A stretch of DNA of 39,698 nucleotides from the NCBI GenBank assembly GCA_015231605.1, contig JADGBG010000003.1, positions 39,145 to 78,842 of the forward strand, written 5' to 3'. Source of the stretch: Alphaproteobacteria bacterium. GTDB lineage: Bacteria > Pseudomonadota > Alphaproteobacteria > Rhodospirillales > Magnetovibrionaceae. This document shows positions 1 to 39,698 of the stretch, one piece after another; the first letter of the stretch is position 1, and each line of letters opens with the position of its first letter. A model generated the notes under the pieces. It did not search any database, was not told the DNA's origin, and saw nothing but the letters and a program-made list of their open reading frames with translations. The position numbers and the translations under genes were made by a program.

Positions 1-971
1 TTGTCGTGGGAGACGGACAGATCGCGTTGGCGTTCCAGGCTATCCGTATCGGCGTTGGCGAGTTGTTGCATGATGGCGTGCGTTTCGCGGTAGTTCGACA
101 GGGCCAAATCCAGGTTGCCCTGGGCGATGTGAAGGCTGGCGGATTCATCGAGCAACACACCCCGGTCGCGCAGCGTTTCCTCACCCTCGGGCAAGGCGGC
201 GATGGCCCCCTTGAGGATGTCCTCCGCCATGGTCAGATTTCCGGCCTGGACGTAGCTCCGGCACAGGTAGATGGCGTCCCAGATTTCCAGGCGGTCCATA
301 TCCTCCAGTTTTTCGAACGCGGCGATGGCGCGGGCGGTGTCGAGGCCGTAGGCCAGTTCGCCGATGCGCCGCCAGTGCCGGGCGGTATCGTCGGTGGACC
401 GTTCGGCTTGTTCGATCAGCGCGTTGAACCCGCCCTGGATATCGCCGTCGGCGATGCGCGCCAGGGCTTTGCGCGCGGCGTCGTCGGCGTGTGTCACCGC
501 ATCCAGGGCCACGGCGCATGTGTCGGGACCGGTGGGGTCGGGGGCGAGGCCCTTTGCTTCACCGGCGCCCAGCAGGGCGTCGCGCACTTGCCCGGCCAGG
601 GCTTTTTCCAGGGACTCCAATTTCGCCAGCTTGTCGGGGTCAAGGACGCCGCCGTGGTTGTCCTTGAGCGCCTTGATTTGGGCTAGACGGTCTGCGGGGG
701 CGTCCTTGCACAGATCGGAAAACAGGTTTCCCCCCATCAACTTGGATAGGTTGCAGAGGAAGCTTTTGCCCTTTGTTTTGATCTCGTCATAGAACGCCAA
801 GAACGCCGCAACCACCGCCCCGGCCGCTATGATGGCCTTGTAGGCGGCCGTGGTCGCCAGCACCGGCAGGCCCGCCAGCATGAGGACGGCCATGATCAGA
901 ACCCCCCAGCGGATCCAGCGGGGGCCTTGGCCTTTCGGGTTGGTGGCGTCCGGGTTGGTGGCGTCGGTCAT
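1..971 (-). CDS. TPR-repeat membrane protein, 3' end outside window
   Basis: An open minus-strand frame starts at ATG 971 (MTDATNPDATNPKGQ...) and runs off the window edge, so about 323 residues are visible. After a short polar N-terminus there are two hydrophobic segments (about residues 23-43 and 46-61), then a soluble alpha-helical region. The last visible part has TPR-like helices with a pattern ending in LERQRDLSVSHD. This pattern is typical of bacterial TPR proteins whose repeats carry W/LxRDLSVSxxK. It is probably a membrane-anchored scaffold or interaction protein, and the partner is unknown. The plus-strand open frames over the same bases read as low-complexity antisense sequence and are rejected. 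I am confident it is coding; the function is only a domain-level call. Confidence 0.75.
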   Translation of the reverse strand, partial: MTDATNPDATNPKGQGPRWIRWGVLIMAVLMLAGLPVLATTAAYKAIIAAGAVVAAFLAFYDEIKTKGKSFLCNLSKLMGGNLFSDLCKDAPADRLAQIKALKDNHGGVLDPDKLAKLESLEKALAGQVRDALLGAGEAKGLAPDPTGPDTCAVALDAVTHADDAARKALARIADGDIQGGFNALIEQAERSTDDTARHWRRIGELAYGLDTARAIAAFEKLEDMDRLEIWDAIYLCRSYVQAGNLTMAEDILKGAIAALPEGEETLRDRGVLLDESASLHIAQGNLDLALSNYRETHAIMQQLANADTDSLERQRDLSVSHD

Positions 972-1076
972 CGAGGGACCTGGTTTCGAAAGTGAATCGC
1001 GTGTTTCCCGGGAACGTTATCATCATCAGGTTGTGGTGTCACGGGGTTTGCACCTGCGCCCGGTTGGGTGGATGCA

Positions 1077-1161
1077 CGGGATGCCCGGATCGCGTCCGGG
1101 CATGTGGATGATGGGCGCAACGACTTTCGACCGTCACCCCAGGGCTTGACCCGGGGGCCCG
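1077..1161. repeat. dispersed palindromic repeat, copy 1
   Basis: Two small palindromic modules lie side by side. Module A (1080-1103) reads GATGCCCGGA, a 4-base spacer, then TCCGGGCATG. Module B (1131-1160) reads CCGTCACCCC followed by GGGCTTGACCCGGGGG. The same two modules recur at 3908-3995 in the opposite order. Such GC-rich elements containing the GATGCCCGGA...TCCGGGCATG motif are common between genes in alphaproteobacterial genomes. Here it sits in the roughly 285-base gap between two minus-strand genes. Confidence 0.7.
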
Positions 1162-1204
1162 CTCTTGCATTCGGGCCGGACGGACGGGTGAGGACGGGAA
1201 CCCA

Positions 1205-1243
1205 AAAGGGCCCGGACGGGATGCGTCCGGGCCCGTGATTTTG
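1205..1243 (-). terminator. intrinsic terminator after AsmA-like gene
   Basis: On the minus strand GGGCCCGGACG pairs with CGTCCGGGCCC across a short loop and is followed by TTTT. It lies just after the stop codon at 1257. Confidence 0.75.
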
Positions 1244-1256
1244 CCGGGGGAGCGGG

Positions 1257-2150
1257 TTACTTGCCGAACAGGCCTTGCACCGCGCCGCCGATGTTCTTGC
1301 CGACGTCCTCGACCGCCTTGCCCGCCGCGTCGCCCGCGCCGGAACCGGCCGTGCCCAACTGGTCGGTCACGCCCTTGATCGCGCCGGTCGCGGCTTCGGT
1401 GGCCTGCGCGCCGATTTCGGCAGCCTTGCCGGTGATGTCGGCGAGGCCCAATTGCGACAGATCGAGCTTGCCGGCCGCGCCGCTGGCGGCTTTGGTGATG
1501 GCGGAAATCAGCTGGTCGACCACCTCGGCCGGGGAGGCGCCGTCGGAGTCCTTGCCGATGTCCTTCAAGTGAATGTCCGGCAGCGGCGTGGTCAGCGACT
1601 TGCCCTGGAACAGGCTGGCCGACACGTTGACCTTGCCGTCCTTGATGTAGAAGTCGCGGATCATCACCTTGGGGCCTTGCTCGCTGCCGCCGGCGGCGTC
1701 GCCGGAGGAGGGCGCGGACGAACCGCCGCCCTGGGCCGGGCCGGTCATGGCCTTGACGTAGTTTTCGACGTTCTTCTGGATGGCGTCGATGTTGGAGCCG
1801 CCCGATCCGATTTCATAGGTGACTTCCGGGGCGCGAACCATCACTTCGTCGATGATGATGAGGTTGGGGTTCATGTCCTGGCCGATCTTGACGCTGATTT
1901 CGCCAAGGCTCAGCGCGCGTTCGGTCTTGAAGCCCGCGGGATTGCCGACGGTCAGGCCGCGCAGGCCCGCCGCGAAGTTGCCGAGGTCCACGTCCACGCC
2001 GGCCAGTTCCACGGGAACCTGGGTGGCTTTCGTGCCTTGATCCTCGATGACGGTTTCGACGATGCCGCCGACGTTTTGCAGCAGATAGTAGACGCCGACC
2101 ACGACGGCGACGATCAAGACGCCGAAGGCGATGACAAGCTTTTTGAGCAT
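1257..2150 (-). CDS. membrane-anchored AsmA-like protein
   Basis: The product is 297 residues. It opens with an N-terminal signal anchor (MLKKLVIAFGVLIVAVVVGVYYLL). A region follows with the pattern VELAGVDVDLGNFAAGLRGL, then TVGNPAGFKTERALSLGEI, which is typical of short AsmA/DUF748-like envelope proteins. Residues about 125-160 are a Gly/Ser/Ala-rich linker. The C-terminus is a helical Ala/Gly-rich tail with repeated 'AAG/ATGA' motifs ending GGAVQGLFGK. I chose the start at 2150, seven bases after a GGGAG ribosome-binding site, rather than an upstream ATG at 2171. The likely location is the inner membrane with a periplasmic domain. Its role in envelope or lipid handling is inferred from family resemblance only. 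It is transcribed alone and ends at a good terminator. Confidence 0.7.
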   Translation of the reverse strand: MLKKLVIAFGVLIVAVVVGVYYLLQNVGGIVETVIEDQGTKATQVPVELAGVDVDLGNFAAGLRGLTVGNPAGFKTERALSLGEISVKIGQDMNPNLIIIDEVMVRAPEVTYEIGSGGSNIDAIQKNVENYVKAMTGPAQGGGSSAPSSGDAAGGSEQGPKVMIRDFYIKDGKVNVSASLFQGKSLTTPLPDIHLKDIGKDSDGASPAEVVDQLISAITKAASGAAGKLDLSQLGLADITGKAAEIGAQATEAATGAIKGVTDQLGTAGSGAGDAAGKAVEDVGKNIGGAVQGLFGK

Positions 2151-2276
2151 GGAGGTTCTCCCGAATCTCATCGTGTTGGGGAATTTTCTGGCGAATTATG
2201 GGCGCATGCGTTCCGGGTCGCAACGGGCGCGTGCAATTTTGTTGTGGATGGATGAGCGCGCCCCCATACTCGCCCC

Positions 2277-2933
2277 ATGATCAACGCCCTTCACCCCAGC
2301 GGTCCCGAAGACGTCGTCGGCGTGTTGTTGGCCGGGGGGCTGTCGCGCCGGTTCGGCGGCGGGGACAAGTGTCTGAACAGGCTCGGCGGGCGCACCATCC
2401 TGGAACGCGTGGCGGCGCGCGCGGCGGGGCAGGTGGGGCGCCTGTTTCTCAACGCCGCGGGGGATCCGTCGCGGTTTCCGGATCTGGGCCTGCCGGTCGT
2501 GGCGGACGTGATCCCGGGCGCGCAGGGGCCCTTGGCGGGCGTTCTCACCGCCATGGAATGGGCCGGCCAAAACGCGCCCGGCGCGCGCTGGGTGGCGTCG
2601 TTCGCCACCGACGCGCCGTTCTGTCCCGCCGACATGGTGGCGCGGATGCTGGACGCGGTCCAACGGGACGGCGCGGACATGGCCGTCGCCACGTCGAACG
2701 GACGCGCGCACCCGGTGTTCGCCCTGTGGCCGGTATCCGCGCGGGACGACCTGCGCACGGCCGTGGTGGAACAACACATCCGCCGCGTGCGCGAGTGGAC
2801 CGACCGCCACGCCCTCAGCCACGTCGATTTCCCCCCCGACCCGCAAACCGGCCTGGATCCGTTCTTTAACGTCAACACGCCCGACGATCTCAACATGGCG
2901 GATCGCCTTTCGGTCTTGCATGACCCTGCGTGA
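2277..2933 (+). CDS. mobA: molybdenum cofactor guanylyltransferase MobA
   Basis: MobA transfers GMP from GTP to molybdopterin to make the bis-MGD cofactor of DMSO-reductase-family enzymes (cytoplasmic). The 218 residues match the usual length. The nucleotide-binding signature VLLAGGLSRRFGGGDK is at about residues 15-30. VADVIPGAQGPLAGV, FATDAPF and the C-terminal NVNTPDDL are the other family blocks. It runs into mobB with only 17 bases between, which supports a mobAB pair. The start codon lacks a strong Shine-Dalgarno sequence, so an internal start is possible but not needed. The substrate enzyme, for example a periplasmic nitrate or sulfur-compound molybdoenzyme, is not in this window. Confidence 0.93.
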   Translation: MINALHPSGPEDVVGVLLAGGLSRRFGGGDKCLNRLGGRTILERVAARAAGQVGRLFLNAAGDPSRFPDLGLPVVADVIPGAQGPLAGVLTAMEWAGQNAPGARWVASFATDAPFCPADMVARMLDAVQRDGADMAVATSNGRAHPVFALWPVSARDDLRTAVVEQHIRRVREWTDRHALSHVDFPPDPQTGLDPFFNVNTPDDLNMADRLSVLHDPA

Positions 2934-2950
2934 GACGACATAGTCCCGCC

Positions 2951-3475
2951 ATGGATAACGGACCCAAACACGTCATCGGTATTATCGGGTGGAGCGGCAG
3001 CGGCAAGACGACGTTGCTGGAAAAGCTGATTCCGGCCTTCAAGGGGCGGGGGCTTTCGGTTTCGACCATGAAGCACACCCACCACGATTTCGACATCGAC
3101 AAGCCCGGCAAGGACAGTTACCGCCACCGCGAGGCCGGGGCCGAGGAGGTTCTGGTCACGTCGGCCCGGCGCTGGGCCTTGCTGCATGAACTGCGCGACG
3201 CCCCGGAATGGGACATGGGCGTCCTGGTGTCCAAGATGGCCCCGGTCGACGTTCTGCTGATCGAAGGGTTCAAGGGCCATCCGTACCCCAAGATCGAGGT
3301 CCACCGCCCGGCCCTGGGCAAGGATCTGTTGAGCCCCGGAGACGACACGGTGGTGGCGCTGCTCACCGACGACCCCACGGCCATGGCGGGCAAGGTGGAC
3401 GTTCCGGTCCTGGACTTGGGGGATGTGACGGCCGTCATGGATTTTCTCGCCGGTTACTTCATGCTTGATAAATGA
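2951..3475 (+). CDS. mobB: molybdopterin-guanine dinucleotide biosynthesis adapter MobB
   Basis: A P-loop GTP-binding protein that assists MobA in molybdenum cofactor guanylation. The Walker A motif GWSGSGKTT lies near the N-terminus, with STMKHTHHDFDIDKPGKDS and the LLIEGFKGHPYPKIEVHR block that define the MobB family. The length of 174 residues is usual. A GTG at 2930 overlapping the mobA stop would add seven residues. I prefer ATG 2951 because it places the P-loop at the family's normal distance from the start. Both starts have weak ribosome-binding sites, and translational coupling to mobA is likely. Confidence 0.92.
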   Translation: MDNGPKHVIGIIGWSGSGKTTLLEKLIPAFKGRGLSVSTMKHTHHDFDIDKPGKDSYRHREAGAEEVLVTSARRWALLHELRDAPEWDMGVLVSKMAPVDVLLIEGFKGHPYPKIEVHRPALGKDLLSPGDDTVVALLTDDPTAMAGKVDVPVLDLGDVTAVMDFLAGYFMLDK

Positions 3476-3518
3476 AGACATTGAATTCATGCTATTTTAG
3501 CTGAACCGCGAGGAAGAC

Positions 3519-3839
3519 ATGCTCATGGCCCTGAAACCGGATAGCGATGCGTATTGGCAACGGGTCGAACACGACCTGCGCGTCAGGGAGCCCAAGAAAT
3601 ACATGTGGAGCATCCTGTCGATGCGCCTGGGCACGGTCCTGATCCTGTTCACCGCATTGTACATGGTGTCGCTTTACGTCATCGAACCGCCCAGCGGCTT
3701 TTTCTTGACGCGCATGGAACTGTCCGTGCATCCGATCGCTTGGGCTCTTCTGGGCGTCGTCATGATCGTCATCGGCGCGTTGATCCGCTACCACGCCATG
3801 GGGCCGTTGATCGAGCGCATCAATCAGAGCGTGGATTAA
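3519..3839 (+). CDS. small two-helix membrane protein, function unknown
   Basis: The product is 106 residues with a charged N-terminal third (MLMALKPDSDAYWQRVEHDL, then VREPKKYMW). Two hydrophobic helices follow (about residues 37-56 and 71-90). The C-terminus is short and soluble, ending IERINQSVD. An AGGA element lies four bases before ATG 3519; ATG 3525 is an alternative with better spacing. Codon use matches neighbouring genes. I do not recognise the family. It lies 43 bases after mobB and may be read with it, though nothing links it to molybdenum metabolism. Confidence 0.65.
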   Translation: MLMALKPDSDAYWQRVEHDLRVREPKKYMWSILSMRLGTVLILFTALYMVSLYVIEPPSGFFLTRMELSVHPIAWALLGVVMIVIGALIRYHAMGPLIERINQSVD

Positions 3840-3907
3840 AGCACTTCGCGTTTGATTGGCCTCATTTCATCCCCTGCGCTATGGCGGGCCGGAGACTTTC
3901 CCGCAAG

Positions 3908-3995
3908 CCGTCACCCCCGGACTTGATCCGGGGGGCCTCGGGTTCGCTTTGCCGGGCGGTGAAAGTGGATGCCCGGACCACGTCCGGGCATGACG
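3908..3995. repeat. dispersed palindromic repeat, copy 2
   Basis: Module B (3908-3937, CCGTCACCCCCGGACTTGAT then CCGGGG) is followed by module A (3967-3995, GATGCCCGGA...TCCGGGCATGACG). It matches the pair at 1077-1161 but with the modules in swapped order. It fills most of the 300-base gap between the small membrane protein gene and glnA. No gene is seen in this gap. Confidence 0.75.
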
Positions 3996-4082
3996 AATTT
4001 TGAAAACGAGGCGGCGGGTATGCCCGGGTGAAGCAGATGAAACGCAAACGGCTTTAGAGAGTTCCTGCCGATCCCCCAAAAA

Positions 4083-4122
4083 CCGAAAGGCCCCGTGGGT
4101 TCCCACGGGGCCTTGGGTTTTG
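4083..4122 (-). terminator. intrinsic terminator of glnBA
   Basis: GGCCCCGTGGG (4089-4099) pairs with CCCACGGGGCC (4102-4112). On the minus strand it is followed by TTTCGGTTTTT. It lies about 20 bases after the glnA stop. Confidence 0.88.
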
Positions 4123-4140
4123 CCGGGAATGGGCGACAGC

Positions 4141-5562
4141 TTAGATGCTGTAGTACATCTGCCATTCCACCGGGTGCGGGGTGTGTTCGAAGTTGTACAC
4201 GTCTTCCCACTTGAGCTGAATGTAGCCTTGGATCATGTCGTCGTCGAACACGCCGCCCTTCTTGAGGAAGTCGTTGTCGGCTTCCAGGGCTTCCAGGGCT
4301 TGGCGCAGCGAACCGCAGACGGTCGGGACGTTGGCCAGTTCCTCAGGCGGAAGGTCGTAGAGGTTCTTGTCCATGGCGTCGCCCGGGTGGATCTTGTTCT
4401 CGATGCCGTCAAGGCCGGCCATCATCATGGCCGCGAACGCCAGGTAGGGGTTCGCGCCCGGATCCGGGAAGCGGATTTCGACGCGCTTGCCCTTCGGCGA
4501 GGCGACGTACGGAATGCGGCACGAAGCGGAGCGGTTGCGCGCGGAGTAGGCGAGCAGCACCGGAGCTTCGAAGCCCGGGATCAGACGCTTGTAGGAGTTG
4601 GTGGTCGGGTTGGTGAAGGCGTTCAGCGCACGGGCGTGCTTGATGATGCCGCCGATGTAGTACAGCGCCGTGTCGGACAGGTCGGCGTAGCCGTTGCCCG
4701 CGAACAGCGGCTTGCCGTCCTTCCAGAGGGACTGGTGGGTGTGCATGCCCGAACCGTTGTCGCCGATCACCGGCTTCGGCATGAAGGTCGCCGTCTTGCC
4801 GTAGGTGTGCGCCACCATGTGGGTGCAGTACTTGTTGATCTGGATGTTGTCGGCCGACTTCACCAGGGTGGAGAAGGTCATGCCCAGTTCGTGTTGGGAC
4901 GGCGCCACTTCGTGGTGATGCTTGTCCATGACCAGACCCATTTCGCGCATCACGGACGTCATTTCGGCGCGCAGGTCGTGACCGGAGTCGACCGGCGGAA
5001 CCGGGAAGTAGCCGCCCTTGACCGGCGGACGGTGACCCATGTTGCTTTCTTCCATGATCTTGCCGGTGACGTAGGGGCCTTCGTCGCTGTCGAATTCGTA
5101 GAAGCAGCGGTTCATGCCGACGTCATAACGCACGTCGTCGAACACGAAGAATTCCAGTTCCGGACCGAAATAAGCGGTGTCGCCGATTCCGGTGGACGCC
5201 AGGTAGGCTTCGGCGCGCTTGGCGATGGAACGCGGGTCGCGGTTGTAACCCTGGCCGGTGGACGGTTCGCGGATGTCGCAGAACAGGATCATCATCGGCT
5301 GCGCGGAGAACGGATCCATCACGGCGGTCGAGGCGTCGGGGATCAGCGACATGTCGGAATCGTTGATGGCCTTCCAGCCGGAAATGGAGGAACCGTCGAA
5401 CATGATGCCGTCTTCGAACGCGTCGGCGTCGACAAAGTCGGAAACCATGGTGAGGTGTTGCCACTTGCCCTTCGGGTCGGTGAAGCGCAGATCAACGTAT
5501 TCGATGTTTTCATCCTTGAGATAGGCGATGACTTCATCGGGGGTCTTCAAATTCAAAGACAT
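4141..5562 (-). CDS. glnA: type I glutamine synthetase
   Basis: Glutamine synthetase makes glutamine from glutamate, ammonia and ATP and works as a cytoplasmic dodecamer. The 473-residue length is typical of GlnA type I beta. Signatures include [18 protein letters not shown], the metal-binding [11 protein letters not shown], the ATP/glutamate loops [16 protein letters not shown] and NRSASCRIP, and [19 protein letters not shown]. The tyrosine in [10 protein letters not shown] near residue 400 is the adenylylation site of the family. This predicts GlnE control of activity. It lies 86 bases downstream of glnB on the same strand. The start is ATG 5562 after an AAGGA site. Expression probably follows nitrogen status through the sigma-54 promoter upstream of glnB. 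Confidence 0.98.
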
Positions 5563-5648
5563 GGTGTCGATTCCTTAAAAAGTGAGACATTCAGGACAGG
5601 TGACGAACCGGGTCCGCCGCGCGGCTCCGGGTATGGGCTGGTGCCGGG

Positions 5649-6164
<516 letters not shown>

Positions 6165-6270
6165 TTAAAAGATATGCTTTCGCCCAAAAAATAGGCATGC
6201 GGTGCGGGGCGGCGAATGCCTCAATGTGAGGCGGCGGATAAAAATCGTGCAGCCGGTCGAAAAGGGATGC

Positions 6271-6299
6271 TTGACGGGGCGGGGGGATGCGTCTAGATA
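6271..6299 (+). promoter_or_regulatory. sigma-70 promoter of tRNA-His
   Basis: TTGACG (6271-6276) and TAGATA (6294-6299) are separated by 17 bases. The predicted start site lies about 27 bases before the tRNA. A 14-base perfect palindrome, CGGGGCGCGCCCCG, lies at 6311-6324. Confidence 0.6.
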
Positions 6300-6333
6300 G
6301 GTCCGGCTTTCGGGGCGCGCCCCGGATGTTGTG

Positions 6334-6410
6334 GTGGCTGTAGCTCAGTTGGTTAGAGCACCGCGTTGTGGTCGCGGGGGTCGTGGGTTCGAATCCCATC
6401 AGCCACCCCA
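6334..6410 (+). tRNA. tRNA-His (GTG anticodon)
   Basis: The acceptor arm GTGGCTG (6334-6340) pairs with CAGCCAC (6400-6406). The D-arm is AGCTCAGTTGGTTAGAGC. The anticodon arm is CCGCG-TT-GTG-GT-CGCGG. The T-arm contains GGTTCGAATCC, the discriminator is C at 6407 and CCA is encoded at 6408-6410. G at 6333 would be the G-1 typical of tRNA-His. Confidence 0.97.
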
Positions 6411-6529
6411 CTTACCTCTTGAACCCAGAGGTTCTCTCCACATCACGCCGAAAGAGCGCCGCGCGCCTTGGGGTCGATGGTGACCGTTTGGCCGGACCGT
6501 CAACCGCAATTTCCCCAGCGGATTTCCGC

Positions 6530-6573
6530 ATCTTATCTTATGTTGACAGGCGTGCGTGAAAAGTTGCGGATAT
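6530..6573 (+). promoter_or_regulatory. candidate promoter/CbbR region of class I PRK
   Basis: ATCTTAT (6530-6536) is identical to the right half of the dyad in the cbbR-cbbM gap (20692-20698). It lies next to TTGACA (6543-6548), a good -35 element. The -10 is weak (GCGGAT or GGATAT at 6566-6573). The rest of the 290-base gap between tRNA-His and the PRK gene shows nothing else recognisable. Confidence 0.4.
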
Positions 6574-6701
6574 GCAAATTCTTGGCTTTCAGGCGCGGGC
6601 CGCTTAGGCCATAATGCGCCGCAGATATTTCAGGCTGGCCCCGTTGCGAGGCTGGCTGGGATGAAAATGAAACTGGTCATATTACAGGGAAGGAAAACAC
6701 C

Positions 6702-7586
6702 GTGTCGAAGAAACACCCGATTATCGCTGTGACCGGATCCTCCGGCGCCGGCACCAGCACGGTCAAGACCGCCTTTGAACACATGTTCACGCGCCTCAGC
6801 CTTAAGCCCGCCGTGATCGAAGGCGACAGCTTCCACCGCTACAACCGCGTGGAAATGAAGGCCAAGGTCGCCGAAGAGGAAGCCGCCGGCAACAAGAACT
6901 TCAGCCACTTCGGCGCCAACGCCAACGAATTCGAAAAGCTGGCCGAGTTGTTCAAGTCCTACGGTGAGACCGGCACCGGCAAGCGCCGCCTGTACCTGCA
7001 CTCCGACGAAGAAGCCAAGCCGTACGCCCCCCTCAAACCCGGCGAGTTCACCCCGTGGGAAGACATTCCCGCCGGCACCGATCTGCTGTTCTACGAAGGG
7101 CTGCACGGCTGTGTGAAGAACGACGAAGTCAACATGGCGCAGCATATCGACCTCAAGATCGGCGTCGTGCCCGTCATCAACCTGGAATGGATCCAGAAAA
7201 TCCATCGCGACACCGCGCAACGCGGCTATTCGGAAGAAGCTGTGATGGACACCATCCTGCGCCGCATGCATGACTACGTGCACTACATCGTGCCGCAGTT
7301 CCAGCACACGGACATCAACTTCCAGCGCGTCCCGGTGGTCGACACCTCCGACCCGATCATCGCCCGCGACATTCCGACGCCGGACGAAAGCGTGGTCGTG
7401 ATCCGCTTCCGCAAGCCCGACGCCATCCCCGGCGGCGTGGATTTCCCGCGGTTGCTGACCATGCTGCACGACTCCCACATGACCCGCCGCAACACCATCG
7501 TGATTCCGGGCGGCAAGATGGGTCTGGCGATGGAATTGATCCTTGAACCGATCATGGACGAGATGATCAGCCGCCGCAGCAGGTGA
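6702..7586 (+). CDS. cbbP: phosphoribulokinase, class I (bacterial)
   Basis: Phosphoribulokinase phosphorylates ribulose 5-phosphate with ATP to give ribulose 1,5-bisphosphate, the RubisCO substrate. The 294-residue length fits the octameric class I enzyme of proteobacteria. The P-loop ITGSSGAGT-type motif reads VTGSSGAGTSTVKTAF at residues 10-25. EGDSFHRYNRVEM, LLFYEGLHG and VPVINLEWIQKIHRD are class I signatures. The start is GTG 6702, behind GGGAAGGA. It stands alone between tRNA-His and a strong terminator, about 14 kb from cbbM. A second, different PRK is encoded at 13590-14609. Confidence 0.96.
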   Translation: MSKKHPIIAVTGSSGAGTSTVKTAFEHMFTRLSLKPAVIEGDSFHRYNRVEMKAKVAEEEAAGNKNFSHFGANANEFEKLAELFKSYGETGTGKRRLYLHSDEEAKPYAPLKPGEFTPWEDIPAGTDLLFYEGLHGCVKNDEVNMAQHIDLKIGVVPVINLEWIQKIHRDTAQRGYSEEAVMDTILRRMHDYVHYIVPQFQHTDINFQRVPVVDTSDPIIARDIPTPDESVVVIRFRKPDAIPGGVDFPRLLTMLHDSHMTRRNTIVIPGGKMGLAMELILEPIMDEMISRRSR

Positions 7587-7610
7587 TTTCCGCAAGGCGT
7601 CGGACCGTTC

Positions 7611-7650
7611 AAAAAGAAAGGCCGCCGGGGCGATCCGGCGGCCTTTTTCA
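7611..7650. terminator. bidirectional terminator between PRK and small membrane gene
   Basis: AGGCCGCCGG (7619-7628) pairs with CCGGCGGCCT (7635-7644), followed by TTTTTC on plus and by TTTCTTTTT on minus. It serves the convergent genes on both sides. Confidence 0.88.
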
Positions 7651-7676
7651 TTGCGCCCGGCAAAACGGGGGAGGGG

Positions 7677-7928
7677 TCAGCGTTTGGTGAACCACGTCCA
7701 TAAAAACATCACGCCCCAGATCGGCAGGACCAGCATCGCGCCCATGAGAACGTACGGTCCGATGGACTGACCGAAATCCCACAGCCACTGGAAAATCGCG
7801 CGGCCGGTGTCCCCCAGCCAGGCGTATACGCCTTCGGGCGTGGCGTTGAACATCGCCAGCAGAAAGCCGATGATCAAACACCAGACGATCAGTTTAACGA
7901 CGGGTATGCGCGGTGGGGCTTTGGCCAT
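7677..7928 (-). CDS. DUF6460-like small membrane protein
   Basis: The product is 83 residues. The segments PVVKLIVWCLIIGFLLAMF (about residues 9-27) and GPYVLMGAMLVLPIWGVMF (about 57-75) are hydrophobic, with an amphipathic stretch between them. The pattern 'PVVKLIVxSLxVGxxL...PYxLxGAxxVxPIW' matches the alphaproteobacterial DUF6460 family as I recall it. The function is unknown. It is transcribed after the YqaE-like gene on the minus strand, 45 bases downstream, so the two may share a transcript. Confidence 0.75.
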   Translation of the reverse strand: MAKAPPRIPVVKLIVWCLIIGFLLAMFNATPEGVYAWLGDTGRAIFQWLWDFGQSIGPYVLMGAMLVLPIWGVMFLWTWFTKR

Positions 7929-7973
7929 GGGAGGCGGGTCCGATTCGGGGCGTTTGCGACTTATTTTTTGGTG

Positions 7974-8165
7974 TTATTCCCTGCCGAGGGCAGCATCGAT
8001 CTTCTTGTCGGTCTTGTATTGGCTCAAGGCGTATACCGACCAGATCGCCGCGGGAATCCATCCGATCAGGGAAAGTTGAAGAATCAGGCAGATGACACCG
8101 GCGATCGGGCGCCCAATGGTGAAGAACTGGAGCCACGGAATAAAAATAGCGAGCAGAAGGCGCAT
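7974..8165 (-). CDS. YqaE/Pmp3-family small membrane protein
   Basis: The 63-residue product carries two transmembrane helices (LLLAIFIPWLQFFTIGRP and VICLILQLSLIGWIPAAIW). The central and C-terminal blocks, notably LIGWIPAAIWSVYAL, are typical of the Pmp3/UPF0057 proteolipid family, which is linked to salt and membrane-potential stress. A GGAAAGG ribosome-binding site lies nine bases upstream of ATG 8165. The first 80 bases overlap a longer upstream minus-strand frame. The family call is good; the physiological role here is unknown. Confidence 0.85.
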   Translation of the reverse strand: MRLLLAIFIPWLQFFTIGRPIAGVICLILQLSLIGWIPAAIWSVYALSQYKTDKKIDAALGRE

Positions 8166-8308
8166 GCGATGAACCTTTCCAGGGTCTGAGCGGCGCGAGC
8201 ACGCGATAGTGAGTGCCGTTCCGCAAGGTCTGTCATCAACTCAAAACAGACATCAAAATCGTTCATAGCCTCTGGGATTGCAAGCCTTTTGGTCTTCTCG
8301 TCAGGCAT
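8084..8308 (-). CDS. possible small protein overlapping the Pmp3-like gene
   Basis: A minus-strand frame starts at ATG 8308 (MPDEKTKRLAIPEAMNDFDV...) and ends inside the Pmp3-like gene. It would give 74 residues, or 96 from ATG 8374. The first 47 residues look like a real soluble helical protein (DFDVCFELMTDLAERHSLSR). The C-terminal part (CSLFLFRGSSSSPLG) is the out-of-frame shadow of the Pmp3 coding region. It could be a genuine short gene ending in overlap, or a decayed or frameshifted gene. The ribosome-binding site is poor. Low confidence. Confidence 0.35.
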   Translation of the reverse strand: MPDEKTKRLAIPEAMNDFDVCFELMTDLAERHSLSRARAAQTLERFIACAFCSLFLFRGSSSSPLGARSPVSSA

Positions 8309-8404
8309 GACGCGTGGTTTCCCTTGGTTTTTCAAAGCCGGACGCAAAGCCCGCGTTTCTTGTGTTGAATACACCCCTTATACATATACATACAATAACT
8401 GCTA

Positions 8405-8445
8405 AATTAGCGTTTTCTAATTAAAGCCGAATGAGAGCTATTCGG
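8405..8445. promoter_or_regulatory. two tandem dyads upstream of fccAB
   Basis: AATTAG-CGTTTT-CTAATT at 8405-8422 and CCGAAT-GAGAGCT-ATTCGG at 8427-8445 are two perfect 6-base inverted repeats. They lie in an AT-rich 170-base gap, 100-140 bases before fccA. They are candidate operators for the sulfide-dehydrogenase operon. The rest of the gap (8375-8544) is AT-rich with no confident -10/-35 pair. Confidence 0.5.
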
Positions 8446-8544
8446 TAAAGCGATTTGAAATTGGACAACTTTTTTCACTTTTCACCAGCACCGCGTATGT
8501 GTTAGAGAAACGTCAGTGATGTTTAACGAGAGGGAGGACGCATT

Positions 8545-9162
8545 GTGCGTAAATCTTTAACGTATGCTCTCGCTGCTGGCGCGCTGTTCGGTCTTATGGG
8601 GACCACCGCCGCTCACGCCAGTGACGCCGAGGCCAGCATGCTGGCGAACACCTGCAACGGCTGCCATGGACCGGACGGCACCAGCTTCGGTCCGGCTTCG
8701 CCGACCATCGCCGGCATGAACAAGCTCTATCTTGCGGAAGCCCTGAAGTCGTATCGCGACGGCAAGCGCCCGTCCACGATCATGGGCCGCATCATGAAGG
8801 GCTATGACGACGCCGAGATCGAAAAGATCGCGGGTCATTTCGCGTCCAAGCCGTTCGGCCGCGTGGCCACCACCGGTGGCGACGCCGCGATGATCGCCCA
8901 GGGCGAAAAGCTGACGAAGGACCTGTGCGAAGGCTGTCACGAAAAGGACGGCTACGCCAATCAGGATTATCCGGTTCTCGCCGGTCAGATGATGCCGTAT
9001 CTCAGCAACAACCTTGCCGATTTCGAATCCGGGATGCGCAGCATCGATGACAACCCGAACATGTCTGACAAGGAAAAGCGCAAGAAGAAGCGCGCCCTGT
9101 CCGACCTGAAGGAAAAGGGTGGGGTTGAAGCGGTGCTTCAGTTCTACGCCAGCCGTAAGTAA
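8545..9162 (+). CDS. fccA: flavocytochrome c sulfide dehydrogenase, diheme cytochrome subunit
   Basis: This subunit accepts electrons from FccB-bound FAD during periplasmic sulfide oxidation and passes them to soluble cytochrome c. The 205-residue precursor has a Sec signal peptide ending near AAHASDAEA. Two class I heme c motifs are CNGCH (Cys37-His41) and CEGCH (Cys128-His132), giving a tandem two-domain layout as in FccA. The start is GTG 8545 with GGGAGG eight bases upstream. The fccB gene follows after 14 bases. The pairing with FccB settles the assignment. Confidence 0.93.
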   Translation: MRKSLTYALAAGALFGLMGTTAAHASDAEASMLANTCNGCHGPDGTSFGPASPTIAGMNKLYLAEALKSYRDGKRPSTIMGRIMKGYDDAEIEKIAGHFASKPFGRVATTGGDAAMIAQGEKLTKDLCEGCHEKDGYANQDYPVLAGQMMPYLSNNLADFESGMRSIDDNPNMSDKEKRKKKRALSDLKEKGGVEAVLQFYASRK

Positions 9163-9176
9163 GGGGGAACGGATAA

Positions 9177-10475
9177 ATGACCAATATGAATCGTCGTAAC
9201 TTTCTGAAAACGACTGGCGGCGCCGCTGTTGCGGTTGGCGCCACCCTCGCAGCTCCGCACGTGGCCCTGGCGGCCGCCGGAAAAGTCGTCATCGTCGGCG
9301 GCGGCGTCGCCGGCGCGACCACGGCCCGCTACCTGAAGCTCGCCAACGCGGCCATCGATATCACCATCATCGAACCGAACGCCACGTATCACACCTGCTT
9401 CATGTCCAACGAAGTGCTGGGCGGCGACCGCACCCTGGCCCAGATCGAACAGACCTACGACGGTCTGGTGAAGATGGGCGTCAAGGTGGTCAAGGACTCC
9501 GTCACCGGCATCGACGCGGCCAAGAAGACCGTGATCACCGCCGGCGGCATGCCGTTCGACTACGATCACTGCGTGGTCGCTCCGGGCATCAGCTTCAAGG
9601 CGGAAGAGTTCGCCGACGTCGGCGATCATTCCGTGATCACCCACGCTTGGAAAGCCGGTCCGCAGACCGCCACCCTGCGCGCGCAGCTCGAAGCCATGGC
9701 CGACGGCGGCAAGATGTGCATCATCGCGCCGAACAACCCGTTCCGCTGCCCTCCTGGGCCGTACGAACGCGCCAGCCAGATCGCGCACTACTTCAAGCAC
9801 CACAAGCCGAAGTCCAAGGTCGTGATCATCGACCGCAAGGACAAGTTCTCCAAGCAGGGCTTGTTCATGCAGGCTTGGAAGGATCTGTATGGTTACGGCA
9901 CCGACAATTCCATCATCGAATGGCGTTCCGCCTCGACGATGGCCGGTCTCGAAGCCATCAGCGCGAAGGACATGACCGTCGACACCCTGGCCGCCGGCAA
10001 GGAAAAGTTCGACGTCATCAACTTCATCCCCGACCAGAAGGCCGGTGAAATCGCGTTCGCGGCGGATCTCGCCAACGACAAGGGATGGTGCGACGTCGAC
10101 AAGATCACCTTCGAATCGAAGAAGCACAAGGGCATCCACGTCCTCGGTGACGCCTCGGTGGCGACCTCCATGCCGAAGTCTGGCTATTCCGCCAACTCGC
10201 AGGGCAAGGTTTGCGCCGCGGCCATCGTCGCGATGTTGGCCGGCAAGCCGGTCGGCACGCCGTCCTACGTCAACACCTGCTACTCCATCGCGGGCGAAAA
10301 CTACGGCTTCTCCGTTGCGGCGGTCTACCGCTACAACGCCGAGAAGGACGAGATCGCCGGCGTCAAGGACGCTGGTGGCCTGACCGCGGTCGACGCTTCA
10401 GCCGAAGTCCGCCGTCGCGAAGTCGAATTCGCGTACAGCTGGTACAACAACATCTGCAAGGACACCTGGGGCTAA
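9177..10475 (+). CDS. fccB: flavocytochrome c sulfide dehydrogenase, flavoprotein subunit
   Basis: A 432-residue FAD enzyme that oxidises sulfide (to polysulfide or sulfur) in the periplasm and donates to FccA. A Tat signal ([12 protein letters not shown]) ends after PHVALAAAG. The Rossmann motif [18 protein letters not shown] follows at once. The family cysteine in [12 protein letters not shown] and the partner in [14 protein letters not shown] correspond to the redox disulfide near the flavin. The C-terminal [13 protein letters not shown] and [18 protein letters not shown] belong to the FCSD flavin-binding domain. It is cotranscribed with fccA and followed by a strong terminator. Confidence 0.96.
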
Positions 10476-10512
10476 GGCCGGTTTGGTCTCGACCTAGGTA
10501 GACTTTAACGTC

Positions 10513-10551
10513 AGCCCCCGTTCCCCATATGGGGGACGGGGGCTTTCGTTT
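10513..10551 (+). terminator. intrinsic terminator after fccAB
   Basis: AGCCCCCGTTCCCC pairs with GGGGACGGGGGCT (10513-10544) around a short ATATG loop and is followed by TTCGTTT. Confidence 0.9.
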
Positions 10552-10671
10552 CACAAGAAAATAGATTAGAAAATCTTTAGTCAGATCGCCGTGCTTCCTG
10601 GTGGATGTGCGGAATTCGTGGGGAATGGCGGGCGCATGAAGCCTGCCGATTGAATCGGGGAGTTGCTGAGC

Positions 10672-11235
10672 GTGGTTGGCATTGTGAAAGGGATTATGAA
10701 CTGGCTGAAAAAGCCGGTTGTCTTGTGGGGCGGGTTGCTTTCGGGCGTGATCGGCACCGCCGTGTTCCTGGTGGTTTTCACCAAGGTCGTCGCCATGACG
10801 AACACCATGGATTTCTGCGTGTCCTGTCATTCCATGACGTATCCGTATGAAGAATACAAAAAGAGCTTCCATTACCAAAACACCGTCGGCGTTCAGGCCG
10901 GTTGTCCGGATTGCCACGTGCCGAAAACCTATCCGGAAAAGCTCGTCGCCAAGGTTCTCGCCTACAAGGACGTGTTGCACGAGATTCTCGGCACCATCGA
11001 CACCAAGGAAAAGTTCGAGGAATACCGCCTCACCATGGCCAAGCGCGTTTGGCACAAGATGGAGGCGACGAAATCCCAGGCTTGTCGCAACTGTCATAAT
11101 TTCGACAACATGCTGTTCGACGAGCAGGGCCGGCGCGCCGGGCGGAAACACCAGGAAGCGCAAAAGGACGGCGATCATTGCATCAGCTGTCACAAGGGCG
11201 TGGTGCACGAAATGCCCAAGGACTATGAATACTGA
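10672..11235 (+). CDS. NapC/NirT-family tetraheme cytochrome c
   Basis: A membrane-anchored quinol dehydrogenase-type cytochrome. One N-terminal transmembrane helix (about VVLWGGLLSGVIGTAVFLVVF) is followed by a periplasmic domain with four heme motifs: CVSCH, CPDCH, CRNCH and CISCH. The segment MDFCVSCHSMTYPYEEYKKS is the NapC/NirT first-heme signature. At about 190 residues it is the short form of the family. I prefer GTG 10672, nine bases after GGGGAG, over TTG 10663 or ATG 10696. Family members carry electrons between the quinone pool and periplasmic partners. The next gene, a tetraheme cytochrome 91 bases downstream, is the obvious partner. No nitrate or TMAO reductase gene is nearby. 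Confidence 0.9.
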   Translation: MVGIVKGIMNWLKKPVVLWGGLLSGVIGTAVFLVVFTKVVAMTNTMDFCVSCHSMTYPYEEYKKSFHYQNTVGVQAGCPDCHVPKTYPEKLVAKVLAYKDVLHEILGTIDTKEKFEEYRLTMAKRVWHKMEATKSQACRNCHNFDNMLFDEQGRRAGRKHQEAQKDGDHCISCHKGVVHEMPKDYEY

Positions 11236-11326
11236 CGCAAGGATGATGAAGGATGGGCGCTTCGGGACATGAGGTCGCGGATCGCCCGTCGAAACGCTCC
11301 CCGGATGACGAATGTGAGAGGTTGAT

Positions 11327-12739
11327 ATGCGGACTGCATTGAAAAACAATTTTAAAAAAATGACACGCATCGGTGCGGGCGGGTTCGGGACCGTAACCGC
11401 CGCGGCTCTTGCCTGCGTCGTGACGATGTCTCCTTCCGTTCACGCGGCCGACCCGAACGGTTCTGGCGCGGCTGGCGCCGAGGCTCAATTCGATCAGGCC
11501 CTGGTCGCCTCCATCGCCGCCGGTGGACGGCTCTATGACAACTGGATGCGTGAACTGGCGGATCGCAAGCCCGGTGAGATGCACGTCCTGTATCCTCCCG
11601 AAGGGGAGAAGGCGGGAGTGCCCGACGAAACCTGGCGGTGCGTCACGTGCCATGGCTGGGATTACAAGGGCGTTGACGGCGCGTTCGAATCCGGACCGGA
11701 TTACACCGGCATCAAGGGCATCACCCGTGTGCGCGGCATGAAGCCCGACGACATCACGCCGCTGTTCACCGACGAAAAGCACGATTTCGGCAACCGTCTG
11801 GATAAGCAGTCCATTGCCGACTTGTCCAACTTCCTGGCCTACGGCATGACGCCGGTGGACATGTTCATCGATCCGGTCACCCGCCGCGTGAAGATTGAGC
11901 CGGTCTCCGCCTCGCCGCATTTCTCGACCATCTGCGTCAATTGCCACGGCGCGGACGGGCGCATGATGGCGACCATTCCGCCCCTTGGCGATGTCGCCCG
12001 CGCGGACCCCTGGCAGTCGATGCACAAAATGTTGAACGGTCACCCGGGCGACGCCATGCCGGCGCTGCGCGCGTTCGACATGATCACGACGCTCGGGACC
12101 TTGTCCTTCATCCAGTCTCTGCCGTCCCGCGACCAGTTGTTCGCCATCGCGCGCGGCGGCAAGCTGTATGACAACTGGATCGATGAATTGGACATCCCCG
12201 AACCCAAGGACGTTCACCCCGCGTTTCCCAAGAAGGACAGCGTCCGCGAAGGCTCCAACACCTGGCGGTGCGTGGAATGCCATGGTTGGGATTACAAGGG
12301 CGCGCACGGCATCAAGGGCATCGACTCCAAGTCGGGCGCTCATCCGGCGGCGATCATGAAGATCTTGTCCGATGACACCCATGCGCTCGGCACTTACCTC
12401 AAGTATGAGGACCTGTACGACCTCGCCAGCTTCGTCAGTTTCGGCCAGATCGAGATGCGCGAATATATCGATCCGCAGACCAACAAGGCGCGCGGCAATG
12501 CGGAAAACAGCGAACGGTATTACCTGACGCTGTGCGCCACCTGCCATGGTGAGGATGGCCGGGCGATCCGCACCATGCCGCCGGTTGGCCGCGTCGCCAA
12601 CGAACGTCCCCAGCAGGCGCTGCACAAGGTTCTGCACGGCCACCCCGGCGACGCCATGCCGGCCTGGCAGGCGTCCATGCCGCCTTTGATCATCAAGGAT
12701 ATGCTGGCCAAGCTGCAAACCCTGCCGCAACGCAAGTGA
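11327..12739 (+). CDS. periplasmic tetraheme cytochrome with internal duplication
   Basis: A 470-residue secreted protein with a long signal peptide ending near SVHAADP. It has four CXXCH motifs in the order CVTCH, CVNCH, CVECH, CATCH. The protein is two tandem copies of a diheme unit. GGRLYDNWMREL...WRCVTCHGWDYKG in the first half matches GGKLYDNWIDEL...WRCVECHGWDYKG in the second. CVNCHGADGR...LNGHPGDAMPA likewise matches CATCHGEDGR...LHGHPGDAMPA. I do not know a characterised protein with this architecture. The position after a NapC-type gene and fccAB suggests an electron carrier or oxidoreductase in the sulfur-linked chain. A GAGAGG ribosome-binding site precedes ATG 11327. Confidence 0.88.
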   Translation: MRTALKNNFKKMTRIGAGGFGTVTAAALACVVTMSPSVHAADPNGSGAAGAEAQFDQALVASIAAGGRLYDNWMRELADRKPGEMHVLYPPEGEKAGVPDETWRCVTCHGWDYKGVDGAFESGPDYTGIKGITRVRGMKPDDITPLFTDEKHDFGNRLDKQSIADLSNFLAYGMTPVDMFIDPVTRRVKIEPVSASPHFSTICVNCHGADGRMMATIPPLGDVARADPWQSMHKMLNGHPGDAMPALRAFDMITTLGTLSFIQSLPSRDQLFAIARGGKLYDNWIDELDIPEPKDVHPAFPKKDSVREGSNTWRCVECHGWDYKGAHGIKGIDSKSGAHPAAIMKILSDDTHALGTYLKYEDLYDLASFVSFGQIEMREYIDPQTNKARGNAENSERYYLTLCATCHGEDGRAIRTMPPVGRVANERPQQALHKVLHGHPGDAMPAWQASMPPLIIKDMLAKLQTLPQRK

Positions 12740-12762
12740 CCGCGAGGTCGCCGGAACGCAGA

Positions 12763-12795
12763 AACCCCGCCGATGGCCTCGGCGGGGTTTTTTGT
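12763..12795 (+). terminator. intrinsic terminator after tetraheme cytochrome
   Basis: AACCCCGCC (12763-12771) pairs with GGCGGGGTT (12781-12789), followed by a run of T. Confidence 0.9.
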
Positions 12796-12907
12796 TGGGG
12801 AAGGGGGTTTGCAACCCGTCATGAACCTGCTATGGAGGACGAAACCTACCCGTTTGGGCTGATGTTGGCCGCGTGCGCCGAATCCCAACCAGAACGAGAG
12901 CGCCTCC

Positions 12908-13546
12908 GTGAATATCCCCGCCAGCCAATCCAAGCCGCCGGTCACCATCGTCGCCGCCGATAAGTCTCCCCTGATTCTGAGCGGGTTGTTCCACCTGTTC
13001 GACAACGACGACCGTTTCAACCTTCTGGCCACGGCCGCCGACGGAGAACGGTTTCTGGAAGCCGTGGACCGCTTTTCCTTCGATGTTGGGGTGATCGGAT
13101 GGAACATGCCCTACCTGAACGGACAGGGCGTTCTCCAGTCCCTGCACGGTCATGCGGCGGCACCGCGCATCATTGTGTTCACGGGCAATCCCGCCCCCGA
13201 CATTCCCCGTCAGGTGATGCGCCTGGGCGGGGCGGGGTTTTGTTCGAAATGCGATGCGCCGCATGTCTTGCAGGAAACCGTTCTGGCGGTGTCCGAAGGG
13301 CGAATGGTGTTTCCATTCATGGATTTGTCCCGATCCGGCGCGGATCCCTTCGCCGGCCTGACGGCGCGGGAGCAGGAATTGCTGGCGGCCCTGGCGCGCG
13401 GGCTCACCAATCAGCAGATCGCCGACAACTTGCAGATCTCCTTGAACACCGTGAAATTTCATCTGAAAAACCTGTTCGGCAAGCTGGATGTCAAAAACCG
13501 CGCCCAGGCCGTGGCGTGTTACCTGAACGCCAGTGGCATGGCCTGA
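12908..13546 (+). CDS. LuxR/NarL-type response regulator with degenerate receiver
   Basis: A 212-residue regulator with an N-terminal receiver-like domain (about residues 11-130) and a C-terminal LuxR HTH (about 148-205). The HTH includes LTAREQELLAALARGLTNQQ and LQISLNTVKFHLKNLFGKL. In the receiver the phosphoacceptor aspartate is replaced by Gly64 (FDVGVIGWNMPYLNG, where D would stand before W/N). The second residue of the acidic pair is Lys19 (AADKSP). The conserved Lys is kept at residue 114 (FCSKCD), flanked by two cysteines. It probably does not respond to ordinary phosphotransfer. The start is GTG 12908. It is 43 bases upstream of the second phosphoribulokinase gene, so it may control the CBB genes that follow. 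Confidence 0.88.
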   Translation: MNIPASQSKPPVTIVAADKSPLILSGLFHLFDNDDRFNLLATAADGERFLEAVDRFSFDVGVIGWNMPYLNGQGVLQSLHGHAAAPRIIVFTGNPAPDIPRQVMRLGGAGFCSKCDAPHVLQETVLAVSEGRMVFPFMDLSRSGADPFAGLTAREQELLAALARGLTNQQIADNLQISLNTVKFHLKNLFGKLDVKNRAQAVACYLNASGMA

Positions 13547-13589
13547 GGGACGGTTTGTCCACAGGTTTACCGCTCGATAGGGTAGGGCG

Positions 13590-14609
13590 ATGCCCCCCTC
13601 GCAGGGTGTTGGAAGCGCGCCTTGCACGATGTTTGATGAGCCACCCGCGCAACGACAGGCCCGCTTCATGACCTTGCCCTTCAAACGCATCACCCGGCCC
13701 ATCATCTTGGGGATCGTCGGCGACAGCGCCACGGGCAAAAGCACGGCCGCGCGCGGCATCGCCGAAATTCTCGGGGCTGATCGGGTTCTCACCATCTGCA
13801 CCGACGACTACCACACATTCGATCGCGACGAACGCGCGCGTTTAGGGATCACCGCGCTCAATCCGGACGCCAACCACATCGACATTCTCGAACAGCACAT
13901 CGCGCTTTTGCGATCCGGTCAGCCGATTCTGAAGCCGACATACGATCATGTGAGCGGAACCATCACCCGCCCGGAGTATGTCGAGCCCAGGGAATACATC
14001 ATTTTGGAAGGGCTTCTCGGTTACGCGACGCGGGCCATGCGCGACTGTTTCGACGTGAAGATCTTCCTTGAGCCGGCGGAGGATCTGCGCGTCCGCTGGA
14101 AACTTCAACGCGACGTGGGCGAGCGTGGCTATTCCCTCGACCGCGTCCGGCAAATCCTCGATAAAAGGGCGGAAGACTGCGAAAAATTCATTCGGCCGCA
14201 GCGCACGTTCGCCGATGTCGTGGTGTCGTTTTATCCGCCCGAGGGCAATCAGGCGGAGACCGGAGCGCATCTCAACGTGCGCCACACCCTGCGCCCGACC
14301 CTGCCGCATCCCGACTTGACGCCGGTGCTGGATGCGGCCAAGAAATGCTTCCGTTTGGAGCTTGCACGCGATATTGACGGAAAGCCTGTTGATGTTTTGG
14401 AGATTCACGGCGATATTGCGGACAACCGCGCCAAGGCGATCGAGGACCTGTTGTGGGACCTCATCCCCGAGGCTCAACACCTGCGTGAAAACGTGGGCCA
14501 GTTCCGCGACGCGGAGAACCATACGGCGCTGAGCCACCCCTTGGCTCTGTCGGAGTTGTTTATGACTTATCACATGGTCAAGGCCGCCCTTGGCCATCAT
14601 GCGATTTAA
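13590..14609 (+). CDS. second phosphoribulokinase (class II-like PRK/uridine kinase family)
   Basis: A P-loop sugar kinase of 339 residues (313 from the alternative ATG 13668). Its P-loop is GIVGDSATGKST (residues 41-52). Further blocks are ICTDDYHTFDRDERARLGIT, LNPDANHIDILEQHI, KPTYDHVSGTITRPEYVEPR, then EYIILEGLLGY, and FIRPQRTFADVVVSFYPP. This differs throughout from the class I enzyme at 6702 and resembles the longer plant/cyanobacterial-type PRKs and their bacterial relatives. It most likely phosphorylates ribulose 5-phosphate, but a related sugar or nucleoside substrate cannot be excluded. The upstream start at 13590 has an AGGG site. It lies 45 bases before transketolase, in a cluster of regulator, PRK, tkt and fba. 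Confidence 0.85.
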   Translation: MPPSQGVGSAPCTMFDEPPAQRQARFMTLPFKRITRPIILGIVGDSATGKSTAARGIAEILGADRVLTICTDDYHTFDRDERARLGITALNPDANHIDILEQHIALLRSGQPILKPTYDHVSGTITRPEYVEPREYIILEGLLGYATRAMRDCFDVKIFLEPAEDLRVRWKLQRDVGERGYSLDRVRQILDKRAEDCEKFIRPQRTFADVVVSFYPPEGNQAETGAHLNVRHTLRPTLPHPDLTPVLDAAKKCFRLELARDIDGKPVDVLEIHGDIADNRAKAIEDLLWDLIPEAQHLRENVGQFRDAENHTALSHPLALSELFMTYHMVKAALGHHAI

Positions 14610-14654
14610 ACGTATTCGGCATATAACCGATCAACACCGGGAGGATACATTCCA

Positions 14655-16634
14655 ATGACCGCAACCCATCACGATATGGCCAACGCCATCCGCTTCCTGT
14701 CCGTGGACGCGGTGCAGAAAGCCAATTCCGGCCACCCGGGCATGCCCATGGGCATGGCCGACGTCGCCACCGTGCTGTACACCAAGTTCATGAAGTACGA
14801 TCCGAAGGCCACCAAGTGGGCCGACCGCGACCGCTTCGTGCTGTCCGCGGGTCACGGCTCGATGCTGATGTACTCGCTGCTGTACCTCTCGGGCGTTGAC
14901 GACGTGTCCATCGACGACATCAAGAACTTCCGTCAGATGGGTTCCAAGACCGCCGGCCACCCGGAATACGGCCATGTTGACGGCGTCGAAACCACCACCG
15001 GCCCGCTCGGCCAGGGCATCACCACCGCCGTCGGCATGGCGCTCGCGGAAAAGATGCTGAATGCCCGCTACGGCAACGACATCGTCGATCACTACACCTA
15101 CACCATCGCCGGCGACGGCTGCCTCATGGAAGGCATCTCCCAGGAAGCCATCTCGATGGCCGGCCACCTGAAGCTGAACAAGCTGATCGTGATGTGGGAC
15201 GACAACGAAATCTGCATCGACGGCAACACCAACAAGACCCTGTCCGACGACCAGTGCGCCCGTTTCGAGGCGTCCGGCTGGGACACGCAGAAGATCGACG
15301 GCCACGACGCCGCCGCCATCGAAGCCGCCATCGCCAAGGCCCGCAAGTCCGACAAGCCGTCCCTGATCGCGTGCAAGACCACGATCGGTTACGGCGCGCC
15401 GACCAAGGCCGGTACTCATGACGTGCACGGTGCCGCTCTGGGCGCCGAGGAAATCAAGGGCATGCGTGAAGGCCTGGGCTGGCATCACGCCGAATTCGAA
15501 ATTCCGGAAAACGTTCTGGAAGCCTGGCGCTCCGCCATGGCGAAGAATTCCGCCGCCCGCGAATCCTGGCAGGGCCGCCTCAACAAGCTTGACGACGCCA
15601 CCCGCGCCGAATTCAACCGCATCATGTCCGGCGAACTGCCGGCCGGTTGGGAAGACGCGCTCAACGCCTTCAAGAAGAAGATGTCCGAAGACAAGCCGAA
15701 GCTGGCCACCCGTCAGTCTTCCGGCAAGACCCTGGAAGTCCTGACCGCGGCGATCCCGGAAATGGTCGGCGGCTCGGCCGACCTGACCGGTTCGGTGCTG
15801 ACCAAGACCCCGTCCACGGCGTCGGTCACCAACACCGACTTCACCGGCCGCTACATCCACTACGGCGTGCGTGAACACGCCATGGGCGCGGTGATGAACG
15901 GCTTCGCGCTGCACGGCGGCTTCATCCCCTACGGCGGCACGTTCGCCGTGTTCGCCAACTACATGATGGGTTCGATCCGACTGTCGGCTCTGATGGGCAC
16001 GCGCGTGGGCTATGTGCTGACGCACGACTCCATCGGTCTGGGCGAAGACGGCCCGACCCACCAGCCGGTGGAAACGCTGGCCATGCTGCGTTCCATGCCG
16101 AACTTCTACACCATGCGTCCGTGCGACGTGGTGGAAACGGCGGAATGCTGGGCGATCGCGGTGAAGTCCGCGAAGACCCCGTCCGGTCTGATCCTGACCC
16201 GTCAGGGCCTGCCGACGCTGCGCACCACGCACACCGACGAAAACCTGTGCGCCAAGGGCGCCTATGTCCTGGCCGAAGCCGAGGGCGGCGCGCGCAAGGT
16301 GACCTTGATGGCGACCGGTTCCGAAGTTGAAATCGCCATGAAGGCCCGCGACATGCTGCAGGCCGACGGCATTCCGACCGCGGTCGTGTCCATGCCGATT
16401 TGGGAGCTGTTCGACGAGCAGGACGACGCCTACAAGGCTTCGGTTCTGGGCGAAGGCACCGTCAAGGTCGGCGTCGAAGCCGCCATGCGCTTCGGTTGGG
16501 ACCAGTACGTCGGCTCCGACGGCGGTTTTGTGGGCATGAAGGGCTTCGGCGCTTCCGCTCCGGCCGACCAGCTGTACAAGCACTTCGGCATCACGGCTGA
16601 AAACGTGGTCGCCGAAGCCAAGGCCCGCCTGTAA
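14655..16634 (+). CDS. cbbT: transketolase
   Basis: A thiamine-diphosphate enzyme that moves two-carbon units between sugar phosphates in the regeneration phase of the CBB cycle. Its 659 residues are the usual length. The N-terminal [20 protein letters not shown] is characteristic. The TPP motif runs from [20 protein letters not shown] to DDNEICIDG. The pyrimidine domain has DLTGS and [19 protein letters not shown] strong GGGAGGA site precedes ATG 14655. It is followed after 41 bases by fba, and both are next to a PRK gene, which supports the cbb role rather than only the pentose phosphate pathway. Confidence 0.97.
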
Positions 16635-16675
16635 GAAAAAAACGTAACGTAACACTTTGTAAGGAGTAGAGAATT

Positions 16676-17740
16676 ATGGCTCTCGTATCCATGCGCCAGC
16701 TTCTCGACCACGCCGCCGAAAACGGCTATGGCCTGCCCGCGTTCAACGTCAACAACATGGAACAGGTCCAGGCGATCATGAAGGCCGCCGACGCGACCAA
16801 CAGCCCGGTGATCCTGCAGGGTTCCGCCGGTGCGCGTAAGTACGCCGGCGAAGCGTTCCTGCGCCACCTGATCCTGGCCGCGATCGAAGCGTATCCGCAC
16901 ATTCCGATCTGCATGCACCAGGACCACGGCACCAGCCCGGCCGTTTGCCAGCGCTCCATCCAGTCGGGCTTCTCGTCCGTCATGATGGACGGCTCGTTGA
17001 TGACCGACGGCAAGACCCCGTCCTCCTACGACTACAACGTCGAAACCACGCGCCGCGTGGTCGACATGGCGCACGCCTGCGGCGTGTCCGTGGAAGGTGA
17101 GCTGGGCTGCCTGGGCTCGCTCGAAACCGGTCAGGCCGGCGAAGAAGACGGCATCGGCGCGGAAGGCATTCTGGACCACAGCCAGATGTTGACCGATCCC
17201 GACGAAGCCGCCGATTTCGTGAAGAAGACCAACGTCGACGCCCTGGCCATCGCCATCGGCACCTCGCACGGCGCGTACAAGTTCACGCAGAAGCCGACCG
17301 GCGCGATCCTGCGCATCGACCGCGTGAAGGAAATTCACGCGCGCATCCCGTCGGTGCACCTGGTCATGCACGGCTCCAGCTCGGTCCCGCAGGACTGGCT
17401 GAAGATCATCAACGACTTCGGTGGCGACATGGGCCAGACCTACGGCGTTCCGGTCGAGGAAATCGTCGAAGGCATCAAGTCCGGCGTGCGCAAGGTCAAC
17501 ATCGACACCGACCTGCGCATGGCGTCCACGGGCTCCATCCGCAAGCACCTGCATGACAACAAGTCCAACTTCGACCCGCGCAAGTTCCTGGCCGAAGCGA
17601 CCAAGGGCATGACCGGCATCTGCAAGAACCGCTACGAAGCCTTCGGCGCCGCCGGTCAGGCCTCAAAGATCAAGGTCATGTCTCTCGAAACCATGTTCGA
17701 GAAGTACGAGAAGGGCGATCTGGACGCGAAGGTCAACTGA
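16676..17740 (+). CDS. cbbA: class II fructose-bisphosphate aldolase
   Basis: A zinc-dependent aldolase of 354 residues. In the CBB cycle it condenses dihydroxyacetone phosphate with glyceraldehyde 3-phosphate, or with erythrose 4-phosphate to give sedoheptulose bisphosphate. Signatures are [20 protein letters not shown] with [32 protein letters not shown] and [16 protein letters not shown]. The start is ATG 16676 after AAGGAG. It ends the plus-strand cbb run at a clear terminator. Confidence 0.97.
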
Positions 17741-17767
17741 GACTCTGAGCGTTCATCGCGTGAAACG

Positions 17768-17796
17768 AAAGGGCGGCCCACGGGCCGCCCTTTTGC
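17768..17796 (+). terminator. intrinsic terminator after cbbA
   Basis: GGGCGGCCC pairs with GGGCCGCCC (17771-17790) around a short loop, followed by TTTT. Confidence 0.88.
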
Positions 17797-17837
17797 CGTC
17801 AAAGGGTGTTGGCATTTTCGGAGGGCGGGAGTAGGCT

Positions 17838-18299
17838 GTGGCGAAAGATCGAAAAAGCTGGGAACTCCCCCCCATGAACGCTGACGACAAAAAGAAAACC
17901 GGGCCGGACCTTGATCTTGGGTCGGGCCTGTCCACCGCCGGTCAGGTGGCGCAAAAAGCCGCCGGGGCCGGCGCGGCCAACGCCGCGCAGGGTGCGGGCA
18001 TGGCCGGCAAGGGCCTTGGTATGGGCATGGGTAAGGGCGCCGTTGGCGCGGCCGGAATGGGCGGCGGAATGGGGGCGGGCATGGGCGCCGCGTCCCACGC
18101 CGGGTTGGCTGCGGGCAGCGGCGCGGGCGGCGGTTTTTTCGCGGGCAAGGCATGCGGTCTGAAATTGGGTTTGGGGTTGGGCGGCTTCGGTGGTCCGTTG
18201 CTGCTGGCGGCGGTGTTCGGGGCAGGGGGATATGCCCTGTACAAGGCGCTGAGCGCGACCCGGCGCCAAGGTTGCCGTGACTTTGGAGATGGTGCATGA
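17838..18299 (+). CDS. glycine-rich membrane protein resembling magnetosome Mms6
   Basis: The product is 153 residues. Residues about 22-100 are Gly/Ala/Met-rich with repeated GMGMGKG, GMGGGMGAGMG and AAGSGAGGG. Next comes GKACGLKLGLGLGGFGGP (103-120) and one hydrophobic helix (LLLAAVFGAGGYALYKAL). The LG-repeat followed by GP and a single helix ending in Y-x-x-K/M closely recalls Mms6 of magnetospirilla. Unlike Mms6, the C-terminus is basic (TRRQG) and lacks the acidic iron-binding tail. The start is GTG 17838 after GGAG; ATG 17874 is the alternative. The stop overlaps the next start (ATGA), so translation is coupled to the ferritin-like DUF2202 protein. Other Gly-rich membrane proteins could mimic this pattern. 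Confidence 0.7.
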   Translation: MAKDRKSWELPPMNADDKKKTGPDLDLGSGLSTAGQVAQKAAGAGAANAAQGAGMAGKGLGMGMGKGAVGAAGMGGGMGAGMGAASHAGLAAGSGAGGGFFAGKACGLKLGLGLGGFGGPLLLAAVFGAGGYALYKALSATRRQGCRDFGDGA

Positions 18300-18949
18300 A
18301 GCCGCAAAACACGCCTCTCGGCATCAATGCCGTGGTCGGTTTCGCCGTCGCCGTGATCCTGCTCGCAAGCGGGGTTTTGGGCGTCGATGCCCTGATGCAT
18401 TCCGGCGCGTCCGTGCCGCACACCATCAGCAAGCAGGAGATCAAGGACCTGCGCTATATGCGCGAGGAAGAAAAGCTGGCGCGCGATGTTTATATGTTCC
18501 TCGCCGACCGCTGGGGTTTGCCCGCGTTCCAGCGCATCGCCCAGGCGGAACAGCGCCACACCGACGCCATCGCCGCGCTGTTGGACCGTTACCACATTCC
18601 CGATCCCGCACGGGACAAAGCGCCGGGGGTGTTCGTGGACGCGGGGCTGAGCGCGCTGTACGCCGAACTGGTGGCCAAGGGCAGCCAATCCTTGGACCAG
18701 GCGTTATGGGTCGGCGGGTTGATCGAGGAGGTGGATATCCACGATCTCGACAAGGCGCTCGCCAACACCCAGTTGCTCGACATTTCCCAGGTCTACCAGC
18801 AAATCCAGGCCGGATCGCGCAATCACCTGCGGGCGTTCGTGTCCAATCTGGAAAACCGGGGCACGCCATATCGGGCGCAAAAGCTCTCCCCCGACCGGGT
18901 GCGGGTGATCGTCACGGGGCCCATGGAACGCGGACCGCTGTTTTTCTGA
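18296..18949 (+). CDS. ferritin-like DUF2202 protein, membrane-anchored
   Basis: The product is 217 residues with an N-terminal hydrophobic anchor or signal (about residues 11-33) and then a helical domain. The hallmark blocks are DLRYMREEEKLARDVYMFLA, FQRIAQAEQRHTDAIAALL, LIEEVDIHDLDK and VYQQIQAGSRNHLRAFV. The E-E-E-K-L-A-R-D-V-Y start and the Q-H and E-x-D-I motifs are those of DUF2202, a family placed in the ferritin-like fold, so a metal centre is plausible. The start overlaps the stop of the Mms6-like gene, and a metal-cation transporter gene follows 16 bases later. Function is not established. Confidence 0.82.
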   Translation: MKPQNTPLGINAVVGFAVAVILLASGVLGVDALMHSGASVPHTISKQEIKDLRYMREEEKLARDVYMFLADRWGLPAFQRIAQAEQRHTDAIAALLDRYHIPDPARDKAPGVFVDAGLSALYAELVAKGSQSLDQALWVGGLIEEVDIHDLDKALANTQLLDISQVYQQIQAGSRNHLRAFVSNLENRGTPYRAQKLSPDRVRVIVTGPMERGPLFF

Positions 18950-18965
18950 TCGGAGAAACCCAGCC

Positions 18966-19553
18966 ATGTGGTGGGAAGCCGTCGGTGGGGCGTTCACCCT
19001 GATCGTCATGGCGGAAATCGGCGATAAAAGCCAACTTGTGTGCATGGCTCTTGCCGCGCGCCACAAACGTCCCCTGCCGGTGTTCGTCGGCGCGGTCGCG
19101 GCGTTTGCGATCTTGAATGCCTTGGCGGCGGCCTTCGGCGCGGCGCTGTCGGCGTGGCTGCCGCAAGCGTGGGTTCTGGGGGCCATGGCTCTGCTGTTTT
19201 TCGCGTTCGGCGTCCATGCCCTGCGCCAGGGCGGCGAAGACGATGACGAAGAGAGCCCGCAAATCAGCGGTCACGGACTGGCGGCCACGGCGTTCTTGAT
19301 GATCTTCCTGGCCGAACTCGGGGACAAGACCCAGGTGTCCGTGGGCGCGCTGGCCGGCTTGTATCCGGCGCTGCCGGTGTGGGTTGGCGGCACCCTGGCT
19401 CTGGCGTTCACTTCGGGCCTCGGCGTGATCGCCGGGAAGGCCCTGTTGAAGCGGATCTCCCTCGATCTGTTGCACCGGATTTCCGGCGGTTTGTTTCTGG
19501 TCCTGGCGGGATTGGCGGTTTGGCGATTGTCCGCCCTCCAGGGGTGGCTCTGA
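18966..19553 (+). CDS. GDT1/UPF0016 (TMEM165) family cation transporter
   Basis: A 195-residue membrane protein with six predicted helices. It contains the family's twin E-x-G-D-K-[ST] motifs: EIGDKSQ (residues 17-23) in the first half and ELGDKTQ in the second half. This internal repeat defines the Mn2+/Ca2+ GDT1 family (MneA/Mnx in bacteria). It probably exports or redistributes Mn2+ or a similar divalent cation. It is cotranscribed with the ferritin-like and Mms6-like genes. Its 3' end lies three bases from the convergent cbbR stop with no evident terminator between. Confidence 0.9.
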   Translation: MWWEAVGGAFTLIVMAEIGDKSQLVCMALAARHKRPLPVFVGAVAAFAILNALAAAFGAALSAWLPQAWVLGAMALLFFAFGVHALRQGGEDDDEESPQISGHGLAATAFLMIFLAELGDKTQVSVGALAGLYPALPVWVGGTLALAFTSGLGVIAGKALLKRISLDLLHRISGGLFLVLAGLAVWRLSALQGWL

Positions 19554-19556
19554 ACC

Positions 19557-20621
19557 CTATTTCCGAATTTTGCTGGGCGCGGGGGGGATGGGCTTTCCGT
19601 CCGGGCCAAACAGGAGGTTTTGCGGCTTCGCCGGCACGTAGCCATCTTCGCTGCGTGGGGGAAGTGAAGGGTGTTGTCCGCTCGTTGCGTCCGTGGAGGA
19701 GGGGCGCTGCGTGGACGGTTCCTTCTTCAAAATGATCGCCGCTTCTTCCAGCAGGAAGGCCTTGAAGGCTTCGGCGATCGGCGACAGCCGCTTGCCTTCG
19801 CGGTGCATCACATACCAGTGCCGCATGATCGGAAAATGCAAGATATCCGGTATGATAAGGTGCCCAAGTTGAAGTTCATATTGAACGGCGTCGCGGCTCA
19901 TGATGCCCAGGCCGAGGCCCGCCTGGACGCTACGCTTGATGGCTTCGTCGGAGCTGACCTCCATCCCCGTGGTCATGTGGATTCCATGGTTTTCGAAGAA
20001 TTTCTCCATGGCCTTGCGCGTGCCAGACCCCTTTTCGCGCACGAGAAACGTTTCTTTTTCCAAACGTTCCAATTGAATCGCCTTTTCCCGGGAAAACGGA
20101 TGTGTCGGCGGCGCGATCAGCACCAGCGGATTTTCCATGAACACGCCGGCCTCGACCTTGAAGTCTTCCGGCGGGCGGCCCATGATCACCATGTCGACGG
20201 TGTTGTTTTCCAATTGCTGAAGCAGGGTTTCGCGATTGGTGACGTCCAACTTGACGTTCACGCCGGGATAGCGTTGACAGAAAATACTCAAAAGCTTGGG
20301 CGCGAAATAGTGCGCCGTGGTCGCCACGGAAATGGAAAGTGTCCCAGATTCCAATCCCTTGAAGCTGGCAAGCCCGGCCGCCATGTTGTCGAGCTGTTGC
20401 AGAATCAGGCGTGCGTAGGTGCGCACTTCGCGCCCGGCCTCGGTCAGGTAGAGCTTCTTTCCCACCTGCTCGAACAAGGCTTGGCCGACCTGTTGCTCAA
20501 GTTGTTTGATCTGCATGGATACGGCGGGTTGAGTGAGGTTCAAATCCTCGGCCGCGCGGGTGAAGCTCATATGCGCGCTGACGGCGGCGAACGCTTTTAA
20601 CTGACGCATGGAGACGTGCAT
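19557..20621 (-). CDS. cbbR: LysR-type CBB operon regulator CbbR
   Basis: A 354-residue LysR regulator. The N-terminal HTH (SFTRAAEDLNLTQPAVSMQI) is followed by the effector-binding domain from about residue 90. Divergent transcription from cbbM is the classical arrangement, and the start MHVSMRQLKAFAAV is typical of CbbR. It is expected to activate cbbM, and possibly the PRK operons, in response to metabolites such as RuBP or NADPH. The C-terminal ~55 residues (from KKEPSTQRPSS to APSKIRK) are a Pro/Ser-rich extension not needed for the usual 300-residue fold. The start is ATG 20621 after AAGGA. Confidence 0.93.
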   Translation of the reverse strand: MHVSMRQLKAFAAVSAHMSFTRAAEDLNLTQPAVSMQIKQLEQQVGQALFEQVGKKLYLTEAGREVRTYARLILQQLDNMAAGLASFKGLESGTLSISVATTAHYFAPKLLSIFCQRYPGVNVKLDVTNRETLLQQLENNTVDMVIMGRPPEDFKVEAGVFMENPLVLIAPPTHPFSREKAIQLERLEKETFLVREKGSGTRKAMEKFFENHGIHMTTGMEVSSDEAIKRSVQAGLGLGIMSRDAVQYELQLGHLIIPDILHFPIMRHWYVMHREGKRLSPIAEAFKAFLLEEAAIILKKEPSTQRPSSTDATSGQHPSLPPRSEDGYVPAKPQNLLFGPDGKPIPPAPSKIRK

Positions 20622-20683
20622 GATCACATTTCCTTGAACGATGAGTGACAAACACAGTTATATCAATACGTTAACCCATATAT

Positions 20684-20698
20684 ATAAGCATATCTTAT
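20684..20698. promoter_or_regulatory. probable CbbR operator in the cbbR-cbbM gap
   Basis: ATAAG-CATAT-CTTAT is a perfect dyad and contains T-N11-A (20685 to 20697), the LysR-type recognition pattern. It sits in a very AT-rich stretch of the 234-base divergent gap, about 160 bases from cbbM and 60 from cbbR. No equally clear -10/-35 pair is seen for cbbM. Confidence 0.7.
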
Positions 20699-20855
20699 CC
20701 ATATCATCAATATAAATGTGTTTCCTTATGCGATTTGTTCGGTTAGATTCACGTCAATTCCGGGCTTCCCAAGGGGAGCGTTGAAACTGGATTGAACATT
20801 TCCGGCCCCGCCCATCCGGGTCTGAAGAGCAAGCCAAACTTAGGGAGAGTTAAAC

Positions 20856-22244
20856 ATGGCATTGTTGGATCAAACGAACCGTTACGTCGCGCTGGACCTG
20901 AACGAAGACGACCTGATCAAGGGCGGCAAGCACATTCTGGTCGCGTACACCATGAAGCCGAAGGCCGGCTATGGTTACCTGGAAGTCGCCGGCCACTTCG
21001 CCGCCGAATCCTCCACCGGCACCAACGTCGAAGTCTGCACCACCGACGATTTCACCAAGGGCGTCGACGCGCTGGTCTATGAAGTCGACGAAGCCAAGGA
21101 AATCATGAAGATCGCGTATCCGATCGACCTGTTCGACCGGAACGTCACCGACGGCCGCGCGATGATCGTGTCCTTCCTGACGCTCGCCATCGGCAACAAC
21201 CAGGGCATGGGCGACGTCGAGCATGCCAAGATGCACGACTTCTACGTTCCGCCCGCCATGCTGCGTCTGTTCGACGGCCCGTCCAAGGACATTTCCGACC
21301 TGTGGCGCATCCTTGACCGTCCGATCAAGGACGGCGGCTATATCGCCGGCACCATCATCAAGCCGAAGCTGGGCCTGCGCCCCGAGCCGTTTGCCAAGGC
21401 TGCTTACCAGTTCTGGCTGGGTGGCGACTTCATTAAGAACGACGAACCCCAGGGCAACCAGGTGTTCTGCCCGGCGAAGATCGTCTACCCGATGGTCTAT
21501 GACGTGATGAAGCGCGCCATGGACGAAACCGGCCAGGCCAAGATCTTCTCCGCGAACATCACCGCCGACGATCACAGTGAAATGATCGCCCGCGGCGAAC
21601 TGATCCTGGAAGCCTTCGGCCCCGACGCCGACAAGGTTGCCTTCCTGGTCGACGGCTACGTCGGCGGCCCGGGCATGGTGACGACCGCTCGCCGTTACTT
21701 CTCCGGTCAGTACCTGCACTACCACCGTGCCGGTCACGGCGCCGTGACGTCTCCGTCCTCCAAGCGCGGCTACACCGCGTTCGTTCTGGCCAAGATGTCC
21801 CGTCTGCAGGGTGCCTCCGGTATCCACGTCGGCACCATGGGCTACGGCAAGATGGAAGGCGAAGCCTCCGACAAGAACATCGCGTACATGATCGAGCGTG
21901 ACAGCGCCGACGGTCCCTTCTACCACCAGGAATGGCTGGGCATGAAGCCGACCACCCCGATCATCTCGGGCGGCATGAACGCGCTCCGTCTGCCGGGCTT
22001 CTTCGAAAACCTCGGCCACGGCAACGTGATCAACACCTCCGGTGGTGGTTCCTACGGCCACATCGACAGCCCGGCGGCTGGCGCCATCTCTCTGCGTCAG
22101 GCCTACGAATGCTGGAAGGCCGGCGCCGATCCGATCGAATGGGCGAAGGAGCACAAGGAATTCGCCCGTGCGTTCGAAAGCTTCGAACACGACGCCGACG
22201 CCCTGTTCCCGGGCTGGCGCGACAAGCTGGGCGTCCACAAGTAA
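20856..22244 (+). CDS. cbbM: ribulose-bisphosphate carboxylase, form II
   Basis: Form II RubisCO fixes CO2 on ribulose 1,5-bisphosphate as a large-subunit-only dimer or oligomer. The 462-residue length and the [20 protein letters not shown] start are typical of CbbM. Active-site signatures are [26 protein letters not shown] (carbamylated lysine), [14 protein letters not shown], the loop-6 region [11 protein letters not shown] and [12 protein letters not shown]. No small-subunit gene is present. Form II enzymes suit high CO2 and low O2, in line with a microaerobic sulfide oxidiser. A GGGAGAG site precedes ATG 20856. It is followed by a hairpin and then cbbQ and cbbO. Confidence 0.99.
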
Positions 22245-22274
22245 GACACCCGGTCTTGTGCCAAGCATGAAATG

Positions 22275-22309
22275 CGGCCGGGAGCGTTCATCGTTCCCGG
22301 CCGTTTTTC
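22275..22309 (+). terminator. terminator/attenuator between cbbM and cbbQ
   Basis: CGGCCGGGA (22275-22283) pairs with TCCCGGCCG (22295-22303) and is followed by TTTTTCTTC. It lies inside the cbbMQO run, so it probably lowers cbbQO relative to cbbM or protects cbbM mRNA. Confidence 0.8.
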
Positions 22310-22343
22310 TTCAATATCCCTATTGCAATCGAGGATTTCCCCC

Positions 22344-23147
22344 ATGACCGACACCGCGCAGTACTTGATCAAGGAAGAGCCGTTCTACCAATCCATCGCC
22401 AACGAGGTGGAGCTGTACGAGGCCGCCTACGCCGAACGCCTGCCCGTGATGGTCAAGGGCCCAACCGGTTGCGGCAAATCGCGCTTCATCGAATACATGG
22501 CATGGAAGCTGAACAAGCCGCTGATCACCGTGGCCTGCAACGAAGACATGACGGCGTCCGACTTGGTCGGCCGTTACCTTCTGGACGCCAACGGCACGCG
22601 CTGGCTGGATGGTCCGTTGACCGTCGCCGCGCGCATCGGCGCGATCTGTTATCTGGACGAAGTGGTGGAGGCCCGCCAGGACACCACCGTCGTCATTCAC
22701 CCGCTGACCGACCACCGCCGCACCCTGCCGCTCGACAAGAAGGGCGAACTGGTCAACGCGCACAAGGACTTCCAGCTGGTGATTTCCTACAACCCGGGCT
22801 ACCAGAGCCTGATGAAGGACCTCAAGCAGTCCACCAAGCAGCGTTTTTCGGGCCTCAACTTCAACTACGCCGATGCCAAGGTCGAGGCGGGCATCGTGGC
22901 GAAGGAAACCGGCATCGACGAGGAAACCGCCGCCAGCCTGGTTCAGGTCGGTCACGTCGCGCGCAACCTCAAGGGCCATGGTTTGGACGAAGGCATTTCC
23001 ACCCGTCTGCTGGTCTACGCCGCGCGTCTGATCAAGCAAGGCATCAACCCCAACCAGGCCTGCCGCATGGCCCTGGTCGCGCCCATCACCGACGACGCCG
23101 ACATCTCGGCCACGCTCAAGCATTCCATCGACGCCGTGTTCGGCTGA
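22344..23147 (+). CDS. cbbQ: RubisCO activase AAA+ subunit CbbQ
   Basis: A MoxR-family AAA+ ATPase that together with CbbO removes inhibitory sugar phosphates from RubisCO. The 267-residue protein has Walker A GPTGCGKS (about residues 39-46), Walker B AICYLDEVVEARQD, the sensor region LVISYNPGYQ and an arginine-finger region STKQRFSGLNF. The start is ATG 22344 after GAGG. An upstream in-frame extension would run through the cbbM hairpin and is rejected. The gene lies 99 bases after cbbM and 31 before cbbO. Confidence 0.96.
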   Translation: MTDTAQYLIKEEPFYQSIANEVELYEAAYAERLPVMVKGPTGCGKSRFIEYMAWKLNKPLITVACNEDMTASDLVGRYLLDANGTRWLDGPLTVAARIGAICYLDEVVEARQDTTVVIHPLTDHRRTLPLDKKGELVNAHKDFQLVISYNPGYQSLMKDLKQSTKQRFSGLNFNYADAKVEAGIVAKETGIDEETAASLVQVGHVARNLKGHGLDEGISTRLLVYAARLIKQGINPNQACRMALVAPITDDADISATLKHSIDAVFG

Positions 23148-23178
23148 TCGCGAGGCTCTTGGGAAAAGGAGTTTCGCC

Positions 23179-25458
23179 ATGGCCTTGAGTCAGGAGGAAC
23201 TGGGTGATCTGCGGGAACGTTTGAGCTGCGGTTTCGAGCAGCTGGACGCCGCGTTTGCCGGTTGCATGGAAGACGCCGTCAACCGCCTGTCGTCCCATGG
23301 GGTGACGCGGCTGCTGGAAGGGGCTTCGCGGATTTGCAAGCTCGGGCGTGGATACGAGCCGGTCCACATCTATCTCGAAGAAATGCCGACCATTGCCCAA
23401 CGCATTGGCGAACATACCTTGGAGCAGGTGGCGGATTCCGTTTGGGAGATGGCCGGAACGCCCAACGGCAAGGAAGTCGGCTCGTTCCTGCAAACGATGG
23501 GGGAGGCGGCGCGGCGTCTGGGTTCGGCCGAACTGTTCTCCAAATACATCGACATGGTCTTCGACATGATGGAGCGCACCACCCGCTCCACCCATGGCTT
23601 TCATCAGACCATCGCCAGCGCCGGCTTGCCGGAAATGCTGAGGCAGATGCCGTTTTTGATGCACCAGTTACCGCTGTCCGGCATCCGCAACTGGATCGAC
23701 TACGGCATCAAGCACTATTACAAGCACCCCGACCGCCAGAGGGACTATTTCTCGCTACAGACGGCGGATTCCAAGGCCATCTTGCAGCGCGAGCGCCATG
23801 GCACCTTGTTTGCCGATGTTGAGCGCAGGATGTCCATGTACCTCAAGGGGTTGTGGAACGAGCAAGATGTCATGTTCGTGCCGTTTTCATTGGGTTACGA
23901 CGAGATCCGCAAACCGATCCCGTATTACGACCACCTGGGTTTGCGCGTCCCCGACGTCTATGACGAGTACGAACATGAAAGCATCGGCATCCGCGTCAAG
24001 GCCACCGACCGGTACCGTGCGTTGATAGCGCACATGGCCGCGCACCGTTTGTGGTCGACGCCGATTTTCGCCGACAACTTCAGCCCGTTTCAACGGGTCG
24101 CCGCGGAAATATTCGAGGATTCGCGCGTCGAGCTTCTGGCCATGCGCCAATATCCGGGGTTGCGCCACCTGTTCCAGGCCCTTCATCCCAAGCCCGGCGA
24201 ATACGACTGCGATCCCAAGAAGGAATCGTGCATCCGCCATCGCCTGGCGATGTTCTCCTACGCGGTGCTGGACCCCGATCATCCTTATGAAAACCCGGAC
24301 ATTTTGGAGTTCGTGGGTAAGTTCCACGACATGATGGCGGACGGGAACCTGGGAACGACCCAGGAAACCGCGATGCTGGCTTCGTCGTTCATCGCGCGCA
24401 CCCGCCGTCAGGAGGACCAGTCCGCCAGAGTCTACTTTGCCGATACCGAGGTCGATTACCGGGACGATAATCGTCACATGTGGATGTATCACGAACCCAG
24501 TGACGACGAAGAAATGTTCGAGGACACCAAGAAGACCCCGGACGAGGAGAAAAAAGACCAGAGCATGCCGCCGCGTCATTATCCCGAATGGGATGATCAC
24601 GCCAAAAGTTACCGTCCGGATTGGGTGAGCCTGTACGAAAATCTGCATCCCGGCGGCAGCGCGTCCAAGGTCAACGGGCTGTTGGAAAAGAACGCCCTTT
24701 TGGCCAAGCGGTTGAAGCAAATTCTCGACATGCTGAAGCCGCAGCAATACGTGCGCGTGCGCTACCAGGAGGAGGGGACGGAACTGGATTTGGACGTGGC
24801 CATCCGTTCCTTGATCGATTACAAGGCCGGGGCACAGCCCGATCCGCGCATCAACATGAGCCACCGCACCGATGGCCGTAACATTTCCGTTTCGCTGTTG
24901 ATGGATTTGTCGCAGTCGGTTGATGAAATCCCGGATGGCTGCTCCCAGTCCATCCTGGAAATCAGCCAGGAGGCCGTCTCTCTGTTGGGCTGGGCGGTCG
25001 ACCGCCTGGGTGACGAATTGGCCATTGCCGGGTTCTCGTCAAATACCCGACACGAGGTCCGCTACCACCACATCAAGGGCTATTCCGAAGCCTGGGACGA
25101 CGAGGTCAAGGGACGGCTTGGCGCGATCCAAGCGGGTTTCAGCACCCGCATGGGAGCGGCCATCCGCCACGCGGGCAGCATGCTGAAAACCCGCAATTCA
25201 GAGAAGAAGCTTCTGTTGATCCTAACGGACGGCGAACCCTCCGATATTGACGTCGATGATGGCCGGCATCTTATCCACGATGCGCACAAAGCCGTTCAAG
25301 AACTCGATCAGGATGGTATTTTCACCTACTGCATCAACCTTGACCGTAAGGCCGATGAGTACGTTCGCGACATATTTGGCAAAAATTACACGGTGATCGA
25401 CAAGATCGAGCGCCTGCCGGAAAAGCTGCCGAAATTGTTCATGGCGTTGACCAAGTGA
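23179..25458 (+). CDS. cbbO: RubisCO activase adaptor CbbO (VWA domain)
   Basis: A 759-residue adaptor that binds RubisCO and recruits the CbbQ hexamer. The N-terminal two-thirds is the helical CbbO-specific region. The C-terminal ~200 residues are a von Willebrand A domain with MIDAS motif DLSQS (around residue 576), then the conserved threonine region STRMGAAIRHAG and LLLILTDGEPSDIDVDD. A strongly acidic linker (SDDEEMFEDTKKTPDEEKKD) lies before the VWA domain. It is translated 31 bases after cbbQ from an AAAGGAG site. It also resembles NorD-type proteins, but the cbb context settles the role. Confidence 0.95.
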   Translation: MALSQEELGDLRERLSCGFEQLDAAFAGCMEDAVNRLSSHGVTRLLEGASRICKLGRGYEPVHIYLEEMPTIAQRIGEHTLEQVADSVWEMAGTPNGKEVGSFLQTMGEAARRLGSAELFSKYIDMVFDMMERTTRSTHGFHQTIASAGLPEMLRQMPFLMHQLPLSGIRNWIDYGIKHYYKHPDRQRDYFSLQTADSKAILQRERHGTLFADVERRMSMYLKGLWNEQDVMFVPFSLGYDEIRKPIPYYDHLGLRVPDVYDEYEHESIGIRVKATDRYRALIAHMAAHRLWSTPIFADNFSPFQRVAAEIFEDSRVELLAMRQYPGLRHLFQALHPKPGEYDCDPKKESCIRHRLAMFSYAVLDPDHPYENPDILEFVGKFHDMMADGNLGTTQETAMLASSFIARTRRQEDQSARVYFADTEVDYRDDNRHMWMYHEPSDDEEMFEDTKKTPDEEKKDQSMPPRHYPEWDDHAKSYRPDWVSLYENLHPGGSASKVNGLLEKNALLAKRLKQILDMLKPQQYVRVRYQEEGTELDLDVAIRSLIDYKAGAQPDPRINMSHRTDGRNISVSLLMDLSQSVDEIPDGCSQSILEISQEAVSLLGWAVDRLGDELAIAGFSSNTRHEVRYHHIKGYSEAWDDEVKGRLGAIQAGFSTRMGAAIRHAGSMLKTRNSEKKLLLILTDGEPSDIDVDDGRHLIHDAHKAVQELDQDGIFTYCINLDRKADEYVRDIFGKNYTVIDKIERLPEKLPKLFMALTK

Positions 25459-25601
25459 TCCGAGTTTATCGTCTTTGTTCGTTTGACTTGGATGGCAAAC
25501 TGACATAAACATTCGGACAAGATATTCGCCACGGATCGTGGCGGTTCCGGGCTACGAGTAACCTGGGGAGGTCCGCTCGCATCTGCCCCGGAACCACACG
25601 G

Positions 25602-25631
25602 GGCCCCCGTCTTTGACGGGGGCCTTCTTTA
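25602..25631 (+). terminator. intrinsic terminator after cbbMQO
   Basis: GGCCCCCGTC (25602-25611) pairs with GACGGGGGCC (25615-25624), followed by TTCTTT. The 240-base gap to the epimerase gene shows nothing else. Confidence 0.85.
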
Positions 25632-25698
25632 ACCCCCGGGCTCGCGCCCAAACGGAACGCCCGCGCGCATAAACTGCGGGCCCAATCGGAGGAGCACC

Positions 25699-26358
25699 AT
25701 GACCGACACCGTCAAAATCGCCCCGTCCATCCTGTCCGCCGATTTCTCGCGTCTGGGCGAGGAAGTGAAGGCCGTCGACGAAGCCGGCGCGGACTGGATC
25801 CACATTGACGTCATGGACGGCCACTTCGTCCCGAACCTGACCTTCGGTCCGCCGGTCATTTCCTGCATCCGCCCGTGGACCAAGAAGCTGTTCGACGTGC
25901 ACCTGATGATCGATCCGGCGCAGCCGTACCTGGAAGACTACGCCAAGGCCGGCGCCGACCAGATCGTCGTTCATGCCGAAGCCGACAAGCACCTGGACCG
26001 TTCGATCCAGGTCATCAAGGGCTTGGGCAAGCTGGCGGGCGTGTCCTTGAACCCGCACACCCCGGTGAGCATTCTGGAAAACGTCATCGATCAGCTGGAC
26101 ATGGTTCTGATCATGAGCGTCAACCCCGGTTTCGGTGGACAGTCCTTCATTCCCGCGGCGCTGAGCAAGATCCGCCAGGTCAAGGAAATGGCCGGCGGCC
26201 GCCCCCTTGAAATCCAAGTCGACGGCGGCGTCAACAAGGACACAGCGAAGTCGGTCGTGGACGCGGGCGCGACCTGTCTGGTCGCCGGTTCCGCCGTGTT
26301 CAAGGGCAACGACTACGTGGCCACGATCAAAGCCATCCGCGACGCCTACAGCGCCTGA
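25699..26358 (+). CDS. rpe: ribulose-phosphate 3-epimerase
   Basis: A cytoplasmic TIM-barrel metalloenzyme that interconverts xylulose 5-phosphate and ribulose 5-phosphate, feeding PRK in the CBB cycle. It has 219 residues. Signatures are [68 protein letters not shown] and [21 protein letters not shown] site precedes ATG 25699. It carries its own terminators on both sides, so it is probably a single-gene unit next to cbbMQO (cbbE in cbb nomenclature). Confidence 0.97.
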
Positions 26359-26382
26359 TACATCGCGCAACGCGACCTCGGA

Positions 26383-26413
26383 AAGCCCGCTTCCCCATCG
26401 GAGCGGGCTTTTT
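26383..26413 (+). terminator. intrinsic terminator after rpe
   Basis: AAGCCCGCT (26383-26391) pairs with AGCGGGCTT (26402-26410), followed by TTTC. Confidence 0.88.
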
Positions 26414-26447
26414 CACGTCGATTTGGACGACATTTATCGGCGGCAGG

Positions 26448-26476
26448 TTGTGTTATTGGTATACTTTCGGTATAAA
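26448..26476 (+). promoter_or_regulatory. sigma-70-like promoter of the transporter operon
   Basis: TTGTGT (26448-26453), 17 bases, then TATAAA (26471-26476). It lies about 88 bases before the transporter start. Confidence 0.6.
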
Positions 26477-26563
26477 ACTCAAACACATATCTCCCGCAAT
26501 CCGAACGGTTCCGATGGTTTTCACGCCGCCGGGGCTTTTCACAGGGTCGTCAGGCGTCTGACC

Positions 26564-28060
26564 ATGTCTCCATCTTCCGTCCGTAAACGCGCGGCCAAGC
26601 TCGCCAAACCCATCGCCGCGCTGAAGCAGCGCGGAAGCTATATCTATTTCTGGGAAAAGCGATGGTTTTTCATCGCGTTGGCGGTTGGCTTCGGAATGTT
26701 GTCGATGCCGCTTCCGGACGGTTTGTCGCAGCAGGCCATGTCCATCCTGACGATGAGCGTGGTCGCCACCATCCTGTTCGTCACCGAACCCGTGCCGCTG
26801 CCGACCGTGGCGTTGTTGATCATCATCGGTCAGGTGATGATCATGGGCATCGACAGCAAGATCGTGGCGCGCTCGTTGATGAGCGATAGCGTGCTGTTCA
26901 TCATGGGCTCGCTGATGCTGGCGGTGGCCGTGGTGAAACAGAAACTGGATACCCGCATCGCCTGGTTGCTGGTGAAGATGACGGGCACCAAAACGTCGCG
27001 CATCGCGTTCGGCATTTCCCTGGTGTCCGGCGTGTTGGCGTCGTTCGTCGGTGAACACACGGTGGCGGCGATGATGCTGCCGGTCGGCATCACCCTGATC
27101 CAATTGACGTCCGACGATCCGCGCAAGGTGCGCAATCTGGCCGCGGTGCTGTTGTTTTCGATTTCTTATGGCTGTTCGATCGCCGGCATCGGGACGCCGT
27201 CGGGCGGCGCGCGTAACGCCATCATGATCGGGTACTGGAAGGAATTCTTCTACGATCCCTCCAATCCCGACACGTTCAAGTACCTCGTCGATTATTTGAA
27301 ATGGATGATGTACGCGTATCCGATGTTCCTGTTGCAGGTGCCGTTCGTCACCTTGATCCTGCTGATCACGTTCCGCCCGGAATACCGCGACCTGTCCCGT
27401 GCCGTGGTCAAGCTGCGCGCCAAGGTGGAAAAGCTGGGGCCCATGAAGAGCGCCGATTGGGTCGCCATCTTCATCTTTTTCCTGGTGCTTCTGGGCTGGA
27501 TCTTCCTGTCGGCGGGCTACGGCATGGGCACCATCGCCATCCTGGGCGCCGCCGCGTTCCTGGTCGCCGGTCTGGTGGATTGGCCCGACGTGAACTCGGG
27601 CGTCAACTGGGGCGTGGTGCTGTTGTACGCCGCCGCCATTTCCATGGGGATCCAGATGAAGGACACCGGGGCCGCGGCCTGGGTCGCGGAAAACTTCCTC
27701 GCGATGCTGTCGCCCGTCGGCCTGGACAAGGGCATCGGCCTGTGGGCGGCGGTCTCCGTCCTGACCACCGGCGTCACCAACACCATGTCCAACGGCGCGG
27801 CCGTCGCGGTGCTGGGGCCGATCGTCCTCAATTTGGCGACGGCGGCCGGGGAAAGCCCGATCGTCATCGGCTTCATCACCGCCGTGTCGTCGGCGTTCGC
27901 GTACCTGACCGTGGTGGGCACTCCAGCGTGCACCATCGTCTATGCGTCGGGCTATTTGAAAACGACCGACTTCCTCACTGTGGGCTGGAAAATGGCCGTG
28001 ATGTCGACCATTATTATGTTGGCGGCGGCGGCAGTCTACTGGCCGATGCTGGGCGCCTGA
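26564..28060 (+). CDS. SLC13/DASS-family anion:cation symporter
   Basis: A 498-residue inner-membrane transporter with about 11-12 hydrophobic helices. Typical DASS blocks are VATILFVTEPVPLPTVALLI near helix 3, SYGCSIAGIGTPSGGARN in the first substrate-binding hairpin, and LTTGVTNTMSNGAAVAVLGP with AYLTVVGTPACTIVYASGYL in the second half. Substrates of the family are dicarboxylates, sulfate and related anions; this sequence does not reveal which. I chose ATG 26564, downstream of a good promoter. The frame is open further upstream but overlaps rpe out of frame. It is followed after 18 bases by a universal stress protein gene. Confidence 0.88.
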   Translation: MSPSSVRKRAAKLAKPIAALKQRGSYIYFWEKRWFFIALAVGFGMLSMPLPDGLSQQAMSILTMSVVATILFVTEPVPLPTVALLIIIGQVMIMGIDSKIVARSLMSDSVLFIMGSLMLAVAVVKQKLDTRIAWLLVKMTGTKTSRIAFGISLVSGVLASFVGEHTVAAMMLPVGITLIQLTSDDPRKVRNLAAVLLFSISYGCSIAGIGTPSGGARNAIMIGYWKEFFYDPSNPDTFKYLVDYLKWMMYAYPMFLLQVPFVTLILLITFRPEYRDLSRAVVKLRAKVEKLGPMKSADWVAIFIFFLVLLGWIFLSAGYGMGTIAILGAAAFLVAGLVDWPDVNSGVNWGVVLLYAAAISMGIQMKDTGAAAWVAENFLAMLSPVGLDKGIGLWAAVSVLTTGVTNTMSNGAAVAVLGPIVLNLATAAGESPIVIGFITAVSSAFAYLTVVGTPACTIVYASGYLKTTDFLTVGWKMAVMSTIIMLAAAAVYWPMLGA

Positions 28061-28078
28061 ACCAAGGAGACCGGTCGC

Positions 28079-29077
28079 ATGAACGATGACGTCACCGAGA
28101 CTGAACCAGCCGAGCCGGAAATCAACGATCCGGAAAAGCCAAGCAACGAGCGTTTCCGCATCATGGTTTGCATCGATGGTTCGGAAGAATCCTACAGGGG
28201 GTTGAAATACGCCGCGAAAATCGGTCAGGCCCAGGAAACGGACATCGTGCTGTGCTACGTCCGCCCCATCGACCAGGGGCTGAACACCGACGGCATGAAC
28301 ATGAGCATCGCGCGCGGCAACATGCTGGAATGGGGCATTGAGCTTCCGGGCATCAAATACCTCAAGCAGGGCCGCGATCTCCTTCTGGCGTCGGGTTACA
28401 TGGGCGACGACTGGGACGAGGAGGCGTTTCACACCGACATCGCCGGCAGCAGCACGGGCGACAACAAGATCGAATACACGTCCGCGTCCGGCAAGAAGAT
28501 CGTGTTGAAGCTGAAGGTCGCCCGCGACGTGGCTTCGGGCATCCTGGATCAGTGGGAATTGGGCCACTACGACCTGATCATCATCGGCGCGTCCTCCAAC
28601 TGGGCCAGCAGCAACACGTTCAAGAACTTCTTCGACCCGGCCATTGCCGAGAAGATCGCCATCCATGCGCCGTGTTCCGTGCTGGTCGCGCGCGAACTGG
28701 AAACCGGCCACGGCCACTTGATCTGCACCGACGGTTCCGAAGCCGCCAATTTCGCCGTCAAGAAAGACGCCTATATCGCCAGCCACTGCCAATGTCCCAT
28801 CACCCTGATGTCGGTGGCGTTGGACGTGGAAAGCGAAGAGGCCGCCAGGAAAACCGTCGCCGACGCCAAGGCCATGCTCAACGACATGGGCGTGGAGGTG
28901 AAGGAAACCTTCATCCGCACCGGCGATCCGGTGACGGAAATCATCGAATCCGGGCCGGACTACTCGCTGATCGTGATGGCGGACAGCGGCAAGACCGGTC
29001 TCGAGCGTTTTTTCGGGGGCTCGGTCGCTCTCAAGGTCATTCAGAACGCCTACAACTCGGTCATGATCGTGCGTTGA
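28079..29077 (+). CDS. tandem universal stress protein
   Basis: A 332-residue cytoplasmic protein with two UspA-type domains. The first runs from about residue 26 (RFRIMVCIDGSEESYRGLKY) to HAPCSVLVAREL near residue 212. The second starts at HLICTDGSEAANFA and ends NAYNSVMIVR. The first domain has an insert of about 50 residues (IKYLKQGRDLLLASGYMGDD...). The Usp domain nucleotide loop GxxGxxxxxxxxGS is only partly kept. It lies between two SLC13-type transporter genes, so it may be a regulatory partner of the transporters. That is inference from position. Confidence 0.85.
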   Translation: MNDDVTETEPAEPEINDPEKPSNERFRIMVCIDGSEESYRGLKYAAKIGQAQETDIVLCYVRPIDQGLNTDGMNMSIARGNMLEWGIELPGIKYLKQGRDLLLASGYMGDDWDEEAFHTDIAGSSTGDNKIEYTSASGKKIVLKLKVARDVASGILDQWELGHYDLIIIGASSNWASSNTFKNFFDPAIAEKIAIHAPCSVLVARELETGHGHLICTDGSEAANFAVKKDAYIASHCQCPITLMSVALDVESEEAARKTVADAKAMLNDMGVEVKETFIRTGDPVTEIIESGPDYSLIVMADSGKTGLERFFGGSVALKVIQNAYNSVMIVR

Positions 29078-29186
29078 GGGCGTTGCAAGGTTGAACCGTG
29101 GCCTCGTCTTCGGACCGGGCCGTGGGGCAAGTCATAAATCTTAACCCGTCGGTCGTCGAAGGTGACGCCCGATATCCAAGCAGGTA

Positions 29187-31151
29187 ATGCCCGTCATGTC
29201 TTTTTTAAGTTCATTGTCTCCGAAAAAATTGATCGCCGCCGCGGTCTTCATCGTGCTTGGCTTGTCCTTCGCCTCCGTGGCGCCAAGCATTGAAATCGCC
29301 TGGGTCGGCGCCATCTTGCTGTTGACCGTCTACCTGTTCGCCTTCGAGATCGTGGGCGTCGACGTGGCCGCGATCAGCATCATGGTGCTGCTGGGATTGT
29401 CCTCGATGTTCGCCCCGGCCATGGGGTTGGAGAAAGGCCTGGTTTCGACGGATCACTTGTTTGACGGCTTCTCGTCCAACGCCGTCATTTCCATTATCGC
29501 CGTGATGATCATCGGCGCGGGGTTGGACAAGACCGGCATCATGAGCAAGGTGGCGGCCTTTATCCTCAAATATGGCGGCAGCACGGAAGGGCGCATCATT
29601 CCGATCATCTCCAGCACGGTCGGGTTCATTTCCTCTTTCATGCAGAACGTCGGCGCCGCCGCCCTGTTCCTGCCGGTCGTATCGCGCATTTCGGCCCGCA
29701 CGGGGCTGCCGATGTCGCGTCTTTTGATGCCGATGGGATTTTGCGCCATTCTTGGCGGCACCATCACGATGGTCGGTTCCAGCCCGCTGATTTTGCTCAA
29801 CGACCTGATTCTTACCTCCAACAAGGTCTTGCCGCCTGAACAGCAGATGGAAACCTGGTCGCTGTTTTCCGTCACCCCGGTCGGTCTTGCCCTGGTCACC
29901 ACCGGTATCCTCTATTTCGTCCTCGCCGGACGCTTCGTGCTGCCCGCCAACAAGGGCGAGGAGGGGGGCGCCTTTCAGTCCAAGAAGGACTACCTCAGCA
30001 GCGTCTACGGCGTTGGCTATGAGCTTTATGAAATCGAGATCACCGCGGACAGCACGCTGCTCGGCAAAACCATGGATGAGCTCGAGTTCGATCACCCCAT
30101 TCGTGTCGTCGCCATCAAGAAAGCCGACGGCATTCACATCGGCGCCCTGGGCGTCGATCGCAACGTGGTGATCGAGGTCGGAAACGTGCTCGCTGTGCTC
30201 ATCGCCACGGATATCTATGAGTATTTCCTCAAAGCCACCAAAATCCACGTGAAACCGGACCTGGTGGTGTTCAATGAGAGCCTGGCCGCGACCAAGGCCG
30301 GCATCGCCGAAGTGGTCATTCCGCCGAGCTCCAAGCTGATCGGCAAAAGCGCCCGCGACATCTGGATGCGCAAGACCACCGGCCTGTCCTTGCTGGCCAT
30401 CAACCGCGGCGGCGAAACCATCGCCCGCGAAGGGGGCGGGGTGCGGGACATTCCCTTCATGTCGGGCGACGCGCTGGTGGTCCACACCACCTGGGCCGAT
30501 TTGGCGCATTTGAAGAGGAACGATGATTTCCTGATCCTGACCACCGAATTCCCGCACGAGGAAGAACGCCCCCACAAGGTTCTTCCGGCGTTGGTGTTCT
30601 TCCTGATCGCGCTGTCGATGATCCTGTTCACCGACCTGCGCCTTTCGGTCGCGTTGCTGACCGGCGCCATGGGCATGATTCTGTCCAGGGTGTTGACCAT
30701 CGACGAGGCCTACCGCGCCGTCAGTTGGAAGACGGTGTTTCTGCTGGCCAGTCTGATCCCCTTGGGCCTGGCCGTGGAATCGAGCGGCACCGCCGCCTAT
30801 ATCGCCAATCAGACCCTGAACTTGTTGGGCGGCGTACCGGCCTGGGGGCTGCAGGTGGCCGTCGCGGTGCTGGCCACCTTCTTTACCCTGGTGATGTCGA
30901 ATGTCGGGGCCACCGTGTTGCTGGTTCCCCTGGCGGTCAACATTGCGTTGGGGGCGGGCGCGGATCCGGCGGTTTTCGCCCTGACCGTCGCCATCGCCAC
31001 GTCCAACTCGTTCTTGATCCCGACCCACCAGGTCAACGCCTTGATCATGGGGCCGGCCGGTTACCGGGTGCCCGACTTCATGAAAGCCGGCGGCATCATG
31101 ACCGTTCTGTTCCTTGTGGTTTCGCTGACGGTGATGAACCTGGTGTTCTAG
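29187..31151 (+). CDS. SLC13-type permease with RCK_C (TrkA-C) domains
   Basis: A 654-residue membrane protein. Helices occupy about residues 15-250. The soluble middle (about 270-455) has two TrkA-C-like domains, starting near YELYEIEITADSTLLGKTMD and AEVVIPPSSKLIGKSARDIW. A second membrane bundle follows. The motifs SFMQNVGAAALFLPV and TLVMSNVGATVLLVPLAVN are the SLC13 hairpins. This is the layout of SAC1-like sulfur-anion transporters. It starts 109 bases after the Usp gene. In a sulfur oxidiser it might move sulfate or thiosulfate across the inner membrane, but the direction and substrate are not visible in the sequence. Confidence 0.88.
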   Translation: MPVMSFLSSLSPKKLIAAAVFIVLGLSFASVAPSIEIAWVGAILLLTVYLFAFEIVGVDVAAISIMVLLGLSSMFAPAMGLEKGLVSTDHLFDGFSSNAVISIIAVMIIGAGLDKTGIMSKVAAFILKYGGSTEGRIIPIISSTVGFISSFMQNVGAAALFLPVVSRISARTGLPMSRLLMPMGFCAILGGTITMVGSSPLILLNDLILTSNKVLPPEQQMETWSLFSVTPVGLALVTTGILYFVLAGRFVLPANKGEEGGAFQSKKDYLSSVYGVGYELYEIEITADSTLLGKTMDELEFDHPIRVVAIKKADGIHIGALGVDRNVVIEVGNVLAVLIATDIYEYFLKATKIHVKPDLVVFNESLAATKAGIAEVVIPPSSKLIGKSARDIWMRKTTGLSLLAINRGGETIAREGGGVRDIPFMSGDALVVHTTWADLAHLKRNDDFLILTTEFPHEEERPHKVLPALVFFLIALSMILFTDLRLSVALLTGAMGMILSRVLTIDEAYRAVSWKTVFLLASLIPLGLAVESSGTAAYIANQTLNLLGGVPAWGLQVAVAVLATFFTLVMSNVGATVLLVPLAVNIALGAGADPAVFALTVAIATSNSFLIPTHQVNALIMGPAGYRVPDFMKAGGIMTVLFLVVSLTVMNLVF

Positions 31152-31204
31152 GCGATCGGGAACGGCCTTTTCGCTTGCCGCGACGGGGCGTGTCGGTCCA
31201 CACT

Positions 31205-31400
31205 GATGATGCATGGGTTCCAGGGCCGCCAAGCGGCCCGGATCAAAAGGGAACGCGGTAGGGATGACCTTGACGGGTCCCGATCCGCGGCTGCCCCCGC
31301 AACTGTGAACGGCGAGTCGCCCGCATCACGCCACTGGCCCCTGGTGGGCTGGGAAGGCGCGGGAGGACCCAGACCCGTGAGCCAGGAGACCTGCCCATGT
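31205..31400 (+). ncRNA. cobalamin (AdoCbl) riboswitch
   Basis: The conserved elements are in order: GGGTTCC near 31215, GGGAACGCGG, the core GCTGCCCCCGCAACTGTG (31290s-31300s), then GCCACTGG, GGGAAGGC, and the B12 box GAGCCAGGAGACCTGCC ending about 31396. Downstream, GGCCGCC (31408-31414) can pair with GGCGGCC (31424-31430), a probable expression platform before the CbiM-like gene. Confidence 0.95.
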
Positions 31401-31463
31401 TGAGAGCGGCCGCCCGTTGGGATGGCGGCCTCGTTCAGTACGGTGGGTGCGAAAGGAAAAAAT

Positions 31464-32132
31464 ATGCACATCGAACCTGGATTCGTTACGCCGGCGAAGG
31501 TCCTTATGGCCAACGCCGGCGCTTTGACCGTGGTCGCCTGGGCCGCGAAGGATCACCTCAAGTCGCTTTCCGAGCTGCCGTGGATGGCGGCCAAGACCGT
31601 TTTGGCCGCGGCTTTCTTCACGGTCTTTATGCAAAGCTTCCACATGCCCGTGGGACCGTCGGAGCTCCACTTCGTCGGCGCCATGGCGATCTACTTGACG
31701 CTGGGCTTCCTGCCCACGCTGTTGGGCTTTGGTCTTGGCCTGGCGGTGCAGGGCGCGCTGTTCGCCCCGGCCGACCTCGTCCATCTGGGCGTCAATGCCC
31801 TGTCCCTGATGGCCCCGCTGGTCGCGGTGCACTATGCGGGCGGGCGCAGGATGTTCGACGGCGGCCGCGCCCCGCGCGTGAACTGGTCCAACATCGTTAA
31901 GCTGGACGCCGCCTATTATTCCGGCGTCACCGCGATGGTGGGCTTCTGGCTGTGGTTCGGCGGCGAGCAGACCGCCTTCGCCGACTGGCTGGCGTTCGCC
32001 GCGTCCTATGCGGCGGTGGTGGCCGTGGAACCCTTCGTCACCCTGGCCGCCGTCAAGGCGTTGAAGGCCGCCGAGGGACAGGGCTGGGTGCGCCGTCTGT
32101 TCACGACCGGCGCGCTGAATACCGCCAACTGA
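31464..32132 (+). CDS. CbiM-like cobalt transporter (ECF-type permease)
   Basis: A 222-residue membrane protein. It begins MHIEPGFVTPAKVL; the N-terminal Met-His pair is the metal-binding start of the CbiM/NikM family. The family helix block HMPVGPSELHFVGA also carries conserved His and GPSE. About seven hydrophobic helices are visible. An alternative start further upstream (31422) would mask His2, so I use ATG 31464, just after GAAAGGA. It lies directly behind a cobalamin riboswitch, which supports a cobalt role. There are no CbiN, CbiQ or CbiO genes beside it, matching the solo alphaproteobacterial form. Confidence 0.9.
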   Translation: MHIEPGFVTPAKVLMANAGALTVVAWAAKDHLKSLSELPWMAAKTVLAAAFFTVFMQSFHMPVGPSELHFVGAMAIYLTLGFLPTLLGFGLGLAVQGALFAPADLVHLGVNALSLMAPLVAVHYAGGRRMFDGGRAPRVNWSNIVKLDAAYYSGVTAMVGFWLWFGGEQTAFADWLAFAASYAAVVAVEPFVTLAAVKALKAAEGQGWVRRLFTTGALNTAN

Positions 32133-32151
32133 GGCCTAACGCCGAAAAGGA

Positions 32152-32183
32152 AAAGGCCGGCTCTTCGGGGCCGGCCTTTTTGT
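32152..32183. terminator. bidirectional terminator between cbiM-like and arsR-like genes
   Basis: AAAAGGCCGGC pairs with GCCGGCCTTTTT (32152-32182). The symmetric A/T tails serve both strands. Confidence 0.9.
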
Positions 32184-32185
32184 CG

Positions 32186-32503
32186 TCAGCAGCACTTCTT
32201 TTCATCGGGGTTGAAGATGGCATACAGCACCTCGATGATGGCCTTGGGCCGGTTGCCGTTGATCGAGTAATAAATGTTTTGGGATTCGCGTCGCGTCAGG
32301 ACCAACCCGTGTTCGCGCAGCACCGCGAGATGCTGGGACAGGGCGGATTGGCTGAGACTGGTCATGCTGTCCAACTGTCCGGCGGTCATTTCTCCGTGCA
32401 GCAATTGGCACAGAATCATCAGCCGGGTTTCATTGCTCATGGCCTTCAGGAGTTCACTGGCCGATTGGGCGTTTTCCTGCATGCGGGAGATATCGAGTTC
32501 CAT
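32186..32503 (-). CDS. ArsR/SmtB-family repressor, SqrR/BigR-like
   Basis: A 105-residue winged-helix regulator: ELLKAMSNETRLMILCQLLH, then MTAGQLDSMTSLSQSALSQH (HTH) and the wing TRRESQNIYYSI. The sequence around Cys32 (MILCQLLHGEM) matches persulfide-sensing SqrR/BigR proteins. Those have a second cysteine about 66 residues later. Here that place is Asn98, but the protein ends in Cys104-Cys105 six residues further on. The start is ATG 32503. It is transcribed divergently from the DsrE-like/SoxW-like genes, so it probably represses them when sulfide or persulfide is absent. Confidence 0.85.
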   Translation of the reverse strand: MELDISRMQENAQSASELLKAMSNETRLMILCQLLHGEMTAGQLDSMTSLSQSALSQHLAVLREHGLVLTRRESQNIYYSINGNRPKAIIEVLYAIFNPDEKKCC

Positions 32504-32639
32504 TGCCGACCTGCTTTCGGAGCGGTTTTTGTTTTTATAAGTTTTCTCTAATATTTTCAAGGTGTCAAGCATCCGCTGGGAAAAACGAACCGAATTCGAT
32601 AAAGTGGTTCTGCTGGGGATGTAAAATGAGGAGGTGACG
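32504..32639. promoter_or_regulatory. divergent promoter/operator gap
   Basis: A 136-base gap between the ArsR-like and DsrE-like genes. It is AT-rich at 32526-32562 and carries the palindrome CGAATTCG at 32591-32598. The site is a candidate operator for the ArsR-like protein. No confident -35/-10 pair. Confidence 0.4.
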
Positions 32640-33080
32640 ATGCGCTCGACACTGTTTGCACTGATTGCCGCGATGACTGTCTTGGGTTCGGCGGTGACCG
32701 CCCGGGCCGGGACCCTGGCCGAACCGGCCCCCAGCATCGATAATCCGCGCATGGTCGTGCTGACGCTCAATGAAAAGGACGACAAGCGGGTCAACGCGGT
32801 GCTGAGCAACGCGATCAACATCCAGAAATTTTACGGCGCGGACAATGTGATGATCGCGATCGTGGCCTACGGCCCCGGCATCTGGTCGGTGCTTGCGGAT
32901 TCGCCGGTCAAGGCGCGGGTGGAAAGCCTGATGATGTATGACGTGGAATTCATCGCGTGCGGCAACACGCTGGAATCCATTCATCGGGACGATCTGCTGG
33001 AAGGGGTGGAGCGGGTCCAGGCGGGCCTGCCCGAGATCATTGAGCGTCGGCTGTCGGGCTGGGTGGACCTCAATCCTTGA
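32640..33080 (+). CDS. periplasmic DsrE-like protein
   Basis: A 146-residue protein with a Sec signal peptide (cleavage near VTARAGT), so its DsrE-type alpha/beta domain acts in the periplasm. Blocks are RMVVLTLNEKDDKRVNAVLS, KFYGADNVMIAIVAYGPGI and MMYDVEFIACGNTL. The single Cys in ACGNT is the conserved sulfur-carrying residue of this family. A strong AGGAGG site precedes ATG 32640, so the in-frame GTG at 32634 is not used. It opens the plus-strand group with SoxW-like and hydrolase genes. It is probably a sulfur-trafficking protein, but the partner is unproven. Confidence 0.85.
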   Translation: MRSTLFALIAAMTVLGSAVTARAGTLAEPAPSIDNPRMVVLTLNEKDDKRVNAVLSNAINIQKFYGADNVMIAIVAYGPGIWSVLADSPVKARVESLMMYDVEFIACGNTLESIHRDDLLEGVERVQAGLPEIIERRLSGWVDLNP

Positions 33081-33150
33081 CGATTCTTCTTGTTTCCGGA
33101 ACCGGAGACCCAATATCAGACGGTAATCAACGAACTTGGGGAGGGTTTGG

Positions 33151-33819
33151 ATGATCCAGCATTTGACGCGTGCGATTTTGGTGATGGGGATGCTTGCGAC
33201 CCCCGCCGTCGCCCAGTCTGGGGAAGCGCACTTGCCGAGCCTTCCGTCCTCTGCAGTGAGCGAGGACGGTCTTCATATCGAGCCCTGGTTCAAGTCCAGC
33301 TTCTTGGATTTGCGCGAAGATTTGACCGAGGCCCAGGCATCGGGCAAGCGCCTGATGATCGTGTGGGAGCAAAAGGGCTGTCCCTATTGCAAGAAACTGC
33401 ATGACGTGAACCTGCGCATTCCCAGGGTCGCGGACGCCGTGCGGCGCGATTTCGAACCCATCCAGTTGAACCTGTGGGGATCGCGCGAAGTCACCGACTT
33501 CGATGGCGAGGTTTTGCAGGAACGCGACCTGGCCGCCAAGTGGGGCATCATGTTCACGCCGACCTTGCAATTCTTCCCGGCCACGCTCCAAGAGGTGGGC
33601 GACAAGCCCGGCGACAAGGCCGAAGTCGTGCGGATTCCCGGCTATTTCAAGCCGTTCCATTTCTATTTCCTGCTGCGCTACGCCAAAACCGGCGCGTATG
33701 CCCAGCAACCCAGTTTCCAGCGGTGGCTGGGATCCATCGGCGAAGCCCTGGATGAAAAGGGCGTGCACTATGACATCTACGCCGATGCGCTTCCGGCGGC
33801 GCTGCCAGACGACCTGTAA
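33151..33819 (+). CDS. soxW: SoxW-like periplasmic thioredoxin
   Basis: A 222-residue protein with a Sec signal peptide (MIQHLTRAILVMGMLATPAVA). The thioredoxin-like fold has the redox pair CPYC (Cys77 and Cys80) in MIVWEQKGCPYCKKLHDVNL, then GIMFTPTLQFFP carrying the cis-proline. This layout matches SoxW of thiosulfate-oxidation clusters, which receives electrons from CcdA/SoxV and keeps Sox thiols reduced. The start is ATG 33151 after GGGAGGG. The CcdA-like gene lies 900 bases downstream on the other strand, completing the likely pair. Confidence 0.85.
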   Translation: MIQHLTRAILVMGMLATPAVAQSGEAHLPSLPSSAVSEDGLHIEPWFKSSFLDLREDLTEAQASGKRLMIVWEQKGCPYCKKLHDVNLRIPRVADAVRRDFEPIQLNLWGSREVTDFDGEVLQERDLAAKWGIMFTPTLQFFPATLQEVGDKPGDKAEVVRIPGYFKPFHFYFLLRYAKTGAYAQQPSFQRWLGSIGEALDEKGVHYDIYADALPAALPDDL

Positions 33820-33846
33820 TCTTATGTGTGGGGGAGGACCTGCGAC

Positions 33847-34671
33847 ATGTGTGATCTTTTCGGTTGTGGCGACACGCCGTCCAACAAGCCCTTGCCGGAC
33901 GTGACGTCGGAGGACCGGCGCAATTTCCTGAAGGGTTTGGCGGCGTTACCCCTTGCCACCGTCCTGGCTTATCCGGATTTGGCCCACGCCGCGGGCACGG
34001 CGCTTGCGGACGTGCGCGTGCCGACCGCGTCCGGCGGCGAGGCCATCGGCGTCATCGCCACGCCGGCCAAGACTCCGGCCCCGGCGGTGCTGTTGATTCA
34101 CGAATGGTGGGGGCTCAACGACCAGATCAAGGCCGTGGCCGCTGAATTCGCCAACCAGGGCTACATTGCGCTGGCGGTCGATATGTACGGCGGCCAGGTT
34201 GCCACGGACCGAGACGGGGCCATGGCGTTGATGAAGGGCGTCGATGGCGCAAAGGGCACCGAACAACTCGTGACCCTGATCGAACACCTGCGCACGCATC
34301 CGCAGGGAACCGGCAAGGTGGGCACGGTCGGCTGGTGTTTCGGCGGCGGTTGGTCGCTGGACGCGTCCATCGCCGTTCCGGTCGACGCGACGGTGATTTA
34401 TTACGGCCGTTGCGCCAAGACCCCGGAGCAGCTCGCCACCCTCGACAGCCCCGTCCTGGGCCATTTCGGCACGTTGGACACCAACATCAACGCCGAAATG
34501 GTCGGAACATTCGAAAAGTCCATGGCGGCGGCTGGCAAGACCGATCTGACGGTGCACTGGTACGAAGCCAATCATGCCTTCGCCAACCCCACCGGATCGC
34601 GCTATGACGAGGAAGACGCCAAACTGGCCTGGGACAGGACCTTGGCCTTCTATGCCAAGCACCTGATGTAG
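33847..34671 (+). CDS. Tat-exported dienelactone hydrolase family protein
   Basis: A 274-residue alpha/beta hydrolase. An unusual N-terminus MCDLFGCGDTPSNKP with two cysteines comes before a Tat-type motif (DRRNFLKGLAALPLATVLA). The catalytic domain has VLLIHEWWGLNDQIKAVAAE, the nucleophile elbow GWCFGGGWSL with Cys, and the histidine in YEANHAFANP, as in dienelactone hydrolases. A GGGAGG site precedes ATG 33847. It is cotranscribed with the SoxW-like gene. The substrate in a sulfur cluster is unknown; it may be a thioester or another periplasmic ester. Confidence 0.88.
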   Translation: MCDLFGCGDTPSNKPLPDVTSEDRRNFLKGLAALPLATVLAYPDLAHAAGTALADVRVPTASGGEAIGVIATPAKTPAPAVLLIHEWWGLNDQIKAVAAEFANQGYIALAVDMYGGQVATDRDGAMALMKGVDGAKGTEQLVTLIEHLRTHPQGTGKVGTVGWCFGGGWSLDASIAVPVDATVIYYGRCAKTPEQLATLDSPVLGHFGTLDTNINAEMVGTFEKSMAAAGKTDLTVHWYEANHAFANPTGSRYDEEDAKLAWDRTLAFYAKHLM

Positions 34672-34697
34672 GTCGGATACGGAAATCCAATACGATA

Positions 34698-34722
34698 AGG
34701 GGGGCTTCGCTGGAGCCCCCCT
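34698..34722. terminator. hairpin between convergent hydrolase and ccdA genes
   Basis: GGGGGGCT pairs with AGCCCCCC around TCGCTGG. The T-tract is weak. Confidence 0.6.
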
Positions 34723-34729
34723 GTGTCGT

Positions 34730-35470
34730 TCAGCCCACTTCCGCGATGGAGGGGAAGGTTTCGAAGATCCAATTGGCGGCGTCCGCCAGCGACCCCGTGA
34801 AGATCGCGACGCCCGTCAGCACCAGAAGGCCGCCGATGGCCAGTTCCACCTTGTGCATGTGCTTGCGGAAGCGCCGCATGAAGCTCATGAACGGCTTCAC
34901 CGCGAACGCCGCCAGGAGGAACGGCAGGCCGATACCGAGCGCATAGGCGGACAGCAGAGACACGCCATAAAAGACCTCGTCGCCGCTGGCCGCGACCATC
35001 AGGATGGTGGCCAGAATCGGCCCCACGCAAGGCGTCCAGCCGAAGGCGAACGACAGTCCGATCACGTAGGACCCGATCACACCGGAGGGCTTGTTTTCAA
35101 CGTGGTAACGCTTCTCGAAATTGAGAAAGCCGATCTTGAACAGTCCCATGTAATGCAGGCCGAACACCACGATCACCGCGCCGGCGATTTTCGACAGGAT
35201 GCCCATGTTGTCCGCGATCACCTGGCTGAGCGTCGTGGCCGTCGCGCCAAGCGCCACGAACACGGTGGAGAAGCCGAGCACGAACGAGATCGCGGAGATC
35301 ATGACCTGGCGCTGAACCCGTTTGTCGACGCCGCCTTCGGCCGTGAGCTCGTCCAACGAGGCCCCGCCCAGGAAACACAGGTAGGCTGGGATGAGGGGCA
35401 GAACGCAGGGCGATGCGAAGCTTAGCACCCCCGCACCGAAAGCGCCCCAGTATGTAATGTCCATGTCCAT
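34730..35470 (-). CDS. ccdA: CcdA/SoxV-type thiol-disulfide transporter
   Basis: A 246-residue inner-membrane protein with six helices. It moves reducing equivalents from cytoplasmic thioredoxin to the periplasm. The two redox cysteines are in FASPCVLPLIPAY and FGWTPCVGPILATI, the DsbD/CcdA pattern. The position next to soxB and opposite the SoxW-like gene suggests the SoxV role of supplying SoxW. Cytochrome c maturation is another possible use. The start is ATG 35470 after AAGG. It is 33 bases downstream of the soxB stop, so it probably shares the sox transcript. Confidence 0.9.
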   Translation of the reverse strand: MDMDITYWGAFGAGVLSFASPCVLPLIPAYLCFLGGASLDELTAEGGVDKRVQRQVMISAISFVLGFSTVFVALGATATTLSQVIADNMGILSKIAGAVIVVFGLHYMGLFKIGFLNFEKRYHVENKPSGVIGSYVIGLSFAFGWTPCVGPILATILMVAASGDEVFYGVSLLSAYALGIGLPFLLAAFAVKPFMSFMRRFRKHMHKVELAIGGLLVLTGVAIFTGSLADAANWIFETFPSIAEVG

Positions 35471-35503
35471 GTGAGGCTACCTTCACTGACCGGGGGTGGG
35501 GGC

Positions 35504-37192
35504 CTACGCCCCCACCACCTTGATGGTGTCGTTGGGTTGAATGTTGACGACCTTCTTCTTGCGGATGTGATCGCACACCAGATCGTAGATGGCCGGCCCC
35601 TGGGTGCCTTCCTGAACCGACGCCCAGCCGCCGACCACGTATTTCTTGGCCGGATCGATGAGTTCGCCGGTCGACAGCAGCGTCATGTTGGAAATGCGCG
35701 AGCCGATCTTCTTGTGGATGTCGATCTGGTAGCCCATGCCGCCGACCCGCACCATGTCGCCGCCCTGCTGGTAGAACGGATCGACGTTGAACAGGTTGTC
35801 GGCCACGTCTTCGAGAATGGTCTTGAGCAATTCCCCCGTCATTTCATTGCGATAGACGTTGGGATACGTGATGGACGTCTGGGTGAACACGTCGTCCACC
35901 GTGATGTCCTGGCCGGGAATGAGCGACGCGCCCCAGCGGAAACCCGGAGACAGGGAAATCTGCGTGTCGCGCTCTTCGATGATGGCCTGGCAGATCAGGT
36001 CGTCGAAGGTGCCGTTGAAGTTGCCGCGCCGGTACAGCAGGCTTTCGGTCGTGCCCAGAACCTCGCCGATCGCGCCCTGGTACGGCGCGCGGATGCCGTC
36101 GACCACGGCCTGGATTTCCGGATCGGCCGCGATGACGTCGGAAAACACGGGGATCAGCTTGAAGCTGTAGCCCGCGATCTTTTTGTTTTGCACGTCCAGA
36201 TCCAGGCGGCCCAGGAACTTGCCGTGCGATCCGGTAGCGACCAGAAGCGTGCCGTTGACTTCGATCACGCCGGGAATGGCGTCGTGGGTGTGGCCGGTCA
36301 GGATCACATCGACGCCGTTCACCAGCGTCGCCATCTTGCGGTCGACGTCAAAGCCGTTGTGCGACGCCAGCACCACGATGTCCGCGCCGCGGGCGCGGGC
36401 GTCGTCCACGTTTCTCTGCACCATTTCGGGACGGATGCCGAACGACCAATCGGGGATCATATAGCGCGGGTTGGCGATCGGGGTATAGGGGAAGGCCTGG
36501 CCGACGACGGCGATCTTGACGCCGCCGCGGTCGAAAAACGCGGTGGTGTCGAACACCTTTTCCTGCCATTCGTTGTCCACCACGTTGCCCGCCAGGAACG
36601 GGAAATTCAGCTGGTCGATCAGTTCCTTGACGCGTTCCGCGCCGTACGTGAACTCCCAGTGCGGAACCATCACGTCGACGCCCAGCGCGTTCATCGCCTT
36701 GACCATGTCGGCACCGCGTTCCTTGAGCGAGGTGTAGGAACCCTGCCACGTATCGCCGCAGTCGACCAAAAGCGTGTTGTTCGGCCGCTGGGCGCGGATG
36801 GCCTTGACCAGCGTCGCCATGTGGGCGAGACCGCCGATGCGTCCGTACTGGCCCGCCAGTTGGGCGTAGTCCTGGCTGGAGAACGCATAGGCGTCCGCCG
36901 TGCCGGCCTTGAGACCGAAATGTTTGAGGAAATCCGCGCCCGTCAGGTGAGGGGGAAGGCCGCGAACTTCACCGACGCCCAGGTTGACGGACGGCTCACG
37001 GAAATAGAGCGGCATCAACTGCGCGTGAATGTCGGTGAAGTTCAAAAGCGTGACTTGGCCGACACTGTCGAACTTGAGCAAATCGTCTTGGGTGATGGTC
37101 TGGCCGGATGCCGCGCGGGCGATGTTGACGCCGCCGCCCATCAGGGCGGCGGTGGCGGCGGTGACTTGCAGAAATTCACGGCGGGTGAGCAT
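35504..37192 (-). CDS. soxB: thiosulfohydrolase SoxB
   Basis: A dimanganese hydrolase that releases sulfate from thiosulfonate bound to SoxY. The 562-residue precursor has a Tat signal (MLTRREFLQVTAATAALMGG). Metallophosphoesterase-like motifs are LLNFTDIHAQLMPLYF, VDCGDTWQGSYTSL, VMVPHWEFTYG and VDVILTGHTHDAIPG, the HWEFTYG block being typical of SoxB. The C-terminal 5'-nucleotidase-like domain has DVFTQTSITYPNVYRNEMTG. The start is ATG 37192 after GGAGAG. It is separated from soxA by a hairpin and an AT-rich leader. Confidence 0.97.
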   Translation of the reverse strand: MLTRREFLQVTAATAALMGGGVNIARAASGQTITQDDLLKFDSVGQVTLLNFTDIHAQLMPLYFREPSVNLGVGEVRGLPPHLTGADFLKHFGLKAGTADAYAFSSQDYAQLAGQYGRIGGLAHMATLVKAIRAQRPNNTLLVDCGDTWQGSYTSLKERGADMVKAMNALGVDVMVPHWEFTYGAERVKELIDQLNFPFLAGNVVDNEWQEKVFDTTAFFDRGGVKIAVVGQAFPYTPIANPRYMIPDWSFGIRPEMVQRNVDDARARGADIVVLASHNGFDVDRKMATLVNGVDVILTGHTHDAIPGVIEVNGTLLVATGSHGKFLGRLDLDVQNKKIAGYSFKLIPVFSDVIAADPEIQAVVDGIRAPYQGAIGEVLGTTESLLYRRGNFNGTFDDLICQAIIEERDTQISLSPGFRWGASLIPGQDITVDDVFTQTSITYPNVYRNEMTGELLKTILEDVADNLFNVDPFYQQGGDMVRVGGMGYQIDIHKKIGSRISNMTLLSTGELIDPAKKYVVGGWASVQEGTQGPAIYDLVCDHIRKKKVVNIQPNDTIKVVGA

Positions 37193-37290
37193 GCGTTGGT
37201 CTCTCCGTTTTCGGAAATTACGTATAATTACAAAATGTTATAATTCATACTTTGCGTTTTGAATGATTTTATTGTCAGTCGGTGGAAACA

Positions 37291-37331
37291 AAAATGGGGC
37301 GGCCTCCCCATGGGAAACCGCCCCGTTTTCG
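37291..37331 (-). terminator. hairpin between soxA and soxB
   Basis: On the minus strand GGGGCGG pairs with CCGCCCC and is followed by ATTTTT. It lies directly after the soxA stop and about 100 bases before soxB. The remaining leader (37193-37290) is AT-rich and may hold a soxB promoter. Confidence 0.8.
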
Positions 37332-37333
37332 TC

Positions 37334-38179
37334 TTACTTGCGGACCGAAGGACCTTCGATGGGCAGGCCGCGGCCACGCCACGCCAGATAGGTTTCCAGC
37401 GCAAGGTATTCATCCGAACCGTAGGCATAGGGCTCGGAACGGATGTTGTTGTTGCAGCCCCGGAAGCGGCGGTGCAGGGAACCCGGCTTCTGCCATTTCA
37501 GGCGGTAGGTCGGGAAGCCGTTGCTCTGGCCCTGGGACAGCAGTTCGGCGCGCACCAGGATCGCGGCGTTGTCTTCATGGCAGTGCTTGCACGCCAGGTC
37601 CAGTTGACCGCGGCGCTGATAGTAGAACGCCTTGCCTTGCAGCCAAGCGGGATAGAGCGGATCGCTCTGTTCCGCGGCCTTGGTTTCGCGCTTCATGCCG
37701 CGGGATTGCATCACGACCAAACCGGTCATGCCCAGAAGTTCGTCGGATTCATACTTGAAGGGTTTCGCCTTTTGATGGTCCGTCTGGCACTTCTGGATGC
37801 GCAGCTCGACGTTGATGGGGCCGTGGCTTTCCGGATCGTAAGCCGGGTATTTGGCGCCCACGCCCTTCATGGGGATCCCCATGGAGCCGCCCTTGGCGTC
37901 GTCCGGAGCGCCGTGGCAATCGGCGCAGGACTTTTTCGCTTCGCCCGCCGGGGTGTCCCAGAGTTCCGCCGCCGCGTCGACGTACGGCATGTACGGGTTG
38001 GCGAAATCGTCGTCCTGCATGGCGCGCGTTTCCGGCGTGGCGGTGGAATATCCGGACCAGACTTCCTTATAGGGATGCTTCATCACGTCCTTGGTCGTCG
38101 ATTCCGTGGTGCAAGCGCCCAACGCCAAACCGGCCCCCAGAAGCACGGCCATCGCGGTGACTGACTTTACCTTGTGCAT
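37334..38179 (-). CDS. soxA: diheme cytochrome SoxA
   Basis: SoxA forms SoxAX, which couples thiosulfate to the SoxY cysteine. The 281-residue precursor has two CXXCH hemes, CADCH and CKHCH. It also has the active-site cysteine (cysteine persulfide ligand) in RFRGCNNNIRSEPY. The first 23 residues look like a lipoprotein signal with lipobox LGAC (Cys23), unlike the usual soluble SoxA. Elements such as PINVELRIQKCQTDHQKAKP and YQRRGQLDLACKHCHED match the family. A GGGAGGT site precedes ATG 38179. Confidence 0.95.
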   Translation of the reverse strand: MHKVKSVTAMAVLLGAGLALGACTTESTTKDVMKHPYKEVWSGYSTATPETRAMQDDDFANPYMPYVDAAAELWDTPAGEAKKSCADCHGAPDDAKGGSMGIPMKGVGAKYPAYDPESHGPINVELRIQKCQTDHQKAKPFKYESDELLGMTGLVVMQSRGMKRETKAAEQSDPLYPAWLQGKAFYYQRRGQLDLACKHCHEDNAAILVRAELLSQGQSNGFPTYRLKWQKPGSLHRRFRGCNNNIRSEPYAYGSDEYLALETYLAWRGRGLPIEGPSVRK

Positions 38180-38207
38180 ATTTCTCTACCTCCCTTGTCG
38201 CCCCGGA

Positions 38208-38531
38208 TCAGGATACGGTCATGGTTTCTTTGACTTCCGTGACTTCTTTGTTGTCGTCAATCCAGGTGAACGTGTATTCGCCGCTGCTTTCCGCACGGAT
38301 GTTGAAGGCGATGTACGGGTTGGCGGACACGGACGGATGCATGTCGGCGCTGAAGATTTCCTTGCCGCCGAACGAGCAGGTGAACTTGTTGAGGATCAGG
38401 CGCGGAATCTTGTTGCCGTCCTTGCCCTTGCGGTTGCCGGTTTCCATGCCGTGGGTGGCGAGCGTCTTGACTTCGACGATTTCGCCTTTTTGCGCGCTTT
38501 TCGGCAGCTTAACGCGGGGTTTCTTAGACAT
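38208..38531 (-). CDS. soxZ: sulfur carrier complex subunit SoxZ
   Basis: A 107-residue Ig-like partner of SoxY that holds the sulfur-carrying arm. Typical blocks are PRVKLPKSAQKGEIVEVKTL, HGMETGNRKGKDG, FSADMHPSVSANPYIAF and the C-terminal GEYTFTWIDDNKEVTEVKET. There is no signal peptide, as expected, since it is exported bound to SoxY. The AGGAGT site is well placed. It lies 28 bases upstream of soxA and 49 bases after soxY. Confidence 0.96.
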   Translation of the reverse strand: MSKKPRVKLPKSAQKGEIVEVKTLATHGMETGNRKGKDGNKIPRLILNKFTCSFGGKEIFSADMHPSVSANPYIAFNIRAESSGEYTFTWIDDNKEVTEVKETMTVS

Positions 38532-38580
38532 TATCTTGCACTCCTATTGAAATTTTCGGGTCGAACCAAAGGGCAGGGGC

Positions 38581-39057
38581 TTAGCCGCCGCAGCCGCCGA
38601 TGGTGACCTTCACTTCCTGCTTGTTGGTGTGGACGGAGCCGTCGCTCATGACCGCGGCCGCGATCACGTTCTGGGTCTTGCCCAGACGGATGCGGGTGGA
38701 CACTTCGGCCTTGCCGCAGCCGGGGGTCAGGTTGAACGAGACGATCTGCGGGCTCGGGTTGCCGTCGGCGACCAGGTGGATGTGCTTGACGTGGTCGGCG
38801 TCCGTCATCGGGCTGTCGACCACCACGGTGATGGGAACGGTCGCGCCGTTTTCGGCGATTTCCGGAAGCTTGATGGTGACCTTGGCGGAGCCTTCGGTCG
38901 CGGCCGCGCCGCCGGTCTTTTCGCCGATGTACTTGACGGCGTCTTCGGGGGTGGCGTGGGCCGTGGATGCGAAACCGATGGCGAGCACGCTGGCGCCGGC
39001 GACCTTAAGGGCTTCACGGCGGTCCACACGGACCATGTTTTCGTTGGTTTTGGTCAT
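38581..39057 (-). CDS. soxY: thiosulfate-binding sulfur carrier SoxY
   Basis: A 158-residue periplasmic carrier to which sulfur intermediates are bound through the C-terminal cysteine of GGCGG, present here at the very end. A Tat signal (VDRREALKVAGAS) ends near FASTAHA. The Ig-like domain has KVTIKLPEIAENGATVPITV, VKHIHLVADGNPSPQIVSFN and VIAAAVMSDGSVHTNKQEVK. A GAGG site precedes ATG 39057. It is read with soxZ and soxA on the minus strand. Confidence 0.96.
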   Translation of the reverse strand: MTKTNENMVRVDRREALKVAGASVLAIGFASTAHATPEDAVKYIGEKTGGAAATEGSAKVTIKLPEIAENGATVPITVVVDSPMTDADHVKHIHLVADGNPSPQIVSFNLTPGCGKAEVSTRIRLGKTQNVIAAAVMSDGSVHTNKQEVKVTIGGCGG

Positions 39058-39097
39058 GTTGTCCTCAATGTGTTTATCGATTAACTGTCGATTGACG

Positions 39098-39550
39098 TTA
39101 CTTCAATGTCCGCAGGTACGCGATCACGTCCTCGATTTCCTGGGCTTCCAAGATGGTCTTGCCCTCGAAATCCTTGAGAACGCGATGCTGCCCGGTGCGG
39201 TAGAAGCTGGGCATCATGGTATCATATGCGACGACCTTCGGGTCAACCAGACGCATGCGCAGTTCCGCTTCGTTCATGCGCTCGGCGACGCCTTCGAGGC
39301 TGGGGCCGGTCAAGCCGTGGAACTGTTCTTCCGGGATCGGCATCGTGTGACAGGCGAGGCAATTGCCTTTCTTGCGGTTGATGGCGACCTTCTTGCCGTT
39401 GGCGACGTCTCCGGCGACCCCCGTGAGGGATTGCGGAATGGTCCCGTCGACGACTTCGTACTTCACCATTTCGTTTGCGTGTGCGCCAAAACCAATGGTT
39501 CCGGCTACCGCCGCTCCAACGACGGCGCTGATGATTTTTTTGTGTTTCAT
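39098..39550 (-). CDS. soxX: monoheme cytochrome SoxX
   Basis: A 150-residue SoxX subunit of SoxAX. The signal peptide (MKHKKIISAVVGAAVAGTIG) ends near FGAHANE. A single heme c motif lies in KKGNCLACHTMPIPEEQFHG. The axial-methionine region is near VVAYDTMMPSFYRTGQHRVL. The start is ATG 39550, just after GGGAGGTAAA. Its start overlaps the stop of a 44-codon frame (ATGA), so it is probably coupled to it. It is the first recognised gene of the sox run. Confidence 0.95.
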   Translation of the reverse strand: MKHKKIISAVVGAAVAGTIGFGAHANEMVKYEVVDGTIPQSLTGVAGDVANGKKVAINRKKGNCLACHTMPIPEEQFHGLTGPSLEGVAERMNEAELRMRLVDPKVVAYDTMMPSFYRTGQHRVLKDFEGKTILEAQEIEDVIAYLRTLK

Positions 39551-39681
39551 TTTACCTCCCAATTTTTGCCGGATGGGCAAGCTCTGCTGACCACGATGGT
39601 ATGAATCGGGCCTTGCACGGCTTCATCGACCTTACGGTATCCAGCCTCTTCGAACAAGTCGGTTTTTTCATGCAAGCCCAT
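39547..39681 (-). CDS. short ORF translationally coupled to soxX
   Basis: A minus-strand frame from ATG 39681 (MGLHEKTDLFEEAGYRKVDE, 44 residues, ending GKNWEVK) whose stop overlaps the soxX start as ATGA. The frame stays open upstream to the window edge, so it could be the end of a longer gene. It contains one Cys (ACPSG). I do not recognise the family. It may be a coupled leader peptide or the tail of a sox-associated gene. Confidence 0.45.
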   Translation of the reverse strand: MGLHEKTDLFEEAGYRKVDEAVQGPIHTIVVSRACPSGKNWEVK

Positions 39682-39698
39682 GATTTTATTAGAATAAA

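Follow-up and report, generated by a model that had tools for sequence, protein, structure and literature searches.

The part played by ferritin-like proteins in magnetite biomineralisation has been argued for decades, and the available parts of the MSR-1 study give a negative answer for Bfr and Dps, since deleting bfr and dps did not impair magnetite formation, while leaving open the role of the uncharacterised ferritin-like proteins of that strain (PMC6529640). For Magnetofaba australis IT-1, ferritin-like ORFs 02816 and 02834 are placed among the magnetosome genes, are described as homologous to a predicted MC-1 ferritin-like protein, and are given a suggested role in iron redox control; the excerpted text of these papers says ferritin or ferritin-like and does not name the family (PMC3934378, PMC5088516). 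Mms6 carries an acidic, mineral-interacting C-terminal tail, according to an excerpt of its source (PMC11332177), and the magnetotaxis islet of AMB-1 is described, in the portion available, as a locus outside the main island that holds mamD-like genes along with further mam-like ones (PMC2818848). The GDT1 family is defined, in the accessible sections, by the motif E-x-G-D-(R/K)-(S/T), and its members studied so far transport Mn(II), some also Ca (PMC7380456). MJ0754 of Methanocaldococcus jannaschii (PDB 3q4n, 3q4o, 3q4q, 3q4r) is a DUF2202 ferritin-like protein with no function assigned, and the terms DUF2202 and MJ0754 occurred in no paper of the open-licence PMC literature searched.

The window analysed here is the whole stretch of 39,698 nucleotides, corresponding to bases 39145-78842 of contig C193 in a genome of 3.18 Mb in 213 contigs. 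It contains a three-gene unit, all on the + strand, with the following features.

17768-17794, + strand: hairpin with a short T-run, 3' of an aldolase gene
17820-17831, + strand: purine-rich stretch GGAGGGCGGGAG, just upstream of the GTG start, read from the sequence
17838-18299, + strand: LG-module protein, GTG start, 153 aa
18144-18254, + strand, codons 103-139: LG repeat, GFGGP and hydrophobic helix, the portion common to Mms6/MamD/MamG
18296-18949, + strand: DUF2202 ferritin-like protein, 217 aa, N-terminal membrane anchor
18326-18403, + strand, codons 11-36 of the DUF2202 protein: hydrophobic helix (anchor), net positive before and net negative after
18440-18916, + strand, codons 49-207: DUF2202 domain, putative metal ligands E59, E85, H88, E144 and H177
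18966-19553, + strand: GDT1 (UPF0016) cation/proton antiporter, 195 aa, two E-x-G-D-K-S/T motifs

The stop of the LG gene overlaps the start of the DUF2202 gene in an ATGA (18296-18299), and a gap of 16 bases (18950-18965) separates the DUF2202 gene from the GDT1 gene; these junctions, the positions of the three ORFs and the twin EGDK-type motifs had been described in the original prediction and were reproduced by a check of the sequence. GGAGGGCGGGAG is likely the ribosome-binding site for the GTG start of the LG protein. The upstream hairpin (fold of 17755-17800, -26.6 kcal/mol, z -3.9, 1 of 200 shuffles equally good) is likely an intrinsic terminator separating the unit from the aldolase gene, and was omitted by a pattern-based terminator scan, which needs 5 T, the tail having 4. 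A promoter search found no sigma-70-like promoter for the unit. The unit lies between what we take to be a fructose-bisphosphate aldolase gene and a convergent LysR-type gene adjoining form II RuBisCO, and the window is, by our own reading of gene names, a sulphur-oxidation and carbon-fixation region.

The LG protein had no Pfam family match; its best NCBIfam match was MamD (10.6 bits, E 0.23, cut-off 100), the Mms6 model (cut-off 200 bits) gave no match at E up to 1, and the protein was rejected as a standard Mms6 or MamD since both NCBIfam models fail. Its relatives, found in the host genome and in three further genomes of the order, are LG proteins encoded on contigs with magnetosome genes. 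A profile built from ten LG proteins of magnetosome-gene contigs, with the 153-aa protein left out, scored that protein at 24.3 bits. Of 40,000 copies shuffled by residue or by dipeptide, the highest reached 14.9, and among 10,656 real frames of at least 60 codons the top ORF lacking an LG module reached 10.2. Mere glycine composition was rejected by these controls as the source of the similarity, and the predicted kinship to Mms6/MamD beyond glycine content was thereby upheld: the 153-aa protein is related to Mms6, MamD and MamG (NF040917, NF040916 and NF040985, in that order) through their LG-repeat/transmembrane module. It shares with them the LG repeat followed by a hydrophobic helix that ends Y-x-x-(Y/F)-K, the G-x-GP turn and the Gly/Ala-rich N-terminal part; it differs from them in that the W of WGP is replaced, a Cys stands in the core, the acidic tail is missing and the gene is outside the magnetosome gene cluster. 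The C-terminal tail has 2 acidic and 3 basic residues, whereas the tails of its relatives are mostly acidic, and, in line with the original prediction, the lack of an acidic tail rules out a standard Mms6. The structure model of the LG protein was of low confidence (mean pLDDT 47.6) and too poor for use, and a PDB sequence search returned one meaningless match (E 0.04).

The core GKACGLKLGLGL-x-GFGGP marks a subfamily that a search with an alignment of two members detected in 3 of 317 order genomes (the host, G033 and G257; two families), all three among the 39 with magnetochrome domains (Fisher p 0.002; two of the three from one genus). The acidic tail is absent in all three members, the orthologues P0004 and G257 being practically tail-less. 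Like the AMB-1 islet, the window unit has an LG-type gene outside the main island; the available part of the islet report mentions no ferritin-like gene there, and the window unit, unlike the islet, has no other mam gene adjacent (PMC2818848).

The original prediction had raised the presence of magnetosome genes in the host genome, and these were found. NCBIfam models matched above cut-off for MamK, M, O, P, A, Q, B and T on contig C148, for MamI and MamH on C64 and for MamZ on C193, while MamR, MamS, MamE and Mms6 copies matched below cut-off, those of MamE and Mms6 being truncated by contig ends. The magnetochrome domain (PF18509) was detected in several ORFs of the host genome and in 0 of 14 control genomes. 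Because Mam models and magnetochrome domains match there, the genome has a magnetotactic gene set and is, by gene content, magnetotactic. The first 14 kb of contig C193 hold MamZ, a two-magnetochrome MamX-like gene, a third CDF gene and FeoB, and the three-gene unit lies about 43 kb from the nearest magnetosome-type genes on the same contig. This third CDF gene (L020:9648-10901), adjacent to feoB, encodes a transporter whose nearest magnetosome model is MamB, below cut-off. Separately, contig C18 (L002, 1736 bases) carries two LG genes, one with an acidic tail, that are truncated by the two contig ends; the repeats probably broke the assembly of the magnetosome cluster.

The second protein scored 181.8 bits against DUF2202 (PF09968; cut-off 22), and its structure model (mean pLDDT 86.4) comprises a helix at residues 11-36 followed by a four-helix domain. 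The four-helix ferritin-like fold had its best match in MJ0754 (3q4r; Z 29.0, rmsd 0.9 over 170 residues), followed by bacterioferritins at Z of about 17; with this fold and the conserved metal-site pattern, the prediction of a ferritin-like protein held. E59, E85, H88, E144 and H177 are conserved in 94 to 96 of 96 relatives and are also kept in MJ0754, which has the same conserved E/H pattern with E145 replaced by D; the window protein differs from MJ0754 in its membrane anchor, its magnetotactic host and the adjacent LG gene. The usual ferritin-like di-metal pattern has an ExxH in the fourth helix. Because the fourth-helix Glu position of this ExxH is Ser in the window protein, its putative di-metal site is not the standard one. 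All five putative ligands are present in 22 of 25 DUF2202 copies from magnetochrome-positive genomes and are missing in 3 of 25, including the G382 copy between mamC and mamX (L162). Second copies without the putative ligands occur at L168:5466-6335 (the L162 gene) and L051:9517-10284, their sister copies holding all five, and in such two-copy genomes one copy may have changed job.

A 19-residue stretch of mean hydropathy at least 2.2 precedes the domain in 22 of 23 scorable magnetochrome-positive copies versus 19 of 90 others, and a lipobox pattern is found in 0 of 23 versus 21 of 90; most copies outside the magnetochrome-positive group thus look secreted or lipid-anchored, not helix-anchored. 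In 19 of the 23 copies, the residues ahead of the hydrophobic stretch carry a more positive charge than the ones behind it. With the positive-inside rule used for orienting the membrane anchor, this charge distribution predicts that the DUF2202 domain faces the periplasm, topologically the magnetosome lumen, where magnetochrome domains also act.

Of 18 magnetochrome-positive carriers in the order and phylum samples, 13 have mam or feoAB genes, among them mamX, mamC and mamD, no more than a few kb from DUF2202, the identities of the mam neighbours being supported by NCBIfam checks. In the order, DUF2202 follows mamX in G124 (L045), lies between mamC and feoAB in G160 (L047, L056; Paramagnetospirillum kuznetsovii LBB-42), and has feoAB on one side and a CDF/mamR pair on the other in G127 (L048), where mamG is more distant. 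Among the phylum-sample genomes, it comes before mamX and mamZ in G374, G417, G445, G469 and G559, stands between mamC and mamX in G382 and beside mamC in G378, G386 and G505, and is ahead of a CZB gene and feoAB in G453. In the remaining 5 of 18 (the window's genome, G154, G033, G257 and G501), no mam gene adjoins it within the stretch seen. DUF2202 also closes a run of mamI, mamE, mamA, mamQ, a mamB/V-type gene and CZB genes in a Thiotrichales MAG (L058). Two genomes of the phylum sample have an LG gene immediately 5' of DUF2202 in the same orientation: in G382 it is MamD (368 bits, cut-off 100), and in G374 the LG protein is truncated by the contig end. Counting the window, the LG-then-DUF2202 order was thus seen three times. 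The ORF orders MamZ-MamX-ferritin-MamC and MamD-ferritin-CDF of IT-1, as given in the excerpts, match G382 (L168, L167), where both ferritin genes are DUF2202, and we infer that G382 is Magnetofaba australis IT-1 or its near kin.

On these grounds we think it somewhat probable that the unit is an auxiliary magnetosome-type module outside the main magnetosome cluster, consisting of an anchored di-metal protein and an LG partner. By sequence, the first gene encodes an LG-repeat membrane protein of the Mms6/MamD/MamG type that has no acidic tail for mineral binding, and the second a ferritin-fold protein with an N-terminal anchor, whose group adjoins mamX, mamC, mamD or feoAB in many magnetotactic bacteria. 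The anchor would leave the ferritin-like domain in the periplasm or, topologically, the magnetosome lumen. The di-metal site of this domain, as a presumed ferroxidase or peroxidase, would oxidise Fe(II) or remove peroxide formed on the way, and DUF2202 would thereby help to control the Fe(II)/Fe(III) ratio, a role that it would share with MamX and other magnetochrome proteins. As a membrane partner, the LG protein would localise or organise the DUF2202 protein and would not be a crystal nucleator. GDT1 would be co-transcribed with the pair as an exporter of manganese (or calcium), which is the least certain part. Several observations weigh against this reading: the distance of about 43 kb to the nearest magnetosome-type gene, the five carriers with no mam neighbour of DUF2202, the copies without putative ligands, the wide occurrence of the family outside magnetotactic organisms and its absence from most magnetochrome-positive genomes, the intact magnetite formation of MSR-1 after deletion of bfr and dps, and one tree that did not unite all magnetotactic rows.

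The distribution of DUF2202 bears on a competing explanation, in which it is a general periplasmic di-metal protein against peroxide or iron stress in microaerophilic sulphur oxidisers, serving the whole cell envelope rather than the magnetosome, its place beside the LG gene being accidental. The family is common among bacteria and archaea that are not magnetotactic (413 relatives found). Many of the 80 named relatives retained come from sulphur bacteria such as Thiothrix, Chromatiaceae and tubeworm symbionts, which favours this explanation, as does the presumed sulphur-oxidation/carbon-fixation setting of the window. Magnetochrome tests covered 59 of the 80 named loci; of the 56 genomes behind them (three already met being set apart), 3 were magnetochrome-positive (Thiotrichales, SAR324 and gammaproteobacterial MAGs), the model matching in 3 of 6 genomes in one batch and giving no match, which alone does not show absence, in the other 50. 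In the SAR324 MAG, two convergent neighbouring DUF2202 genes are both anchored (L101:9803-11307), and no mam genes were matched near this pair. No DUF2202 match was obtained in 32 of 39 magnetochrome-positive order genomes and 40 of 52 in the phylum sample; because most such genomes lack a match, DUF2202 is dispensable, and this too speaks for a general stress protein. Against it, DUF2202 is enriched in magnetochrome-positive genomes, both in the order (11 of 317 genomes; 7 of 39 versus 4 of 278 others; Fisher p 6e-5, kinship uncorrected) and in an even phylum sample (22 of 398; 12 of 52 versus 10 of 346; p 2e-6, kinship uncorrected).

The trees likewise argue against a general stress protein by placing magnetotactic copies on separate branches (95-row and 61-row trees). 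In the 95-row tree (without L054, which had no motif for trimming), the window's copy fell in a clade of ten rows, all of them magnetotactic copies (100/99), the magnetotactic label needing three changes and the magnetotactic rows not all standing together. In a quick 113-row tree with the phylum sample added (without L126_b, L101_b and L054 by choice, and L152 and L162, which lack the motif), 22 magnetotactic rows grouped together (SH-aLRT 97), and a careful tree of 61 chosen rows, without the same five, separated the same magnetotactic rows from the rest at 91/66, which falls short of strong support. Together with the placement of DUF2202 at magnetosome clusters in most carriers, the repeated LG-DUF2202 order, and the secreted or lipid-anchored look of most copies outside the group, this makes the stress-protein explanation rather unlikely.

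The third protein scored 144.6 bits against GDT1 (PF01169; cut-off 27), bears the motifs EIGDKS and ELGDKT, and on this sequence evidence is a genuine GDT1/UPF0016 member and a probable Mn/Ca transporter; a PDB sequence search gave no match. MneA resembles it as a two-repeat GDT1/UPF0016 protein with two E-x-G-D-K-S/T motifs, its gene context, in the part of the report available, being different (PMC7380456). That family members transport Mn(II), according to the same partial source (PMC7380456), and that all three genes share one operon layout would fit a Mn or Ca homeostasis operon, in which Mn(II) leaves through GDT1, Mn is bound or used by the ferritin-like protein, and the LG protein acts as a membrane scaffold. 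However, GDT1 stood beside DUF2202 in 0 of 92 loci (three being second copies of included loci) and in 0 of 12 further loci of the phylum sample, in pairwise searches that could miss distant GDT1; the host genome has one GDT1 copy, 6 of 18 family genomes gave matches, and four good relatives within the family sit in other gene contexts. We regard such an operon as improbable. A single conserved three-gene system was likewise unsupported, the GDT1-DUF2202 adjacency being seen only in the window. The original prediction had proposed one coherent three-part metal system; because the LG-DUF2202 pairing recurs, in two other magnetochrome-positive genomes, and the DUF2202-GDT1 pairing was found nowhere else, it is supported for the first two proteins and not for the third. 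A chance assembly of the three genes (a decayed LG paralogue, DUF2202 and GDT1 stranded by rearrangement, with no joint function) would suit the diverged, tail-less LG protein and a three-gene order seen once only, but is very improbable given the stop-start overlap, the intact frames, the unit's own terminator upstream, the core conserved in three genomes of two families, and the LG-DUF2202 order in two other genomes.

Within the favoured reading, that of an auxiliary magnetosome-type module, the ferritin-like protein is the more important half of the pair, being a little-noticed, recurrent neighbour of magnetosome genes that is almost unstudied. A wider proposal, which we put forward tentatively, is that DUF2202 is an unnamed magnetosome protein, a lumen-facing, anchored, ferroxidase-like protein that works with MamX/magnetochrome and LG proteins in many magnetotactic lineages and is missing from most sampled Magnetospirillum-type genomes, the window holding a transplanted pair with a tail-less LG partner. 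If this were true, the long-suspected ferritin-like component of magnetite formation would exist outside the usual models. DUF2202 genes in clusters beside mamX, mamC, mamD and feoAB offer concrete genes for re-testing the ferritin question in those cultured strains that carry them, and the tail-less LG subfamily separates two suspected Mms6-like jobs, membrane assembly and mineral binding.

Proteins with two CZB domains recur beside DUF2202 or the tail-less LG gene in magnetotactic genomes, and are possibly a further magnetosome-linked metal or redox sensor.

L031:10069-10986: two-CZB-domain protein (PF13682)
L172:6987-7817: two-CZB-domain protein (PF13682)
L058:8370-9254: two-CZB-domain protein (PF13682)
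L176:8241-9068: two-CZB-domain protein (PF13682)
L178:2862-3689: two-CZB-domain protein (PF13682)
L022:8742-9629: two-CZB-domain protein, by sequence similarity

In G033 and G257 the tail-less LG gene adjoins a CZB-domain gene, DUF2202 is not adjacent, and an imelysin (Peptidase_M75) gene is near (L031:9726-15744, with L022:3963-9985). The same regions hold DUF1513-like, haem-type and multicopper-type genes, which we take to be an iron or copper uptake-like set.
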